From Candidatus Poribacteria bacterium (lineage in GTDB: Bacteria > Poribacteria > WGA-4E > WGA-3G), in NCBI GenBank assembly GCA_022822085.1, contig JAJECK010000102.1:1-64000 (forward strand): a DNA stretch of 64,000 bases, read 5' to 3'. The notes below the pieces were generated by a model, which saw only the letters and a program-made list of their open reading frames with translations, searched no databases and had not been told where the DNA came from. Of this stretch, positions 1-64,000 are shown piece by piece; positions within the stretch are counted from its first letter, which is position 1, and each line of letters opens with the position of its first letter. Position numbers and translations under genes: made by a program.

Positions 1-83
1 TGGTATTTATTCATAAGAGTTGAAAACGCTTGTTCATCACCGTCTAATGTTTGTTGAATTAAGGTAGAATCATCTTTTTTCAT
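1..83 (-). CDS. RNA polymerase sigma factor, 5' end only (runs off window)
   Basis: The reverse strand opens with an ATG at 83 and stays open to the window edge, giving 27 residues that begin MKKDDSTLIQQTLDGDEQAF. Eighteen of the 27 match the first 27 residues of the sigma factor at 1861-4944, without gaps, so this is the N-terminus of a paralogous ECF-type sigma factor (start of region 2). Whether it carries the same membrane segment and propeller cannot be seen. It follows two membrane-anchored proteins on the same strand, so the sigma gene may recur along this locus. Confidence 0.75.
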   Translation of the reverse strand, partial: MKKDDSTLIQQTLDGDEQAFSTLMNKY

Positions 84-208
84 GTGAGACCTCAAAAGCA
101 AAGTGGGACTTTATAATATATAGACGCGATTTTACGGTATAAAATTGCATATTTTTGAAAAAAATGCCAGGTGGGAGAGATCATTTGTATTCCGACCTAA
201 ATTCAAAC

Positions 209-874
209 TTATTGAGTTGGTTCTCGATCAGTCTTATAGACAAAACTCCAACTTCCATCTGCATTCTGTTTTATGCCTATAGCATCTTTAGGCAAAACGG
301 ATTCTCCACTCGTAGGTGTTTCATGTTTTCTGTCCAGCAAAATATCGTTCGACTTAAAAAGTTCATCCATTTCCTCATTTGTCACAAGAATCAAATCCGG
401 ATTTCCATCCAACCATCTTTTAGGGTTGTTTATAATCCGTTGCAACGTCTCATGTGCTATTTCTTGTTTTTCATACTGTTCAATTGTGATACCTTGTGAT
501 TCAAGGAAATTTTCAAATGCATCTTTAGTTTTAGTTGCCTTAAGTCCGTCTACTTCAGTGAGTTGTCTTTCAAATGAATTTATCACTTCTTCAACCGTAG
601 TTTTCTGAAAATGGTTTTCATTTAATCCATCCGTTGTCTCTATGTCGGTTATAGATGCATTTTTAACCTCACCTTCCGATGTTGTTACATCAACCTGAAC
701 GGCATCCGCATCATCAGATAAAGTTTGGATGTCCGATGTTTTTGTAGATTGGGTAGAGGACATCGGGGTCGTCCCAATATCATCAATAAAGCGTTGATGG
801 CTATAATTTAGGTAAAGCAGCCAGCAAACACATATAATGATAGTTAGAATCGCAGCTACGACTAATTTCTTCAT
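209..874 (-). CDS. Membrane-anchored hypothetical protein (221 aa)
   Basis: I do not recognise a family. Residues 1-22 form a hydrophobic segment after MKK and would anchor the protein in the inner membrane with the remainder outside the cytoplasm. The rest is acidic and Ser/Thr-rich up to about residue 85, then more ordered and helical (about 90-150). The C-terminus holds a short segment with GSWSFVYKTD that looks like a beta strand pair. A purine-rich ribosome binding site (AAAGGAA) precedes the ATG. The architecture matches the 270-aa protein at 1039-1851, and both lie between two sigma genes on the same strand. A role in controlling or responding to those sigma factors is inferred only from position. 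Confidence 0.65.
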   Translation of the reverse strand: MKKLVVAAILTIIICVCWLLYLNYSHQRFIDDIGTTPMSSTQSTKTSDIQTLSDDADAVQVDVTTSEGEVKNASITDIETTDGLNENHFQKTTVEEVINSFERQLTEVDGLKATKTKDAFENFLESQGITIEQYEKQEIAHETLQRIINNPKRWLDGNPDLILVTNEEMDELFKSNDILLDRKHETPTSGESVLPKDAIGIKQNADGSWSFVYKTDREPTQ

Positions 875-916
875 TGTCTATTCCTTTCTTTTTAGAGCGT
901 ATCTCATAAATCACTT

Positions 917-987
917 GTCCGGGCGGGGTCTCCCCACCCGTTTAGAAGAACCCTTTCTATATAGGGACGAGGTAACCTCGCCCGGAC
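917..987. repeat. Small inverted repeat between the two membrane-protein genes
   Basis: GTCCGGGCG at 917-925 and its complement CGCCCGGAC at 979-987 bracket about 53 bases that include the near-palindrome ACGAGGTAACCTCG. It is GC-rich in an AT-rich setting and resembles the other short palindromic repeats in this window. It could also form a hairpin in the transcript between the flanking genes, but no T-run follows on the minus strand. Confidence 0.5.
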
Positions 988-1038
988 GATGAAGGTGTCC
1001 TATTATGATTTTGGAACATAAATTGTATTCTTCGTAAC

Positions 1039-1851
1039 CTACTCAATTATGGTCGAATTTCCTTTATCCAAAATAAGCAGTTCCTTGCCAAGATCACCAG
1101 GATTTTCAATCGTATAAAGAACATTGTTCTTTGTACCTAAAGAATCTCTTGTTGATTGCGATGACGGGCTTGGATTAATGAACAAAAGCATCGGACTGCT
1201 TGGGTTCTCTGGGGGACGGTGAACTATTAATGCGCCATTATTAGCCTGCATCGTTCGGAGTGTCTGCAGGACAGGCTCGAATCTTTCCTGAACACTTTCA
1301 GGCAGGACGGTTGTTGATTCTTCCATTAGTTCAATGAGGCTGGCAAGAGACGCAACTCCTGATTCTATCATGTCAATAATCCTATAACTTGGATGAATAT
1401 CTTCCATGATTTCAGATTCCTGTTCAGTTAGTTTTGAAAATGCTTCCTTCTCATCGTCTTCTAAATCAAGACTTTCAATGAGTGTTGCCATTTCTTCCGC
1501 TTCAAGTTCGTCAAGAAAATCTAAAAAATCATCAAAACTTACCGCTTCCGCATCCTTTTCTTCATTGGCAGCGACTTCTGTTTCACTGTTTTTTGAGTCA
1601 GATTCCTCAAGAATTGGTCGCTCAACGCCATTATCTGTTTCAGATGGGGTTAATGTTGTTGGTTGTTGAAGTGTTTTATCACGTACAATCTTTTTTGTCT
1701 CCTGTTTTTGTATGATTGGAGCAGATTCTTCATTTAATGACTTTTTAAATCGTGAAACATCCCATTTATTATAGAACAAGAACCCAACACATAACGCAAT
1801 TGTCAAGAAACTTGCTATACCCAAATGTTTCCAACTATACTGTTTTATCAC
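1039..1851 (-). CDS. Membrane-anchored acidic hypothetical protein (270 aa)
   Basis: There is no family I recognise. A single hydrophobic segment lies at about residues 10-26 (LGIASFLTIALCVGFLFY). It is followed by a Glu/Asp/Ser/Thr-rich linker to about residue 100 and an acidic helical region with repeated Glu-Asp-Leu patterns (about 105-150). The C-terminal part is Pro/Ser-rich, and its last 30 residues look like a small beta unit. The gene starts 9 bases after the stop of the sigma/propeller gene upstream, so the two are almost certainly cotranscribed. By analogy with sigma/anti-sigma pairs it might bind the propeller or regulate release of the sigma domain, but no anti-sigma motif (for example a zinc-binding HxxxCxxC) is present. 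Confidence 0.7.
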   Translation of the reverse strand: MIKQYSWKHLGIASFLTIALCVGFLFYNKWDVSRFKKSLNEESAPIIQKQETKKIVRDKTLQQPTTLTPSETDNGVERPILEESDSKNSETEVAANEEKDAEAVSFDDFLDFLDELEAEEMATLIESLDLEDDEKEAFSKLTEQESEIMEDIHPSYRIIDMIESGVASLASLIELMEESTTVLPESVQERFEPVLQTLRTMQANNGALIVHRPPENPSSPMLLFINPSPSSQSTRDSLGTKNNVLYTIENPGDLGKELLILDKGNSTIIE

Positions 1852-1860
1852 GGTTTTACC

Positions 1861-4800
1861 TCATTGGTTTAGATTTGGCTTATTATTATTATGATTGTCA
1901 AGTGTAAAAGCGAATACTCCCTGTCCACTTGTACCAATGTATATCGTGTTCCCATCTACATCAAAAGTGGAAATTTTTTGTGTAATTGCAGGTGTCACCT
2001 GCTGCCATTTTTCAGAATTCTCGGAGAATTGATATATTATCTGATCGGACAGACCGTATACCTTTGATCCATCAACCGCAAGTCTTTCTATGAAAAGAAG
2101 TTTGTCTTGGGTGTTAGTGATGGCTTGCCAATCAATACCATTGATGGATCTTGCAACGCCTTTATTGGTTGCAACGTAGACGGCTTGCCCTACAGCAATG
2201 ACTTCCTTGAAATGGTTAACAGCAAATGGAAGAAATGCAGTAACATCTTTCCAAGTGTTTCCTTCATCAGTGGAGTGCATGAGCCTTCCATCCCGAGTGC
2301 CTACATAAACATCGTTATTCAAAACAGATAGTTTGAAACTAAAATCAAAAGGATTGACGAAATTACCTGAATCTACAACATTCTCAGGTTTACCTTTATC
2401 TATCAATCCAGTATCATACCATTCAGTAGTGCCAGGTTTCCATCTGAAGAGTCTTTGATTGTATTCAACAAAGTATGCAGTGGGACTCACAGCAAAACTT
2501 CCGTAAGATGATACCAATAACAAATACTTACTCTTGTTCTGGTTCGAATCGTCTATGTTATAATAAACACCTGCTTCTGATGGAATCTTAACATTCAGTT
2601 CTTCTTTCCAATCAATCTTATCTTTTTCCCAATCAATCTTATCAATCTTATTTTTTTCTATTAAAATTGCATTCGGATTTTCTCTGTGCTTTAGACCAAA
2701 ATCTGGCACATTATGAATTTCTTGCAAACTATTCGTTTCTTGTGAAAGTCTGTAAAGTTTAGGAGAGAAACTATTATGGTTGATTGCATATAGGTTATCA
2801 TCATACTCTAAAATGCGGGAGTATGTATCGGCATCTCCAGCAACTGATATCCACGTTTCTCCCGTGTCGGAGGAACTTAACACCATGTGTTCTCCGATAT
2901 TTCCATAGAGGTTGCTGTTTATTGAATACAGTTGGTGAACAAATGTAGAGATAAGTCCAGCATTAAAGTTATGCCATGTTCTACTATCTATAGTTGTTTT
3001 ATGAATACCGGATAGTCCACTTCTATAGATAGATCCATCAGTCAATAATACTGCCCCCGATACATTATGGTTATTACCTATATCACCTAACTTTGTCCAA
3101 GTCTGTCCAGTATCCACTGTAAATGCATGGTATTTTCCAGCAACTATCAAAATGCTATCTCCAGTTGCAGCTAAACGGATAGCCGGACTCTCCATGAAAA
3201 CTGCCTCATTAAATGAAGCCGCAACTACACGTCCTGAGTTGTATTTTCTATCCTTCGTATTCAGTTTCGGCTTGATATTATGCCAGGTATCCCCCATGTC
3301 CTCCGAGTGATAAAGTGACCATTCAGCCGAAACTGGAATAAAATGCCTACCAACATCTTTTATCAACCGTACTGCTACATACAAATGCTTTTCTGTGGCT
3401 ACTATAGCTGATACATCCAGATAATGTCCTTGTTCTTTATCACTGTCAACTGACACTTGTTCCCAAACATTGTCCTTGAGACGGAATAAACCGTTGTGAG
3501 TCCCAACAAAAACGGTGTTTTGTATTGTACCAATTGTACGGAGTTTTACACCTATCATCCCATCAGGTAATGGTGTCCAGGTTTTCCCAAAATCGTCTGT
3601 TCTAAATACACCCCTTGTGTAAGCGATATAGATTCTCATATCAGAATCAGTTCCACTGTCACCATCGGTCAATACCATTCCTACAAGCCATCCATCAATC
3701 TTTTTTAAACCACCACAGAACGTCTCCCAGGTTTCACCCCTATCTGTTGATTTCAATATCTCAGTATCGGTAACAAGGTAAAGCGTTCCTTTTCTTTCTG
3801 CAACAGGCCACCACCATAGGTTATCTTGTAGTGGCGGGGACGGACCTTTGATAGTATTTATGAGTTTCCATGCGGAACGATCATCACTCAGTCTGTATAG
3901 ACCATTTAATGTACCTGCATATACATCATTTGTGGTAGAAAATAGAGTCGATATCGCACCACCTACTGGTCCTTTCGTTTGAACCCACTGTGAATTAGAT
4001 TTTGTTACATTATTATCCTCGACATGTGCTGAAGCAAACACCGATGCATCTGGCGTTTGTCCAGGACTCTGACTCTCACTAACAATGTTAGATTGCCCAA
4101 TTTGAGGTCGGTTTGCTGGTTTTTCTGATGTATCCATAACAATTTGGGCATCAACTATTTCAATAGTAGATTCTGATGCAGCATCTAAACTATACGGTTG
4201 CTGATAACGAACTTGACTTTGCATGCCAATCCCTAATAGAAATAGGACTAATATTGAAGAGGCAGCTGATAATGCCCATGGAACAAAAGGTTTTCCAGTG
4301 GGGGATGCCGTTGGTTTTAGTTGTGAAATTCTTTTCATTATGTTTTCTGTAAATTGTGTTGGGAGTTGGAAACTGTTAAGGTTTTCTTTAATCATTGCTT
4401 CCTCTTTCTTTAATCGGTTCCGTGCGCGGCTTAACCTGCTTCTGATTGTATTTGATGACACACCGAGAAATTCACTAATAGATTCGCATGACATTTCTCC
4501 AAGGTAGTGAAGTGTCATCACTGTGCGTTCACTCTCTGGCAGCTTCTTCAGTAGGTTTCGGACTAATTCCCGTCGAGATTCATCCGCATCCGCTTCACGT
4601 TGTTCTTCAACATAAGATGTATATGCCACTTGTTCCACCTCTTTACTGTCAACTGTCTCTAAGGATTGGACAGGTATACGTTTCTTTCTACACCATGCAT
4701 AACATAGACGAGTGGCAATCACATAAAGCCATCCAGAAAACAAGTTATGATTTTTCAATGTTTCGAGGCTTTGGTATGCTTTGAGAAATGCATCTTGTGT

Positions 4801-4944
4801 GATTTCTTGGGCAATATGAAAATCACCTATTTTTTGCCATACCAGTGCATGCACACCTTTTTGGTATTTTTCAACCAATGTTGTGAACGCAGATTGGTCC
4901 CCGTCTAATGTTCGTTGAATTAGCTCAGTATCCTTCTTTTTCAT
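1861..4944 (-). CDS. ECF-type sigma factor fused through one membrane segment to a BNR/Asp-box beta-propeller
   Basis: The 1027-aa product combines three parts. Residues about 10-80 are sigma region 2 and about 125-180 region 4, with the helix-turn-helix LGVSSNTIRSRLSRARNRL. Residues about 221-241 are strongly hydrophobic and would cross the inner membrane once, preceded by a stretch like the membrane-proximal part of anti-sigma factors. From about 330 to the end there are repeated Asp-box motifs of the S/T-x-D-x-G-x-T-W type, at about 400, 450, 550, 612, 693 and 893, typical of BNR/sortilin/Ycf48-like propellers. The predicted topology puts the sigma domain in the cytoplasm and the propeller outside. 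An ordinary ECF sigma is about 170-200 aa. GGAGG lies just upstream of the ATG. A sensor that tethers its own sigma factor is inferred; the target regulon is unknown. Confidence 0.85.
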   Translation of the reverse strand: MKKKDTELIQRTLDGDQSAFTTLVEKYQKGVHALVWQKIGDFHIAQEITQDAFLKAYQSLETLKNHNLFSGWLYVIATRLCYAWCRKKRIPVQSLETVDSKEVEQVAYTSYVEEQREADADESRRELVRNLLKKLPESERTVMTLHYLGEMSCESISEFLGVSSNTIRSRLSRARNRLKKEEAMIKENLNSFQLPTQFTENIMKRISQLKPTASPTGKPFVPWALSAASSILVLFLLGIGMQSQVRYQQPYSLDAASESTIEIVDAQIVMDTSEKPANRPQIGQSNIVSESQSPGQTPDASVFASAHVEDNNVTKSNSQWVQTKGPVGGAISTLFSTTNDVYAGTLNGLYRLSDDRSAWKLINTIKGPSPPLQDNLWWWPVAERKGTLYLVTDTEILKSTDRGETWETFCGGLKKIDGWLVGMVLTDGDSGTDSDMRIYIAYTRGVFRTDDFGKTWTPLPDGMIGVKLRTIGTIQNTVFVGTHNGLFRLKDNVWEQVSVDSDKEQGHYLDVSAIVATEKHLYVAVRLIKDVGRHFIPVSAEWSLYHSEDMGDTWHNIKPKLNTKDRKYNSGRVVAASFNEAVFMESPAIRLAATGDSILIVAGKYHAFTVDTGQTWTKLGDIGNNHNVSGAVLLTDGSIYRSGLSGIHKTTIDSRTWHNFNAGLISTFVHQLYSINSNLYGNIGEHMVLSSSDTGETWISVAGDADTYSRILEYDDNLYAINHNSFSPKLYRLSQETNSLQEIHNVPDFGLKHRENPNAILIEKNKIDKIDWEKDKIDWKEELNVKIPSEAGVYYNIDDSNQNKSKYLLLVSSYGSFAVSPTAYFVEYNQRLFRWKPGTTEWYDTGLIDKGKPENVVDSGNFVNPFDFSFKLSVLNNDVYVGTRDGRLMHSTDEGNTWKDVTAFLPFAVNHFKEVIAVGQAVYVATNKGVARSINGIDWQAITNTQDKLLFIERLAVDGSKVYGLSDQIIYQFSENSEKWQQVTPAITQKISTFDVDGNTIYIGTSGQGVFAFTLDNHNNNKPNLNQ

Positions 4945-5169
4945 AGGAATCCTCCGGAGTAATTACTTCCCTTGTTTAATTAGACGCGTCCCGTAAGATG
5001 TATTGTTGCATTATTTTTTTATGAAATTTGAAACGAGATATGCTGATTCTCCTGATTGATATTCATAAATATTTTCAATTTGATGTTAATTGTGTTATAC
5101 TTTAACATAAGATCACATTCAATCTATATGATTTTATAGAATTGTTTATTCACTTGTAGGAGGCGTTGA

Positions 5170-5970
5170 ATGGCACAGGTGATAACAGATGAACAGTGGG
5201 AACATTTTAAAGAACACGGTTATGTTCGTATTGGTCAAGTAGCCACAGATGATGAATTTGCGCAGTTACAACAGCGTATGGATGACATCATGCTCGGAAA
5301 GGCACCACTCAATTATGACCAAATTATGATGCAACTGGATAGGGAACCTGGCACAGGCAGACCTGGTCCGCAATCCTCTGGACATAAAGGTGCGACGTTG
5401 TTGTATCGCAAAATACAAAATCTTGAATTTGACCCCTATTTTTTAGCATATCTCCAAAATCCTACCTTTGCAGAAGTGTGTGAGAAGATCTATGGCGTAG
5501 GTGTTCCAATACTATGTTTCCGTGCAATGTTTATGAATAAACCGGCGCGTGAAGGAACTTACCTCGTATGGCACCAAGATCGGTGGACAGACCTTGACCG
5601 TGATCCACAGATTACCATCTATACTGCATTAGACTCCGCAACTATAGAAAACGGTTGTGTGCACATTATTCCCGGTTCACACAGCAACCTTATTAATCCC
5701 TCACACGGTTCTGGTTTTCTGAATCAAGAACAGATTGATGAAATTGTTGAAAATTCCATACCTTTACCTTTAGAATTAAAGGCAGGAGAGGTGGTATTAC
5801 TACACAATTGGTTGCTACACAGTTCAGGGACAAATGACACAGATATTCCTCGGCGTGCATTCAGTGTATGCTATATGCACGGTGATACAAAGTCTCACCG
5901 TGGCGGATCCTTTAGACGCGTTTTCGGTGAAGGTGCATTGAGCTTAGAGGATTTAGCGAAGACTGCATAA
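5170..5970 (+). CDS. PhyH-family Fe(II)/2-oxoglutarate-dependent dioxygenase
   Basis: This 266-aa cytoplasmic protein belongs to the phytanoyl-CoA dioxygenase family, which hydroxylates a substrate using Fe(II), O2 and 2-oxoglutarate. The facial triad is visible: His-Gln-Asp in WHQDRW at about residues 135-137, and the distal His in the LLHSSGTNDT stretch at about 217. A downstream Arg (about 228, PRRAFS) would bind 2-oxoglutarate. The stretch ENGCVHIIPGSH is the usual strand after the HxD. The start follows an AGGAGG-type ribosome binding site 6 bases upstream. The next gene is a Gfo/Idh oxidoreductase 85 bases on. Its natural substrate cannot be read from the sequence. Confidence 0.9.
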   Translation: MAQVITDEQWEHFKEHGYVRIGQVATDDEFAQLQQRMDDIMLGKAPLNYDQIMMQLDREPGTGRPGPQSSGHKGATLLYRKIQNLEFDPYFLAYLQNPTFAEVCEKIYGVGVPILCFRAMFMNKPAREGTYLVWHQDRWTDLDRDPQITIYTALDSATIENGCVHIIPGSHSNLINPSHGSGFLNQEQIDEIVENSIPLPLELKAGEVVLLHNWLLHSSGTNDTDIPRRAFSVCYMHGDTKSHRGGSFRRVFGEGALSLEDLAKTA

Positions 5971-6055
5971 ATTTGGGTGATTTAGAATGCAAGGCACGAG
6001 GACCTTTGCCTACAGATTGAGATAATAGAGTATTATAACACTTTAGGAGTACATA

Positions 6056-7060
6056 ATGTCAAAAATTCGGCTTGCCATGATAGGGTGTGGCGGCAATTCA
6101 TCGGGGCACGCAAGGCGGATGAATTCGAATCCAGATGTTCAGATCGTTGGCACTTGTGATGTCAATACAGATATTGCCACTTCCTACATTGACCGAAATC
6201 TATCTGAGCTTAAACCGCGTCCTGAAGCTTATGACGACATAACGAAAATGCTGTCTGAGACAAAACCCGATGCAGTCGTTATCTCCACACCACATACTCT
6301 ACACTTTGAGCAAGGCATGCAAGCATTGGAAGCAGGATGCCATGTTCTGATGGAAAAGCCGATGGTTACCTCATCTGAAGATGCTTATGAACTTGCTGAG
6401 AAGGTTAAGGAAACTGGACGCATACTGACAATTGGTTACAATACGCCATGTTCTGCTAATTTCCACTATATCCGCGAAGTTGTTCGTAGTGGTGAATTTG
6501 GAAAGTTAGAGTTAGTTATCGGCTATATTACACAAAATTGGAAAAAAGCGACGGTAGGTGCATGGCGACAGAAACCTGAACTCTCTGGTGGTGGACAAGC
6601 GTATGATAGTGGGGCACACCTACTAAACAGTCTTTGCTGGACGGTTGAGGCAAAAGTGGAAGAAGTTTACGCATACACTGACAATCAAGAGACAGAAGTA
6701 GATATCAATTCTTCAATTAACATCAAGTTTGAGAACGGTGTGCTTGCGTCAATGGTGATAAGTGGCAATTGCCCAAGTCCTGGTGGAACGCACATGGCAC
6801 TCATTTTTGACAATGGAAGGATAGAAGTTGATGGTTGGGGTGGTGGCTGGATCCGTGTTTGGAAAGGTGGAGAAGCGTTAGATCCTCCGCCGATTACTCC
6901 TGAGATGTCTGCAGGAAATCCGGATGACAACTTCATTGATGCTATTTTGGGAAGGGCAGAACCACGCACTAACCCGATGAATGGAATAATTCAATCAGAA
7001 CTGATGGATTTGATATACGAATCTGCAGAAACGGAAACGCCAGCACGTCCTAAAAGGTAG
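6056..7060 (+). CDS. Gfo/Idh/MocA family NAD(P)-dependent oxidoreductase
   Basis: The 334-aa protein opens with a Rossmann fold (MIGCGGNSSGHARRM, about residues 8-22). It carries the family hallmark EKPM at about 100-103 and a C-terminal alpha/beta domain with GGGQAYDSGAHLLN, which holds the usual catalytic-site D-x-G-x-H pattern. Members oxidise or reduce sugars, inositols and related alcohols with NAD(P). An AGGAG element lies 6 bases before the ATG. The PhyH gene directly upstream on the same strand suggests a shared small-molecule catabolic role; this is inference from position only. Confidence 0.9.
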   Translation: MSKIRLAMIGCGGNSSGHARRMNSNPDVQIVGTCDVNTDIATSYIDRNLSELKPRPEAYDDITKMLSETKPDAVVISTPHTLHFEQGMQALEAGCHVLMEKPMVTSSEDAYELAEKVKETGRILTIGYNTPCSANFHYIREVVRSGEFGKLELVIGYITQNWKKATVGAWRQKPELSGGGQAYDSGAHLLNSLCWTVEAKVEEVYAYTDNQETEVDINSSINIKFENGVLASMVISGNCPSPGGTHMALIFDNGRIEVDGWGGGWIRVWKGGEALDPPPITPEMSAGNPDDNFIDAILGRAEPRTNPMNGIIQSELMDLIYESAETETPARPKR

Positions 7061-7116
7061 GTTTGTCATTTCAGTGATAATACACACTAAAGCAACCTAT
7101 TTCACGAATACGTAAT

Positions 7117-7395
7117 ATGGATTTATTCAATTTATTTTATATTATACCCATTTTTGTTGCGATTGGTTTTATAGTTGTTCCAGTTTTATCGATTTGGTTG
7201 CTTATTCGTATTTTCAGTTATACAGAAATTGATAAAAACGGTCGTCGGTATCGCAAGAAATTGTTTTTTCCCGGACGCATCTGTCCTGGTTGTGGCTTGA
7301 AGGTCTTGACAGATATTCCTACATGCCCATCTTGTGATCGTGATTTCTCAAAGGGCAATGAAGGTTCTAATGTTCAACATAGAAATGGCATATAA
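7117..7395 (+). CDS. Small membrane protein with C-terminal zinc ribbon (92 aa)
   Basis: One or two hydrophobic segments (about residues 8-35, IIPIFVAIGFIVVPVLSIWLL) are followed by a basic stretch. A zinc-ribbon-like pair then follows, CPGCG at about 60 and CPSCD at about 73, so four cysteines could bind one metal ion on the cytoplasmic side. It has the same layout as the 61-aa protein at 17238-17423. The gene lies 37 bases upstream of era, on the same strand. The function is unknown. Confidence 0.6.
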   Translation: MDLFNLFYIIPIFVAIGFIVVPVLSIWLLIRIFSYTEIDKNGRRYRKKLFFPGRICPGCGLKVLTDIPTCPSCDRDFSKGNEGSNVQHRNGI

Positions 7396-7432
7396 TTTTA
7401 GAAGGAACAGATCAATTAATTAGGTCAACAAC

Positions 7433-8383
7433 ATGTCAGAAGTCTCATACCAAGAAGCTGAAGAATCATCTAATACACAAAATTTCAGATCAGGTTATGT
7501 AAGTATTATCGGTGCACCGAATGTAGGGAAATCCACACTCCTGAATACCATCTTAGGGCAGAAATTAGCCATCGTCACCCCAAAACCACAGACAACCCGC
7601 AATCAGATTCGCGGAATTGTTACTACCGACACACACCAGATGATATTTGTAGATACACCTGGGTTGATGGATCCGAAGTATCTTCTGCAATCTGAAATGG
7701 TACGAACTGCTTACGGTGCTATGCGTGATGCTGATGTTACTCTCTTAGTTGTTGATGTTTCACGACAGAATGAAGCAATAGAAACCAAAATTATTGAACA
7801 ACTTCAAAAACTCAAAAGAATTAAAAAGATACTCGTTCTAAATAAAGTAGATTTAGTTGATAAACCTACACTTTTACCAATTATAGAAGGTTTTCATCAG
7901 CAGTCTGTGTTTGACGAGATTATCCCGATTTCTGCAAAAACAGGTGATGGTATACCATTTCTCCTAAAACATGTAACTACTTTTTTACCACCCGGTCCTC
8001 TCTATTTTCCTGAAGACCAACTTAGCGATCTTCCTGAACGTTTTTTTATATCTGAAACTATCAGAGAGAAGGTAATGCTCATAACAAAAAGAGAGGTCCC
8101 TTACGCTTGCGCTGTTGTCGTTGAGGAATTTGAAAAACGTAAACGAAAAAATTCAGAGGATATTCTCTATATTCGGGCAATAATATATGCAGAAAAACAG
8201 ACACAAAAGCAAATTATTATTGGTAAAGGTGGGAACATCATTAAACGAGTTGGGGAATTAGCACGTCATGATATTCAGAAGTTTTTAGACACACATGTTT
8301 TTTTAGAACTATACGTAACGGTAAAGACAAATTGGCGGAGAGATACACAGAAACTAAAAGAGTTAGGTGGTTTTTTAGATTAA
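7433..8383 (+). CDS. era: GTPase Era, ribosome assembly factor
   Basis: Era binds 16S rRNA near its 3' end during 30S maturation. All GTPase motifs are present: G1 GAPNVGKST (about residues 27-35), the G2 threonines in PQTTRNQIRG, G3 DTPG (about 74-77), G4 NKVD (about 139-142) and G5 SAK (about 172-174). The C-terminal KH domain shows IIIGKGGNIIKRVGELAR at about 262-279. The length of 316 aa is close to the usual 300. About 20 extra residues precede the G domain. It lies 30 bases upstream of uvrA on the same strand. Confidence 0.95.
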   Translation: MSEVSYQEAEESSNTQNFRSGYVSIIGAPNVGKSTLLNTILGQKLAIVTPKPQTTRNQIRGIVTTDTHQMIFVDTPGLMDPKYLLQSEMVRTAYGAMRDADVTLLVVDVSRQNEAIETKIIEQLQKLKRIKKILVLNKVDLVDKPTLLPIIEGFHQQSVFDEIIPISAKTGDGIPFLLKHVTTFLPPGPLYFPEDQLSDLPERFFISETIREKVMLITKREVPYACAVVVEEFEKRKRKNSEDILYIRAIIYAEKQTQKQIIIGKGGNIIKRVGELARHDIQKFLDTHVFLELYVTVKTNWRRDTQKLKELGGFLD

Positions 8384-8413
8384 TAACAAATATTATATAG
8401 AGGTAAATATACT

Positions 8414-11400
8414 ATGGCAGAAGCGTCAATTGAAATTTACGGCGCAAGAGAACATAACCTAAAAAATATAGATATTAGCCTGCCTAAAGATAAACTTATT
8501 GTCTTCACTGGGGTTAGTGGTTCAGGGAAATCTTCACTTGCAATTGATACATTATATGCAGAGGGACAAAGACGATATATTGAATCACTTTCAGCGTATG
8601 CACGCCAGTTTTTAGGACAACTCGGTAAGGCAGAAGTAGACAAGATAGTAGGTTTATCCCCCTCAATAGCGATTGATCAAGGGTCATCAGGTCACAATCC
8701 AAGATCAACGGTTGCCACTGTCACAGAAATATACGATTACCTTCGTGTACTATTTGCACGAGCAGGCCAATTCCATTGTCTTGAATGTGGGCAGTTAGTC
8801 GGATCGCAGACAATAGCCGACATAGTATCACATATCCTCAATTTTCCACCACGTACCCGTCTTATGATATTAGCTCCAATTGTTAGAGGAAGACGGGGTG
8901 AGTATCGCAAAGAGCTATCTGACGCACGGAAGATGGGATTCATTCGTGCAAGAATTGACGGTGAAGTTCACGAGATCAGTTCCAATATCACACTCAATCC
9001 AAATCAACGTCATAACATTGATCTTGTAGTTGACAGAATAATTATCAAGGATGGAATTGATAGTCGTGTTGCAGAAGCTGTTGAAACAGCACTCTCTCTC
9101 GGTGATGATAGTCTGATAGTCAATGTTGTGTCGTCTGATAGTTCTAATTCAGGTAAAGGATCAGATGGAGAAGACCTGCTGTTCAGTCGACAATATGCCT
9201 GCACTGCATGTAATATAAGTTATGCTGTTCCCGAACCCCGCCATTTCTCATACAATAGTCCTTACGGTATGTGTAAACGCTGCAGAGGATTAGGTCTGCA
9301 AATGGCAATATCCCCCCAATTAATTGTAGTGGATGATTCACTTTCCATTATGGAAGGTGCATTAATCTTGTGGGAGAGACCTGGGTACCAGGAGAGGATA
9401 GTCTTACAGACATTAGCATCACACCTCAAATTCAAAATTAACACTCCTTGGAAAGATCTTTCACACGATCAACAACATGCGATATTGTACGGTACGGGTG
9501 ATACTGTGCTCTCATTTCGTGAACCTTCACAAGGTAAAAGTAAAAGACGTAGGAGACGTATTCGTGGGACATTCCAAGGGTTAATCCCTTCCTATGAAGA
9601 GCGTTTTCATTGGTTGAACGTTGATGAGGTTGGAGAATCACATCTCCCCGATTTCTTTGTAAAAGCCCCATGTCGAGAATGCAAGGGAACACGTTTAGAT
9701 AAATATGCAACAGGGGTTAAACTTGATGATATAGATATAACCGAAGTAATGGATATGTCTATTCAGGATGCAACATCCTTTTTTAATCGTCTTAAACTAT
9801 CTGAACGTCAAGAAGTTATAGCATCAGAACTCTTAAAAGAGATACGTACACGACTCGGTTTCCTCATGGATGTTGGGCTAGGTTATCTTACCTTATCACG
9901 TTCTGCACCAACATTATCGGGTGGTGAGGCACAACGTATAAGACTTGCAAGTCAAGTCGGTGCCGGGTTGCGTGATGTTACGTATGTGCTTGATGAACCC
10001 AGTATTGGACTACACCCACGCGACCATGCTGGTTTGCTAAAGACACTCATTAATCTAAGAAATCAAGGTAATACAGTCATTGTTGTAGAACACGATGAAG
10101 CGACAATGTTGGTAGCGGATCTGATCGTTGATTTCGGTCCGGGGGCTGGGATTAAAGGTGGAGAGATAACAGGAATTGGAACACCTGATCAATTAATAAA
10201 GGAAACAGATTCCCTTACAGCCCAATATTTGCGCGGAGATAAGGAGATAATCCATCCGGAGAAACGGCGCGAGAATGGTGATAAGTGGCTACAGATTTGC
10301 AATGCACGTCAAAACAACCTAAAAAGTATCAATCCCAAAATTCCGATAGGCACACTCTGTTGCGTAACAGGTGTTAGTGGGTCAGGGAAGAGTTCACTCA
10401 TTCATGAGATCCTATACAAAGCACTTGCAAGAGACTTAATGAAGGCAAAAACTGTACCAGGGGACTATGAAAAGATTCAGGGAATTGTTGATGGTAAGGC
10501 TGGACCAGTTTCAAAAGTTATTGACAAAATCATCAATATTGATATGTCTCCTATCGGACGTACACCACGTTCCAATCCTGCAACCTATACGAAAGTTTTT
10601 GATGCAATCCGAGCATTTTATACAAACTTACCGGACGCAAAATTACGTGGATATAAGCCGGGTCGATTTAGTTTCAATGTTACAGGTGGGAGATGTGAAG
10701 CCTGTACCGGCAACGGTGCTAAAAAAATCGACATGGGTATACTGGCAGACGTGTGGGTTGAATGTGAGGTATGCAACGGTAAAAGATATAACAATGAAAC
10801 TCTCACTATAAAATATAAAGATAAAAACATCTCTGATGTATTAGAGATGGATATTGAATCTGCTCTTGAACATTTTGCTGACCTACCGAAAATAGCAAAG
10901 GGTTTACAAGTACTTCACGACGTGGGTTTGGATTATATCAAACTTGGGCAACCTGCGCCAACACTATCCGGTGGAGAAGCTCAAAGAATAAAACTCTCAA
11001 AGGAACTTTCTAAACGGAGTACTGGCAAAACCTTATACATCCTTGATGAACCTACCACAGGTCTACACTTTGAAGATGTAAATAAATTGTTGACAATACT
11101 TCATAGATTAGTAGATGAAGGTAACACTGTTGTGGTTGTAGAACATAACCTTGAAGTAATAAATTCTGCTGATTATCTTATTGATTTAGGACCTGAAGGT
11201 GGTATAGACGGTGGTCAGATCGTCGCAGTTGGCACTCCCGAAGAAGTGAGAAATGTCCCAGAATCTTATACTGGACAGGCGTTGCAAGGTGAATATGATT
11301 TATGGAAATCAGTAGAATCTGAACCATCCGATAAAGAAAACGGGGACATCGCACAAGACCTTCTTGATCAGAAACAATCTGAAATGAGTAAATCAATTTT

Positions 11401-14137
11401 GGTACAAGGAGCAGAAGAAAATAATTTAAAGAATATTAATATTGAAATTCCTCACCAAAAATTGACGACATTAACGGGAGTCAGCGGATCAGGTAAGACA
11501 TCGCTGGCACTGGATACAATTTATGCTGAGGGACAACGTAGATACATTGAGACACTTAGCACTTATGCACGCCAATTTATAGGGAGTATGGATAAACCGA
11601 AAGTGTCTAAAATTGAAGGGTTGTCTCCTGCAATTGCTATAACTCACTCAAGTCCCAGCCAAAACCCACGTTCTACTGTGGCAACAATCACAGAACTTCA
11701 TGACGGATTACGTACTCTATATGCAAGATGGGGGAAACCACACTGTCCATCCTGTAAAGTAGAAGTCTTACCTCAAACAGCACAACAAATTGTCGAAAGA
11801 GTTTTCAAAGATCTGAAAGGGAAAAGAGTGGATGTACTATCACCGCTGACGAACTTTAAATCTTATGAAAACGATTCAGAAGTGGTTATAGGAGCAGAAA
11901 GAACACCGGGGTTAAAAGGTAATGAGGATTATTCTGACGCGTTTCGTAGATTACAACGTACCGGTTTTGCAAGAGTGCAAATTGATGGTGAGATATATAG
12001 ACTTGATGAAACACCTACAATACACAAACGCCGTCGACATGAAGTGTTTTTGGTCATAGATCGACTGAATCTCGTTGATGAGGAAAAAAGTCGGTTCACT
12101 GAGGCAGTAGAATTAGCACTTATAGAGAGTGAAGGATTTGTAATTATTGAGCCAAATGATAATAAAGAATTACTTGAGAGACATTTTTTCAGTGAACATG
12201 CAATGTGTTCTAAATGTGGTCGTAATTTTCCACAGCTAACACCACGACATTTTTCCTTCAACAATAAATTAGGGGCTTGCAGTTCTTGTGATGGAATTGG
12301 TAGAGCATTGACAGCGGATCAAACAATATGTGAAGCTTGTGATGGGACAAGATTGAATGAATTTCCACGTAATGTCAGATTTTCTGAGAAAACTATCGCA
12401 GAACTAATGGTAATGTCAATTGCTGAGATATCCAGGTTTTTCAGTACAAGAATTGAAACAATTGAGAAACATCTAACCACAACAACAGGAATTAAGGAAG
12501 TAGAAACAGAACATGATCAAGTGCGGGATGTTTCCACATCAAGAGCAACACATCCCAGATTACATATACACACATCGCCAGAATTTGAAGCACAACTATT
12601 ACGTCAAATTCAGTTCCGTCTCAGATTTTTAGAAGACATCGGTCTGGGATACCTCGGTTTAGACCGAACTGCACCAACACTCTCCGGTGGAGAAATCCGG
12701 AGAATCCGCCTCGCAAGCCAACTCGGTACAGGACTTACAGGTGTGACCTACATCCTTGACGAACCGAGCATCGGATTGCACCCGCGTGATCAGGAACGGT
12801 TGATATTGGCGATGAAGGATTTACGGGATATTGGTAATAGTGTGCTTGTCGTTGAACATGATAGAGATACGATTATGTCTTCTGATCATGTTATTGATTT
12901 TGGTCCAAAAGCCGGAAAACAGGGGGGTGAGATAGTCGCTACGGGTACACCTAAAGCGTTTTCCAAAATCGATCCGATTCCAAGTGAACACACCTCATTT
13001 TCAGATAATGGCGATGATTCTTCTACACCAACCACATCGCAAACGATGAAAGGATTGACACAATCCTACCTTTCAAATGAAATGCAAATTCCGGTTCCTG
13101 CTGTCAGACGAAAAGGATCGGGAAAATTTCTAAAACTGTTTGGGGCAAAAACAAACAATCTAAAGAGCATTGATATTAATATTCCTTTCGGCACTCTAAC
13201 ATGCGTAACCGGTGTTTCAGGTTGTGGAAAGAGTTCATTAATTGAAGGAACTTTGCGTCCTGCATTAGAATCGCGCAAATCTATTCGACAAGGTAATCAA
13301 GATTCTGTGAATGACTATGGAAACGCGGAATACGATAAAATACAAGGAACAAGTGCAATTGAACGAATAATCCACATCGATCAGAAACCGATTGGAGAAA
13401 CACCTCGATCAAATCCGGCAACTTATACGGATCTATTCACCAAAATTCGTGAAATGTACGCCGAACTACCTGACGCAAAGCAGCGCGGTTTCAATCGTGG
13501 ACGATTTAGTTTCAACCTATCTTATGGGCAATGCGAAGTCTGTGATGGACAACGATACAATCGCGTTGAGATGCATTTCCTACCGGATGTTTGGATACCA
13601 TGTGAAAACTGCAATAGCACAGGCTATAATGCTGAAACACTAGAAGTGAAATACAAAGGAAAAAACATTGCCCAAGTGTTACAGATGACAGTACTTGAAG
13701 CACTTGAGTTGTTTGGTAACATCAACCGCATTAAACGTACCCTCCAAACTTTAGCAGATGTCGGTTTAGACTATATCCAATTAGGTCAATCAGCGACCAC
13801 GCTTTCTGGTGGAGAAGCACAACGCGTAAAACTTGCAAAAGAACTCGCAAGAAAGCAGACAGGAACTACACTTTATATCATGGACGAACCCACAACTGGT
13901 CTGCACTTTGACGATGTGCAAAAACTTCTCAATGTGTTAAATAAACTGGTCGATGCAGGTAATACTATCGTTGCTGTTGAACACAATTTGGATGTAATTA
14001 AATCTGCTGATTGGGTGATTGATTTAGGTCCTGAAGGGAGTGATGCAGGGGGGTTTCTTGTTGCTATGGGCACTCCAGAAGAAGTCGCCGAGGTTGAAGA
14101 ATCACATACCGCACGTTTCCTACGTGAGGTATTGTAG
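8414..14137 (+). CDS. uvrA: Double-length excinuclease ABC subunit A (tandem UvrA fusion)
   Basis: UvrA recognises DNA damage and loads UvrB in nucleotide excision repair. This 1907-aa protein contains two complete UvrA units head to tail: about 1-970 and about 990-1907. There are four ABC ATPase modules, with Walker [10 protein letters not shown] or close variants at about residues 33, 652, 1022 and 1599, and LSGGE signatures at about 501, 852, 1423 and 1797. Each unit has CxxC zinc pairs and a UvrB-binding segment. The insertion domain between the first zinc cysteines and the CKGTRL motif is about 130 residues in unit 1. In unit 2 it is reduced to under 10 residues ([20 protein letters not shown]). 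Normal UvrA is about 940-960 aa and works as a dimer. Chlamydiae also encode a fused UvrA of about 1790 aa. No frameshift or stop is seen across the joint. Confidence 0.95.
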
Positions 14138-14521
14138 AGAGATACGCTCTAAAATCCCCAGCGAACAGATAACAATGGCGAAGATTTTTCAAACCCTATT
14201 AAGACATCAACCTCGTTTGCTTCTTGAACTCCGCCATCTTATTTTAGCAAGTTGGGTTTAATATTTCGTATAAACGCATGCCGACTACCTCCACCTGATG
14301 AATGCTCGGTATCCCTACCGAAGCCGTTCTACTTTCAACCTTACAAATTTACCTTGACAAATCCGAGAGTATGTGGAATTATAACACCATTTCTAATAGA
14401 TTATATTGCATTATTTCGTAGATCGGGTAGAGTTTGCGGAACCTATAGGTGTCAAATTAAGAAAATGAACCGATTTGTGTACGTGTCAATTTATAAAATG
14501 AATTTGTTAGATGGAGCCAAG
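14138..14521. other. Intergenic region between uvrA and the TPR gene
   Basis: An open frame runs through 14252-14521 into the next gene, but it has no start with a ribosome binding site and no recognisable protein content, so I treat it as non-coding. It holds a promoter-like repeat (14346-14384). Immediately after that lies a degenerate copy of the ACCATTTCTAAT / GGGTAGAG repeat elements seen at 29304-29459, here at about 14385-14433. Confidence 0.6.
14346..14384 (+). promoter_or_regulatory. 39-bp promoter-like repeat, copy 1
   Basis: This 39-base stretch is identical to 16243-16281. It contains TTGACA at 14354-14359 and an AT-rich TGGAATTATAA block about 17-20 bases downstream that could serve as a -10 region. 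It lies about 140 bases ahead of the ATG of the degenerate protease/TPR gene. Identity over 39 bases at two loci nearly 2 kb apart shows a recent duplication or a conserved control element. The assignment as a promoter is inferred. Confidence 0.5.
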
Positions 14522-16069
14522 ATGAAAGTCCAGTATGCGTTTATTGTGTGTATAATGTGCCTTGTTTGCTTTGGCAAGCACAGCATAGATGCACAAAATG
14601 TCCCGAAACACTATACCCAGATAGCTAATTTGGGAATATCAGCAACCGTCTACTTAGAGTTCACCGACGCGCAAGGAAACACGGTTTCTTACGGGAATGG
14701 ATTTTCTGTTTCGCCAACCCTCGTAGTGACAACTTTCCATGTTATGGCAGGGGCAGCGAAAGGCACAGCAAGATTAAAAGGTGAAAAGAATATACATTCG
14801 ATTCAAGGAGTTGTCGCGGTAGACCCAAAAAACAACCTCGCCTTGCTACAAGTCACCATTCCAGGTATCAAACCGTTACGAATCGCTGACAGCAAACAAG
14901 TGCAAATGGGAGAGACTGTTTATGTCGTGGGTAATCAGAAAGAGTTGGGACAAACAGTCTCCGATAGCACTATCGGTAAACAAGCGAATAAAATCCATCT
15001 ACAGATGACCTCACCTATCTCTCCAGCATGCGGTGGCGGTCCAGTTTTAAACAGAGAAGGCAAAGTTATCGGTGTCGCTTTCAAGCACATAGAAGGCGTT
15101 AAGGAAAGCAATTTTTTGATACCCTCTGAATATATCAAAACGTTGCTTGACACAAAGGGTGCTGTTATCCCCTTGACAGAAAATAAAATAAATATCACTG
15201 AGGTCACTTATTTCAAACGCGGGAGTGCAAAGTATGATCTAAAGTTGTTTGAGGCTGCTATCTTGGATTATGACGTTGCGATTAAACTCAAGCCAGATTA
15301 TGTAGAAGCCTATTACAATCGGGGTGTCGCCAAATTCTTCAGCCATCAGCACCTTGCTGCGATTGCTGACTATGATACTGCCATAAAACTAAAACCAACT
15401 CATGCTAATGTCTATAATAGTAGAGGAATAGCAAAAGCGTTTTTCGGTCAACACGCTGATGCAATCGTTGATTTTGATACTGCCATACAGCTTAAACCTG
15501 ATTTTGTCGAGGCTTACTATAGCCGGGGAAATGCGAAGTCAGGTCTCGGTCTACATGACGCTGCGATTGCCGACTATAACACTGCTATCCGTCTCAATCC
15601 GAATGAAGCAATAGCATACTGCAACCGAGCTTCAACCAAAGATAGAATAGGTCAGCACGCTGAGGCAATCGTGGACTATGATACTGCCATACAGCTTAAA
15701 CCTGATTACGCACTTGCCTATGATGGACGCGGACTCGCAAAACAAGCTATCGGTCAACACGCTGCTGCGATTACTGATCATGGTACCGCTATAGATATTG
15801 ATCCTGATTTTATCCCCGCCTACATCAATCGGGGAAATGCCTTAATCACAACTCGTCAATATGCTGCTGCCATTAATGACTTTGATGCGGCTATCCGCCT
15901 AAACCCTGATTTTGCAGTCGCATACATCGGACGGGGATTAGCAAAATACCAATTGGATCGGACTTCGGAATGGAAAGGTGACTTTCAAACTGCTCTGAAA
16001 CTCGCGACACAGGCAAATGATGTCGCACTCAAAAACGAAATTGAAGGCATCCTACGTCAGCTAAAATAA
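14522..16069 (+). CDS. Secreted trypsin-fold protein with degenerate catalytic triad plus TPR repeats
   Basis: I place the start at 14522, where GGAG precedes ATG and a signal peptide follows (about residues 1-22, ending near SIDAQ). An in-frame opening further upstream lacks these. Residues about 30-215 resemble trypsin-like HtrA-type domains. The His is kept (TTFHVMAGA, about 73). The Asp position of the usual NDLALL is Asn (KNNLALL, about 105), and the Ser of the usual GNSGGP is Gly (ACGGGPV, about 171). Two of three triad residues are therefore missing and a peptidase activity is unlikely. From about residue 235 to the end there are about eight 34-residue TPR units with the AxxxYxxAIxLxP pattern. 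The protein is 515 aa and probably periplasmic, acting as a binding scaffold. Confidence 0.8.
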   Translation: MKVQYAFIVCIMCLVCFGKHSIDAQNVPKHYTQIANLGISATVYLEFTDAQGNTVSYGNGFSVSPTLVVTTFHVMAGAAKGTARLKGEKNIHSIQGVVAVDPKNNLALLQVTIPGIKPLRIADSKQVQMGETVYVVGNQKELGQTVSDSTIGKQANKIHLQMTSPISPACGGGPVLNREGKVIGVAFKHIEGVKESNFLIPSEYIKTLLDTKGAVIPLTENKINITEVTYFKRGSAKYDLKLFEAAILDYDVAIKLKPDYVEAYYNRGVAKFFSHQHLAAIADYDTAIKLKPTHANVYNSRGIAKAFFGQHADAIVDFDTAIQLKPDFVEAYYSRGNAKSGLGLHDAAIADYNTAIRLNPNEAIAYCNRASTKDRIGQHAEAIVDYDTAIQLKPDYALAYDGRGLAKQAIGQHAAAITDHGTAIDIDPDFIPAYINRGNALITTRQYAAAINDFDAAIRLNPDFAVAYIGRGLAKYQLDRTSEWKGDFQTALKLATQANDVALKNEIEGILRQLK

Positions 16070-16242
16070 TACCATTTCTAATATTATAGATAGGACTTGC
16101 GCATTTCTCTTGAGACGGGAATAAAGGGTTAAAATCCTTGAAAAACCTATATATGGGCAGCAAATTTGTGTGAGTGCTGTTAGAATCGGTTCTGGACAAA
16201 TCAGTACTTTGTAGGTTGGGTTTCGCTTACATACCTAACCTG

Positions 16243-16281
16243 AATTTACCTTGACAAATCCGAGAGTATGTGGAATTATAA
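16243..16281 (+). promoter_or_regulatory. 39-bp promoter-like repeat, copy 2
   Basis: Identical to 14346-14384. TTGACA lies at 16251-16256, and here the following base turns the downstream block into a perfect TATAAT (16277-16282), about 20 bases from the -35. It ends only 30 bases before the ATG of the J-domain gene, a good position for a promoter. Confidence 0.55.
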
Positions 16282-16311
16282 TACTATATCAATCTGAAAT
16301 ATAGTATCTAC

Positions 16312-17223
16312 ATGCAAATCCCAAACTATTATCAAATCTTAGAGATCGGTCGTAACGCGACTGCGTCCGAAATAAAACAAGCATTCCGCAAACTTGCCAA
16401 ACGATACCATCCCGATAAACTTCACATCAACTTTGGACCGGATGAGGTAGCACATGCCAAGCAGATGTTCCAAGAGGTCTGTAACGCTTACGATGTACTA
16501 CAAGACAAAAAACGCAAATCTGAATATGACCGAAGAATACAGAACATTGAACGAAAGCAAAAGAAATATCAATCGTATTATGACAGACTCAAACATATCA
16601 ATACAGATTGGGCAAAATTGGAGATGTTGTTTCACGCACTACTGCACCAAAACTACGCAACTGGTATTTCTATGTATGAGCAGCTCTGCGAAAAATGTGA
16701 AAATAACGGCACGAAATGGTGCCCAGACGATTTTTTCAACTATGAAGATAGCCGCGACTGTGAATTCCTAATTGCAGAAGCATATCAAAATCTTGGATTT
16801 TCTAATGGCAATAAGTCAAAATCCGAACGACACAGAAAAATTGAACAAGCGATGAACATATATGAATCCTTGTTGTCTGCAGAGGGTAATCGTCCATGCT
16901 TCAAACACTTTATTAAAGAGGTTAAGGATCGTCTAAAAAATATTTATCTCTACCATTATAGTGTTGAAGGACACCATCAAATGTGTCCCGTTCCGCTATC
17001 AAAGATTCAGGATCTAAATCTACCGAAACGTGAAACGGCATGGATGTATAAGAAGATTGCAGAATTTTATGTTGAGATAGACTTGTTTCCACATGCGCGG
17101 CAGGTTTTACTCATGGCATTTGAACTGCAACCCAACCTTGCTGGTGCTAAGAAGATATGTAGGACATTGAACCTGAGTAATAAGTGTTCAGTAACTCAGA
17201 AACGAGATCAAACTGTTGAATGA
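16312..17223 (+). CDS. J-domain (DnaJ-like) protein with helical repeat C-terminus
   Basis: Residues about 4-70 are a J domain: NYYQILEIGRNATASEIKQA, then the HPD tripeptide at about 33-35 in RYHPDKL, which stimulates Hsp70 ATPase activity. No Gly/Phe or zinc-finger region follows, so this is not DnaJ itself but a class III (type C) J protein. The remaining 230 residues are helical. The segment near 245-290 (AWMYKKIAEFYVEIDLFPHARQVL) resembles a TPR pair, and two cysteines sit in QLCEKCENN. It would recruit Hsp70 to an unknown client. The shared promoter-like repeat upstream links it to the TPR protein before it. Confidence 0.85.
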   Translation: MQIPNYYQILEIGRNATASEIKQAFRKLAKRYHPDKLHINFGPDEVAHAKQMFQEVCNAYDVLQDKKRKSEYDRRIQNIERKQKKYQSYYDRLKHINTDWAKLEMLFHALLHQNYATGISMYEQLCEKCENNGTKWCPDDFFNYEDSRDCEFLIAEAYQNLGFSNGNKSKSERHRKIEQAMNIYESLLSAEGNRPCFKHFIKEVKDRLKNIYLYHYSVEGHHQMCPVPLSKIQDLNLPKRETAWMYKKIAEFYVEIDLFPHARQVLLMAFELQPNLAGAKKICRTLNLSNKCSVTQKRDQTVE

Positions 17224-17237
17224 TATATGAATGAAAG

Positions 17238-17423
17238 ATGTATAATGAACTTGCATTTATTCTATTTGCCATCATATTTATAGTAGTTTGGATAGTTGCA
17301 TTAACGATGTATCGGCAAAAACATGGAATCAAGACGTGGTGTCCAAACTGTGGGCAGCGGCAAACCGGTTTGTCAACACAGTGCCCAAAATGTGGTGTTG
17401 TTTTTAAGGAATGGAAAGAATGA
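17238..17423 (+). CDS. Small membrane protein with zinc ribbon (61 aa)
   Basis: One hydrophobic segment (about residues 5-24) precedes a short basic turn and two CxxC pairs (CPNCGQ at about 38 and CPKCG at about 52) that fit one zinc site. It begins 14 bases after the stop of the J-domain gene and is likely cotranscribed. It resembles the 92-aa protein at 7117-7395. The function is unknown. Confidence 0.6.
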   Translation: MYNELAFILFAIIFIVVWIVALTMYRQKHGIKTWCPNCGQRQTGLSTQCPKCGVVFKEWKE

Positions 17424-17449
17424 AGAGTTATTTATAGTAAAATCCGAAA

Positions 17450-17497
17450 ATATGTTCACATTTTAATATGCTCACATTTTAATATGCTCACATTTTA
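17450..17497. repeat. 16-bp tandem repeat, three copies
   Basis: The unit ATATGCTCACATTTTA occurs three times in a row (17450-17465 with one change, 17466-17481, 17482-17497). Without spacers and with only three copies it is a simple tandem repeat and not a CRISPR array. Confidence 0.8.
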
Positions 17498-17740
17498 ATG
17501 AACAATAATCCCCCCACACTCGCGCTGGCGAGATTTCCTAATCTCGCCAATATCCAGGTAATTGTGGTTTTTACTATAATTGTGGTATGTACTTTCTGAT
17601 AAAGTGTAGATATTTATGAAGTGGAGTGTCAACCGAAATTTTGCGGGTAAAGATCGCGATTCGGAGATCGCTCGGACCGATAGACTGCTTATCGTCCGAG
17701 GGAACTCCGATTCCAGACTACTTTCAAACCCATCAATTAT

Positions 17741-17877
17741 CACTTGACTGAACACTAGTTTTCTTCTGTAGGTCGGGTAGAGCGAAGCGAAACCCGACAC
17801 GTATTGATTATGTCTATCATGTCGGGTTTCGCTTCGCTCTACCCGACCTACAATATTGCACTTGACAAAGCACTAGT
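17741..17877. repeat. 84-bp palindrome bracketed by imperfect 19-bp direct repeats
   Basis: Two 32-base arms (17768-17799 and 17820-17851) are perfect inverted copies around a 20-base loop; the arm starts GTAGGTCGGGTAGAGCGAAG. Imperfect direct repeats, CACTTGACTGAACACTAGT (17741-17759) and CACTTGACAAAGCACTAGT (17859-17877), flank it, matching at 16 of 19 positions. Similar arms occur at 29341-29425 and 19536-19603. It looks like a non-coding mobile or REP-type element. Confidence 0.8.
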
Positions 17878-17988
17878 GAGGATGATGCACATTGGGATCA
17901 TAAGCCCAAGGTACTCGACTCATCAGATACAAATGTAGGTCCGTGGGAAAATGTTGATTTGGAAGGTAATGAAGTACATAAGGAATAA
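17866..17988 (+). pseudogene. 3' remnant of an unknown reading frame, copy 1
   Basis: An open frame begins right after the palindrome at 17866 and ends at the TAA at 17986-17988. It contains DDAHWDHKPK and then NVGPWENVDLEGNEV. There is no start codon with a ribosome binding site. A homologous tail (NVGEWTNVDLSGEEI) precedes the second copy of the downstream gene at 18550. The shared tail shows that the duplicated unit once included the end of an upstream gene. The HWD-containing end is reminiscent of C-termini of polymorphic toxins, but that is only a resemblance. Confidence 0.55.
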
Positions 17989-18022
17989 TTGGGAATTCAG
18001 TTAGTTATTTGAGGAGGTACTA

Positions 18023-18424
18023 ATGTGTCTTGTACTTGAATTCATACCAGAAGGCATTGACGACTTCCCTCTGGTGCTTCTATCAGATTCTACGCCAGAG
18101 AAAGCTGAAAAGTTAATCCAAGCGTTAACCCCTCTGGCTACAGACAATAATGCAGTCGTAGATATACACACTTTGCCTTTTGTCTCGCCAGTTGACGGGT
18201 GCAGACTATCAGCAAAAGTTATTGATGAAGATATTTGTGCCATTCTGATAGAAAATACAAAAAATCATTTGACGTGGGAGTTGACCCAACAAGGTTGGGA
18301 ATGGGTATTAGCCTTATTAGGTCCTTTCACCGAACCAGATTGCTTGGGTTATCAATACCTTTACCCTGATGATGTAACAGGTGATATTTTCGTTATACTT
18401 TCAGCATATTATAGGAAATGGTGA
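18023..18424 (+). CDS. Small duplicated hypothetical protein, copy 1 (133 aa)
   Basis: A strong GAGGAGGT ribosome binding site lies 5 bases before the ATG. The soluble 133-aa product has no signal peptide. It shows mixed alpha/beta composition and a conserved WELTQQGWEWVLALLG segment (about residues 90-106). It is nearly identical to the gene at 18572-18958, differing mainly near residues 10-25. I do not recognise the family. A small cytoplasmic protein, recently duplicated and preceded each time by the tail of a lost frame, is the pattern seen for immunity genes of polymorphic toxin loci. That role is speculation. Confidence 0.75.
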   Translation: MCLVLEFIPEGIDDFPLVLLSDSTPEKAEKLIQALTPLATDNNAVVDIHTLPFVSPVDGCRLSAKVIDEDICAILIENTKNHLTWELTQQGWEWVLALLGPFTEPDCLGYQYLYPDDVTGDIFVILSAYYRKW

Positions 18425-18447
18425 ATTGTAAGTCACGCCTACAATAA

Positions 18448-18552
18448 TCGAGGTATCTGTATAAACTTAACTCAACGTGTGATAATGTAGGTGAGTGGAC
18501 AAATGTTGATCTCTCAGGTGAAGAAATTGAAAAAGATTACAGGTTAAGTTAG
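18448..18552 (+). pseudogene. 3' remnant of an unknown reading frame, copy 2
   Basis: An open frame without a start ends at TAG 18550-18552 and carries CDNVGEWTNVDLSGEEIEKD. This aligns with the tail at 17866-17988 (NVG-W-NVDL-G-E). The homology begins near the Asp before NVG; the preceding residues do not match, so the 5' part was lost or replaced. It sits between the two copies of the small gene. Confidence 0.5.
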
Positions 18553-18571
18553 TCGTTTGGAGGAGGTACTA

Positions 18572-18958
18572 ATGTGTCTTGTACTTGAATTCATACCAGA
18601 AGTCTTTGACCGCCCTCTGGTGCTTCTATCACCTTCTACACCAGAGAAAGCTGAAAAGTTATCCCAAGCGTTAACCCCTCTGGCTACAGACAATAATGCA
18701 GTCGTAGATGTCCACACTTTGCCTTTTGTCTCGCCAGTTGACGGGTGCAGACTATCAGCAAAAGTTATTGATGAAGATATTTGTGCCATTCTGATAGAAA
18801 ATACAAAAAACCATTTGACGTGGGAGTTGACCCATCAAGGTTGGGAATGGGTATTAGCGTTATTAGGTCGTTTTACCGAACCAGATTGCTTCGGTTATCA
18901 ATACCTTTATCCTGATGATGTAACAGGTGATATCTTCGTTATACTTTCATCATATTAA
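18572..18958 (+). CDS. Small duplicated hypothetical protein, copy 2 (128 aa)
   Basis: The start at 18572 is chosen because GGAGGAGGT lies just upstream, exactly as in copy 1, although the frame is open five codons further. The protein matches the 18023 copy almost throughout; the differences cluster at residues 10-25 (EVFDRPLVLLSPSTPEKAEK against EGIDDFPLVLLSDSTPEKAE). A one-base loss near the 3' end (CATATTAAGG here, CATATTATAGG in copy 1) brings the stop forward and removes the last residues (YRKW-type end). Both frames are otherwise intact, which suggests selection or a very recent duplication. Confidence 0.75.
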   Translation: MCLVLEFIPEVFDRPLVLLSPSTPEKAEKLSQALTPLATDNNAVVDVHTLPFVSPVDGCRLSAKVIDEDICAILIENTKNHLTWELTHQGWEWVLALLGRFTEPDCFGYQYLYPDDVTGDIFVILSSY

Positions 18959-19229
18959 GGAAATGGTGATGCTACATTTGAATTAGTTTCAGCAGTCTGC
19001 CCGCTCTTATATTTAAGGGTATCAACAAAATAATGATGCCTGATTTCCTTACCCTGAACCGTGTAACAATGGTTCCGTCTCAGTGTGAGGTTACTGTTTT
19101 CGCATAAAGGAAGTATAACTGGCAGTCATCCGGATTTAGATATAAACGGGAGCTCAAGCCCTCGTCCTAATTTTCAAGGGTTAAATAGACTTGGCATTGC
19201 AATTTCAAGTAATTTGATTGTTCCTCTTT

Positions 19230-19441
19230 GTCCCACATTCTGTTAGATTGTGCGTTTCTTTGTCCCACATTCATCCTTGATTGTGCTTCTTTCTATCCCA
19301 TTCATCCTTCAATTATCCCTCTCCGCACAACGGGCATATTGATAGTGCTGTCCCACATTCTGTTAGATTGTGCTTCTTTGGACAACCCCATGCATCCTTA
19401 ATTGGGAGTATTGGTCCCACAATCAAGGATGAATGTGGGAC
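19230..19441. repeat. Cluster of CCCACATTC...GATTGTGC repeats including a 24-bp inverted pair
   Basis: GTCCCACATTCTGTTAGATT plus GTGC occurs at 19230-19253 and 19350-19373. A variant with ATCCTTGATTGTG lies at 19262-19285 and has a perfect 24-base inverted copy at 19418-19441, so the 180-base span could fold or be an element with inverted ends. Related sequences occur at about 35047, 43561-43649 and 61766-61812 (inverse orientation). Confidence 0.7.
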
Positions 19442-19535
19442 AGAAGAATAAAACCAAAAACTATCTTGAAACTTTATTGCGGAGAATAACGCAATGCGTA
19501 CGGACTACTGAGAACATCCCTAAATTGACGCCTAT

Positions 19536-19603
19536 GGGTAGAGGCAAGACCCCGGTCTGTCCTGATTGTGTTTATCCTGTCGGGTTTCGTGCCTCTACCC
19601 GAC
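19536..19603. repeat. GGGTAGAGGCA hairpin
   Basis: GGGTAGAGGCA (19536-19546) pairs with TGCCTCTACCC (19590-19600). The right half continues the TGTCGGGTTTCGTGCCTCTA arm that also forms the right end of the palindrome inside 29304-29459. Confidence 0.65.
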
Positions 19604-19640
19604 GGACGGAAGAATAGTCCAAAAATAATTAGAATTGGTA

Positions 19641-19689
19641 TTAAATCCATTTTATGTGAGGACAATACAAACAAATAGTTAACTGGCAC
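19641..19689. repeat. 49-bp dispersed repeat, copy 1
   Basis: The stretch beginning TTAAATCCATTTTATGTGA and ending AACTGGCAC matches 48552-48600 with only a few substitutions and the same length. No coding content. Confidence 0.7.
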
Positions 19690-19752
19690 CAATACCTTTG
19701 CGAAAATAAACGCTTTATATTAGTCAACAACCCTTTTTGAATAATGTCCAAC

Positions 19753-19824
19753 AGCCCCAGCGGGGCGACAGGTGTCCAGAAAACGGCTATCCTGCGGACT
19801 ATAAGCCCCAGCGGGGCGACAGGT
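19753..19824. repeat. Paired 21-bp GC-rich repeats
   Basis: AGCCCCAGCGGGGCGACAGG plus T occurs at 19753-19773 and again at 19804-19824, 51 bases apart in direct orientation. Each contains the self-complementary core CCCCAGCGGGG. REP-like. Confidence 0.75.
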
Positions 19825-20057
19825 ATATAGAAGCACACAGAAATAAAAACACATCAACACATACCTGAAGCTATTTTTATTCATAATATCATCCAACATT
19901 TCAGATAAATGCGTGATATTTGTTGACTAAACAATCAATACAAACTCGGAAAAATGGCGAAGGTATTGTTGCACAAGTCGTTATATAATGTCTAATGATA
20001 AAATTTGATAAAATTCCTTAAAAATTCAAAGAAATTACGATTTTTTGAAAATTTAAT

Positions 20058-20119
20058 TTGACAAAACCTATTTATCATGTATAATTTAACTTGGCAAAAC
20101 CTATTTTATCATGTATAAT
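20058..20119 (+). promoter_or_regulatory. Tandemly duplicated sigma-70 type promoter
   Basis: TTGACA (20058-20063) is followed after 16 bases by TATAAT (20080-20085). The next 30-odd bases repeat the block with TTGGCA (20091-20096), 17 bases and TATAAT (20114-20119). Both match the consensus closely. They lie 68-100 bases upstream of the first plausible ATG (20187) of the redox fusion gene. Confidence 0.75.
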
Positions 20120-20186
20120 GTCTGCAGATAGCATTTTCAAACGGTTACTTCTCTTCACAATTAACTCTGAAAAAGGCATTAGTAAG

Positions 20187-22421
20187 ATGAACCGACAACC
20201 TTGTTTGAGCAATTTAATTTGTTCAGTATCTAACAAGATATTAGTCTTTTTACACTGTCTACATATTGATGTGTTGCCTCGGTTTATACCCCTAAAATTG
20301 CCCCCCCCCCCCCGAACTAAGATCGTTAAATATAATAGTCTTGTTGCATATAATGTCCAGGAAATTCAGACGCGCAAAGGTCTCATTATTCACAAGGAAA
20401 TTGGGGCGGTACGGGGACAAGAAAATTTTTCGACACCTTTAACTTATTCACTCCTTTTTCTTCTTCTGCTGTTCATCTTTGTCCAGAACCCCGCAACGGC
20501 ACTAACAATCCTCTATTCCGGTGAAGAGCACGGACAACTCGACTTACACGGCTGCGGTACCGAACAGGTAGGTGGGTTAGCACATAGGCACACACTTATA
20601 TCAGATCTTCGCACAGATTTTAATGCAGTGTTAAATCTGCATACCGGAAATCTCATAGATGCAACAGATGAAAATGCTGAGTGGATTTATCAGATCGGTC
20701 TCTCCGCATTAGACGCAATGGAGGTGGATGTCCTATGTCTCGGGCCTAACGAGTTGTTTTTACCTTCAGAAACGCTTGCCGCGCTGCACGCTAACCATCC
20801 AAAAATTGCTATTACTTGTGCAAACGCAAATCAAGGTGTAGAAAGTCCATATCTGATTCAAACAGTCGATTCTCTGAATGTAGCAGTCATCTGCCTAATA
20901 TCTCAAACCTACACCCAAGTACTACCAAACGCTGAATTCGCGCAACCGAATACCGCTTTAGCGAAATTGCAAGCGGAAATTGTCAGTAAAAGTGATGTTG
21001 TGGTCGTTGTGTTTCACGCTACACAAGATGAGGCACAATCCTTAGCCGAAGCGGCACCGTGGATAGACGTTCTGATAGTTGCGCATAATGAACAACCGGC
21101 AACTTTGAACTGTGAACGTCTGCCTTGTGACAAGGAAACAGTCCTCGTAGCAAACGCAACCGAAGGTGCTGCTGTAGGGGCTTTAACAGTGGAGATTGAT
21201 AAAGAAGGAGTGGCACAAGCAGTTGAAAACCGATACTATAATGTCTCTGAAGAAATAAAGCCGAACACGACCATCTCCAATCTCTTAGAGGCTTATGTAA
21301 CGTTGACATCAACGTCAGAATCGTTTGACATCACTGGACATCAAGAGGTTGACAACGCAATACATATTGTCTATTTCCACAAACACGGTTGCCAAAAATG
21401 TGCGCGTGCCGTAAAAGTCCTCAAAAAATTAAAAGAGAAGTACCCGCAGATAGCCGTTGACCAACGCAACGCTAAAACAGAACAAGCACTCTTAGAAGCG
21501 ATGTGCACCCTCTACGATGTCCCTGAAATAAAACGGCTTACAACACCTGCTGTTTTTGTTGGTAATACTGCTTTGATAGGGGACGTGAATGAACAAGAAC
21601 TTGAAAATGCTATCCAAAAACATCTGACGACTGGCGTTGCATCCCGAATAAAGCAAGCTGAATTAGAATTAGAGACTGCCGAATCTGAAATCCTTAGTCG
21701 GTTTCACGGATTCGGTGTCTTGACTGTTGCTGGTGCGGGTCTGCTGGATGGGGTTAACCCGTGCGCGTTTGCAACCATCGTCTTTTTCATCTCTTATATG
21801 AATCTGGTCGGACGCGGACGGAAAGAGATGTTGATGGCAGGCGGTGCGTTTGCACTTGCGGTGTTTGGAACATACCTCCTCTTAGGATTAGGCACGCTTT
21901 CCTTCATGAACTACATCAACCAATTTTCGGGTATAGCGAAATGTGTCTATCTATTAGCAGCGACTGCCACATTTGCACTGGCAGGACTCAGTTTATATGA
22001 TGCTGTCAAGGCAAAGCAAGGTAAAACGAAAGAAGTCTTGTTGCAGCTACCTCGCGCATTGAAACAACGTATTCACAAAGTTATCCGAGAACAGACACGC
22101 ACCTCCGGTGTTATCGCAGGGGCATTGGTGATCGGATTTGTTATCTCGGCATTGGAACTTGTCTGTACAGGTCAAGTCTATCTACCGACATTAACATTTG
22201 TCGCAGGTATGGAAGGTATGCGTACCCACGCAATTGCCTATCTACTCCTATATAATTTGATGTTTATTGTGCCGCTCCTTGTTGTGTTCGGATGTGTCTA
22301 TTGGGGCACTACCAGCACGCAGCTTGGCGGTATTTTGCAAAAACACCTTGTCACCGTAAAAGTAGGAATGGGACTCGTGCTTTTCGGACTTGGTGCATGG
22401 TTGGTGCTAAGCGTTGTTTAG
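20187..22421 (+). CDS. Fusion of metallophosphatase-like domain, glutaredoxin-like domain and CcdA/DsbD-type membrane domain
   Basis: From the ATG at 20187 (the first after the tandem promoter) the frame gives 744 aa. A signal-peptide-like segment lies at about residues 85-105 (SLLFLLLLFIFVQNPATA), so the true start may be later. About 107-385 resembles the UshA/SoxB 5'-nucleotidase-type fold (ILYSGEEHGQLDLHGCG, LGPNELFLP, VAHNEQPA), but the classic metal ligands look incomplete. About 390-470 is glutaredoxin/thioredoxin-like with CQKC at about 401. About 510-744 has six hydrophobic segments with the two DsbD/CcdA redox cysteines, in GVNPCAF and ELVCTGQVYLPT. It would move electrons across the membrane to its own CxxC domain. 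A 13-C run interrupts the N-terminal part. Confidence 0.75.
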   Translation: MNRQPCLSNLICSVSNKILVFLHCLHIDVLPRFIPLKLPPPPRTKIVKYNSLVAYNVQEIQTRKGLIIHKEIGAVRGQENFSTPLTYSLLFLLLLFIFVQNPATALTILYSGEEHGQLDLHGCGTEQVGGLAHRHTLISDLRTDFNAVLNLHTGNLIDATDENAEWIYQIGLSALDAMEVDVLCLGPNELFLPSETLAALHANHPKIAITCANANQGVESPYLIQTVDSLNVAVICLISQTYTQVLPNAEFAQPNTALAKLQAEIVSKSDVVVVVFHATQDEAQSLAEAAPWIDVLIVAHNEQPATLNCERLPCDKETVLVANATEGAAVGALTVEIDKEGVAQAVENRYYNVSEEIKPNTTISNLLEAYVTLTSTSESFDITGHQEVDNAIHIVYFHKHGCQKCARAVKVLKKLKEKYPQIAVDQRNAKTEQALLEAMCTLYDVPEIKRLTTPAVFVGNTALIGDVNEQELENAIQKHLTTGVASRIKQAELELETAESEILSRFHGFGVLTVAGAGLLDGVNPCAFATIVFFISYMNLVGRGRKEMLMAGGAFALAVFGTYLLLGLGTLSFMNYINQFSGIAKCVYLLAATATFALAGLSLYDAVKAKQGKTKEVLLQLPRALKQRIHKVIREQTRTSGVIAGALVIGFVISALELVCTGQVYLPTLTFVAGMEGMRTHAIAYLLLYNLMFIVPLLVVFGCVYWGTTSTQLGGILQKHLVTVKVGMGLVLFGLGAWLVLSVV
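20301..20313 (+). repeat. Homopolymer of 13 C within the 5' part of the redox fusion gene
   Basis: Thirteen consecutive C lie 114 bases after the ATG at 20187 and encode Pro residues in the open frame. The tract keeps the long frame open; gain or loss of one base would shift it. Such tracts in AT-rich DNA are typical slipped-strand hotspots, but a homopolymer length error in the assembly is also possible. Confidence 0.8.
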
Positions 22422-22440
22422 ACACCGATAAAACCTTAAC

Positions 22441-22471
22441 ACCGAAAGTCGCCTAAAGCGATACTCGGTGA
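22441..22471 (+). terminator. Possible hairpin after the redox fusion gene
   Basis: CACCGAAAGTCGC and GCGATACTCGGTG pair imperfectly (two mismatches) around a 5-base loop, 20 bases after the stop. No T-run follows, so factor-independent termination is doubtful. Confidence 0.3.
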
Positions 22472-22580
22472 ATGTAAACAAACTTCATTTATGCAATAGG
22501 TGCATAGATGAATAACGATACTCCATCAAGGATGTGTCAAACTTATTTTTAATTTTAATTCTCAAAATAAGGAGAGGAAT

Positions 22581-23048
22581 ATGTTTAGTAGAATGTTGAA
22601 ATTCACTACGATCTTTTTTATGCTGATAGCACTTTTTGTTACCGTTTTTGTTACCGTTGATGAGAGTAGTTCAATATTTATCGGTGAAGAAGATGGGGTG
22701 TTAAAGTACAAAGATGAAAAGTGCTTGTATTCGCATGTACCGACGAGAGAGCTGAAGAATCCTGATAAAGATAAAGCATGTTGGGATTACTTGGTGGAAA
22801 GTGAGTGTAAAGGCAAAAAACCGAAATTTATAGTAAAGAATAAAACTAATGATTGCACTAGCGCACCTTCGGATGACTATTACTACTATACTTGTGAGTT
22901 GAGTAAGACGACTATCGAGCATGGGGAAGCGATATGTGGATGGAGCGATACATTACAATCTTGCCGTCCTAGTAGTTGGCAAAAAAAGAAGGAATATGTT
23001 ATGTGTGCTGATTATTGGCGTGATAAGAAAACTGGACAAGTACTCTAA
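22581..23048 (+). CDS. Secreted cysteine-rich hypothetical protein (155 aa)
   Basis: AAGGAGAGG lies 5 bases before the ATG. Residues 1-26 form a signal peptide or membrane anchor (LKFTTIFFMLIALFVTVFVTV). The exported part has eight cysteines in about 110 residues (in KCLYS, ACWDY, SECKG, NDCTS, YTCEL, AICGW, QSCRP and VMCAD), an even number that suggests four disulfides. It has many Lys, Asp and Tyr. I recognise no family. It lies 160 bases downstream of a membrane thiol-disulfide protein on the same strand, so it may be a client of that protein; this is inference from context. Confidence 0.65.
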   Translation: MFSRMLKFTTIFFMLIALFVTVFVTVDESSSIFIGEEDGVLKYKDEKCLYSHVPTRELKNPDKDKACWDYLVESECKGKKPKFIVKNKTNDCTSAPSDDYYYYTCELSKTTIEHGEAICGWSDTLQSCRPSSWQKKKEYVMCADYWRDKKTGQVL

Positions 23049-23062
23049 TGTGTAATATATAA

Positions 23063-23140
23063 CTACACAGCAGGGATTGAGTCTTTTTCGTTAGCGGGCT
23101 ATTGTATAGTTATGTTGGAAAAGGCTCAATTCTTGTTTTA
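23063..23140 (+). terminator. Possible terminator after the cysteine-rich gene
   Basis: ATTGAGTCTTTTTC near 23075 and GAAAAGGCTCAAT near 23120 can pair over about 12 bases, followed by TCTTGTTTTAT. The loop is long (about 30 bases), so the call is weak. Confidence 0.35.
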
Positions 23141-23195
23141 TCAAGAAAATAGGATAGCATTTACATATAATTAATTCATCCTCACAGTAGTTTTT

Positions 23196-24296
23196 ATGAA
23201 GTATAGAGTTTCTTATCTTTTAATTATTTTGTTTTTGCTATCCGGTATTCCAACAGTGGGAGCTGAGATGGAATCTAACACATTGATAGAACTTTTGAAT
23301 TATTCTAAGACACTCATTCAAAATGGAGAGATGAAGTTTCTCTATTATGACCAAGGTTTTATGCCGGAAGAAGAAGTGGGTGTAGCACATCGTGAAGTTC
23401 TTGAAGACCTGGAGATGCAACTGCGTGAAAATCCACCGAAAGATGATGATCCGGAAGCTCTTCGAAAAGAGATTTTGAAGGAGATCGAGTTAGAAAAAAA
23501 GTATGGTGCTTTAGAAGATTCAAATGAGTGGTTTTTGTTTGTGGAAGGGAACATCGTATTTCAAGGTAACCTCGTCCTTAGAGGTATAAATATTTATCGT
23601 TTGGAAGTTGTCTCCCGATTTGAAAAGTTTCCTTCTCTGGGTTCTTTGCGTTTCTATGGTGGTGGTGGGCAATACTATCATTTTTCAAATGGTGCGAAAC
23701 AGATTGATGGACTTTTTCCGACGCATCTTAGTAATAAGTTGCATATCGGTTCTTTGCAAAGTCGTGAGTTAGATAGACCTGAAGATGCTTATTTGCCCCA
23801 ACTCACTATGCTGCTTAACATACCGGGGCCTATTATTCCTATCGATTCTGCGAAATCCGAAGTGGAACTTACAAAAGATAGTGTGGGAATGTCTGTGTAT
23901 CTCATCAGCAGATTTCATGAGGAAAAATATAATATACTTCATGTTAGACTTACAGATGGTTTACCAGAGGTTTTCCGCGAGGAAAATTTTAAAACACGCG
24001 CGGCTTATTTTGGTAGAACAAAGGACTCTCCTAATCCAGAGGATCAAACGCTCTATTTAGGTTGGGTAATACTATATCGTGATTTTGCTCGGATTGAATC
24101 TTTAAATATCAGGATGCCGAAAGTGATTGAACTGCAACAGTTTACCCCGGATGGGTTTATGTATCGTCGCGAGATTGCCATCATAAAGGAGTGGGACTTC
24201 AATCTTGATTTTCCTCAGGACTTTTTTGATTGGAACGAGACGGATCTCTCCACGGATGATGGGAGATATAAGTCAATTCAGCCTCTGCTCGAGTGA
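23196..24296 (+). CDS. Exported hypothetical protein (366 aa)
   Basis: A signal peptide is clear (MKYRVSYLLIILFLLSGIPTVGA, cleavage near residue 23). The mature part is rich in beta strands with aromatic and charged residues. Segments such as WFLFVEGNIVFQGNLVLRG and MYRREIAIIKEWDFNLDFPQ suggest an outer-membrane lipoprotein-sorting-like or LolA-like beta sheet that follows a coiled acidic helix (about residues 60-105). No lipobox is present. It lies 12 bases ahead of the DUF1573 gene, so they are one transcription unit. The function is not known. Confidence 0.65.
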   Translation: MKYRVSYLLIILFLLSGIPTVGAEMESNTLIELLNYSKTLIQNGEMKFLYYDQGFMPEEEVGVAHREVLEDLEMQLRENPPKDDDPEALRKEILKEIELEKKYGALEDSNEWFLFVEGNIVFQGNLVLRGINIYRLEVVSRFEKFPSLGSLRFYGGGGQYYHFSNGAKQIDGLFPTHLSNKLHIGSLQSRELDRPEDAYLPQLTMLLNIPGPIIPIDSAKSEVELTKDSVGMSVYLISRFHEEKYNILHVRLTDGLPEVFREENFKTRAAYFGRTKDSPNPEDQTLYLGWVILYRDFARIESLNIRMPKVIELQQFTPDGFMYRREIAIIKEWDFNLDFPQDFFDWNETDLSTDDGRYKSIQPLLE

Positions 24297-24308
24297 AGGA
24301 GTAAATGA

Positions 24309-25331
24309 ATGCATTTCCTTTCTATGTTTCTAATGTTTTTTGTGTTATGTAGCAGTGTTCCATTGTTGCAGGGCTGCACTTCTCATCGCGATTCTAAGGT
24401 CGTTTTTACAAAAAGGGATCATCAATTTCCAGATCCTTTTATCGTTGGCTCGGAAATAGTTACTACCTTTTCTTTTACCAACGAAGGCAACGCGCCATTG
24501 AACATTCAAAAGATTGATTCAGATTGTGGATGCGTTGCAACGAACACCTCTTCAGATAAGATTGCATCGGGCGGTAAAGGTGAAATCCGTGTTGCTGTTG
24601 AACAGGATGTCGGTAGGTTCCACCAAAACATATTTGTCTTTACCGATGATCCTGATACACCTATTGTACGATTAAAGGTATCAGGGAGCATTGTGCCGCC
24701 TGTGGTATATCCCAATAAAATTGATTTAGGACAACTTGAAAAAGGAACGTCTACCTCTAAAAAGATTAAACTTACAAATAACTTGAAAGATACCGTTGAG
24801 ATAACCGAACATAAGGTGAGCAATAAGGGCATTGTTGTCACGCTACATAAGAAGAACATCCCCGCGGGCGAAAGTATGGAATGTGAAGCAGTCTTAACGT
24901 TGAACGATGTCGGTTTGTACAGTGAATCACTAACGATTACTGCACAAGCAAAGGAAGTACTCCCTGGTACCGATTCAAAGAAATTGGAAATGTCTATTCA
25001 ATTCCAAGGGCGCGTGTTAGGCGGTATTATTGTATTACCACAGACCCTGTTTCTGGGTGTTCTGGATGACTCAGGGGAAAATGTCCAAAAGAAGGTTCAA
25101 ATCAAGACAGATGGTAGCAGCCCATTTGCCTTGGAAAAGGTATCCGGGGATAACTTTTCGGTAACTGCATCCTTTGCAGCAAAACCTCAAATAGCACATA
25201 AGTTAGAACTTTCAATTACACCGAAGACTAGCGATAAATCATCTGGACTTGTTGAGGGAATGATTCGGATATTCACTAACCATCCAGATGTGCCGGAGAT
25301 TACTATTCCTGTTAAGGCAGTGAACCCATGA
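24309..25331 (+). CDS. DUF1573-family lipoprotein (340 aa)
   Basis: The N-terminus is a lipoprotein signal ending LLQGC (lipobox Cys at about residue 23). Residues about 35-130 match DUF1573: a beta-sandwich with FSFTNEGNAPLNIQKI followed by DCGCVATNTS and a later strand pair FTDDPDTPIVRLKVSG. About 135-340 contains two more immunoglobulin-like repeats of the same kind (KIKLTNNLKDTVEITEHKVS and FTNHPDVPEITIPVKAV). Such proteins are exported beta-sandwich binding modules. The stop overlaps the next ATG (ATGA), so translation is coupled to the SUMF1-type lipoprotein. Confidence 0.8.
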   Translation: MHFLSMFLMFFVLCSSVPLLQGCTSHRDSKVVFTKRDHQFPDPFIVGSEIVTTFSFTNEGNAPLNIQKIDSDCGCVATNTSSDKIASGGKGEIRVAVEQDVGRFHQNIFVFTDDPDTPIVRLKVSGSIVPPVVYPNKIDLGQLEKGTSTSKKIKLTNNLKDTVEITEHKVSNKGIVVTLHKKNIPAGESMECEAVLTLNDVGLYSESLTITAQAKEVLPGTDSKKLEMSIQFQGRVLGGIIVLPQTLFLGVLDDSGENVQKKVQIKTDGSSPFALEKVSGDNFSVTASFAAKPQIAHKLELSITPKTSDKSSGLVEGMIRIFTNHPDVPEITIPVKAVNP

Positions 25332-26125
25332 AGAATATATCAGTGACGCTATTTATGATGTTCAGCATTATCATGGCTTGTGAACTCCCTGGACCACAGC
25401 AAAATGAATCGAACAAGGAGCAACAGATGGTACAACCTGAAATGATAATGATAGAAGGAGACACCATCCACCCCTTTGACACCGAGGAAACAGTCACTGT
25501 TTCCACTTTCTATATTGACAAACATTTAGTTACTTATGAACAGTATCAGAAGTTTATTGAGGATGGGGGGTATGGTAAGAAGAAATATTGGTCGGAGAAA
25601 GGGCGCAAATTCCTTGAAAAATATGAATTTTCTGTACCATCGACATATGCAGAAAAGTATTTAAATCGTAAGGCACTACCGGTAACCGGTGTGAGTTGGT
25701 ATGAAGCAGAGGCTTATGCCAATTGGCGTGGTGCAAGGTTACCGACTGCAGCGGAGTGGACCCTCGCCTGCCAAGGCAATACAAAGCAGCGTTACCCATG
25801 GGGAGATGAATTTGATTTTGAAGCGGTTGACTATCGAGCACGTTTAGCTCCCTATGCTGTGGGAAGTCGCGAAAAGAACGTCAGTCCTGTGGGAGTATAT
25901 GACCTTGTCGGAAATGTGTGGCAGTGGTGTGTAGATTCTTATGAGGGTAAGGATTTTCGTCTGGAAGCAGAACCGACTGGCACAAAACCGGGACCGCTGA
26001 AAATCCTGCGCGGCGGTGCATGGATGTCTTTGCGAAGACACTTTGAATCGGATTATCTATACTATGATAAACCTTTTCACCGGCTTGCAACTTATGGGTT
26101 TCGGTGTGCAAAGGACGTGGAATAG
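25328..26125 (+). CDS. SUMF1/formylglycine-generating-enzyme-like lipoprotein
   Basis: The 265-aa protein begins with a lipoprotein-type signal (SIIMACELPG, lipobox Cys near residue 18). It then carries the FGE-sulfatase (C-type lectin-like) fold: FYIDKHLVTYEQYQKFIED, LPVTGVSWYEAEAYANWRG, RLPTAAEWTLACQG, YPWGDEFD, DLVGNVWQWCVDSY, LRGGAWMS and YGFRCAKDVE. True sulfatase-activating enzymes also have paired active-site cysteines in the C-terminal part; I see only isolated ones (WCVD and RCAK). A binding role is as likely as catalysis. The start overlaps the DUF1573 stop by 4 bases. Confidence 0.88.
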   Translation: MKNISVTLFMMFSIIMACELPGPQQNESNKEQQMVQPEMIMIEGDTIHPFDTEETVTVSTFYIDKHLVTYEQYQKFIEDGGYGKKKYWSEKGRKFLEKYEFSVPSTYAEKYLNRKALPVTGVSWYEAEAYANWRGARLPTAAEWTLACQGNTKQRYPWGDEFDFEAVDYRARLAPYAVGSREKNVSPVGVYDLVGNVWQWCVDSYEGKDFRLEAEPTGTKPGPLKILRGGAWMSLRRHFESDYLYYDKPFHRLATYGFRCAKDVE

Positions 26126-26133
26126 GTGGTAAT

Positions 26134-28086
26134 ATGCGCGTTACCTTCCTTCAATGGTGTCGTACAAGTGCTTATTTTTTAGGTGCAGTCTTTCTTCTCT
26201 GGTTCGGGTATAGCCTCCAAGAACATCTAATTCTTCTTGATGCCCTTCTTGATAACAACCTACTTATTGTCATCCGGGATTCGCCCTATCTATCGTTCTC
26301 TCTCCCGTTCTGGGGTGTGAATTTAATAGCCGGTGTGCTGCTGCTTTGCATACTCTTTCTGATCGCTCCTGTTATTCCGGTGATGCGGCAGTATTTGTTT
26401 CATTTTGTTATTTTTTGTCTCCTGCTGTTGATCTGTATGTTGCCACTCCATGTGCACTTTGGCAATGCAAGTTTTAATCAAAACCTTTTCTTCCTTTCAT
26501 ATCGTCTCATTCTTGGTAGTTGTGGCATAGTTTTGTTTTTTCGTGGATTGGTAGATATCCGATTTTCCCATCTTCATACCTTCATATCTCGTTTTTTCCT
26601 CTGGGTACGTAATATCCGCCCGAGCTCATTTATAATTGCGATGTTTGTCGGTTGTGTGCTGGTCTGTGGTTCCATTTCGTGGCATGTTTTTGGTGGCGTG
26701 CCAGGATTTATGGACAGCTGTGTATACATGTTTCAAGCACGTCTGTTTGCCCACGGGGTGCTTTCTGCACCGCTCCCTCCCGAACAAGATTTTTTTTATG
26801 TATCACATGTCATTTTCTCCGACAAATGGTATACAATGTATCCACCAGGGTATCCTGCAGTCCTTGCGTTAGGTGTGATTTTCAAAATTTCTTGGCTTGT
26901 CAACCCGATTCTTGGTGCATTGACAATCGTTTGCATTTATCTGATAGCAAAGGAACTTTACGGAGACAGCATTGCAAAACTCTCCGCAGTGTTGGCATGT
27001 GCAAGCAGCTTCTTTTTATTTATGTCCTCAGAGTTTGCCTCACATACCTCAACGCTCTTTTTCGTAACGTTAGCATTTCTCAGTTTCGTGTGGATGGTCA
27101 AAAAGAAACGTCCGCTCCTTTCAGCGGTGGTATGTGGTGCATCTGTAGGCATGGCACTACTGTGCCGTCCCTACACAACGGTCTGGATTTGCGTGCCACT
27201 GGGAATTGCAGCAATTGTCATGCGGAAAGAGTTGACACTTCGGCATATCATTATAGGTGCAATCCCTATCCTTGTTGCATGTTGTGCATTCCTCGCTTAC
27301 AACTATGCAACAACGGGGCACCCACTGCTTTTTGGGTATATTGCCATGCACGGTAAAGGACACTATCCAGGTTTTCACTTGGCACCTTGGGACAACCAAT
27401 TTCACAGCGTAACACAAGGTTTTAAGCATATGTTTGAGAATCTGAATGCCCTGAGTTATTATCTGTTTGAGTGGCCGATATCTTCTCTCTTCTTTGCATG
27501 TTTCTTCCTTACGTATGGAAAAAAGAGATACTGGGAGTGGCTATTAGTAGGATGGATAAGTGCGTTACTCATTGGACATTTTTTCTACTTTTTCAACCAG
27601 ACAATTTTTGGACCGCGCTTTATCTACGAATGTCTGCCAGCGTTGATCTTATTAACAAGCAAAGGTTTATCGTTGAGTGCAAAATTCATTACCTCTCGGT
27701 GGAAATCTTTATCTGAAGTCCATGCGCAAAACATCCTCTGTTTAGTGCTTATCGGTCTTTTTCTGTTTGCATTCCTTTTCAATATTTCATCAACAGCAAG
27801 GTCTTATCAATATTTCTTCGGAACAGATGTGACGATTCAGAAGTATCTTAATAAAAACAATGTCGAGCAAGCACTGGTTTTTGTGAAGGGTAGGCGCGCA
27901 TATCAGGTCCACTATCCATTTAATGCACCTTTTGCCAAACCGCACATCTATGCCAAAGATAAAGGCAGTGAAAACAAGAAACTTGCTGTAAAGTTCCCAA
28001 ATTACCGCTATTTCATTGCAGAGCAAGAAAAAGTTGAAGAAGTCACTCTTGATGAACTTCAAAAAAGTGAACCGAAATCTAAATAA
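26134..28086 (+). CDS. Integral membrane glycosyltransferase, GT39/ArnT-like (650 aa)
   Basis: I choose the ATG at 26134, after GGTGGT and directly before MRVTFLQWCRT, over in-frame codons that overlap the previous gene. At least ten hydrophobic segments span the protein. The long loop after the fourth (FGGVPGFMDSCVYMFQARLF, with the DS pair where GT-C enzymes have their catalytic Asp-Glu or Asp-Asp) and the YPPGYPAVLALGVIF motif fit polyprenyl-phosphate-sugar-using transferases of the PMT/ArnT type. The C-terminal 100 residues are soluble and probably periplasmic. It would transfer a sugar from a lipid-linked donor to an envelope acceptor; neither can be named. Confidence 0.8.
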   Translation: MRVTFLQWCRTSAYFLGAVFLLWFGYSLQEHLILLDALLDNNLLIVIRDSPYLSFSLPFWGVNLIAGVLLLCILFLIAPVIPVMRQYLFHFVIFCLLLLICMLPLHVHFGNASFNQNLFFLSYRLILGSCGIVLFFRGLVDIRFSHLHTFISRFFLWVRNIRPSSFIIAMFVGCVLVCGSISWHVFGGVPGFMDSCVYMFQARLFAHGVLSAPLPPEQDFFYVSHVIFSDKWYTMYPPGYPAVLALGVIFKISWLVNPILGALTIVCIYLIAKELYGDSIAKLSAVLACASSFFLFMSSEFASHTSTLFFVTLAFLSFVWMVKKKRPLLSAVVCGASVGMALLCRPYTTVWICVPLGIAAIVMRKELTLRHIIIGAIPILVACCAFLAYNYATTGHPLLFGYIAMHGKGHYPGFHLAPWDNQFHSVTQGFKHMFENLNALSYYLFEWPISSLFFACFFLTYGKKRYWEWLLVGWISALLIGHFFYFFNQTIFGPRFIYECLPALILLTSKGLSLSAKFITSRWKSLSEVHAQNILCLVLIGLFLFAFLFNISSTARSYQYFFGTDVTIQKYLNKNNVEQALVFVKGRRAYQVHYPFNAPFAKPHIYAKDKGSENKKLAVKFPNYRYFIAEQEKVEEVTLDELQKSEPKSK

Positions 28087-28107
28087 TATTCTTACCGTTA
28101 TTTTTTC

Positions 28108-28136
28108 TTGACATCCCCAAAATTTCATGCTAATAT
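28108..28136 (+). promoter_or_regulatory. Sigma-70 type promoter ahead of the ABC system
   Basis: TTGACA (28108-28113), a 17-base spacer and TAATAT (28131-28136) lie about 90 bases upstream of the ATPase start. It is the best -35/-10 pair in this gap. Confidence 0.6.
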
Positions 28137-28228
28137 TTTAAGAAATTATATCCCATGACGATGTTGGTTAGAAATCCTTTTCACCAACTACATCTCAATA
28201 TAAATACGCTAAAGAAATATTGGACGCA

Positions 28229-29224
28229 ATGATTGAAGTCAGAGAACTTACAAAATCTTATGGACCGACACTTGCCGTAGACCAAGTCTCATTTGATGCA
28301 AACGCTGGAGAAGTTGTAGGCTTCATTGGACCGAACGGTGCTGGCAAAACCACTACAATGCGAATCCTTACCTGCTATCTCACCGCAGATGCTGGGAATG
28401 CTACCGTTGCTGGATACGATGTCCTTGAACACGCAATTGACGTAAGAAAAAATGTGGGTTACCTACCAGAAAGTGCACCGCTCTATGCAGATATGGGAGT
28501 GGTAGAATACCTAAAGTTTATGGCAGAAGTTCGTGATCTGCCTAAAAGTCAACGCAAAGAACGGATTAATACTGTTATTGATATATGTGGACTTGAAGGT
28601 GTGATACAGAAAGACATCGGGGAACTCTCCAAAGGTTATAGACAACGCGTTGGTTTGGCACAAAGTCTTATCCACGACCCGCCTATTCTGATTCTTGATG
28701 AACCTACATCAGGACTCGATCCAACTCAGACAATTGAGATTCGAAATCTGATTATTGAAATGGGAAAAGAGAAACTCGTCCTGTTCAGTACCCATATCTT
28801 GCCTGAGGTTGCTGCGACTTGTAGCCGTATCCTTATGATAAATCAAGGTGAAATTGTGGCAAACGGGACATTAGAGGAACTTATCGATCAAGTTCGGAGT
28901 GAGGAAAGGATACATCTTGTAATTAGAGGTCCTGAAGAGGATATTACGCCAGAACTAAAAGCATTAGATGCAATCACTGGGGTTTCACAATCCATAATGG
29001 ACAATGGTGTTGTGACGTATGAAATTACAACATCGCAAGATGGTTATGAAGCGACAAGTGCTATCTTCCGTGCAGCGCAACAGAACAGTTGGGATCTCGT
29101 AGAACTACGCCAAGAAACGATTGATCTGGAAAATATATTCCTACACTATTCCACTGGAGAAAATAGAAGTCCATCTAATAATACAGAACCTTCAACAGAC
29201 GTAAGTCCTGCAGAAGAGGAGTAG
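28229..29224 (+). CDS. ABC transporter ATPase, GldA/NatA-like
   Basis: The ATG at 28229 is preferred to an in-frame TTG nine bases earlier. The protein is about 331 aa and carries Walker A GPNGAGKTT (about residues 35-43), the signature LSKGYRQRVGLAQSL (about 134), Walker B ILILDEPTSGLDP (about 153) and the switch His in FSTHILPE. The C-terminal 100 residues are a soluble extension ending in Ser/Thr/Glu-rich sequence. It energises the permease at 29482. The permease, GldG-like and DUF4340 genes that follow on the same strand match the Gld-type exporter layout seen outside gliding bacteria. Confidence 0.92.
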   Translation: MIEVRELTKSYGPTLAVDQVSFDANAGEVVGFIGPNGAGKTTTMRILTCYLTADAGNATVAGYDVLEHAIDVRKNVGYLPESAPLYADMGVVEYLKFMAEVRDLPKSQRKERINTVIDICGLEGVIQKDIGELSKGYRQRVGLAQSLIHDPPILILDEPTSGLDPTQTIEIRNLIIEMGKEKLVLFSTHILPEVAATCSRILMINQGEIVANGTLEELIDQVRSEERIHLVIRGPEEDITPELKALDAITGVSQSIMDNGVVTYEITTSQDGYEATSAIFRAAQQNSWDLVELRQETIDLENIFLHYSTGENRSPSNNTEPSTDVSPAEEE

Positions 29225-29303
29225 AACTAATTAAATCGGTTTATATTACAAGGATTATATTCCTTGTATTGCTAACTATATCCGTAGATTTTTTAACAAC
29301 TTT

Positions 29304-29459
29304 ATACCATTTCTAATTGACAAATTCTCATAAATAAACTGTAGGTCGGGTAGAGCGAAGCGAAACCCGACATTGAAACTCTGTCTAACCTTACATGTCG
29401 GGTTTCGTGCCTCTACCCGACCTACGAAATAATGCTACATCATCATTTAGAAGTGGTAT
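29304..29459. mobile_element. MITE-like element with ATACCATTTCTAATT ends
   Basis: The 156-base element begins ATACCATTTCTAATT (29304-29318) and ends with the near-complement ATTTAGAAGTGGTAT (29445-29459), 12 of 15 positions pairing. Inside is a palindrome with arms 29341-29372 and 29396-29425 (GTAGGTCGGGTAGAG and its complement). It carries no gene and sits between the ATPase and permease genes of one operon. A second member with the same ends is at 32926-33042. Confidence 0.75.
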
Positions 29460-29481
29460 TATTTCAATTAATTAGAAGATT

Positions 29482-30198
29482 ATGCAAAACATCAACGCAA
29501 TATTTAAAAAGGAATTTAGAAGTTATTTCAATTCACCCATCGCATATATTTTTATTACATTTTTCCTCGCAATTTCATCATGGCTTTTCTTCCGAACTTT
29601 CTTCATTAGTGGTCAAGCCGAAATGCGAGGATTCTTTGGGTTAATGCCGTGGATTTTTCTTTTCTTTATCCCTTCTGTTACCATGAAACTTTGGGCAGAG
29701 GAAAAGAAAATCGGCACAGCAGAAATACTAATGACATTACCATTAAGGGATTATGAGGTAGTGGTAGGGAAATTTCTTGCAAGTTTTGGGTTGCTGGCAG
29801 TAACTGCGCTCTTTTCACTTGCACTCCCAATTTCTGTCATGATTCTTGGGGATCCAGATGGCGGGACAATAGTCTGTGGATACCTGGGTCTACTATTGAT
29901 GGGGGGCGCATACCTTGCAATCGGGTTATTCGCTTCCACGATTACTGAGAACCAAATAATCGCATTTATACTTGGAATTTCCGCATGCTTTGTCCTGCTG
30001 ATCATCGGGGAAGATATTGTGTTATTTAGTACGCCAAATTGGTTATTCCCAATATTTAGTTATCTCGGTCTCGGAGTTCATTATAGCAGTATTCTGCGCG
30101 GTGTCATTGATTCACGCGATATTATCTACTATTTGGCAATTACTGGGTTTTTTCTTTATCTGAGCACACTCATGATAGAAAGTCGAAAATGGCGGTAG
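29482..30198 (+). CDS. ABC transporter permease, GldF-like
   Basis: The 238-aa protein has six hydrophobic segments. It shows the ABC-2 permease start (FKKEFRSYFNSPIAYIFITF) and the cytoplasmic loop WAEEKKIGTAEILMTLPLRD that is characteristic of GldF/NosY-type permeases; this loop contacts the ATPase. It is separated from its ATPase by the MITE-like element. It is followed by the GldG-like gene after 18 bases. The substrate is unknown. Confidence 0.88.
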   Translation: MQNINAIFKKEFRSYFNSPIAYIFITFFLAISSWLFFRTFFISGQAEMRGFFGLMPWIFLFFIPSVTMKLWAEEKKIGTAEILMTLPLRDYEVVVGKFLASFGLLAVTALFSLALPISVMILGDPDGGTIVCGYLGLLLMGGAYLAIGLFASTITENQIIAFILGISACFVLLIIGEDIVLFSTPNWLFPIFSYLGLGVHYSSILRGVIDSRDIIYYLAITGFFLYLSTLMIESRKWR

Positions 30199-30216
30199 GT
30201 TAAGGAGGAATTGGTT

Positions 30217-31863
30217 GTGGCTGATAAACGGTTAAGATACGGTGCTAACACATTGGCGTTTATAGTACTTATATTTGCTATTCTGGTTATGATAAATTAT
30301 CTATCCTCACGTCGTTTTGTCCGGATGGATCTTACTGAGGATAAACGCTATACTGTATCCAAATCAACCAAAAACGTAATTAAGAATTTAGACGATATTG
30401 TTACGATTACTGTATTCTTTTCTACAGAACCAGCAACTGTAGCGCAGACCCTACAGGAAGTCAGAGATGTTTTAGACGAATATAATGCATTCTCGCGCAG
30501 ACTGCAAATTGACTATGTCAATCCTGCTGATATGGAGGAAGGCGAGAAACAGGAACTCCGCTTCAGAGGTATTATGGAAGGACCCATCAACGTCTTTGAA
30601 AAAGACAAAGCAGTCATTGCGAACGTTTATAGAGCTATTGCTGTCGGGTATAGTGGTAAAGAGGAAGTACTACCCGTTGTACAATCTACCTCAAATTTAG
30701 AATACGAACTCACTTCGGCTATCGTCAAAGTGACAACAAAAGAAGCAAAAACAATCGGATTCTTGACTGGACATGATGAATACGATATCAATGCACAGAC
30801 GCAGGCAAATCAACAACTCCGACAACTCTTAGATAAAAATGCTGCAGGACAATATAACATCACAACCGTTGACCTACATGCAGGAGAGCCTGTTGACCCG
30901 TCTGTAACTACATTAGTAGTAGCAGCACCGAAACAGGCTTTGACTGAACGAGAGAAATATGAGATAGACCAGTTTATCATGCGTGGTGGCAGAGCATTAT
31001 TCCTGATTGATCCTATTGCGATGCAACCCCAATCCTTACAAGGCACACCACTTGCTACGGGTTTGAACGATCTACTTGAACATTACGGTGTTAAACTCGG
31101 AAATAATGTAATTGGCGATCGTAGATTACACGATTCTGTGCAGTTTGGAGACGGTAGAATGACCTTTATTCAGCCGTACATCTATTTCGTCAAAATACAT
31201 AGATCCAATTTTTCTCAAGAGAACGCGATTACAAGTCAATTAGAACAATTAACATTGCCGTGGACAAGTTCATTAGAGACCTTAGCGATAGAAGGGGTCA
31301 ACGCAACACCTTTAGTGAAAACAACCGAATTTGGACAGAGTTTCCAAGGCGTATACAACTTGATGCCCGGAACTCCTATTCCACCACCGACAGATTTACA
31401 GGTGTATACCGTTGCTGCAGCTTTGGAAGGGAAATTCAAAAGTTTCTATACGAACAAAGAAGTTCCTTCAATAGAACATGCAGAAGATCCCGAAGGTGAA
31501 AACGATGAGCACACACATCCGCCAACAGAAGATGCTGAGGACAGAACAACTATTACTGAAAGTGCAGATACCCAAATTGTTGTTGTCGGAACAGGAGGTA
31601 TTCTCACACAATTGAATCCACACGGTGCCCAGTTCTTCTTGAACTGTATTGACTGGCTAACACTTGGCGATACACTTATCGGTATCCGTTCACATTCAAT
31701 TACGAGCAGACCTCTTATAGAAGTATCCGGTTTAACGAAAAACTTCATTAAATACTTTTGTATCATCGGCATGCCTCTGTTAGTCGTTATTATCGGGTTA
31801 ATTCGGTATCTCTTAAAAAGGAGGGTCCAACGGTTAGTCGGAACCTACGGTTCACGGATATAA
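30217..31863 (+). CDS. GldG-like ABC-system membrane protein (548 aa)
   Basis: AAGGAGG (30202-30208) is 8 bases from GTG 30217 but only 2 bases from the in-frame TTG 30211, so GTG is the likely start. One N-terminal membrane segment (about residues 11-28) precedes a long extracytoplasmic region. A second membrane segment is near the C-terminus (about 515-535, IIGMPLLVVIIGLIRYLL). The external part has the GldG/IFT52-type alpha/beta fold (MDLTEDKRYTVSKSTKNVI, LDDIVTITVFFS, TIGFLTGHDEYD, FIMRGGRALFLIDP). An acidic linker is at about 425-450. It completes the permease complex. Confidence 0.85.
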   Translation: MADKRLRYGANTLAFIVLIFAILVMINYLSSRRFVRMDLTEDKRYTVSKSTKNVIKNLDDIVTITVFFSTEPATVAQTLQEVRDVLDEYNAFSRRLQIDYVNPADMEEGEKQELRFRGIMEGPINVFEKDKAVIANVYRAIAVGYSGKEEVLPVVQSTSNLEYELTSAIVKVTTKEAKTIGFLTGHDEYDINAQTQANQQLRQLLDKNAAGQYNITTVDLHAGEPVDPSVTTLVVAAPKQALTEREKYEIDQFIMRGGRALFLIDPIAMQPQSLQGTPLATGLNDLLEHYGVKLGNNVIGDRRLHDSVQFGDGRMTFIQPYIYFVKIHRSNFSQENAITSQLEQLTLPWTSSLETLAIEGVNATPLVKTTEFGQSFQGVYNLMPGTPIPPPTDLQVYTVAAALEGKFKSFYTNKEVPSIEHAEDPEGENDEHTHPPTEDAEDRTTITESADTQIVVVGTGGILTQLNPHGAQFFLNCIDWLTLGDTLIGIRSHSITSRPLIEVSGLTKNFIKYFCIIGMPLLVVIIGLIRYLLKRRVQRLVGTYGSRI

Positions 31864-31890
31864 ATTACAATACACTGACCTATAGGAACA

Positions 31891-32889
31891 ATGAAAAAGA
31901 AACAACTACTGACTTTAGGTGGAATATTCGTTTTATTGTTACTCATTGCACTGATATTTGAGAACCCATTCAAGAAGAGTGAGTATCAAAAGAAGGTTGA
32001 TGAGGCAACCGCACTTTTCCCAAAATTTGACAAGGAACAAGTTGCCAAAATAGAGATTACTACTAAAGATGAAACGACTACTCTCACAAAAACAGATGGA
32101 AAATGGTTTGTAACCAGTATGGACAACTATCCTGCTGATATGGAAGCTATAGATGAGTTGTTTACCAAAGTGGCAGAATTTGACAATGCAAATCATGTCT
32201 CTGACAATCCAAAATATCAAGCCGAATTCCAAGTGGATAGCAGTGGGACTGAAGCAAAATTAATGGATGCAAATGATAAAATGTTAGCACATCTGTTTGT
32301 TGGGAAGAACACTCCCGGTTTCTTAAGCAGCTATGTCCGAGTGGCTGATTCAAAGGACGTCTATATTGCTAAAGGGTATCTACAAGGGGTTTTTGACAAA
32401 AGCACACGCACTTGGAAAGACCGAACTATTTTTAACTTCAATAAAGCCTTCGTCACACAGATTAACATTACTTCACCTGAAGAAACAGTTGAATTGATGT
32501 TAGATGCTGAAAACAAGTGGCAGATGTTACAACCAACAGCAGCTGCTGTGGTTCAGAACGAAATTGACAACCTACTAAATTCCTTAAGCCAGTTAAAGAC
32601 TGATGACTTTGCTGAAGTGAAAGAACTTACCGAATACGGTTTAGATGCACCGACCTCATCAATTACTGCTAAACTCAATGATGGGACAACCAAAACATTA
32701 CATATAGGAAAAGAGGATGGCGGCAAACTGTCCGTCAAAAGTGATGAAAAGGAACAAGTCTTCAGATTATTCAAATCAAATGTTGACAATTTAATTAAGA
32801 AATCCGATAAACTTATGGAAGTTGCAGTGCCTCCAGAAACAGATGAGGTAAATCCATCTGAAACAGTGGAAGACGCAACACCAGAGTAA
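31891..32889 (+). CDS. DUF4340-family protein of the Gld-like ABC system
   Basis: The 332-aa protein has one N-terminal membrane anchor (LLTLGGIFVLLLLIALIF) and an extracytoplasmic region. The latter repeats the DUF4340 unit twice: first about residues 45-150 (VAKIEITTKDETTTLTKTDGKWFV), then about 185-285 (VTQINITSPEETVELMLDAENKWQM). It ends with a polar tail. DUF4340 genes commonly follow gldG-like genes, as here with a 27-base gap. The function in the complex is not established. Confidence 0.85.
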   Translation: MKKKQLLTLGGIFVLLLLIALIFENPFKKSEYQKKVDEATALFPKFDKEQVAKIEITTKDETTTLTKTDGKWFVTSMDNYPADMEAIDELFTKVAEFDNANHVSDNPKYQAEFQVDSSGTEAKLMDANDKMLAHLFVGKNTPGFLSSYVRVADSKDVYIAKGYLQGVFDKSTRTWKDRTIFNFNKAFVTQINITSPEETVELMLDAENKWQMLQPTAAAVVQNEIDNLLNSLSQLKTDDFAEVKELTEYGLDAPTSSITAKLNDGTTKTLHIGKEDGGKLSVKSDEKEQVFRLFKSNVDNLIKKSDKLMEVAVPPETDEVNPSETVEDATPE

Positions 32890-32925
32890 AATAAAGGTAT
32901 AATAACAACTTGTGCAAAATAACTT

Positions 32926-33042
32926 ATACCATTTCTATTTAAGAAACTGTCATAAAGGAAACCTCCTTAAAGTCCCACTGATAAGGGGGATTTAGGGGGT
33001 TCTTCCAATTAGCGATGAGACATTATTAATTAGAAATGGTAT
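32926..33042. mobile_element. MITE-like element with ATACCATTTCTA ends, second copy
   Basis: ATACCATTTCTATTT (32926-32940) and AATTAGAAATGGTAT (33028-33042) are inverted with 14 of 15 positions pairing. The 117-base interior differs from that at 29304: it contains AAAGTCCCACTGATAAGGGG and GGATTTAGGGGGTT, the GATAAGGGG repeat of the family at 35236. The ends are therefore shared while the cargo varies. Confidence 0.75.
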
Positions 33043-33117
33043 TATTGTCCAACACTGTTCCACATAAGTCCAATATTCAGCGAGTTTTCCTCATAACAGA
33101 TAGGCTCTCCTGTCCGA

Positions 33118-33153
33118 ACGATATGTTTATAGATCATAGCTGAACACGGTGTC
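33118..33153. repeat. 36-bp repeat shared with 43267-43302 (inverted)
   Basis: The stretch starting ACGATATGTTTATAGATCAT matches the reverse complement of 43267-43302 at 35 of 36 bases. The CGATATGTTTATA part recurs at 43151-43179 and 48521-48549. Confidence 0.75.
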
Positions 33154-33276
33154 TTTAGTTGATACTTATAGGTTTTGCTACTCCCTATTGACCAACGGCG
33201 TTAACTCTTAGTAAAGCAAAAAATCTATAATTCTTAAAACTAATAACCCTGCATACCTGCATACTTGTAAATAAAC

Positions 33277-33305
33277 TTGCTTGAATTTCATCAATCACAT
33301 ATAAT
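33277..33305 (+). promoter_or_regulatory. Promoter ahead of lipoprotein gene
   Basis: TTGCTT (33277-33282), 17 bases, TATAAT (33300-33305), 47 bases before the ATG at 33352. Confidence 0.55.
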
Positions 33306-33351
33306 TGGGTAAGAAATCCAAATTTCATGCAAGGATAATAGGAGAATTATT

Positions 33352-34068
33352 ATGAAAACTATAGTCTGTTTGACACTACCTATTTTCATTTTTCTCACTG
33401 GATGCGCATCAATCTCAAAAACTCTTTCTGGAGATACCACAGACGATTACGATTTCCGTAACACTCGTTGGGGTTTCAGTCACCAACGCGTGCTCCGTGC
33501 GGAGAAAGATATGCAAGTTTTTCAACGGACAGATGATCTGCTTGTATACAAAACTAAAATCGCTGGTGTACCTACATTACTTGTTTACACATTTAATGAT
33601 AACAAACTCAGAGCAGCAGGATATATCACAGAAAAACCGGTAAAAAATGCACAAAATATAACCAAAATGTGTGTGGCAAAACATGGTGAACCAACCGAAA
33701 AACTAAAAGAAGGTATGGTTTGGAAAACTCCAGATACAGTGATATATACACATGCATATCCATCACACATCACCTTTAGTAATGCAAAATATGAGCGGAC
33801 AAATAACGGGTTATTATCTGATGTTGTGCGTAATTATACAAAACTAAAATCAAAATCAATAGACCGATGGGACAGCGTATGGTCATACATTGATACCGAT
33901 TTTTACAATGAACAACACCAATCAGAAGCACAGTTTACCGATTTGTCTGTACACGAAAAGGTGTTGTTTGGTGTTATCAAGAGGAATGAAAACATTCATT
34001 TTACAAACAAAGCGGGTGTTAATATTGCTATTCCACAAGAACAGATCAAATTCCTTGGAATTAAATAA
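33352..34068 (+). CDS. Hypothetical lipoprotein (238 aa)
   Basis: The signal peptide ends in LTGCAS (lipobox Cys at about residue 18), so the mature protein is lipid-anchored. The region at about 35-140 (DFRNTRWGFSHQRVLRAEKD, LLVYKTKIAGVPTLLVYTFN, KLRAAGYIT) is a small alpha/beta domain that starts like exported proteins binding ligands on a WG-x-S motif. About 145-238 continues with a second alpha/beta part. GGAGAA precedes the ATG by about 7 bases. I cannot assign a function. Confidence 0.75.
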   Translation: MKTIVCLTLPIFIFLTGCASISKTLSGDTTDDYDFRNTRWGFSHQRVLRAEKDMQVFQRTDDLLVYKTKIAGVPTLLVYTFNDNKLRAAGYITEKPVKNAQNITKMCVAKHGEPTEKLKEGMVWKTPDTVIYTHAYPSHITFSNAKYERTNNGLLSDVVRNYTKLKSKSIDRWDSVWSYIDTDFYNEQHQSEAQFTDLSVHEKVLFGVIKRNENIHFTNKAGVNIAIPQEQIKFLGIK

Positions 34069-34201
34069 TTAGTTCAAATCGTAAAAACTCGTTAAGTCAA
34101 TAGGATTGTCCGATAGATATACAATAAACCAATAGGTGTTGTTTTCTCGAAACCTATGCATATTAGGCTGCACCACGCTATTACAAGTATAGGAGACCTA
34201 A

Positions 34202-34984
34202 ATGTCCATTATCCATGACCGTTTATGCAGGTATTTCTTTTCATCTAATTTTAAATATTGCTTGTCCGTAATCTTTATTTTGCTCGTTTTAACACTAACT
34301 GCTTGTGATAGTAATATCGTTTCACAAGTCTTAAAACCGACTTTATCTGGTAGAACAGTCCATGTCAATGGAAACGGCTCAGTATCTGGGGAACCAGATA
34401 TTGCGACACTTAATTTAGGTGTCTCTATTCAAAGAAATTCTGTAGCAGAAGCACGTGAGGTAGCTGCAAGTACAATGACTGCCTTAATCGATTCACTGAA
34501 GGCAAACAGTATCGCAGAAAAAGATATAATAACACAGAATTTCAGTATCTATCCACAATATGATTACTGGGAAGGTGAACGTAAACTGCGTGGCTACAGA
34601 GTGAATAATACCGTTCAGGCAAAAGTGAGAGAATTGGAAACACTCAGTGATGTGATTGATGATGCCGCAGAAGCAGGTGGAGATAACATCGTTCTCAATT
34701 CAATCCAATTTATGATTGAAGATACTACCCCATTGCAAGAACAGGCACGTGCTATAGCAGTGAAAAACGCTGAAGCAAAAGCACGCACAATTGCAGAAGC
34801 AAGTGGCGTAACACTTGGGAAACCTGTTACTATAACGGAGAACTCATATTACGAAAGTCCACCAATTCCGTATGCAGTAGCAGAAGAAGCCTTCGCTGAT
34901 GATGCTGCACGTACTTCTACACCTATCGTTTCTGGTGAACTAACTGTCACTGTCAATGTTACAGTGGTATATGAAATTGAGTAA
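34202..34984 (+). CDS. SIMPL-domain (DUF541) lipoprotein
   Basis: The 260-aa protein has an N-terminal hydrophobic signal (about residues 18-36) that ends LTACDSN, a likely lipobox. Residues about 50-258 are a SIMPL/DUF541 domain: VHVNGNGSVSGEPDIATLNL, TQNFSIYPQYDYWEG, RGYRVNNTVQAKVREL, IAVKNAEAKARTIAEASGV and the final TVTVNVTVVYEIE. Members such as BP26 form oligomeric channels or rings in the periplasm; the biochemical role is poorly known. Confidence 0.9.
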   Translation: MSIIHDRLCRYFFSSNFKYCLSVIFILLVLTLTACDSNIVSQVLKPTLSGRTVHVNGNGSVSGEPDIATLNLGVSIQRNSVAEAREVAASTMTALIDSLKANSIAEKDIITQNFSIYPQYDYWEGERKLRGYRVNNTVQAKVRELETLSDVIDDAAEAGGDNIVLNSIQFMIEDTTPLQEQARAIAVKNAEAKARTIAEASGVTLGKPVTITENSYYESPPIPYAVAEEAFADDAARTSTPIVSGELTVTVNVTVVYEIE

Positions 34985-35022
34985 GAATTTGTGAGATAAT
35001 TTGTTGGTGTGGATATATCTAT

Positions 35023-35181
35023 TATAACCTAAGTTTCCACCTTTGTCGCATAATCTGTTAGATTGTGCCTATAAGTGCCCAAACAGACAGTTTGCGCTAC
35101 GAAATTTCGTGAATAATGAAATATTATCGCATAAAAACGGTATTTGCATGTCCAAAATCTTATCCGTAGCAACTTAGGTTA
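35023..35181. mobile_element. MITE-like element with TATAACCTAAGTT ends
   Basis: TATAACCTAAGTTTCCACC at 35023 and the inverse GTAGCAACTTAGGTTA ending at 35181 form terminal inverted repeats. The 159-base interior aligns with 61878-62151 once the nested insertion there is removed. It carries the GATTGTGC repeat and no gene. Confidence 0.7.
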
Positions 35182-35184
35182 ACG

Positions 35185-35345
35185 CCAGTTTGATATAAGA
35201 ATTCAATTTTGATTTGATAAAAAAATTCAAATTTGATAGGACTGACGCATTTCCCCCTTGATAAGGGGTTAGAAGTCGGTATTTGAGTGTTTACCCCCTT
35301 AATCCCTTTATCAAGGGACTTTAAGAGGAATGCATGCATCCTGCC
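35185..35345. repeat. Left direct repeat flanking the Uma2 gene
   Basis: The segment from CAGTTTGATATAAGAATTCA to AATGCATGCATCCTGCC is repeated at 36226-36375 with small differences. Shared blocks include AAATTTGATAGGAC, GACGCATT, CCCCCTTGATAAGGGG and AGAAGTCGGTATTTGAGTGT. Within it, 35236-35345 has inverted ends (AGGACTGACGCATTTCC and GGAATGCATGCATCCT) typical of the family also found at 40356 and 46514. Confidence 0.75.
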
Positions 35346-35430
35346 TTATTATCAAACTCACATTACAATTAGCAGGCGATGTCCCCACGGTTCAAGTTTT
35401 AACCTATTTTCATGTAATGGAGAAACACCG

Positions 35431-36198
35431 ATGGCAACCTATACAAAAGAGAGACAAATCCCCTCTGTCCCTACAGACACACCCATATTTTACCCTGATA
35501 CGGATGGCAAACCCATGGCAGTTAGTGACCTTCACAGACGTATTCTCACGCGCACATTACAAGCACTTGACGCACATTTTGAACAACAACCGGAAGTTTA
35601 CGTCTCCGGGGATATCCTGATGTATTACGTGGAGGGCGATCCCCGTAAATCGGTTTCACCGGACGTGCTCGTCTCTTTCGGGTTAGGGAAAAAGAACCGT
35701 CAGACGTATCTTGTCTGGGTGGAGGGCAAATCCCCTGATTTTACAATGGAGTTCAGTAGCAAAACCACTTACGATAGAGATTTAGGACATAAAATGAGGC
35801 TCTATGCTTCTTTAGGGGTACAAGATTACTTTTTATATGATGCAGAAGGTCTGTACCTCCCATCGCCACTGATGGGTTTTACATTGATTGATGGTGTATA
35901 TGTTCCGCTTTCAAGTGGGACGGATGGCGGTTTACATTCTGATGTACTCGGTTTAGATTTCCAGGTGAGCGATGTAGGTTTAGGGCTTTACGATCCTGTT
36001 GCGGGTGCATGGCTGCAGACCCCGGCTGAATCTGCCGCTGCACGGGCGGAACGGGAAACCGAGCGAGCTAATACTGCTGAAACACGCGCTAATACTGCTG
36101 AAGCACAAGTAAAACAGGAAGCCGAACGCGCTAAGGCAGCAGAAGCGGAAGCCGCACAACTCCGAGAACAACTGGAACGTTTAAGAACACGCAGATAA
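35431..36198 (+). CDS. Uma2-family (DUF820) putative restriction-type endonuclease with coiled-coil tail
   Basis: I start at ATG 35431, with GGAG 8 bases upstream, giving 255 aa. Residues about 5-185 are the Uma2/DUF820 PD-(D/E)XK-type nuclease fold. The catalytic line is readable: SVSPDVLVSFG holds the Asp, and TYLVWVEGKSPDFTMEFSSK holds the acid residues and Lys. A helical tail follows (about 198-250) with repeats of AERAN/TAETRANTAEAQ and Ala/Glu/Arg heptads, a coiled coil for oligomerisation. Uma2 genes are very numerous in cyanobacteria and related genomes, and their biological role is unsettled. The gene lies between two direct repeats. Confidence 0.9.
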   Translation: MATYTKERQIPSVPTDTPIFYPDTDGKPMAVSDLHRRILTRTLQALDAHFEQQPEVYVSGDILMYYVEGDPRKSVSPDVLVSFGLGKKNRQTYLVWVEGKSPDFTMEFSSKTTYDRDLGHKMRLYASLGVQDYFLYDAEGLYLPSPLMGFTLIDGVYVPLSSGTDGGLHSDVLGLDFQVSDVGLGLYDPVAGAWLQTPAESAAARAERETERANTAETRANTAEAQVKQEAERAKAAEAEAAQLREQLERLRTRR

Positions 36199-36225
36199 CA
36201 CAAATTCTCTTTTCAATTATAATTA

Positions 36226-36375
36226 CGTCAGTTTGATAAAAGAATTCAAATTTGATAGGACAGACGCATTCCCCCTTGATAAGGGGATTAGGGAGGGTAG
36301 AAGTCGGTATTTGAGTGTTTAACCCCCTTAATCCCCTTATCAAGGGGATTTTAAGAGGAATGAATGCATCCTGCC
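36226..36375. repeat. Right direct repeat flanking the Uma2 gene
   Basis: Counterpart of 35185-35345 in the same orientation, beginning 28 bases after the Uma2 stop. It contains both the GACGCATTCCCCCTTGATAA left end and the TTAAGAGGAATGAATGCATC right end. No gene lies between its end and the minus-strand glycosyltransferase at 36514. Confidence 0.75.
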
Positions 36376-36513
36376 ATAGCACATACTTCTCAGTTTGTGC
36401 GGTCCGAGACGCAAACTCAAAGTTCGCTCTACAAATTGTGTGTCCGTAATTATTGGTTCTACTATAATATAGAATGTCTTTTCTTGAACGGGTATATGCC
36501 ACTCCTTCACATA

Positions 36514-37710
36514 TCAACTCTTGTTGACTACAGACTCATAAACAGTAAGCAACTGCTTTCCAATGTTCCGCCAGTCGTAATCCTGCTCAACACGTTTTCG
36601 TCCGTTTTCACCGATTTTCTTACGGAGTGTAGAGTCCGTTAGTAATTGAAGCACAGCATCAGCGAAATTGTTCGGCTCATCAGCAATCATGATCTCCTCT
36701 CCATTCTGAAGTGACAACCCTTCTGCTCCAACTGTAGTAGAGACTACTGCCTTCCCCATTGCCAGTGCTTCCAGAATTTTGAGGCGCGTTCCACTGCCTA
36801 TACGTAATGGTACGACAAATACTGTTGCCGCCGAAAAGTAGGGTTTGATCTCCGGCACACGTCCTGTAACGACTACACCTTCCATATCTGCTACTCGTTG
36901 AACTCGTTCTGAAGGATTACCACCGACAATAGTAAATTTGACATCTGGCACACTGTTCCGAATGATCGGTAACACCTCTTCTACAAAGAAAGATACTGCA
37001 TCTTCGTTAGGATACCAATCCATACTACCAATGTAGATAAGATGTGCTGTTCCTGCCGATTCGAAATCAGGGACAAAATGCGTGACATCCACCCCATTGG
37101 GAATGACTTTTACAACATCATCAGGACAGTGTTGTCCAAAGACAGCTGCATCAATCTCAGATGTACAAGTTACAGCATCAAACTTAGGACTTAACACCCG
37201 TTCATACCGATGGAATGCGTTGCGTTGAGTCCAGTAAGCAAATTTGTAGAATATATTTGTGGTTTCATCTGTCAGACGATGCCAAATAGCTGAATCAACA
37301 TTTTGTTGGGAAAGAACACTTGGTAGGTCTGATTCCGTATGGTATTGTGCAGTATGAAACATCTCATAATGAACAAGATCGAAGTCTCCCAACGCTAATA
37401 ATTCCTGTAACGTCTCAAGATAAGCAGGGACATTATAACGGGCTACAGTGATCGGTTGTTTTCTAAATATTGCTGCAAGGAGTGTGGTGAGAGTGATACG
37501 GGGTAATGTGTGTAAATGCTTGACAAGGTGCGTATTTATACCAAATTCTTGGATATGAGAAATACTATCACTATCGGTAGGTTGTGTTTCTAAAGCAAGT
37601 AGAGTAACTTCGTTTCCCTGGGCAATTTGCTTAAGTAGATTATAAACACGAATGCGTCCTCCATCTGTGAGGGGATACGGCACGGTGGGAGATAGAAAAA
37701 GAATCTTCAT
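36514..37710 (-). CDS. GT4 family glycosyltransferase (398 aa)
   Basis: This GT-B enzyme would transfer a sugar from a nucleotide donor in the cytoplasm. The N-terminal half begins MKILFLSPTVPYPLTDGGRI, with the acceptor-side loop. The C-terminal half has LIYIGSMDWYPNEDAVSFFV, FTIVGGNPSERVQR, GRVPEIKPYFSAATVFVVPL and the donor-binding stretch RIGSGTRLKILEALAMGKAV, where the Glu of the E-x7-E-type motif sits. It most resembles the sugar transferases of exopolysaccharide clusters (Stp1-like). The next gene on this strand encodes an exported protein of unknown role. Confidence 0.9.
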   Translation of the reverse strand: MKILFLSPTVPYPLTDGGRIRVYNLLKQIAQGNEVTLLALETQPTDSDSISHIQEFGINTHLVKHLHTLPRITLTTLLAAIFRKQPITVARYNVPAYLETLQELLALGDFDLVHYEMFHTAQYHTESDLPSVLSQQNVDSAIWHRLTDETTNIFYKFAYWTQRNAFHRYERVLSPKFDAVTCTSEIDAAVFGQHCPDDVVKVIPNGVDVTHFVPDFESAGTAHLIYIGSMDWYPNEDAVSFFVEEVLPIIRNSVPDVKFTIVGGNPSERVQRVADMEGVVVTGRVPEIKPYFSAATVFVVPLRIGSGTRLKILEALAMGKAVVSTTVGAEGLSLQNGEEIMIADEPNNFADAVLQLLTDSTLRKKIGENGRKRVEQDYDWRNIGKQLLTVYESVVNKS

Positions 37711-37789
37711 GTCCTTTAGGTCATAACCTGTTACAACCTATTATTGTTATAGTTCCTTGGTTACCAATACGATATATATCGTAAAACAA

Positions 37790-38902
37790 TTAATCGGTTG
37801 ATTCACTGTCTTGGGGTTGTTCAGGTTTTTTGAAAACACTAAATGCATCTTTCAACCTATCCGATATTCCAATTAATTTGAGTTTATATTTCTGGCGTGA
37901 ACTGAGAACAGGATCAGGGGGTAAGATGATTGTGCCACTGGCACTGGGAATCCAACCTTTTCGTTTACCGGTAGGGTCAGCAACAACAAAAAGCCAGTCA
38001 CTATCAAGATTTAGATATACATTTAACCAATCATCCTCATATCGGACAGTATACTTTTGTTTAACATCATTCACTTCCCAACTTTTGCCATCTGCAGCAG
38101 CAATTAATTTAACCTCTTTTGAAAGGGGAATTTTCTTTTTCTCAAAGCCGTCGTAAATATCAGATGTGAATGTACCTTCTTTTAGTGAATCAGCAGATGC
38201 AGAATTTACCTTAAATAGAAGTGTCTCAATAGGGTACTTAGAGTGTTGCGACACAACCAGTTTTTTTCCACTATTCTTTATTTCATAAGACTGCATATAA
38301 TTTTTATCCTGCAATATCCACTGTTTTTCTGCTTTGACAGTTGACAAATCAACATCATTAGAGAGAGAAATCTTATTTGTGGTAAATACATCTTCAAAAT
38401 TTGGGAGATATATGTTGAGATCATTTGCAATTCTCTGCACGATATATCCAGCACCATTTGCATCTCTCACTAACCAATCCTTACCACTAAGCAGAACTTC
38501 AACCTTTGGTGATTTTGATTTTAATTCTATTCCACCTAATGAATCTTTGAACATCTCTTGCCAGTCAAAGACAGTTTGCAGTTCTTTGTCTAACAAACCA
38601 GAAGGGTATTTTGCCCTTTGGCCCAGACCCACACTGAATAACTTTTCCTGAGACAGGATACTAATGTTTAAGTTACTAAGATACTTCAGATCAACATCAA
38701 AACGATATTTGCTTTCTGTATAGCCAAGCGGTTTTGAGTTGACAGTAGGTCTTCCACGGACTGCAGAGCGCGCCTGGACTTGTAACTTCGGTGGTGGCGT
38801 TTCCGCAATCGGTGGTGCATTCAGAACATAAACGCTAAATAAAAACCCGATGACTATGAGAATAAATAGAACAGTAAGAAATGTCTTAAGAATAATTTTC
38901 AT
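37790..38902 (-). CDS. Membrane-anchored hypothetical protein with repeated beta units (370 aa)
   Basis: A hydrophobic anchor (about residues 5-27) is followed by a Pro-rich stretch (NAPPIAETPPPKLQ) and about 320 residues of extracytoplasmic protein. At least two internal repeats are visible, each with a KIxLSxxVxL strand, a W-x-(V/L)-x-D turn and a YxV...LxVYL strand: about 195-245 (KISLSNDVDLSTVKAEKQWI) and about 265-320 (KIPLSKEVKLIAAADGKSWE). These resemble SH3-like or carbohydrate-binding beta units. A Lys-rich tail ends the protein. I recognise no family. Confidence 0.65.
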   Translation of the reverse strand: MKIILKTFLTVLFILIVIGFLFSVYVLNAPPIAETPPPKLQVQARSAVRGRPTVNSKPLGYTESKYRFDVDLKYLSNLNISILSQEKLFSVGLGQRAKYPSGLLDKELQTVFDWQEMFKDSLGGIELKSKSPKVEVLLSGKDWLVRDANGAGYIVQRIANDLNIYLPNFEDVFTTNKISLSNDVDLSTVKAEKQWILQDKNYMQSYEIKNSGKKLVVSQHSKYPIETLLFKVNSASADSLKEGTFTSDIYDGFEKKKIPLSKEVKLIAAADGKSWEVNDVKQKYTVRYEDDWLNVYLNLDSDWLFVVADPTGKRKGWIPSASGTIILPPDPVLSSRQKYKLKLIGISDRLKDAFSVFKKPEQPQDSESTD

Positions 38903-38960
38903 GAATTAATAGATGTCTACTGTATACTTGTGATCTTTATATAATCAATATTAATGAAAT

Positions 38961-38989
38961 TGACTTGACATTTTATCTGACTCAAGTCA
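38961..38989. promoter_or_regulatory. Operator-like palindrome between divergent genes
   Basis: TGACTTGA (38961-38968) and TCAAGTCA (38982-38989) are perfect inverse copies 13 bases apart. The left half overlaps TTGACA (38965-38970). It lies 58 bases from the minus-strand start (38902) and 65 from the plus-strand start (39054). Confidence 0.5.
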
Positions 38990-39053
38990 CAATGGTCCGC
39001 AATATAAACTTATTCCTATTATAACACCATATTCCATTTAAAACAACATCAAA

Positions 39054-40349
39054 ATGCATGATATTAATCCTTTAGCAAGAGAATTAAATAAACAGATTCG
39101 GACTACAACACCTACGATGTACTCGTTACTTTCAGATTTAGGTAAACGGATCTACTTGCCGAAAGGAATCTTAAGCCAAAGCGCTGAAGCGTCAGTAAAT
39201 GCACACATTATTAACGCAACACGTGCTGTTGCATTAGAAGATAGTCAACTTATGTCCATAAATGCATCACACGAAATGATGTCGAAACTATCCCCCGAGA
39301 GTATCTACGGCTACCCACCTATTCTCGGAAACACAGAATTACGTAAACAGTGGCAAACTCGTCTACGGACACAAAACCCGTTACTTACTGAAGCACAGAT
39401 AAGCCTTCCCATTGTGACAAGTGGGATGACACAAGGTTTCAGTCTACTCGCTGATCTGTTTGTCAATGCAGGTGATACACTCATCCTTTCAGATAAATGT
39501 TGGGGAAATTACAGAATCATTTTTCGGACAAAAACAGGTGCGGTTATCCGAGCATATCCATTCTTCAATTCAGAAATGTGTCTAAATATCAAGGCATTTA
39601 GTCAGAGGCTGATTGAGAATGAAACCGACAAGGTAGCAATTCTTCTGAATTTTCCTCACAATCCCACAGGATATGCCATTACAAGACATGAAGCACAACA
39701 GATTAGCGATGCAATTGTATTATGTGCAGAAAATGGATGCAATATCCTTGTTATGGTCGATGATGCTTATGCCGGGTTTTGGTATGATGCGGATGTCCTG
39801 CAAGAATCACTTTTCGGTATGTTAGTCGGATGCCACACAAACGTTGTTACTGTGAAAATTGACGGTGCTACCAAAGAAGAATATGCATGGGGGTTACGGG
39901 TTGGATTCCTGACATTTGGATTACCTGAAAATGTGATGCATCCTATTGAGGAAAAACTAAGCGGCTTAATTCGAGCAAACACCTCAGGCGCAGCACAAGT
40001 CTCTCAAACACTATTGCTTGAAGCGATGAATTCTGCAGATTATGACCAACAGAAACAACGTAACTATGAAACACTAAAAGCACGAGCCATGAAGATTCAA
40101 CAGATAACACAGGACCAACGGTATGAAAATCTGTGGGACGTCTACCCAAGTCATGCAGGTTATTTCATCTGTCTATCTCTAAAATTTGGGAATGCTGAAA
40201 CTGTTCGCAAAGTGCTACTCAATGAACATGGCATCGGTACAATTGCACTTAATGGGACCGAGTTGCGTGTAGCGTACTCATGTATTGATTTGGACGATAT
40301 TGAGATGGTCATCAATAAGATTGCACAGGTCGTTCAATTGCAAGTTTAA
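39054..40349 (+). CDS. PLP-dependent class I/II aminotransferase
   Basis: The 431-aa protein has the fold-type I layout. ILGNTELRKQWQTRL is followed by VTSGMTQGFSLLADLFVNAG (phosphate-binding region), then NFPHNPTGYAI with the Asn-Pro pair that contacts the cofactor ring, VMVDDAYAGFWYD with the Asp-x-Ala-Tyr that binds the pyridine nitrogen, and the Schiff-base Lys in GATKEEYAWGLRVGF (about residue 274). The C-terminal domain has LRVAYSCIDLDDIEMVI with the substrate-carboxylate Arg. The motif TKEEYAWGLR differs from the usual SKxxxxxGxR by a Thr. Substrates are not predictable. Confidence 0.92.
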   Translation: MHDINPLARELNKQIRTTTPTMYSLLSDLGKRIYLPKGILSQSAEASVNAHIINATRAVALEDSQLMSINASHEMMSKLSPESIYGYPPILGNTELRKQWQTRLRTQNPLLTEAQISLPIVTSGMTQGFSLLADLFVNAGDTLILSDKCWGNYRIIFRTKTGAVIRAYPFFNSEMCLNIKAFSQRLIENETDKVAILLNFPHNPTGYAITRHEAQQISDAIVLCAENGCNILVMVDDAYAGFWYDADVLQESLFGMLVGCHTNVVTVKIDGATKEEYAWGLRVGFLTFGLPENVMHPIEEKLSGLIRANTSGAAQVSQTLLLEAMNSADYDQQKQRNYETLKARAMKIQQITQDQRYENLWDVYPSHAGYFICLSLKFGNAETVRKVLLNEHGIGTIALNGTELRVAYSCIDLDDIEMVINKIAQVVQLQV

Positions 40350-40355
40350 AAAACA

Positions 40356-40461
40356 TGACTTGCGCATTCCCCTTGATAAGGAGGATTTAGAGGGTTAATA
40401 ACACCAAAATAAGGACTTTTATTCACCTAACCCCTTATCAAAAGGGAACGCGTCCATCCTG
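40356..40461. mobile_element. MITE-like element, GACGCATTCCC family
   Basis: The left end TGACTTGCGCATTCCCC and the right end GGGAACGCGTCCATCCTG are inverted. Inside are CCTTGATAAGGAGG and its inverse-like CCCCTTATCAAAAGG. Other members: 35236-35345, 36255-36375 and 46514-46621; a fragment is at about 16090. Confidence 0.65.
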
Positions 40462-40463
40462 TA

Positions 40464-40802
40464 TATAATATCTCTTTTTTGTACCACAAACTTTATGAAG
40501 ATTAACTTATTAATTGGGTAATTTTCCTTCCGGGCGAGGACAGTTGTACTCCTGCTGGCGAGGTTTCCTAACCTCGCCAGCGGAGGAGGGAAACCTACCT
40601 TGTACGGACAAAAAAGGACCGAATTAATATATTAATCTTCATTTAGTTTGTTGTCTAAAGAACTAAAACCACGGCAACCATCCACGAGACTATAATTATA
40701 AAAATGGTATAATATCTCTTTTTTGTACCACAAACTTTTAGTTTGTGTTTTAAAGAACTAAAACCATAGCAACCGTCCACGACACAATAATTATAAAAAT
40801 GG
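40464..40802. repeat. Tandem 95-bp repeat, first unit split by an element
   Basis: Unit B (40708-40802, starting TATAATATCTCTTTTTTGTA) is uninterrupted. Unit A is the same sequence in two parts, 40464-40494 and 40643-40707 (96 bases together), separated by the 148-base element at 40495-40642. Confidence 0.85.
40495..40642. mobile_element. MITE-like element with ATGAAGATTAA ends
   Basis: Terminal inverted repeats of about 24 bases (ATGAAGATTAACTTATTAAT and the inverse of ATTAATATATTAATCTTCAT) pair at 21 of 24 positions. The core carries GGCGAGGTTTCCTAACCTCG, a palindrome. A related 114-base element is at 61914-62027, and part of one end occurs near 43388. Confidence 0.85.
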
Positions 40803-40885
40803 TATAATAATGTGATGAAATAGGGGTTGAAAACCCCTCCCACATGAAAAAAAGACTGAATTTTGCATTTTTTTGTTAATTTTAT

Positions 40886-40915
40886 TTGACAAACATACGT
40901 ATTATGCTGTATAAC
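40886..40915 (+). promoter_or_regulatory. Promoter-like pair in the gap before 41480
   Basis: TTGACA (40886-40891), 18 bases, TATAAC (40910-40915). The nearest good gene starts over 560 bases away, so it may serve a leader or a non-coding RNA, or be fortuitous. Confidence 0.35.
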
Positions 40916-41479
40916 ATACACAAATATCATTTTAAGACGAGGGCAGTGTTACACCTAAGTTATGGCTTATAGATGTAAATGATGTAAATGTCCAATATTA
41001 AATGTTAAGGTTTATCCGGGCGTGGCGGAATAAAGTCAAAATTAAACAGAAACTCGCTTAACGCGCTCATATAGTTATTTGGCACAAGTCGTTATAATAC
41101 TCAAAATCGTAAATTTCGAATGTGGAGACTTGAGATGAATCAGCGACATGCAAACACCGCAATTCAGATTCAGAAAATGCACGCGAAAGGTGTTCATGAC
41201 GTTTCTATGCTCCAATTTAACTATAAGTTAATACCCTCCCCCACTTCACATTCGCTAATTTTACCATATTACAATGTCTTATTACAGGAATTCTATGCTG
41301 CGATATTTTTGTGCCCGCACGATATATTTCATCGCGGCTTTTGTTGTTACATAACACATTTTGGGACAAGTGATGCAACTTTTTTGTTTGAAAATAACAG
41401 GAGAACAAGGCAAGGAGCCCCGATAGAAATATGAACGCTACACAACGTACGAGTGTAGCAGACAATAAGGAGGTATAAG

Positions 41480-42226
41480 ATGATTCGCGACATCTTTACT
41501 CACAAGTGGACAATCGGATCAATGGGAATACTAATTCTTATTGCTGCTGCTTGTTATCTCTACTACCAACAGACCACGGCACATGACAGAGAACAGGCAG
41601 CCCAAACCGATAAACTGCTGCAAGAGTGGAAAGCTGAAAGAACACCAAAGCCAACCATCAAAGCAGATCAAGAGTCAACCCAAACACCTGCAGAAAGCAC
41701 AACGCCAACCGCAGAGAAACAAAAAACCGACATACACGTGACAAAAAATATAGAACCGACACAAACACAAACAGAAGTCACAGCACAAACTGCACAGGTA
41801 GTAGATGTGCCAGTTTCCCCGTACGGCTTTGGTCCCTACCCGAAAATACCAGAGGGTTACTTAGGTGGAGTGGATCCGGATTTCTGGACTTACGATTGGC
41901 CTAGAGACATAGAATTACTACATCGTGTCCAGATGAAACTATGGGAAGAAGGCAAACCCTCCTATGGTGGAACAATGTCAAGTTCTACGGGCTTGGTTTA
42001 CCCGACTTTCCCAAATACGATTATTGTCGAATGGGACACCATAGAGACCCCTTCTGGAACAAGAAGGTATGCAACGAGAACAAGTTGGTGTCCTGAAGCT
42101 GAGTCATTCCAGCGTCAAATGAAAGGAAAAATCATCTATGAAGGTGACTTTCCATCATATCTCAAAATTGTTGAACGTAAAGATGCGGGCATTGATCCGT
42201 ATGCATTTTTAGATTTACCTCGATAA
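41480..42226 (+). CDS. Membrane-anchored hypothetical protein (248 aa)
   Basis: AAGGAGG lies 6 bases before the ATG. A single hydrophobic segment (about residues 15-30, MGILILIAAACYLYY) is followed by a Thr/Gln/Pro/Glu-rich linker to about residue 115. The C-terminal domain is compact: VSPYGFGPYPKIPEGYLGG, DPDFWTYDWPRDIELLHRVQ and FPNTIIVEWDTIETPSGTRR. The gene is followed after 14 bases by a second exported protein, so the two are probably cotranscribed. I recognise no family. Confidence 0.7.
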   Translation: MIRDIFTHKWTIGSMGILILIAAACYLYYQQTTAHDREQAAQTDKLLQEWKAERTPKPTIKADQESTQTPAESTTPTAEKQKTDIHVTKNIEPTQTQTEVTAQTAQVVDVPVSPYGFGPYPKIPEGYLGGVDPDFWTYDWPRDIELLHRVQMKLWEEGKPSYGGTMSSSTGLVYPTFPNTIIVEWDTIETPSGTRRYATRTSWCPEAESFQRQMKGKIIYEGDFPSYLKIVERKDAGIDPYAFLDLPR

Positions 42227-42240
42227 AGGAGTTTATTATT

Positions 42241-42738
42241 ATGAAAAGATTGTCTGTTTTTCTCATTATTATATTTACGATTTGTTCTCTTACTATCATA
42301 GCACAAGGATATAATAACCGTGGTATGTATGAAACCAATGGTCCGCCCTTCAATTCAATAAACCGGTCTGCGTATGATAGTGACGACTCTGGCATAGTGT
42401 ACAGTGACGCTCAAACTTCAGCACACGCTGGCTTGTTGTGTCATAGGGTTACATCCCTCAGTAGCGTCAATGCCGTTCGTGATGCGAATCTCTACGGGCA
42501 GTATGATGTAAATGCACGGCTTAACCATGATTGGGTAGATGAAAAAAGGCGTCGTGATCATGATGCTAATAAGTGGAATACATATCTCAATGAAAGTGCT
42601 AATACATGGGACTCGGATAACGGGGACTTTGATCCATCTGACACCATAGAATATTGTATCGCAGATTGTGTCGCCTTTGCTAAAGACGTTAGGAAACCTG
42701 GAATCATATATAGCACCAATTGTTACATCCCTTGGTAG
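42241..42738 (+). CDS. Secreted hypothetical protein (165 aa)
   Basis: The signal peptide is clear (MKRLSVFLIIIFTICSLTII, cleavage after about residue 22). The mature part is Asn/Asp/Ser-rich with little hydrophobicity and ends with a cysteine cluster (EYCIADCVAF and YSTNCYIPW). AAAGGAG precedes the start by about 9 bases. There is a strong terminator-like hairpin 22 bases after the stop. No family is recognised. Confidence 0.65.
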   Translation: MKRLSVFLIIIFTICSLTIIAQGYNNRGMYETNGPPFNSINRSAYDSDDSGIVYSDAQTSAHAGLLCHRVTSLSSVNAVRDANLYGQYDVNARLNHDWVDEKRRRDHDANKWNTYLNESANTWDSDNGDFDPSDTIEYCIADCVAFAKDVRKPGIIYSTNCYIPW

Positions 42739-42759
42739 TGTTCATAACTTTCAAACAAC

Positions 42760-42797
42760 AGGCAGATAACGTCAATCGTTATCTGCCTATTTGCTTG
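42760..42797 (+). terminator. Intrinsic terminator-like hairpin
   Basis: AGGCAGATAACG (42760-42771) and CGTTATCTGCCT (42777-42788) pair perfectly over 12 bases around TCAAT. The following ATTTGCTTG is only moderately T-rich. Confidence 0.6.
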
Positions 42798-43150
42798 CAT
42801 ATTATCACACCACTGTCCAACAGACGTGATGAAACTCGGACAACTCTATTTATGCAACTCACGTTATATAGTGGAAACCATAATTACCTTCACACAATTA
42901 TTATAGTGCAAATTTTTAGTTGGCGTACGGGACTGCACAGACTAGGAAGTTTATGCAACAACACAGTCCTATAATGGAGTTTAAGTTCCAAGGACCAAAA
43001 GTGTGTATATATTTTTGGATTTGACTATAAACCTAAACAGCCGGACTGTGCTGTAGTGTGTGCGCAAACTGGAAAGTGGACGGGACAAATGTGTGCAAGT
43101 CCTTATAGATTCCACTATAAATAAAGATAAAAAAATATTTCGGTTCTTTC

Positions 43151-43308
43151 TTTAGTCCCGTCCGGACGATATGTTTATAGAAAAACGTGTCCCGCCCCTC
43201 TTTAGTCCCGTCCGGACGATATCTGTGTGCGGTATTCTATAAACATATCGTCCCTACGGGACTGCTGACACCGTGTTCAGCCATGATCTATAAACATATC
43301 GTCCCTAC
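43151..43308. repeat. Cluster of CGTCCGGACGATATGTTTATA repeats
   Basis: TTTAGTCCCGTCCGGACGAT is found at 43151 and 43201. Inverse copies (TATAAACATATCGTCCCTAC) occur at about 43237-43259 and 43288-43308. The same unit is at 48521-48549, and a variant is at 33113-33132. GTCCGGAC is self-complementary. Confidence 0.75.
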
Positions 43309-43451
43309 CAAATCAACAGGACCAATGCCTTTTTGCCATTCCCCGGGACTGAAGAGCACTTGAAATGTTCCGAATATGCACAATGAAAAAGGACCGATTT
43401 AATTACTTAATCTTCGGACGGGACTAAATCTGGGACAATATCGAACTCCCG

Positions 43452-43510
43452 TTAGTGCCAAAATCTTTACACACCCTGATATGGAGGGTGTGTAAAGATT
43501 TTGGCACTAA
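43452..43510. repeat. Perfect 26-bp inverted repeat
   Basis: Left arm 43452-43477 (TTAGTGCCAAAATCTTTACA plus CACCCT) and right arm 43485-43510 are exact inverses around GATATGG. The left arm and loop recur with one change at 43741-43775, without the right arm. Confidence 0.85.
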
Positions 43511-43560
43511 ACATTCAGGACCTTCACCAATAATAGACATTCTCTTAGATTGTGTCAGTT

Positions 43561-43649
43561 GTAGCACATTCTTCCAGATTGTGCTTCTTTGTAGCCAAAA
43601 ATGTCCTACTTCGCCGTAGCACATTCTTCCGATTGTGCTTCTTTGTAGC
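43561..43649. repeat. Two copies of a 34-bp GATTGTGCTTCTTTGTAGC repeat
   Basis: GTAGCACATTCTTCC-A-GATTGTGC repeats at 43561-43594 and 43616-43649, related to 19230-19373. Confidence 0.7.
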
Positions 43650-43841
43650 TGATCAAAGTCATATAATGATCCAGAAAACCCTTCCGTGCCAGCTATGTTA
43701 ACTGGAGCGTCCTCCGCGTAATCCGAGATTCAGACAAATAGAGTGCCAAAATTTTTACACACCCTGATATGGATAACAGCTTGACCTAATCCTTCACCTA
43801 TGCTATCTTTAAATAGAGTTATATCTATGATGGAGGTAGAT

Positions 43842-44873
43842 ATGAAAGCAGCACAATTCTATGGTGGTCCGGACATCAGAGTAGAAACAGTACCCGATCC
43901 GGCACCAACCCCAGATCAGGTACTCGTCAAAGTAGACGCAGCAGGAATATGCGGTAGCGACCTACACGGATATCACCGACACCCAGAAAAACCGCAATCT
44001 CCGCGCATTGGTGGACATGAGTTAGCAGGTGAAATCATAGAGATAGGCAAAGATGTGACTGAACATAAAGCAGGAACGCGAGTTGCTATTGAACCGATAA
44101 GTCCTTGTAATACCTGTCCAGAATGTTTGAACGGATACTATAACATCTGTGCTAAATTACGACATGCAGGTGGTGGTTTTGCTGAATATATGGTGGCATC
44201 TACATCAAATGCTTATGTGCTCCCAGATACTGTTTCGGTTGAAGGTGGTGCGTTGGCAGAGGTGTATGCCGTAGCTGTCCATGCCGTCAACAGAGCGACG
44301 GTCTCTCCTGGTGATAGTGTGGCGATTATTGGTAGTGGTCCGGTTGGTTTGACAATAGCACAGGTTGCGGATGTAGCGGGAGCAACATCCATAGCCGTTT
44401 TAGGTAAACCGGATGCACCGATACAGATCGCGCAGGAGGCAGTTGGTGCAGTGCCAATAAATGTTGATAAGACTGATGCTGTGGCTGCCATCATGGATTG
44501 GAGTGATGGGCGCGGTGCTGATGTCGTTTTTGAAGCGGTCGGTGGAAAGGCGAATACGTTGGAACGTGCAACTGAAATAGCAGCGAAACGCGGACGTGTC
44601 TGCATGGTAGGTGGACATGGCGCACCACTCACCTTTTCAGAGAGATTCGCACGCAGCAAAGAACTTACTATTGTGTGGTCATTCTGCTACGGGAGGCGAG
44701 GTGGTAAAACCGAATTTCAGGTTGCGATTGATCTGCTCGCTGCAGGTAAACTTGATCCGAGTCCTTTGGTTACCCACCGTTTCCAGCTGAATGACATTTC
44801 CGATGCATTTGCTGTAGCTGCTGGTCGTGATAAACACGGATCTGTTAAAGTACTTGTCCTACCAAATAATTAA
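43842..44873 (+). CDS. Zinc-dependent alcohol/polyol dehydrogenase (MDR family)
   Basis: I choose ATG 43842, with GGAGG 5 bases upstream, over earlier in-frame codons. The 343-aa enzyme belongs to the medium-chain zinc dehydrogenases near sorbitol/threonine dehydrogenase. Catalytic zinc ligands are Cys in AGICGSDLHGYH (about residue 36) and His-Glu in IGGHELAG (about 60). Structural zinc cysteines lie in PCNTCPECLNGYYNIC (about 87-101). The NAD(P)-binding loop is IIGSGPVGLTIAQVA (about 165). It would oxidise a polyol or similar alcohol. A ThuA-like gene starts 13 bases downstream, which suggests a sugar or keto-sugar pathway. Confidence 0.92.
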   Translation: MKAAQFYGGPDIRVETVPDPAPTPDQVLVKVDAAGICGSDLHGYHRHPEKPQSPRIGGHELAGEIIEIGKDVTEHKAGTRVAIEPISPCNTCPECLNGYYNICAKLRHAGGGFAEYMVASTSNAYVLPDTVSVEGGALAEVYAVAVHAVNRATVSPGDSVAIIGSGPVGLTIAQVADVAGATSIAVLGKPDAPIQIAQEAVGAVPINVDKTDAVAAIMDWSDGRGADVVFEAVGGKANTLERATEIAAKRGRVCMVGGHGAPLTFSERFARSKELTIVWSFCYGRRGGKTEFQVAIDLLAAGKLDPSPLVTHRFQLNDISDAFAVAAGRDKHGSVKVLVLPNN

Positions 44874-44886
44874 ACGGAGATACTAT

Positions 44887-45522
44887 ATGAATATGCTAAA
44901 CACACTCATATTTGTTGGAACAGAAGGTATTTACCATGATCATGAGGGAAATGGTAAATATTTGACTGCAATGCTCAATGAAACAAACGACATCAAAGCG
45001 GATTTCTCACGAGACTATAATGTGCTTGCTGATGGTCTTGATGCATATCAGGCTGTGCTTTTCTATACAGATGTTGGTGAACTTACATCAGAACAAGAGA
45101 CAGGTTTGCTCAATTATATAAAATCTGGTGGAGGGTTTTTTGGACTGCATACAGCTGCAGCTTCATTTAGAGAATCGGAAGGGTACCACGGCATGCTCAA
45201 AGGTTTTTTCAACGGACATAGTCCCTATATGGACTTTACCGTTAATGTGAGTGATGCTGATCATCCTATTTCACAAGGATTAGACGACTATGAGGTGAAG
45301 GATGAACTCTACTATCTAAAACACAACCCCGACACATCACACCATCTGATGCATGCGTACGATCACACAAAGGACGAAACCCACGTTATGGCATTTCATC
45401 ATACTTACGGTAAGGGTAGAGTTTTCTATTTCGCACTCGGACACGATATGGTGGTACTTGAGAATCCAAGTTTTCAGGAGGTAATACGTAGAGGTGTGTT
45501 GTGGGTTGGAAATCGGCTTTGA
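44887..45522 (+). CDS. ThuA-like (trehalose-utilisation family) protein
   Basis: The ATG at 44887 follows ACGGAGA and fits the gap after the dehydrogenase; an upstream in-frame start would overlap it. The 211-aa protein has the class I glutamine-amidotransferase-like fold: FVGTEGIYHDHEGNGKYLTA, YIKSGGGFFGLHTAAASFRE, FFNGHSPYMDFTVNV, HPISQGLDDYEVKDELYYL and GRVFYFALGHD. In ThuA proteins the position that holds the amidotransferase Cys is a His in G-x-H-T, as here (GLHTAA). The role is in sugar or keto-sugar metabolism; the exact reaction is not settled. Confidence 0.9.
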   Translation: MNMLNTLIFVGTEGIYHDHEGNGKYLTAMLNETNDIKADFSRDYNVLADGLDAYQAVLFYTDVGELTSEQETGLLNYIKSGGGFFGLHTAAASFRESEGYHGMLKGFFNGHSPYMDFTVNVSDADHPISQGLDDYEVKDELYYLKHNPDTSHHLMHAYDHTKDETHVMAFHHTYGKGRVFYFALGHDMVVLENPSFQEVIRRGVLWVGNRL

Positions 45523-45542
45523 CCTATACAAACGCGGAATGG

Positions 45543-46466
45543 TTACTGTGCAAGTATTTCAGTTGCAACAGCGATGTCTCTGCGAATTTGCTGGACAAAA
45601 GCATGCATATTTGAGAATTTACGTTCATTACGTATTTTCTCTATAAAACAAATTTCAATAGTTTCTCCGTATACGATTTCGTCAAAATCGAATAAGTGGC
45701 TTTCTACTTGGAATTTTGTTCCATCAAAAGTCGGTCGTACCCCGATATTCAATACACCATCAAACCATTTATCTGTAAGTTTTGCACGTATTGCATAAAC
45801 CCCGTTAGGTGGACAGATTTGTTCTCCAGGCTCAATATTCGCCGTAGGAAACCCGATTTGTCTACCACGTCCATCACCCCGCACAATAGTACCACTCATT
45901 GAATAGTTTCTCCCTAATAGTTGAGATGCTAAACCGAGGTCCCCCCTTGCTATTGCTTCTCGAATACGGGTACTATGCACAGGAAAACCATTGAGCTGCG
46001 TGGGTGGAACAATTGTTACGCCAAATCCAGACTGTTGTCCCATAGATTCCAACAACTGCGCATTCCCTTCACGATCCTTACCAAATTGGCATGCGTATCC
46101 GACAACCACATGTTGCGCACGGCACAACTTTCGTAGGATGTTGTCTACAAAGGGAACAGGAGACATGGAAGCAATCTTTTCATTGAAGTTTACGAATATT
46201 GCAATGTCAAAGCCGAGTTGTTCAAGAATTTCAATACGTTTGGGGAGGCACATTAAAACCGGCGGACATTTTTCAGGGGCAAGAAATGAAAGTGGATGCG
46301 GATAAAACCCGAAGAGAACACTATTCAGAGTTTCTGCATCCGCAAGGTCACGCACTGTTTCAAGAACATCTTGGTGACCAATATGTAATCCATCAAATAC
46401 CCCAAATGTAACCACAGCATCACGCGTAAATTCAGGGATAGATTCCAATTTATAAAAGGATTGCAA
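45543..46466 (-). CDS. ribF: Bifunctional riboflavin kinase/FAD synthetase RibF
   Basis: RibF phosphorylates riboflavin to FMN and adenylates FMN to FAD. The N-terminal adenylyltransferase domain has TFGVFDGLHIGHQDVLE (about residues 20-36, with the HxGH-type motif) and RIREAIARGDLGLASQLLGR (about 165-185). The C-terminal kinase domain has GDGRGRQIGFPTANIEP (about 195-212) and PPNGVYAIRA. The length of 307 aa is typical. On this strand it follows nrnA after 208 bases that contain a MITE-like element. Confidence 0.95.
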   Translation of the reverse strand: MQSFYKLESIPEFTRDAVVTFGVFDGLHIGHQDVLETVRDLADAETLNSVLFGFYPHPLSFLAPEKCPPVLMCLPKRIEILEQLGFDIAIFVNFNEKIASMSPVPFVDNILRKLCRAQHVVVGYACQFGKDREGNAQLLESMGQQSGFGVTIVPPTQLNGFPVHSTRIREAIARGDLGLASQLLGRNYSMSGTIVRGDGRGRQIGFPTANIEPGEQICPPNGVYAIRAKLTDKWFDGVLNIGVRPTFDGTKFQVESHLFDFDEIVYGETIEICFIEKIRNERKFSNMHAFVQQIRRDIAVATEILAQ

Positions 46467-46513
46467 ATTATCTCTCCACGAGTAGTTGTTATTAGAAATT
46501 CTATATCGAATAC

Positions 46514-46621
46514 GACAGACGCATTCCCCTTGATAAGGGGGATTTAGAGGGTTAAATTTGCTGAAATAACGACTTTTTATGCAAATTCGCTTGTTTTTTG
46601 CTCAAGTTGCGTCCATCCTGT
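46514..46621. mobile_element. MITE-like element, GACGCATTCCC family
   Basis: The left end GACAGACGCATTCCCCTTGA and the right end GCGTCCATCCTGTCG are inverted. The interior GGGGGATTTAGAGGGTTAA is shared with the copy at 40356. It lies between ribF and nrnA, where truB is often found in related operons. Confidence 0.65.
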
Positions 46622-46674
46622 CGAATAGACAAAGATTCGTTGTACTACCCTACATTAGCAATTGTAATGAACGC

Positions 46675-47655
46675 TCAACGTATATTTTTAATACGTTGAT
46701 TCGCACTTTCTAATAACATTTTTATCGCTGAAGTGGGTGGATGATTGATACGACAACCAGATGCACGTTCATGCCCACCACCTTTAAATTCGGCTGCGAG
46801 TGCTGCAACATCAACTTTACCTTCACTTCGTAAACTAATTTTTGTGTTACCATCCGGGAGTTCACAGGCACAGATAGCGACTTCAACACCTGCAATCGCT
46901 TGAATTTGATTTACGAACCCCTCTACATCATCCAATGTCGTTTCTGTATCCTTTAACATTGATTGGGTTACCAAAATCCAGGCTATACTGCCGTCACCAC
47001 TGAGATTTAATGTGCGAAGTGTTTGACCTAATAGATGGATTTTTCCCAGTCGTAGTTGTTCATATACCTCGGTGTAAACTTCATCTGGGGCAAAGTCGCC
47101 AAGTTCAATTAAATCTGCTGCTATGCGGAGGGTTTCAGGAGTCGTATTGCTAAACCGAAAACAACCTGTATCAAACATAAGTCCCGCATAGAGACATAAA
47201 GCAGTATTGGGGTCTATCAGTATTTGTCCTGATTTAAAAAACTTGAAAATTATTTCAGCAGTTGATGATGCAGTTGGAACAATAATGTTGTAGTCTCCAA
47301 ACGCCTCCGCTGTAATATGATGATCAATATTCACGACAGCATTGATCGGTATGAGACATTTCTTTAGATAGTTTCCGATCCGATCAAGAGAACTGGCATC
47401 TAAAATGATCAATACTTCTGGACTACAGTCTTTTGCTGCTTGCGCGTTTTCTATCTTCTCCCAATTTGGTAAAAATTGATACTTTTTCGGTACTGGGTCT
47501 GTGTTATAGATTTTTACAGTTTTGCCTAACTTGTATAGATATGTGTAAAGAGCTAATTCTGAACCGATTGCATCACCATCCGGGTTAACGTGTGTTGATA
47601 TTGCAAAAGTCTGGTGTTGCTTAAAAAGAGAATGGAGGTCGTGAAAATTATTCAT
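46675..47655 (-). CDS. nrnA: Bifunctional oligoribonuclease/PAP phosphatase NrnA (DHH-DHHA1)
   Basis: NrnA-type enzymes degrade short oligoribonucleotides and hydrolyse 3'-phosphoadenosine 5'-phosphate. The DHH domain has HVNPDGDAIGSELALYTYLY (about residues 22-41), ILDASSLDRIGN (about 84-95) and the DHH motif at about 111-113 in VVNIDHHITAEAFGDYN. The DHHA1 domain ends with FKGGGHERASGCRI (about 289-302). The length of 326 aa is usual. The start overlaps the rbfA stop by 4 bases, so the genes are translationally coupled. Confidence 0.95.
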   Translation of the reverse strand: MNNFHDLHSLFKQHQTFAISTHVNPDGDAIGSELALYTYLYKLGKTVKIYNTDPVPKKYQFLPNWEKIENAQAAKDCSPEVLIILDASSLDRIGNYLKKCLIPINAVVNIDHHITAEAFGDYNIIVPTASSTAEIIFKFFKSGQILIDPNTALCLYAGLMFDTGCFRFSNTTPETLRIAADLIELGDFAPDEVYTEVYEQLRLGKIHLLGQTLRTLNLSGDGSIAWILVTQSMLKDTETTLDDVEGFVNQIQAIAGVEVAICACELPDGNTKISLRSEGKVDVAALAAEFKGGGHERASGCRINHPPTSAIKMLLESANQRIKNIR

Positions 47656-48041
47656 CGCGATTCAGTTTCTTGGGTTGCATTTTCTTCTACTTCTTGTTCA
47701 TCTTCAATCTCTTTGAGGAGTCCATCAATTTTCATCAAATGTTCAACTGAATCATCTAAACTAAATCGTAACTCAGGTGAATGTTTAAGTGATAAACGGC
47801 GGTTTATCTCACGTCTAAGAAAACCTGCAGCACTCTTAAGTCCAGCAAGCGTAGATTCCTTTTGTTCTATTCCTCCGATTACACTGACCTTCACATCAAC
47901 ATATTTTAAGTCAGCGGATACCTCTGTATGTGTGATAGTGCAAAATGTGACACGAGGGTCTTTCACATCTCGATGAATAATCTCGCTTAACTCTCTCTGT
48001 ATAAGGGCACTCACCCTGTCTTGTCTTCTATTTTCTATCAT
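47652..48041 (-). CDS. rbfA: Ribosome-binding factor A
   Basis: RbfA binds the 30S subunit and helps 16S rRNA 5' maturation. The 129-aa protein has the KH-like fold with RQDRVSALIQRELSEIIHRD, DPRVTFCTITHTEVSADLKY, VKVSVIGGIEQKESTLAGLK, FLRREINRRLSLKHSPELRF and DSVEHLMKIDGLLKEIEDEQ, which is the standard RbfA order. It lies in the nusA-infB cluster, after ylxP and coupled to nrnA. Confidence 0.95.
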   Translation of the reverse strand: MIENRRQDRVSALIQRELSEIIHRDVKDPRVTFCTITHTEVSADLKYVDVKVSVIGGIEQKESTLAGLKSAAGFLRREINRRLSLKHSPELRFSLDDSVEHLMKIDGLLKEIEDEQEVEENATQETESR

Positions 48042-48096
48042 GATTTCAGCCCTTTCCGGTTTTTAAAGAATGGTGTTCCTAACTTCTGTTATGTAA

Positions 48097-48381
48097 TTAG
48101 TAAAAGAAATCAGTTTCATAGTCAATCAAAACAACTGATGAATTTGACTCAATAAATTTTACACATTGTGACAAAATTTGATTCACAAATTTCGCTTCAT
48201 TTGCCACAGAAACCGCACCGATAACTGCAGATTGATGTATATCAAGCGCGTCAACTTCTGCTACAGAGATGTTGAATTTATTTTTTAAACGGGCAATTAA
48301 ACTCTTTAGGACCCTGCGTTTTTCTTTCAGAGATTGACTTTCTGGTAAGTATAATTTTATTTTACAAACACCGATGTGCAT
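48097..48381 (-). CDS. ylxP: YlxP/DUF503 family protein
   Basis: A 94-aa protein of the DUF503 family: IGVCKIKLYLPESQSLKEKR, RRVLKSLIARLKNKFNISVA and EVDALDIHQSAVIGAVSVAN. It is a ferredoxin-like fold that usually sits between infB and rbfA, as here, with rbfA 55 bases downstream. It has been linked to ribosome assembly. Confidence 0.92.
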   Translation of the reverse strand: MHIGVCKIKLYLPESQSLKEKRRVLKSLIARLKNKFNISVAEVDALDIHQSAVIGAVSVANEAKFVNQILSQCVKFIESNSSVVLIDYETDFFY

Positions 48382-48979
48382 CTGGATTTTAATCTATAGT
48401 GGAAGTAATATTTAAACTGTTTTGTCCTTATATTCACGAGTTGTGCTAAATAACTAATCGAAATGTCCTTATTAACACACGCAGAATGTCTTGGCCATAT
48501 TTCACTTTGTTGACACCCTCTTTAGTCCCGTCCGGACGATATGTTTATATGTTAAATCCATTTTATGTGAATACAATGCAAACAAATAGTAAACTGGCAC
48601 AAGTCGTAATTCTTATGATTTTGTGTTTAGTGAATGCAAAAGTAGAGGGAGATTAACGCCATTTAACGAATATGGAAATTATGGTAGTCATTAGATATCG
48701 ATTTGAGAATTATCATTACTTAAAAACGCTTGAAACGAGATAAAAGATACGAATTAGATGTAGATTCTTGTACGTTTTATGTTGAATTAATTTAACTTTG
48801 TCCTGTAGGTTATATTCTTTTAGTCAAGTGTTTATTTTCGCTATCCGAAGGAATTTTATCAGATAATTACTGGGGGCTCTCTTTTTAGGAAATCTTTGTA
48901 AACCCGATTTCGTGTACCTCAACCTATAAAATCGGGATTTCAAACCTCTCCTACAAGAATAGATTGCAACTTGAATACT
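48382..48979. other. 600-base gap inside the translation gene cluster
   Basis: No gene is seen. It holds a copy of the TTTAGTCCCGTCCGGACGAT repeat (48521-48549) directly followed by the 49-bp dispersed repeat (48552-48600). The rest is AT-rich. ylxP usually follows infB closely, so this gap is likely an insertion of repeat DNA. Confidence 0.65.
48552..48600. repeat. 49-bp dispersed repeat, copy 2
   Basis: Counterpart of 19641-19689 with a few differences (TTATGTGAATACAATGCAAA against TTATGTGAGGACAATACAAA). It is followed by AAGTCGTAATT and preceded by the CGTCCGGACG repeat. Confidence 0.7.
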
Positions 48980-51094
48980 TTATAGAGTCCGTGCCACATG
49001 TTCATGGACGTAACATTCTAACACATCCCCAATTTTAATGTCATCAAATTCGTCAATACCGATTCCACATTCGTAATTGGCTTGAACTTCGTTGACATTA
49101 TCCTTAAATCGTCTGAGTGAATCAACCTTACCCTCGTAAATCAACCGGTTGTCACGTAGGACACGTAAGGGTTCGTTAAATGTGATTTTCCCCCAATTGA
49201 CATAGCTGCCAGCAACCAATCCAATTCTCGGCACCTTGAAGATTTCTCTGACTTCAGCACGTCCAATAATGACTTCTCGCACCTCCGGGTCTAATAGACC
49301 TTCCATGGCTGATTTAATGTCTGTGATAATGTCATAGATGACGGTATATGTACGGACATCAATGCCTTCAGTTTCTGTGGCTTTAACCGCTTCAGTGGTA
49401 GGATGAACATTGAATCCGACAACGATAGCATCAGAGGCAGAAGCGAGTAATATATCGGTTTCAGTGATGCCACCTGTAGCCTCATGTATAATGTTGATTT
49501 TTACCTCTTTGGTGCTTAATTTAAGTAGAGATTCTGATATGGCTTGGACAGAACCTTGAACATCTCCTTTTACTATGACATTTAATTCTTTGATATCCCC
49601 TTCTTGAATTTGTTGGAATAGATCGTCAAGACTTACATGGCTGTGTGCACCGAGTTTAGAGATGCGATGTTTGTCTTGGCGTTCTTCACTGATCGCACGT
49701 GCGTCTTTTTCGGAGGCAACAACATAAAATAGGTCGCCTGCTTCAGGGACACCAGCGAACCCAAGCACTACTACAGGGGTTGACGGTCCAGCAACCTTAA
49801 TACGCTTGCCATCATCACTCATCATTGCTCTGACTCTGCCAGAGTAACGTCCTGATACGAATGTGTCCCCAACATTTAAGGTTCCGGATTGAACTAATAC
49901 GGTAGCAACGGCACCCTTGCCTGTGTCTACCTGTGCTTCAATCACCACACCACGTGCAGGTTTGTTTGGGTTTGCTTTGAGTTCAAGCAGGGCAGCTTCA
50001 AGAAGTAACATCTCTAACAAAGATTCAATGCCAGTTCCTTCAATAGCAGACACCTCAACAACGATAGTTTGCCCTCCCCAATCTTCTGGCACCAAATCAT
50101 TATCAACCAACTGCTGTCTGACATGGTCTGGTCGTGCTCCAGTGACATCAATTTTATTTATAGCAACAACAATTGGCACTTTAGCTGCTTTGGCGTGATT
50201 AATAGCCTCTACAGTTTGTGGCATTACACCATCATCTGCGGCAACGATTAGAACAACGATGTCTGTTGCTTGGGCACCACGCGCTCGCATCGCTGTAAAT
50301 GCTGCGTGACCTGGAGTATCCAGAAAAACTATGTTTCCTTCTTCTAATTCTACATGATACGCACCTATATGTTGGGTGATATTACCTGCTTCAGACTCAC
50401 TAATATTCGATTGTCGAATAGAGTCCAAGAGTGATGTTTTTCCATGATCAACGTGCCCCATTATAGTAATGACCGGCGCACGTGATACCAAAGATTCAGG
50501 GGCATCATCCTCATCAGTTAATAACTTGTCTTCGAGGGATTGTTCCTGAATAACTTTAAAACCGAAGTGTTCGCCAAGTATTAATAAAGTTTGGTAATCT
50601 AAACTTTGGTTAATTGATGCCATTATCTTCATTTTCATTAACTGCATGATCAACTGTGTCGATTGCAAGTTTAGTAATGATGCCAATGTACCAACTGTCA
50701 CACCTTCCTGAACCTTCATAGTACCATCATCGTGTTCTTCTGGTTCTGCTTCAGTTTCTTCTTTTAGTTGTTCCTCCGCTTTGGTTTTTTCTTCAGTTAT
50801 TTCTATTACCTCTTCCTTTTGTTTCTCTATTTCTTCGTCAATTATTGTGGTTTCATCTTTATCTTCTTCTGATAAGATCTCTTGTTGTGGATTTAGTTCT
50901 GATTCAACTAACATAATTGTTTCAGGGTCAAGTGTGCTCATGTGATTTCCTATTTCAAGACCCAGATCTTCAAGGATAGCGATCAATTCTTTGCTACTCA
51001 TATCGTGGCGTTTTGCCAATTCATAGACACGAACATTTTGACTCTGTACGGCTTTTCGTTGTGTTTCAGCTCGTTGCTTTTCACTTTTACTCAT
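48980..51094 (-). CDS. infB: Translation initiation factor IF-2
   Basis: IF-2 is the GTPase that brings fMet-tRNA to the 30S subunit. The 704-aa protein has an N-terminal IF2_N helix bundle ([20 protein letters not shown]) and a charged Glu/Lys-rich linker (about residues 75-130). The second IF2_N-like unit ([20 protein letters not shown]) comes next. The G domain follows with GHVDHGKTS (about 212-220), [17 protein letters not shown] and NKID. Domains II-IV and the C-terminal tRNA-binding domain complete it. AAGGAG lies before the ATG, and the start overlaps ylxR by 8 bases. Confidence 0.97.
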
Positions 51095-51374
51095 CAGCGA
51101 TTATCTCCTTTTCAAGAAGTGAATTTTTAAACTCATTGATAACTGAACTGGACAGGTGCACCCGGAACAATGCATTTATCCGTTTAGGGGCTTTAAATGC
51201 TTCCTGAATGCAAGACTTGGAACGACAGACATAGGCCCCGCGCCCAGGTAATTTTGTTGACTCTTGCATTTCCAATGATTCACCTTTAGGACATACAATA
51301 CGTATTAAATTATTTTGTTCTAACTTGTGACGACATCCGATACAAGTGCGAATTGGAATATTTGCTCTTTTCAT
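51087..51374 (-). CDS. ylxR: YlxR/DUF448 RNA-binding protein
   Basis: The 95-aa protein has the YlxR pattern: IPIRTCIGCRHKLEQNNLIR, then PGRGAYVCRSKSCIQEAFK and a short helix ending RINALFRV. It sits between nusA and infB as in most bacteria. It overlaps the infB start by 8 bases and so is probably translated in one unit. YlxR of other bacteria has been reported to bind RNA or act as a regulator. Confidence 0.95.
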   Translation of the reverse strand: MKRANIPIRTCIGCRHKLEQNNLIRIVCPKGESLEMQESTKLPGRGAYVCRSKSCIQEAFKAPKRINALFRVHLSSSVINEFKNSLLEKEIIADE

Positions 51375-51485
51375 TGATTGACCAAAAAGACAAGGAACAT
51401 CAATATTGTCTCTTCATATAGAAACACTAAATGATAGGTCAGTCCACCTGTTAATTATTATCAGTTTGAGATATTAAAGGTAGCA

Positions 51486-51502
51486 GGCACGCTACGCGTG
51501 CC
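51486..51502. repeat. GC-rich hairpin between nusA and ylxR
   Basis: GGCACGC and GCGTGCC pair perfectly around TAC, followed by a partial repeat (CGGCACACGGCATCCGCGG). It is REP-like and lies between two genes that usually abut. Confidence 0.55.
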
Positions 51503-51586
51503 GTTCGCTTTACATGCTTTGGAATATAACGGCACACGGCATCCGCGGACTACTTTGCATCACTCATCTCTTTCTTAAATTGACAA

Positions 51587-52816
51587 CTATGGAGATGTTT
51601 CATCCGAAGCTGCCTCATTTACAGATTCAGATAGAGTATCATCACCATCAACGGCAACATCAGATTCGGTGTTTATAACTGTTTCTTCCGCTTCCGCGTT
51701 TTCATCAGAATTTTCAACATCTTCTTTAAATAGTGTTTCTAATGAAACGGGAGCTTCAGATTCACTCTTTATATCTATATTCCATCCGGTTACTTTGGCA
51801 GCAAGCCGTACATTCTGTCCACGTCGTCCAATTGCTAATGAAAATTGGTCCTCCGCGACAATGACATTGGCACTCATCTCCTCTTCGTTCAGTTCAACCC
51901 TCCGAATTTCCGCAGGATTAAGCGCGTTAGTGATAAAGACACGCGGGTCTTCGTCCCAGTCGATGAAATTAATTCTTTCATTTTTGAGCTCTCGAACCAT
52001 GGTTCGAACTCTTGCACCTCTGACTCCTACACAAGCCCCCTTCGCATCAATACCGTCTTCAGTTGCGGTGACAGCAACTTTAGCACGGTATCCAGGATCT
52101 CGCGCAACAGCCATCACTCGAACTTGTCCATCATATACCTCAGGAACTTCTTGTTCACATAGCATTGTTATCAAATCAGGCTCAGTTCTGGAAACAACCA
52201 ACTGCTCACCGCTGACAGAATCTTTTACTTCTATAATTAAACACCGTAAGGTATCACCACGATTATACCGATGGGGTGGTGGGATATGGCTTGACGGCAA
52301 CAAGGCTTCTGTCCGCAAAACTTCTGTCCGTTCCAAATCCATAATTACATTGGGACCGTCGTATCTTTGAACGTACCCAACAACGAGCTCGCCTTCACGG
52401 CCTTCAAACTCTTTGTAGATAAGTTCACGTTCTGCTTCTCTCAGTTTACCGAGTAGTATTTGTCGACCTAATTGTGCTTGGATGCGTCCAAATTCATCTG
52501 GATTGATCTCAACTTCAAGTGTATCACCAATTTTTGCATCAGGGTCAAGTTTTTTTGCCTCCTCAATCGGAATTTCGGTTGAGAAATCTTGCATTATATT
52601 TACAACCTTTTTCGGGACGTGGCACTTTATCTCCTCACTATCCAGTTGAATATCAATAGATACCTTAGCTTCTGGACCGTAATGACGTAAAGCTATAACA
52701 CGTAATGCTTCTTCAATAGCACTAATGAACACATCTTCCGGTAAATCCGTGTGTCCCATCATTTGCCGAATAGAATGTTGTAAACTCTCTCTTCTTTCCT
52801 CAGTTTTCTGTTTCAT
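51587..52816 (-). CDS. nusA: Transcription termination/antitermination protein NusA
   Basis: I choose ATG 52816 (preceded by AGGAG) over an earlier in-frame start, giving about 409 aa. The N-terminal domain binds RNA polymerase (QHSIRQMMGHTDLPEDVFIS). The S1 domain (GREGELVVGYVQRYDGPNVI) and the two KH domains follow, with GVRGARVRTMVREL and VAEDQFSLAIGRRGQNVRLAAKVTGW. The C-terminus (about 360-409) is acidic and lacks the acidic repeats of proteobacterial NusA. It acts in pausing, termination and antitermination. It begins 44 bases after rimP on the same strand. Confidence 0.95.
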   Translation of the reverse strand: MKQKTEERRESLQHSIRQMMGHTDLPEDVFISAIEEALRVIALRHYGPEAKVSIDIQLDSEEIKCHVPKKVVNIMQDFSTEIPIEEAKKLDPDAKIGDTLEVEINPDEFGRIQAQLGRQILLGKLREAERELIYKEFEGREGELVVGYVQRYDGPNVIMDLERTEVLRTEALLPSSHIPPPHRYNRGDTLRCLIIEVKDSVSGEQLVVSRTEPDLITMLCEQEVPEVYDGQVRVMAVARDPGYRAKVAVTATEDGIDAKGACVGVRGARVRTMVRELKNERINFIDWDEDPRVFITNALNPAEIRRVELNEEEMSANVIVAEDQFSLAIGRRGQNVRLAAKVTGWNIDIKSESEAPVSLETLFKEDVENSDENAEAEETVINTESDVAVDGDDTLSESVNEAASDETSP

Positions 52817-52860
52817 AATTCTCCTAATCATAAAGTTTGTAGATATATTTCTGCAATTGA

Positions 52861-53322
52861 CTACCAAACCAGTTGAATATATCCTTTACAAACCTGCGAA
52901 ATATCAATATTTGTCCTATTTCCTGATGCTTGTTCTAAAACTATACACCCATCAATAACATTTTTGACCTGTCCTTGAACTTCAAACAGCTGTCCATTAG
53001 GTGAAGTAGTTTCAATTTTAACGTTTCTCCCTATATTTCGTTGAAAATCGCGTGAAGTTGTCAACGGACGGTCTATCCCTGGTGAAGCGATTTCAAATTG
53101 ATAAAATTCATCCAATATTTGATGGACTTCCAAAATCGGACGAACAGTCTGATCTACCAATTTGCAATCTTGGACAGACAATCCGCCTTGTTTGTGAATC
53201 AATAGACGAAGTATTTGTTTTTTTCGATTCCCTATTGTTTCCACAGCAACCAACTCATACCCTTCTCTTTCAAGCAGAGGGGCAATAATATTGGAAACGG
53301 TCCTGTCAATTCCTGCTGACAT
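52861..53322 (-). CDS. rimP: Ribosome maturation factor RimP
   Basis: RimP is needed for 30S assembly. The 153-aa protein has the standard layout: an N-terminal alpha/beta domain (IIAPLLEREGYELVAVETIG, LRLLIHKQGGLSVQDCKLVD), FEIASPGIDRPLTTSRDFQR and the C-terminal SH3-like beta domain (VKIETTSPNGQLFEVQGQVK). It is the first gene of the rimP-nusA-ylxR-infB cluster. Confidence 0.95.
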   Translation of the reverse strand: MSAGIDRTVSNIIAPLLEREGYELVAVETIGNRKKQILRLLIHKQGGLSVQDCKLVDQTVRPILEVHQILDEFYQFEIASPGIDRPLTTSRDFQRNIGRNVKIETTSPNGQLFEVQGQVKNVIDGCIVLEQASGNRTNIDISQVCKGYIQLVW

Positions 53323-53340
53323 ATCTCTATAACCCTTCTA

Positions 53341-53365
53341 AAAACAAAAAACGAGATCGTTCTCG
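53341..53365 (-). terminator. Possible attenuator hairpin in the rimP leader
   Basis: On the minus strand CGAGA-ACGA-TCTCG is followed by TTTTTTGTTTT, 19-30 bases before the rimP start. The stem is only 5 bp, so the signal is modest. There is no gene upstream on this strand to terminate, so control of rimP-nusA by premature termination, as known for E. coli rimP-nusA, is a fair guess. Confidence 0.35.
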
Positions 53366-53619
53366 GTTGTGGAGAGACCTCGCGGTTCTTCGTTAACAGT
53401 ATTCTATTCCGACAAAATTGAAATAGATATTCGCAACTACCACTGTAATAACAGCGACATGATGAATTTGGCCTATAAAGTTAGATTAGCATGTTAACAC
53501 TATCCTTTTTGGAATTCAAGCCAAATTCAAGATCCACACCAATGTGTTTTTTGAAACCTGATAACTTCACCGCAAGTTCCTTTGATACTTTGATAACGGT
53601 TTTCGTATTAGACGTTTGT

Positions 53620-53657
53620 ATGTATATAAGTTTAACTTATATACATATTTTTGTCAA
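53620..53657 (-). promoter_or_regulatory. rimP-side promoter with an overlapping 27-bp palindrome
   Basis: On the minus strand TTGACA (53657-53652), 17 bases and TAAACT (53634-53629) form a promoter. The spacer and -10 are covered by a perfect palindrome: ATGTATATAAGTT (53620-53632), T, AACTTATATACAT (53634-53646). This is a good operator candidate. Confidence 0.55.
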
Positions 53658-53698
53658 GATTTATTTTATTTTTCTCTCACACATGTTATACTATTAGT

Positions 53699-54298
53699 AT
53701 GAGTATGTTTCGTGAACACTGGATCGGCGGCTTGACTGCTTACAGCATCTTTTTCATAATTTCGCTTATAGTAACAGTTTCTGTCTCAATTGTATATGAA
53801 TCGCCACTGGACTGGAATCCGACAATTCTGATGGATCCTTTAGGTATCCTTGCCTGCTTTACTATCGCATTGCTATTCGGATTGTTTCCAGATGTAGACA
53901 TCAAAAGTAAAAGTCAAAAAATATTTTATAGCCTTCTGTTTGTTCTAAACCTATCCCTTATCCTGCTTTTTCAAAGGTATTTGGAAGCAGCGATTTTAGG
54001 ATTATTTGCAATTTTGCCTATACTTAGCAAACATAGAGGATGGACTCACTCAAGGATTACTATGATTCTGCTACCAGGGCTGTTTCTGGCTATTCCACTC
54101 TATGTTGAATATTCTGACTATGGAGTTGGATGGAACGAACTTCCTGAATTGCTCGATTCTTTGGTAGAGCACGAGAATCTTGATGAGACTTTCCGGAATG
54201 GTTTAGCATTCTATGCCGCCGGTTTAATTGGATATGCATCTCATCTTTTCCTTGATGGAATTCTATTTCGTTTCCGCAAAGCAAGAGCACACAAATGA
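53699..54298 (+). CDS. YdjM-like inner-membrane metal-dependent hydrolase family protein
   Basis: I start at ATG 53699, at the beginning of MSMFREHWIGG; an earlier frame extends into non-coding DNA. The 199-aa protein has four or five hydrophobic segments. It also has the family motifs of LexA-binding/YdjM-type proteins: a His near the start (EHWIGG), FGLFPDVDIKSKS (about residue 65, with Asp-x-Asp), LSKHRGWTHS (about 115, His-Arg-x-x-x-His) and GYASHLFLDG (about 180, His-x-x-x-Asp). These acidic and His residues could bind a metal. A TATACT box only 6 bases before the ATG could give a leaderless message. Its end overlaps the next gene by 4 bases. Confidence 0.85.
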   Translation: MSMFREHWIGGLTAYSIFFIISLIVTVSVSIVYESPLDWNPTILMDPLGILACFTIALLFGLFPDVDIKSKSQKIFYSLLFVLNLSLILLFQRYLEAAILGLFAILPILSKHRGWTHSRITMILLPGLFLAIPLYVEYSDYGVGWNELPELLDSLVEHENLDETFRNGLAFYAAGLIGYASHLFLDGILFRFRKARAHK

Positions 54299-55605
54299 AT
54301 AGAGAGCATCTAAATAGACAAGAACTACAAAACAATCCTACCTTACAATCGCTACACGCTTTTGCTAAAGAGAATTCAACGCAACTTTATCTTGTAGGGG
54401 GTAGTGTCCGTGATTTGCTGCTTAACAGACCGGCAACAGATTACGATTTTACGTTGAAGTCGGATGCTCTTGTATTTGCTAAATTGTTCGCTGAAACTAT
54501 TCGTGCTACTTGCATTCCCCTTGAAGAGATTCCGCCCACTGCACGTGTAATAAAAAAACCTACGCGCACAGTACCAACTGAAATATGTTTAGATTTTGCA
54601 CAATTCAGAGCAGCAACCCTTGAAGACGATCTAAGATTGCGCGATTTGACAATCAACACGATGGCGATGCCGTTAAATTCCATTATGGATTGTGGACATT
54701 CTGAAATAATTGATCCTTGTAACGGTGTAAAGGACTTGGAAAAACAACAACTCCGTTATCCAAGTGAACAGGTCATTCTTGACGATCCGCTACGCCTTAT
54801 GCGTATTTTTCGTTTTGCAGCACAGTTAGATTTTGAGATGGCGCATAAATCCATGACATTAGTAGAGAAGCATATACAGCTGATGCCACATGTCTCAAGT
54901 GAACGTATACGGGAAGAATTACTGAAAATATTGGACACAGAAAAATCAACACCCTATCTGCATCAGATGTCGGAAATCGGCTTACTGTCTCATGTTTTTC
55001 ATTCATTTGATGTGCAGACTGGGAATTGGACAGTACTTGAGAACTTTGAGGAAACACCGATTCCTACCGCACTATCAACCTATCAAACTGAAATAGATCG
55101 TTACTTAAATGAAGAATTAGGTCAATATGCAAACCGACAATCGTTGATTAAACTGTCTATACTTTTACAGCAGAATGTTAGACAACAGGGTAGACGACTG
55201 TGTTTGAGTAGAAAAGCAATCCAGTTTATGAAATGTCTTATGACAGAGAATCTCAGACTCATTGATGAAAAATTGACTAAGAAGAACGTAATTGATTTCC
55301 TAAGATCTACTGGTTCTGAGTGGTGGGGTGTGCTTCTGTTCTCTGCAGTCATCCATCAACTTCCTGATCAAGTACTCAAACAAATTGCAGATACCTATTT
55401 CCAACACTTTTTACCTATTTTGAAACAGGGACGACTCATCACAGGTGAGGAACTGATTGAAAAATATCAATTGAAGGAGGGAAAAGAGATTGGAAGATTG
55501 TTGAAACACGTAGAAGATATGCAATTTTATGGTGAGGTGCGGACACGGCAGCAAGCATTTGCGGTGGTGGAAAGGTTATTGAGTGACGGTGACAACCCCT
55601 CATAA
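54295..55605 (+). CDS. CCA tRNA nucleotidyltransferase/poly(A) polymerase family protein
   Basis: The 436-aa class II nucleotidyltransferase starts in an ATGA overlap with the upstream gene. The N-terminal domain has LVGGSVRDLLLNRPATDYDF (about residues 34-53, catalytic Asp-x-Asp). EICLDFAQFRAATLEDDLRL with RDLTINTMAM comes next, then RLMRIFRFAAQLDFEM (about 165-180), the motifs that bind nucleotide and distinguish these enzymes. The C-terminal half is helical. It adds CCA to tRNA, or A residues; the two activities cannot be told apart here. Its last 6 bases overlap the end of the opposite-strand DedA-like gene. Confidence 0.93.
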   Translation: MNREHLNRQELQNNPTLQSLHAFAKENSTQLYLVGGSVRDLLLNRPATDYDFTLKSDALVFAKLFAETIRATCIPLEEIPPTARVIKKPTRTVPTEICLDFAQFRAATLEDDLRLRDLTINTMAMPLNSIMDCGHSEIIDPCNGVKDLEKQQLRYPSEQVILDDPLRLMRIFRFAAQLDFEMAHKSMTLVEKHIQLMPHVSSERIREELLKILDTEKSTPYLHQMSEIGLLSHVFHSFDVQTGNWTVLENFEETPIPTALSTYQTEIDRYLNEELGQYANRQSLIKLSILLQQNVRQQGRRLCLSRKAIQFMKCLMTENLRLIDEKLTKKNVIDFLRSTGSEWWGVLLFSAVIHQLPDQVLKQIADTYFQHFLPILKQGRLITGEELIEKYQLKEGKEIGRLLKHVEDMQFYGEVRTRQQAFAVVERLLSDGDNPS

Positions 55606-56274
55606 ATCTGCTTGCCGTTTACGTAGAAATTTTGGTATCAGAGAAACCAGAAGAACGAGGACAGCAGCTAACGATAGATAAATTAGAGTCTTGTATAGAT
55701 TTCCTTCACCACTGACTAATGCACCACCAATTTGCACATACGCGATAGTTCCTGGCAACATAAATATCGCTGAAACAAGTACATAGGTTGAAAATCTTAT
55801 TTTGGTTAACCCGTAAGCATAATTTTGTAGATTAAACGGTATATATGGCATTAGCCGCGTAAACATGACTATGCGCCACCCTTCTTGCTCCACCTTTTCA
55901 TCAATTTTTTGGAATTGTCCGTTCCCGGAAATCCAACCTGCTACAAGTTCTCGCGCAGCATAACGTGCCACAAGAAATGCAAGTGAAACACCTATTGTTG
56001 CGCCAATCCATACATAAACAACACCCCACACAGGACCAAATGCTATTCCTGATAGGACTGTTATTGGTGACCCCGGTAAAAAGAAAAGTGTCGCGACAAT
56101 GTAAAGACAAATATAAACTACCGGTGCGATTATGCCAAATCCTGAAACCCATTCTTTAAGTTTGGGAATATTGTTCAGGTTAATGTCCGATGTTACACCG
56201 TAATGTCTTAACAGCAAATAAGCAATTAATACAAACACAATAACTATTGTTAGTTTTAGCAGTTTACTTTTCAT
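55600..56274 (-). CDS. VTT/DedA-type (TVP38/TMEM64) membrane protein
   Basis: The 224-aa protein has about five hydrophobic segments and the family motifs FFLPGSPITVLSGIAFGPVW (about residues 65-84), GATIGVSLAFLVARYAARE (about 93-111) and FTRLMPYIPFNLQNYAYGLT (about 138-157). The family acts in lipid scrambling or membrane homeostasis. It overlaps the preceding gene on this strand by 11 bases and so is coupled to it. Confidence 0.93.
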   Translation of the reverse strand: MKSKLLKLTIVIVFVLIAYLLLRHYGVTSDINLNNIPKLKEWVSGFGIIAPVVYICLYIVATLFFLPGSPITVLSGIAFGPVWGVVYVWIGATIGVSLAFLVARYAARELVAGWISGNGQFQKIDEKVEQEGWRIVMFTRLMPYIPFNLQNYAYGLTKIRFSTYVLVSAIFMLPGTIAYVQIGGALVSGEGNLYKTLIYLSLAAVLVLLVSLIPKFLRKRQADL

Positions 56275-57733
56275 CTACTTTAACAATTGCCTCCAAATAG
56301 GCTTTTATCTGTGAGCGGTATCGCACAGGGATGCGATTGTTCTCAATTGCCAGGGCATACTCACGTTGTGCTGAAAGGACGACATCTCTAAATGGTAAAT
56401 AGTCTGGTTCTGTCCTTTGATGTGCTGTCTTTCCAGTGAAGACCCTTGTGATACTCGGTGTACCTAATGAATCCTCAGGGTTTATAGTTAATTCATTATC
56501 AGAGATTTGTATTGATGGGGTTTCATCGCCAGTGAGTGGCTTTGACTTTATGGTATTATTGGTAGAAAGGGGAATTTCATTTTTCGTAGGAGAGAAATCG
56601 GATGTGTTTGCTACAACATGAGTACCTTGTGTCTCTTTGTTACCAGATTCTTGACCTGGTGCTCCATCACTACTGGCAATCCCACCTGATGATTGTTCAG
56701 TTTCAATGCTTGCTAATGCAATATCTTTACGACTATCAATCAGTTGTTCTTCAAGTAGTTTGAGTTGATTGGCTTGTTGAAGGGCATCTGCAATTTCTTG
56801 TAATGTGTTGCGGGAAACTGTCTGACCTTGAATCTGCTCAAACGTTTGACGAAGTTTTCCTGGTGGTATATGCTCCGATAATTTGGCAAACAGTTTAGTA
56901 AGTTGGGCTTGGAGTTCAGGTGTTAATTCTGGTTGTTCGGAGAGCTTGTTAAGTTCATCTGCAAGTGCAGTGGAATCCATACCTTGGAAGTGCTGTGTGG
57001 TCCGTGTTGCTTGTGCTACAGCTGTCTCATCTGGTCCTTCGGATGTGTATTTCCGCACTTTACTATTCAATGTGTGTAGATGTTCATGTGCAGCATCAAC
57101 ATTTGTTACCTTCTTCAGCTTTTCTATAGTATTACTGATTTCGTCTCTGAGCTTAGAATCGCCTATACTAACGGATTGTCTTGTAAGATTAGCAATTGTC
57201 ACGTCAATCGCATTTTGTTCTGCAGCGGTTGAAGGTTTTTGTAGTTCATATTGTCGAGGTACTGCAAAAGATAGTGCCATGATAACAATAGGAATTGAAA
57301 TCCATTTCAATAAAGGTGGCATAACATAAGATATTATTTTAGACAGGTCTAAGTTTGCGATTGCTTTTGTTGAATCACCTAATTGAAGATCAACAATTTC
57401 ACCTTTTTGGTTTTTTCGAATTACTTCTAATGATGTGTTAACTCGCTCTTTGAGTTGCATATTGTCATCAACAAGAGTGGCAATTTCAGTCAACTTTTCA
57501 CGATGTCGTAGGCCAAGACAGACACCTAATATAACAGCTATACCAACTGTACTTATTGTTATGTGTAACATTGCGAATGGAAATGAGAAGAGACGAGTAG
57601 CAATGTATAGAACTGCCAGAATAGAAAATTCAAAGAATAGACAGATTGTTACATTCCTTAAGATTGTCTGATTGCGTGCTCTGTTTTGAAGGGTTTTTAG
57701 TCGGTTTATGATGATTTGTCTTTGATTTTCCAT
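56264..57733 (-). CDS. Membrane protein with two N-terminal transmembrane segments and helical Gln-rich region (489 aa)
   Basis: Two hydrophobic pairs lie at about residues 24-70, and another segment is at about 145-160 (WISIPIVIMALSFAVPR). The region at about 170-345 is rich in Gln, Leu and Glu and predicts as coiled or helical. Ser/Thr/Pro-rich sequence follows to about 430, then an FRDVVLSAQREYALAIEN helix. The layout resembles DUF4175-like proteins that lie beside MoxR and aerotolerance genes, but I am not sure. It is overlapped at both ends by its neighbours (28 bases with GT9, 11 with the VTT protein). Confidence 0.65.
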   Translation of the reverse strand: MENQRQIIINRLKTLQNRARNQTILRNVTICLFFEFSILAVLYIATRLFSFPFAMLHITISTVGIAVILGVCLGLRHREKLTEIATLVDDNMQLKERVNTSLEVIRKNQKGEIVDLQLGDSTKAIANLDLSKIISYVMPPLLKWISIPIVIMALSFAVPRQYELQKPSTAAEQNAIDVTIANLTRQSVSIGDSKLRDEISNTIEKLKKVTNVDAAHEHLHTLNSKVRKYTSEGPDETAVAQATRTTQHFQGMDSTALADELNKLSEQPELTPELQAQLTKLFAKLSEHIPPGKLRQTFEQIQGQTVSRNTLQEIADALQQANQLKLLEEQLIDSRKDIALASIETEQSSGGIASSDGAPGQESGNKETQGTHVVANTSDFSPTKNEIPLSTNNTIKSKPLTGDETPSIQISDNELTINPEDSLGTPSITRVFTGKTAHQRTEPDYLPFRDVVLSAQREYALAIENNRIPVRYRSQIKAYLEAIVKVDEK

Positions 57734-58746
57734 TCCATTCTCTCCGTAGCAGCTAACACCATTTCAGGTGTGATGGATTTCAGATTTTGTTGGGCAACAT
57801 CTGCATAGTCGTCCCACTCTTTTGGTGATAAGGTTTGCATCAATTCACAATCTTGTTGGGCAAGAATGATATGTTTGTCCCATTTTGGTCCCCATTGCGT
57901 TGGGTTTGAACCACCAAAAAGTGCTATTGTAGGCGTTTTCACAGCGGTGCTTAGGTGCATCGGTCCTGTATCATTGCTAATGTAGAGATTGCACCTTTGT
58001 AGAAGGGCAGCGAGCTGCATTGGTGTTATATCCTTAACTATTGTGGGTGAATGCATCATCTGTTTATTGACCTGCTGTGCAAGTTCACCTTCATCCGGTC
58101 CTGTTGTTACGATGATATGTGCATCATACGCATCCTGAAGCATGTTCGCGGTAATCGCAAAATTGTCAGTAGACCATCTTCTGTATGATGTGCCTGCACC
58201 AGGATTTAGACCAATTATCGGTCTACCATCATTCAAATTTCTGCTTTCAAGAAAGTCATTACACCAGTCTTTTCCAACCTTATCTACAAACACCGATGGT
58301 TCGTCAGCTGAAACTTCAATTCCAATAGACCGAACAACATCAAGGTAACGTTGTGTTTCGTGTTGTGCAGTGTTATTCTGAACCGATACATGTAATAACC
58401 TTTTACCACCAGAATTGGTTTCAAATCCTATGCGAAACGGAATTCTGGCGAGAAAGGTGAGTAATACCAATCTAAATGTAGGCTGTAGGACAACCGCCAT
58501 ATCAAACTTTTTTCGCATAAGTTGATAGATAAACTTCGGCACTGAAGACTGATAAATTAACACATCGTTCAGGTGTGGGGTTGCTGATACCAAATCCTCT
58601 CGTGATGGTGCTACCATATATGCAATATACGCATCTGTGAAGTGTTGACGTAAAGCACGAATGACAGGGGTTGTTAACACCGTTTCTCCCAGTGGAGCGA
58701 GTCTGATGATTAAGATACGTTTAATCTGTTCCAGGGCATACATCAT
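57706..58746 (-). CDS. GT9 family glycosyltransferase (heptosyltransferase-like)
   Basis: The 346-aa GT-B enzyme has the GT9 pattern: ILIIRLAPLGETVLTTPVIR (about residues 10-29), a central RFRIGFETNSGGKRLL region, IIGLNPGAGTSYRRWSTDNF (about 175-194), HIIVTTGPDEGELAQQVN and the signature CNLYISNDTGPMHLSTAVKT (about 250-269) followed by ALFGGSNPTQWGP. Such enzymes add heptose or related sugars to the LPS core, so it supports a Gram-negative envelope. The start at 58746 stands 75 bases from the divergent CPBP-like gene. Confidence 0.92.
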   Translation of the reverse strand: MMYALEQIKRILIIRLAPLGETVLTTPVIRALRQHFTDAYIAYMVAPSREDLVSATPHLNDVLIYQSSVPKFIYQLMRKKFDMAVVLQPTFRLVLLTFLARIPFRIGFETNSGGKRLLHVSVQNNTAQHETQRYLDVVRSIGIEVSADEPSVFVDKVGKDWCNDFLESRNLNDGRPIIGLNPGAGTSYRRWSTDNFAITANMLQDAYDAHIIVTTGPDEGELAQQVNKQMMHSPTIVKDITPMQLAALLQRCNLYISNDTGPMHLSTAVKTPTIALFGGSNPTQWGPKWDKHIILAQQDCELMQTLSPKEWDDYADVAQQNLKSITPEMVLAATERMEWKIKDKSS

Positions 58747-58821
58747 AGGATTCTTCTATACTACCATTTGCTTATTTCTTCACTACACGGTATAATACCT
58801 CAAAATAGGTGGAGTGTCAAG

Positions 58822-59550
58822 GTGAAATCATATCTCAAAACATTATTAGACCAATACATACACGGGTGGGAACGGCAAACGACTGTTATATTACTTTCAT
58901 CTGCTGTGTTATTAACTTTGCATAGGAATTACAGTCGAACCCGTTTTTATCGCGAGCATTTAGCTGGATATTTTGATTTTTTGCCACTGTTAGAAAGTCA
59001 TCCGTATTATTACTGGTTTTTGACAACTGCCATTTCTCTGCTGCTTATTCCTGTCCTCGTTGCTATATTTAGCACGGATGATAGACTGCAAGATTATGGA
59101 ATTCGTCTGGGTCGGCAGAAACTCGGATGGAGTGTGGCGATTGCAGCATGGGTATTGATGGTCCCTGTTGTTATTGCTGTAGTCAAGGTGTACCCTCCAT
59201 TTTTGGAAAAGTATCCATTTTGTAAGGAAGTAGCAAATAGTTGGCAGGCATTCTTGCCGTATCAGGTGGCTTACGGCATCTACATGTTTTCTTGGGAATT
59301 TTTCTTCCGTGGATTTATGCTATTCGGTTTAGAGAAGAGATTTGGAAAGTATAGCATCTTAATCCAAACAATACCGTTTGCAGTAATGCACTTTTCGAAA
59401 CCGTTGCCAGAAGCACTTGGATCCATCGTAGCAGGTGTTTTACTGGGTGTGCTTGCATTGGAGACACGATCATTTATCTACGGTGCAGCTATCCACTGGC
59501 TTGTTGCAATGACGATGGATACTGTTTGTGTTATTATACCTCAGCTTTAA
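58822..59550 (+). CDS. CPBP-family intramembrane protease-like protein
   Basis: The GTG at 58822 has GGTGGAG 6-7 bases upstream, while an earlier in-frame start lacks one. The 242-aa protein has about six hydrophobic segments. It carries the CPBP (CAAX protease/bacteriocin-processing) motifs: WEFFFRGFML (about residue 157, corresponding to EExxxR), FAVMHFSKP (about 191, FxxxH) and HWLVAMTMD (about 225, HxxxN/D-type). The first Glu of the EE pair is Trp, which occurs in some members. The family acts in protein processing or immunity to bacteriocins. Confidence 0.85.
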   Translation: MKSYLKTLLDQYIHGWERQTTVILLSSAVLLTLHRNYSRTRFYREHLAGYFDFLPLLESHPYYYWFLTTAISLLLIPVLVAIFSTDDRLQDYGIRLGRQKLGWSVAIAAWVLMVPVVIAVVKVYPPFLEKYPFCKEVANSWQAFLPYQVAYGIYMFSWEFFFRGFMLFGLEKRFGKYSILIQTIPFAVMHFSKPLPEALGSIVAGVLLGVLALETRSFIYGAAIHWLVAMTMDTVCVIIPQL

Positions 59551-59664
59551 GATTAACTTCATTGCATATAATCAAAAATACTGATATAATTTTCAAAACT
59601 TGAATTACATCATCTACTATGTTTCATGGAACCACCTGTCAAACTTCATAAGGAGCATGACATT

Positions 59665-60879
59665 ATGGAAAAACAGTTCAAAGTTAGAGCAGCACATTGT
59701 GACTACCGCGCAACAGAAGAGGAAATTTATAAGACACTGCGGAAAATTACCGATCCGCTCACCCGTTCTTGGAAACCGATTGAGTCTGCTAAAAAGGTTG
59801 TTATCAAATTCAACATGATGAAACCACATGAACGCATTATCTATTTTGAAGGACGGAGACGTGAACTTGTGGATGATGCAGTGTGCCGTGCTGTTTTACG
59901 ATTGCTAAAGGAACGGACAACTGCACAACTTGTTGCGACAGATACAAACCCGTATACACACGGAAATAGAATGCCACCAGGATTTAATTATGAACATCAT
60001 CTCAAAGAATTTGACGTGCAATTCGTTGATTCAAACCTTCCACCATTTAAGGATTACGATGTACCGGGTGGTGGTTCAATGTTTGATCGCTATACATTGA
60101 GTGAATGTTTTGACGATGCAGATGCCGTTGTTTCGGTAGCAAAGATGAAAAACCACGCCTTCATGGGAATCACTTTGTGCACTAAGAATCTGTTCGGATT
60201 GCCCCCGATGTTGCTTCCTGAAGGTAGAACACGAAGCTACTATCATCACCTAATCCGTTTATCCTATGTCCTGCCAGACCTTGCGCTGATTACCAAACCG
60301 TGTCTTAACATTATTGACGCGTTAACAGGACAGTGGGGACGCGAATGGGGTGGTGAAGGTAGGATATGCAACGCACTTATAGCGGGTGACCATCCAATTT
60401 CTACGGATACCGTCGGCATGCACCTGATGGGGCATGATCCCGCATCCGATTGGCCTACACCACCATTTAAACGCGACCGAAACCATATCCTCATTGCCGC
60501 ACAGCGGGGATTTGGCACCGTTGACTTAGATGAAATTGATTGGGAGAGTGAGGTTAAAGCACCGCTTGCGGAATTTGATTCTGTGGAAACGGATACACCA
60601 GAAATGGTGGCAAATTGGCGACGCACCACGTGTGAACAAGGTTTGGTCTATCTCGATAACCAGAAAAAAATGATAGAAAAGTATCAAGGGAATTTCATCT
60701 ATCTGCAAGGTGGAGAAGTCGTATGGAACGGGCCTGATCCATCTAACCTCGGGAGTCGTCGTCAACTTAGTGGTGAAAAGAAAGACAGCGCGTTATGGCT
60801 CAAACTTGTTGATGCTGAGGAACACGAAGGTGAACAGTTCGATGTCTATGAGGCATGTCTGAAAGATTTTGCAGCGTAA
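59665..60879 (+). CDS. DUF362-family protein
   Basis: I choose ATG 59665, where AAGGAG lies 9 bases upstream; an earlier in-frame ATG at 59626 has none. The 404-aa protein has the DUF362 features: VVIKFNMMKPHERIIYFEGR, VVSVAKMKNHAFMGITLCTK with the conserved Lys-Asn, NLFGLPPMLLPEGRTRSYYH and NIIDALTGQWGREWGG. Then comes LIAGDHPISTDTVGMHLMGH, where the Asp pair may bind a metal. No ferredoxin domain is attached. It lies 97 bases upstream of a PhyH gene on the same strand. The function is unknown. Confidence 0.85.
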   Translation: MEKQFKVRAAHCDYRATEEEIYKTLRKITDPLTRSWKPIESAKKVVIKFNMMKPHERIIYFEGRRRELVDDAVCRAVLRLLKERTTAQLVATDTNPYTHGNRMPPGFNYEHHLKEFDVQFVDSNLPPFKDYDVPGGGSMFDRYTLSECFDDADAVVSVAKMKNHAFMGITLCTKNLFGLPPMLLPEGRTRSYYHHLIRLSYVLPDLALITKPCLNIIDALTGQWGREWGGEGRICNALIAGDHPISTDTVGMHLMGHDPASDWPTPPFKRDRNHILIAAQRGFGTVDLDEIDWESEVKAPLAEFDSVETDTPEMVANWRRTTCEQGLVYLDNQKKMIEKYQGNFIYLQGGEVVWNGPDPSNLGSRRQLSGEKKDSALWLKLVDAEEHEGEQFDVYEACLKDFAA

Positions 60880-60976
60880 ATTGTAGGATGAGACAAATTT
60901 GATGATATTATGCACATAGTTATGTAGGTTGGACTCAAACTTCATGTATCGACTAAAATGATTAAAGGAAAGACAA

Positions 60977-61717
60977 ATGAGTATCACTGATGCACAAAAA
61001 AAGCAGTTGGATGAGCAGGGATGTATTGTCATTCCTGATGTGCTTTCTGATGAAGAAATTGTGATGTATCGTGCAGATATACTTCGTATAGCAGAACGGG
61101 AAAAACAGAATGGGTCTGCCCTTCGGCATTCTAACGGGCACGGGCAGCATGTGCGATGGTTACCCAATAAAGGTGAAATTTACGACAAACTCGTTGCACA
61201 TCCTAAAGTGATGCCGTTCTTTGAACATCTGCTTGGTGCAGATTATACATTAAGCACCCTTACATCTAATATCATTGATCCAGGGGCACCGGATGGTGGG
61301 TATCATGTTGATAACGTTTTAGGTGGCATGCCAGAACCGCTGCCCAGTTTTCCATTGGTAGCTAATAGTCTGTGGTTACTTGACGATTTTGCTCCGGAAA
61401 ATGGAGGCACTCGACATGTGCCCGGTATTCATCTTCAACAGATAAAACCACCTCCAGGAACAACACATCACCCTGATGAAGTCCGACTTTCTGCCCCAAA
61501 AGGTTCTGTTTTTCTATTCAACGGGGCAATTTGGCATTCAGCAGGTGCAAATACAACAGATCGTCAGCGCGTCGCTCTTATCTGCTTCTGTTGTAGGTCA
61601 TACATTAAACCAATGTTTGATTTTGTACATTTCCTTAAACCAGAGGCATTAGAACGGGCAACTCCTACAATGCGTAGAATTTATGGGTTTGACTCACAAC
61701 CCAGACCACCAGATTAG
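60977..61717 (+). CDS. PhyH-family Fe(II)/2-oxoglutarate-dependent dioxygenase, second copy
   Basis: The 246-aa enzyme shows HVD at about residues 110-112 in GGYHVDNVLGG, ENGGTRHVPGIH after it, and the distal His in AIWHSAGANTTDRQRVAL (about 187), with the Arg (about 196) for 2-oxoglutarate. It is only distantly similar to the copy at 5170-5970. AAAGGAAAG precedes the ATG. It follows the DUF362 gene on the same strand. The substrate is unknown. Confidence 0.9.
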   Translation: MSITDAQKKQLDEQGCIVIPDVLSDEEIVMYRADILRIAEREKQNGSALRHSNGHGQHVRWLPNKGEIYDKLVAHPKVMPFFEHLLGADYTLSTLTSNIIDPGAPDGGYHVDNVLGGMPEPLPSFPLVANSLWLLDDFAPENGGTRHVPGIHLQQIKPPPGTTHHPDEVRLSAPKGSVFLFNGAIWHSAGANTTDRQRVALICFCCRSYIKPMFDFVHFLKPEALERATPTMRRIYGFDSQPRPPD

Positions 61718-61877
61718 GTTTGACATTTGTCTGAACCAAGATTTTCAGGATGAGCTACAAATACCCGCACAATCTAACAGACTGTGCTACAAATACCCGC
61801 ACAATCTAACAGCAAAAGTTACAGAAGTGGAATGGACGTATTCGTTAATGTCAATGTTGTTGTCAGGTATTGACTGC

Positions 61878-62151
61878 TATAACCTAAGTTGCCACCTATG
61901 TCCCACAAAATTCATGAAGATTAATTTATTAATTCGGTCTTTTTTATCCGTACGAGGCAGGTTTCCCTCCTCTGCTGGCGAGGTTTCCTAACCTCGCCAA
62001 AGGACCAATTTATTTTTTAATCTTCATCCAGTTTGTGTCATAAGAGCGCAAACTGGAAGTTCACGCTATAAATATTGCCTAATTATCAGCATTTTTTATT
62101 ACAGCCGGTGTTGCCATGTCTAAAAACTTATAGGCAGCAACTTGGGTTATA
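61878..62151. mobile_element. MITE-like element with TATAACCTAAGTTGC ends, split by a nested element
   Basis: TATAACCTAAGTTGCCACCT (61878 on) and the inverse of CAGCAACTTGGGTTATA (ending 62151) are terminal inverted repeats. After removal of 61914-62027 the remainder (160 bases) matches the intact 159-base element at 35023-35181 in length and much of its right half (CGCTA...CGGT.TT.GC..TGTC.AAA). Confidence 0.75.
61914..62027. mobile_element. Nested MITE-like element with ATGAAGATTAA ends
   Basis: ATGAAGATTAATTTATTAAT at 61914 and TTAATCTTCAT ending at 62027 are inverted ends. The core has GGCGAGGTTTCCTAACCTCG and CAGGTTTCCCTCCTCTGCTG. It is the same family as 40495-40642. Confidence 0.8.
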
Positions 62152-62185
62152 TAACATATTCTATAATTGAGGATTGAATTTACTT

Positions 62186-64000
62186 ATGGAAATAATGCAA
62201 TATACTCCAGACCTATTGACACCTTTGACAAACTTTTACAATGACTTTACAGTTGATGTTCCACATTGCTATCCTGTCAAAGAGGAGGATTTGGAGTATG
62301 CTACGAGTGGCGTTACAGGTAAATCCAAATACTACGATGAGGGCGATTTTAAATCAGAAACTGCTTATGTCGCGGTGCAAAATGGAGAAATAAAAGCTTT
62401 TATACATTTCGGACTGTCGCAAGATAGAGAACATACTATTGACAAAACTGCTCATATCCTGTTTTTTGGATACGAAGTTAAGGCACGGCAGCTTGGACAA
62501 GCAATTCTTGAAAAGGCTGAAACTTATTTACGTAGTAAGATGATAACAAAGGTTTATGCCTATTCAAGACATTATAGATATCCTTGCTATTATTTTGCTT
62601 CTGCGCAGCTTTCCGATAGACTTGGTCACGTTGAAGCACTGCTTGGATATAACGGGTACAGGCGTATTCATGGACAAGCTTTCTTTGACTGGGAGAATTT
62701 TAAGGTGACACCAACCCCGCCAAAGATACCCGTAACCTTTTCTATAGAGTGGAAGGATGGACGAGGAGAACTTCCAAACTGCACTATAACAGCATACAAA
62801 GATGGAGAGGAAGTTGGAGTTTGTCGGTCACTTTCTGGTGGTATGTTTTCATCACATCCAGATGCACAAAAATGGGTTTATACCGATTGGCTTGATGTTG
62901 ATGAGGAATTTCAAGGACACGGTTTAGGTAAATACCTGCTTCAGTATGCTTTACAAGAGATGCACAAAGTCGGATACCAACATGCCTCACTCAGCGCAGG
63001 TTGGGGTAATAATCGTACTTTTCTATTGTATAGCAACTATGGAGGGTATAAAGTTGTTGATTGGACTTATGCGTATTCAAAGAGTCTTGATAAAATACCA
63101 GAAGTTAGACCAGAAAAATCAGAACATAGATTCTGTGAAGTAATCAATTATACACCTGATCTTTTACAATCGTTAACCCAGTTCTATAACCACCAAATCG
63201 CAGGTATACCAAACTGTTTTCCTGTCAGTGAAAATGAATTCCTTACAGTTTTGGGTGGATTAATTGCAGAAAACGAAAAAAGCGATAATAGTCTTGAAGA
63301 AGAAGTTCTGTTTTTGGCAACAAATAAAGGGAAGGTAAAGGCTTTCATTCACGTCGGTCTAAAAAAGTATAAAGACGATGATGAAGATAGTGAGGAGGAA
63401 AGGACAGGTTATATGCGGTTTTTTGGTTACGAACGAGGTGAATGGCAAGCTGGTCAAGCAGTACTTGAAAAAGCAGAAGCACATTTAAACTCCTTTGAAG
63501 TAAACTCAATAGTTGCCTTCTCAGCGATTGACGAGTCTCGTTATCCCTTCTATGGTTTTGAATATGCTCAACTGACCAATTATCTTGACCACATCCAAGG
63601 TCTCTTGGCAGATAACGCCTATAGACCTAGCAATGGTTGGGTATTTCTCAATTGGGAGGACTATACTGTGAAACCAGCGCTCCCAGATAAATCAGTCAAG
63701 ATTACTGTTAATTGGACAGAAGGTCGTGGTGAACGGGCAAACTGCAATGTAAAAGCTCAGAAAGAAATGACTGAAGTTGGCAATTGTGATAGTGTCTCAG
63801 CAGGTGTTTTTTCAAGACATCCAGATGCACAAGACTGGGCATATACAGAATGGCTTGGCATTGAAGACGATTTTCAAGGAAAAGGATTTGGGAAATTCTT
63901 ACTTCAGTATTCGCTTCAAGAGATGCAAAAAGCAGGATACCGTCATGCATCCATTAGCACAAATCTGGAAAATTATCGAGCAATTCTTTTCTATAGTAAT
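62186..64000 (+). CDS. GNAT acetyltransferase with two tandem double-domain units, 3' end outside window
   Basis: The frame opens at ATG 62186 and stays open for 605 codons to the window end, so the C-terminus is missing. The product repeats a unit of about 315 residues. Each unit has a degenerate GNAT domain (unit 1 about 1-175, beginning QYTPDLLTPLTNFYN; unit 2 from about 317, NYTPDLLQSLTQFYN). Each then has a complete one with the acetyl-CoA loop QGHGLGKYLLQYALQEM (about 244) or QGKGFGKFLLQYSLQEM (about 564). It would acetylate an unknown acceptor; the layout recalls mycothiol synthase-type double GNATs, doubled again. GAGGA lies 12 bases before the ATG. Confidence 0.85.
   Translation, partial: MEIMQYTPDLLTPLTNFYNDFTVDVPHCYPVKEEDLEYATSGVTGKSKYYDEGDFKSETAYVAVQNGEIKAFIHFGLSQDREHTIDKTAHILFFGYEVKARQLGQAILEKAETYLRSKMITKVYAYSRHYRYPCYYFASAQLSDRLGHVEALLGYNGYRRIHGQAFFDWENFKVTPTPPKIPVTFSIEWKDGRGELPNCTITAYKDGEEVGVCRSLSGGMFSSHPDAQKWVYTDWLDVDEEFQGHGLGKYLLQYALQEMHKVGYQHASLSAGWGNNRTFLLYSNYGGYKVVDWTYAYSKSLDKIPEVRPEKSEHRFCEVINYTPDLLQSLTQFYNHQIAGIPNCFPVSENEFLTVLGGLIAENEKSDNSLEEEVLFLATNKGKVKAFIHVGLKKYKDDDEDSEEERTGYMRFFGYERGEWQAGQAVLEKAEAHLNSFEVNSIVAFSAIDESRYPFYGFEYAQLTNYLDHIQGLLADNAYRPSNGWVFLNWEDYTVKPALPDKSVKITVNWTEGRGERANCNVKAQKEMTEVGNCDSVSAGVFSRHPDAQDWAYTEWLGIEDDFQGKGFGKFLLQYSLQEMQKAGYRHASISTNLENYRAILFYSN

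Follow-up and report, generated by a model that had tools for sequence, protein, structure and literature searches.

One-chain sigma factor, membrane anchor and putative double-propeller sensor in a Poribacteria gene family

Sigma factors that share one chain with a membrane segment and an ectodomain are already known, as are extracytoplasmic function (ECF) sigma factors with WD40 extensions (ECF57 and the planctomycete factors). In IutY of Pseudomonas putida, the sigma domain is followed by one transmembrane (TM) helix and a periplasmic anti-sigma domain, and release requires Prc and then RseP (PMC5411451). ECF52 of Streptomyces (SCO4117) is composed of a sigma domain, a zinc finger, a TM helix, a proline-rich stretch, and a carbohydrate-binding module (PMC5826349). 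The window, i.e., the whole stretch of 64,000 nucleotides of Candidatus Poribacteria DNA analyzed here, contains a gene, P0001, for a protein with a sigma domain, a TM helix, and a C-terminal propeller. A preliminary description had regarded the single membrane pass to an external propeller as the unusual point of this protein; the single pass to an external domain is not in itself unusual, since IutY (PMC5411451) and ECF52/SCO4117 (PMC5826349) are already so built.

The same description had placed the gene at 1861–4944; these coordinates stand, but the strand is minus, with the ATG at 4944, the stop at 1861, and 1027 codons according to the ORF and its translation. The division into sigma domain, TM helix, and propeller agrees with Pfam, a hydropathy scan, and an AlphaFold2 model, and a search for the same three-part layout, which had been named as a check, returned more than 100 homologues, the window's genome having about 40 genes with the sigma–linker–TM chassis. 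A frameshift or fusion artefact, named beforehand as a danger to the description, is ruled out, as more than 100 intact full-length homologues keep the identical layout, and single-contig genomes are available as well. Sigma factor, membrane anchor, and a predicted double-propeller sensor are one protein, in dozens of Poribacteria genes. In close orthologues, dN/dS is about 0.07 for the sigma domain and 0.25–0.4 for the propeller, which indicates purifying selection on both halves; the sensor half is therefore seen, at the sequence level, to change fast and yet to stay under constraint. Within the genus, the sigma domains of orthologues are 80–91% identical and the propellers 36–47% identical. 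The features of the locus are collected in Table 1.

Table 1. Positions of the gene, its encoded domains, its promoter, and the neighboring genes in the window.
Feature	Position	Strand	Basis
Next sigma-sensor paralogue, first 27 codons (contig end cuts the rest)	3..83	minus	C32:3-83:-; 67% identity to residues 1-27
Second ECF-type promoter, before next paralogue	118..152	minus	26.9 bits
Second downstream gene, 221 aa, one N-terminal TM	209..874	minus	ORF list
Downstream gene, 270 aa, one N-terminal TM	1039..1851	minus	Homologue in another array, L069:6162-6926
P0001, 1027-aa sigma-TM-propeller protein	1861..4944	minus	ORF and translation; >100 homologues of same architecture
Asp-box double beta-propeller (predicted), residues 318-1018	1891..3993	minus	AlphaFold2; Foldseek GH74; GH74 profile match
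Variable low-confidence tether, residues 285-317	3994..4092	minus	pLDDT <50 across 209-316; conservation 0.50
Conserved juxtamembrane segment (extracytoplasmic, predicted), residues 242-284 (..QPYSLDA.SE.TIEIVDA..V...)	4093..4221	minus	Conservation, alignment
Single transmembrane helix, residues 219-241	4222..4290	minus	Hydropathy and insertion-energy scan, family-wide
Conserved linker (cytoplasmic, predicted), residues 182-218 (...LPTQFTENIMKRISQLKP...KP), ~37 residues	4291..4401	minus	Paralogue alignment; conservation 0.65
Sigma region 4, residues 126-178, contains R168, S169, S172	4411..4569	minus	Pfam PF08281 1.2e-14; covariation
Sigma region 2, residues 23-89, contains R86	4678..4878	minus	Pfam PF04542 1.7e-11; covariation
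GGAGG ribosome-binding site	4951..4955	minus	Read off upstream sequence
ECF-type promoter TAATGCAACA-N14-ACGCGTCTAATT, 33 nt before ATG	4978..5013	minus	26.8 bits vs family matrix

Residues 1–180, described earlier as ECF sigma regions 2 and 4, are matched by the Pfam models Sigma70_r2 (23–89) and Sigma70_r4_2 (126–178); ECF membership follows from Pfam and NCBIfam sigma70-ECF models above cut-off, with regions 2 and 4 only, and the PDB sequence matches are the ECF sigma factors SigW and sigma-E. Of the ECF57-type Cys pair, C81 in sigma 2 is nearly invariant, and no sigma 4 Cys is found among the invariant or nearly invariant positions. The linker that follows the sigma domain contains neither Cys nor His and is too short for any known anti-sigma domain, and Pfam gave no match to a zinc-finger (zf-HC2) or FecR anti-sigma domain in the window protein (FecR searched to E 1). 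Hydropathy and insertion-energy scales, applied in a custom script and not through TMHMM or Phobius, gave a favorable insertion energy at about residues 219–241 only (KD19 of 2.07 versus 1.30 for the next best scanning window), which recovers the TM segment proposed at 221–241, and 65 full-length relatives have their top membrane segment at this location, with a single exception. Family-wide, Lys/Arg versus Asp/Glu amount to 2.80 versus 1.15 on the N side of the helix and to 1.58 versus 1.66 on the C side. The Lys/Arg excess on the N side points to an N-in/C-out topology with the sigma domain inside; the single pass to an external propeller put forward earlier is consistent with one helix and this positive-inside bias. 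Beyond the membrane, segment 242–284 is more conserved (0.64) than the propeller (0.47) and is a candidate contact for a protease or regulator, and a candidate for site-1 recognition.

The C-terminal part had been described as an Asp-box propeller with six readable turns, and all six S/T-x-D-x-G-x-T-W boxes are present (starts at 399, 449, 547, 609, 691, and 891), far beyond chance, the mean count over 5000 shuffles being 0.0008 and the maximum 1. Pfam Sortilin-Vps10/BNR models match residues 378–525, and AlphaFold2 predicts beta strands over 333–1014 in a modelled double propeller. This model, built from an alignment with 65 relatives, is a moderate one for the propeller (mean pLDDT 74.6, pTM 0.64); the sigma domains and the blades at 333–1014 are confident, and segment 209–316 stays below a pLDDT of 50. 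Its approximately 49 strands would fit 12–14 blades, in keeping with the tandem seven-bladed Asp-box propellers of GH74 enzymes. Foldseek against the PDB placed GH74 xyloglucanases first (E 4.9e-22, TM-score by target 0.58); next came two Bacteroides sensors with a double propeller in the periplasm, BT4673 and BT4663 (E 1e-18 to 1e-20). A profile of the propeller alone has GH74 as its top match (1e-26). The window protein has L at residue 346, the putative counterpart of the first catalytic Asp of GH74 enzymes as judged by their TDxGG motif, and P/R/S/L/G/K, but not Asp, are among the commonest residues there in relatives; this comparison covers the first Asp only, the repeats being out of register in the profile alignment. 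Because residue 346 is not Asp, a binding role appears more likely than an enzymatic role for the propeller.

An AAC-like -35 element combined with a CGTC-like -10 element characterizes ECF-type promoters. The element upstream of P0001 exceeds the 99% null level of 10.3 bits and coincides with an exact whole-genome pattern match at C32:4982-5010:-. An ECF-type promoter (TGCAACC-N17/18-CGTC) was found above the 1% null level in 110 of the 125 non-redundant upstream regions of TM-type genes, where the null level derives from Markov-generated sequence and the matrix was learned and scored on one set. The common bipartite element consists of TTATGCAACC, a spacer of 13–14, and T(C/T)GCGTCACTAT, typically 30–50 nt 5' of the start codon. 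A loose pattern (TGCAACNN{16,17}CGTCW) scored barely above control (25 versus 13 in the whole genome, 13 versus 11 in G010) and was dropped; the matrix and a stricter pattern, TGCAMC-N17/18-CGTCWYTW, were adopted in its place. The strict pattern yielded 12 sites in the whole genome versus 1 for the reversed control, 11 of which precede family genes, including two for TM-less sisters, and the 12th precedes a one-TM protein adjoining a family gene. Across 659 kb of scanned neighborhoods, most other good sites lie before small one-TM or exported proteins in the same arrays.

Covariation was assessed in 112 non-redundant sigma/promoter pairs. Mutual information was strongest between R86 and a -10 base (z 11.9), and S172, S169, and R168 paired with -35 bases. 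Contrasts between nearest-neighbor matched pairs were used to take out most of the shared ancestry, and the three top-ranked of 1421 residue-base tests were then S169/-35 (p 1.5e-6), R86/-10 (p 5e-6), and R168/-35 (p 3.5e-5). By an alignment with sigma-E made by eye, the recognition helix of region 4 contains S169 and R168, whereas R86 belongs to region 2, in its C-terminal part. When the tested columns were left out of tree building, independent pairs changed in the same direction and almost never in the opposite one, the strong support resting on few independent changes (4–9 pairs per test on starred branches). The pair of A83 with the -10 base had strong mutual information but ranked 835 in matched pairs and is not claimed, and R168 with position 8 of the -35 element was unsupported on the tree. 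Because promoter bases vary in step with DNA-contact residues of the sigma factor whose gene lies immediately downstream, the covariation indicates cognate autoregulation, i.e., that each sigma would read the promoter of its own gene. No other result speaks as strongly for working sigma domains and for autoregulation of the genes.

The stop codon of the sigma gene is followed after a gap of about 10 nt by the start of the 270-aa gene, and the two are probably co-transcribed because of this short gap. Downstream neighbors on the same strand that are not sisters mostly have an N-terminal hydrophobic (TM or signal) segment. Short exported proteins with a YDFTFVRLKY motif recur between sigma-sensor genes in several genomes (L065:8614-9360, L075:9816-10544, L072:6576-7301), and a family of small one-TM proteins recurs inside the arrays (L066:3293-3613, L070:1670-2047, L071:1045-1413, L075:14266-14643), mostly behind promoters of the same type at 18–19 bits. 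Elsewhere in the window, the plus strand has a 1907-aa ORF of two tandem UvrA-like halves, fused copies of an ABC-ATPase excinuclease (8414–14137), and an ORF that apparently joins phosphoesterase-like, thioredoxin-like CxxC, and multi-TM CcdA/DsbD-like parts (20091–22421).

Residues 1–284 have 83 matches in the window's genome, which comprises 5.6 Mb in 158 contigs. By profile search, the linker–TM–juxtamembrane module occurs in 68 of 85 Poribacteria genomes at 1–58 copies each, reaching 58 in the window's family and 1–3 in other families of the same order; among these 85 genomes, none was found outside the order, and all named relatives are Candidatus Poribacteria. The single-contig genomes G080, G082, G083, G084, and G010 hold 13, 56, 31, 16, and 20 copies, which rules out assembly duplication behind the copy number; the count of one relative, G003, is inflated by two near-identical contigs. 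Architectures in the window's genome comprise 18 Asp-box and 9 WD40 ectodomains with a TM helix, 3 others with TM, 4 WD40 without TM, and 6 others without TM; order-level relatives already combine the chassis with Asp-box, WD40, or carboxypeptidase-regulatory-like ectodomains, as assigned by sequence motif. Architecture labels require 14 changes on the sigma-domain tree, compared with a minimum of 4 and a shuffled mean of 20.1, and the ectodomain types, as placed on this tree, are thus clustered but repeatedly exchanged on the chassis. Text searches, which reached few subscription papers, found no earlier description of this Poribacteria family.

Several relatives depart from the common plan. 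A 774-aa ORF of the window's genome (L032:7488-9812, C153:73487-75811) starts inside the conserved linker and encodes linker, TM helix, and C-terminal domain without a sigma domain; it may have decayed from a full copy, or may act in the membrane as a partner or decoy that lacks sigma. Close sigma sisters without TM and with other C-terminal parts are found at L051, L052, and L055 (C109, C108, and C13 of the same genome), these parts including a beta/gamma-crystallin-like domain (L055:4048-5394) and helical extensions without a Pfam name. At L181 (G039:C99), the C-terminus on the sigma–TM chassis is short and has a cytochrome-c-like motif (PPIPPALDDAQIQLFIDWI) at its end, in a partly masked stretch.

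We propose, as a reasonably probable reading, that the protein is a one-chain transmembrane device in which a ligand triggers proteolytic release of the sigma factor and transcription of promoters of its own type. Its starting points, namely the domain anatomy, TM helix, family, promoter, covariation, and encoded proteases, are taken from sequence. The TM helix would anchor the N-terminal ECF sigma domain to the cytoplasmic membrane on its inner side, and the external GH74-like double propeller would bind a ligand, probably a glycan or protein. Binding would expose segment 242–284 to a Prc- or DegS-like site-1 protease, RseP would then cut within the membrane, and the freed sigma–linker fragment would join RNA polymerase and transcribe the TGCAACC-N17/18-CGTC promoters of its own gene, its sister genes, and neighboring exported-protein genes. 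Positive autoregulation would follow, together with co-induction of envelope proteins, represented in the window by the 270-aa one-TM protein. By analogy with IutY, intramembrane proteolysis is the most likely route of release; topology, ligand binding, proteolysis, and release are the parts that we infer. The genome encodes RseP (328 bits), two Prc, and many DegP/S-type proteases, which is weak evidence because these are common housekeeping proteases.

According to the preliminary description, activation would need either proteolytic release or action from the membrane, and the need for one of them is consistent with the one-chain anatomy. The latter course, in which a sigma factor active while tethered would recruit polymerase to promoters near the membrane and the propeller would alter its oligomeric state or position, is unlikely. 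ToxR and CadC are single-pass regulators that act in this manner, no cleavage site is known in the window protein, and a linker of ~37 residues gives some reach; however, sigma must bind core polymerase before the promoter search, IutY, the one characterized sigma–TM fusion, needs RseP/Prc, and the conservation of the juxtamembrane segment is in keeping with contact to a protease or a partner. It is also quite unlikely that control is intramolecular, with the linker as a minimal anti-sigma element on sigma 2/4 that is relieved, uncut, by a pull or twist of the TM helix. In its favor are the strong conservation of the linker across paralogues, the helix predicted at 196–208, and the control of ECF41/ECF42 by C-terminal extensions (PMC8999054); against it, the linker has no Cys/His zinc-binding motif, falls short of the length of a class I anti-sigma domain, and is modelled with low confidence (pLDDT about 40–65).

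A hydrophobic segment that stays uninserted would leave the propeller in the cytoplasm, as proposed for the WD40-extended ECF57 factors, and some paralogues in the same genome do carry WD40 propellers without TM. The constant place of the TM segment in nearly all aligned members, the positive-inside charge bias, the restriction of Asp-box ectodomains in the window's genome to the TM chassis, and the N-terminal TM or signal segments of most non-sigma downstream neighbors make this very improbable. Large copy number, tandem arrays, fast-evolving C-termini, and some truncated copies would suit a decaying or selfish tandem family without a signalling role, which is likewise very improbable, given that the reading frames are long and intact, that both halves have a dN/dS well below 1, and that the promoters are conserved and co-vary with sigma. 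A GH74-type surface glycoside hydrolase with an incidental sigma domain is hardly credible despite the matches by Foldseek and by profile, as the putative catalytic position is L and not Asp among the commonest residues of relatives, and the sigma domain is the best-conserved part of the protein.

We put forward tentatively that Poribacteria may possess a nearly closed network of 20–58 sigma factors that are tethered to the membrane and whose propeller ectodomains can be interchanged. Because most family genes have a nearly identical promoter, external signals of many kinds would then act on the sensor genes themselves and on neighboring exported proteins, which would give a sponge symbiont a recognition repertoire that amplifies itself. 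The system would offer one specific way in which an abundant sponge symbiont may perceive its environment. Even without a culture of the organism, the promoter motif and the residue-base covariation open it to direct tests in a heterologous host, and it could be used for building orthogonal one-protein sensors.

Compared with known systems, the protein resembles IutY (ECF243) in combining a cytosolic ECF sigma, one TM helix, and an extracytoplasmic C-terminal domain in one chain without a separate anti-sigma factor, and in being encoded in a genome that also has Prc and RseP. However, in IutY (374 aa), an outer-membrane receptor acts on an ectodomain that is a FecR-like anti-sigma domain (PMC5411451), whereas the window protein has a double propeller of 700 aa, no FecR match, and no adjoining receptor gene, and is one of tens of paralogues. 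ECF52 (SCO4117) of Streptomyces coelicolor similarly joins sigma, TM helix, and an external putative carbohydrate-binding domain, and its positive autoregulation and proposed proteolytic release (PMC5826349) are both proposed here too. It differs in the zinc-finger anti-sigma domain before the TM helix, as the window linker lacks zf-HC2, Cys, and His; in its small carbohydrate module after the proline-rich stretch, in place of an Asp-box propeller; and in its restriction to Actinobacteria (PMC5826349), the window family being of Poribacteria. ECF57 and the planctomycete WD40-extended factors share the C-terminal propeller and the many young paralogues; their WD40 extensions are described as serving protein contacts, and a Cys link from sigma 2 to sigma 4 is proposed for them (PMC8999054, PMC8567305). 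In contrast, the propeller of the window protein is of the Asp-box type behind a TM helix and has no WD40 match, although WD40 sisters on the same chassis exist.

The Bacteroides hybrid two-component sensors BT4663 and BT4673 likewise join a periplasmic double propeller, TM, and transcription output in one chain; their output is a histidine kinase with an AraC-type domain and not a sigma factor. The fold match is to the propeller, and Pfam gave no match to a histidine kinase or response-regulator domain in the window protein. On the tentative network reading, the Poribacteria proteins would be a sigma-factor counterpart of the Bacteroides propeller sensors. GH74 xyloglucanases, with their tandem Asp-box propellers, are the closest solved fold, but the putative catalytic position of the window protein is not Asp, and we assign it a presumed sensor role. 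What is new relative to all of these is the GH74-like double-propeller sensor with no recognizable anti-sigma domain between sigma and membrane, and the tens of paralogues with exchanged ectodomains, nearly all of which have one shared self-type promoter: the tethered one-chain sigma sensors known so far are isolated cases, and Poribacteria have made tens of them per genome.
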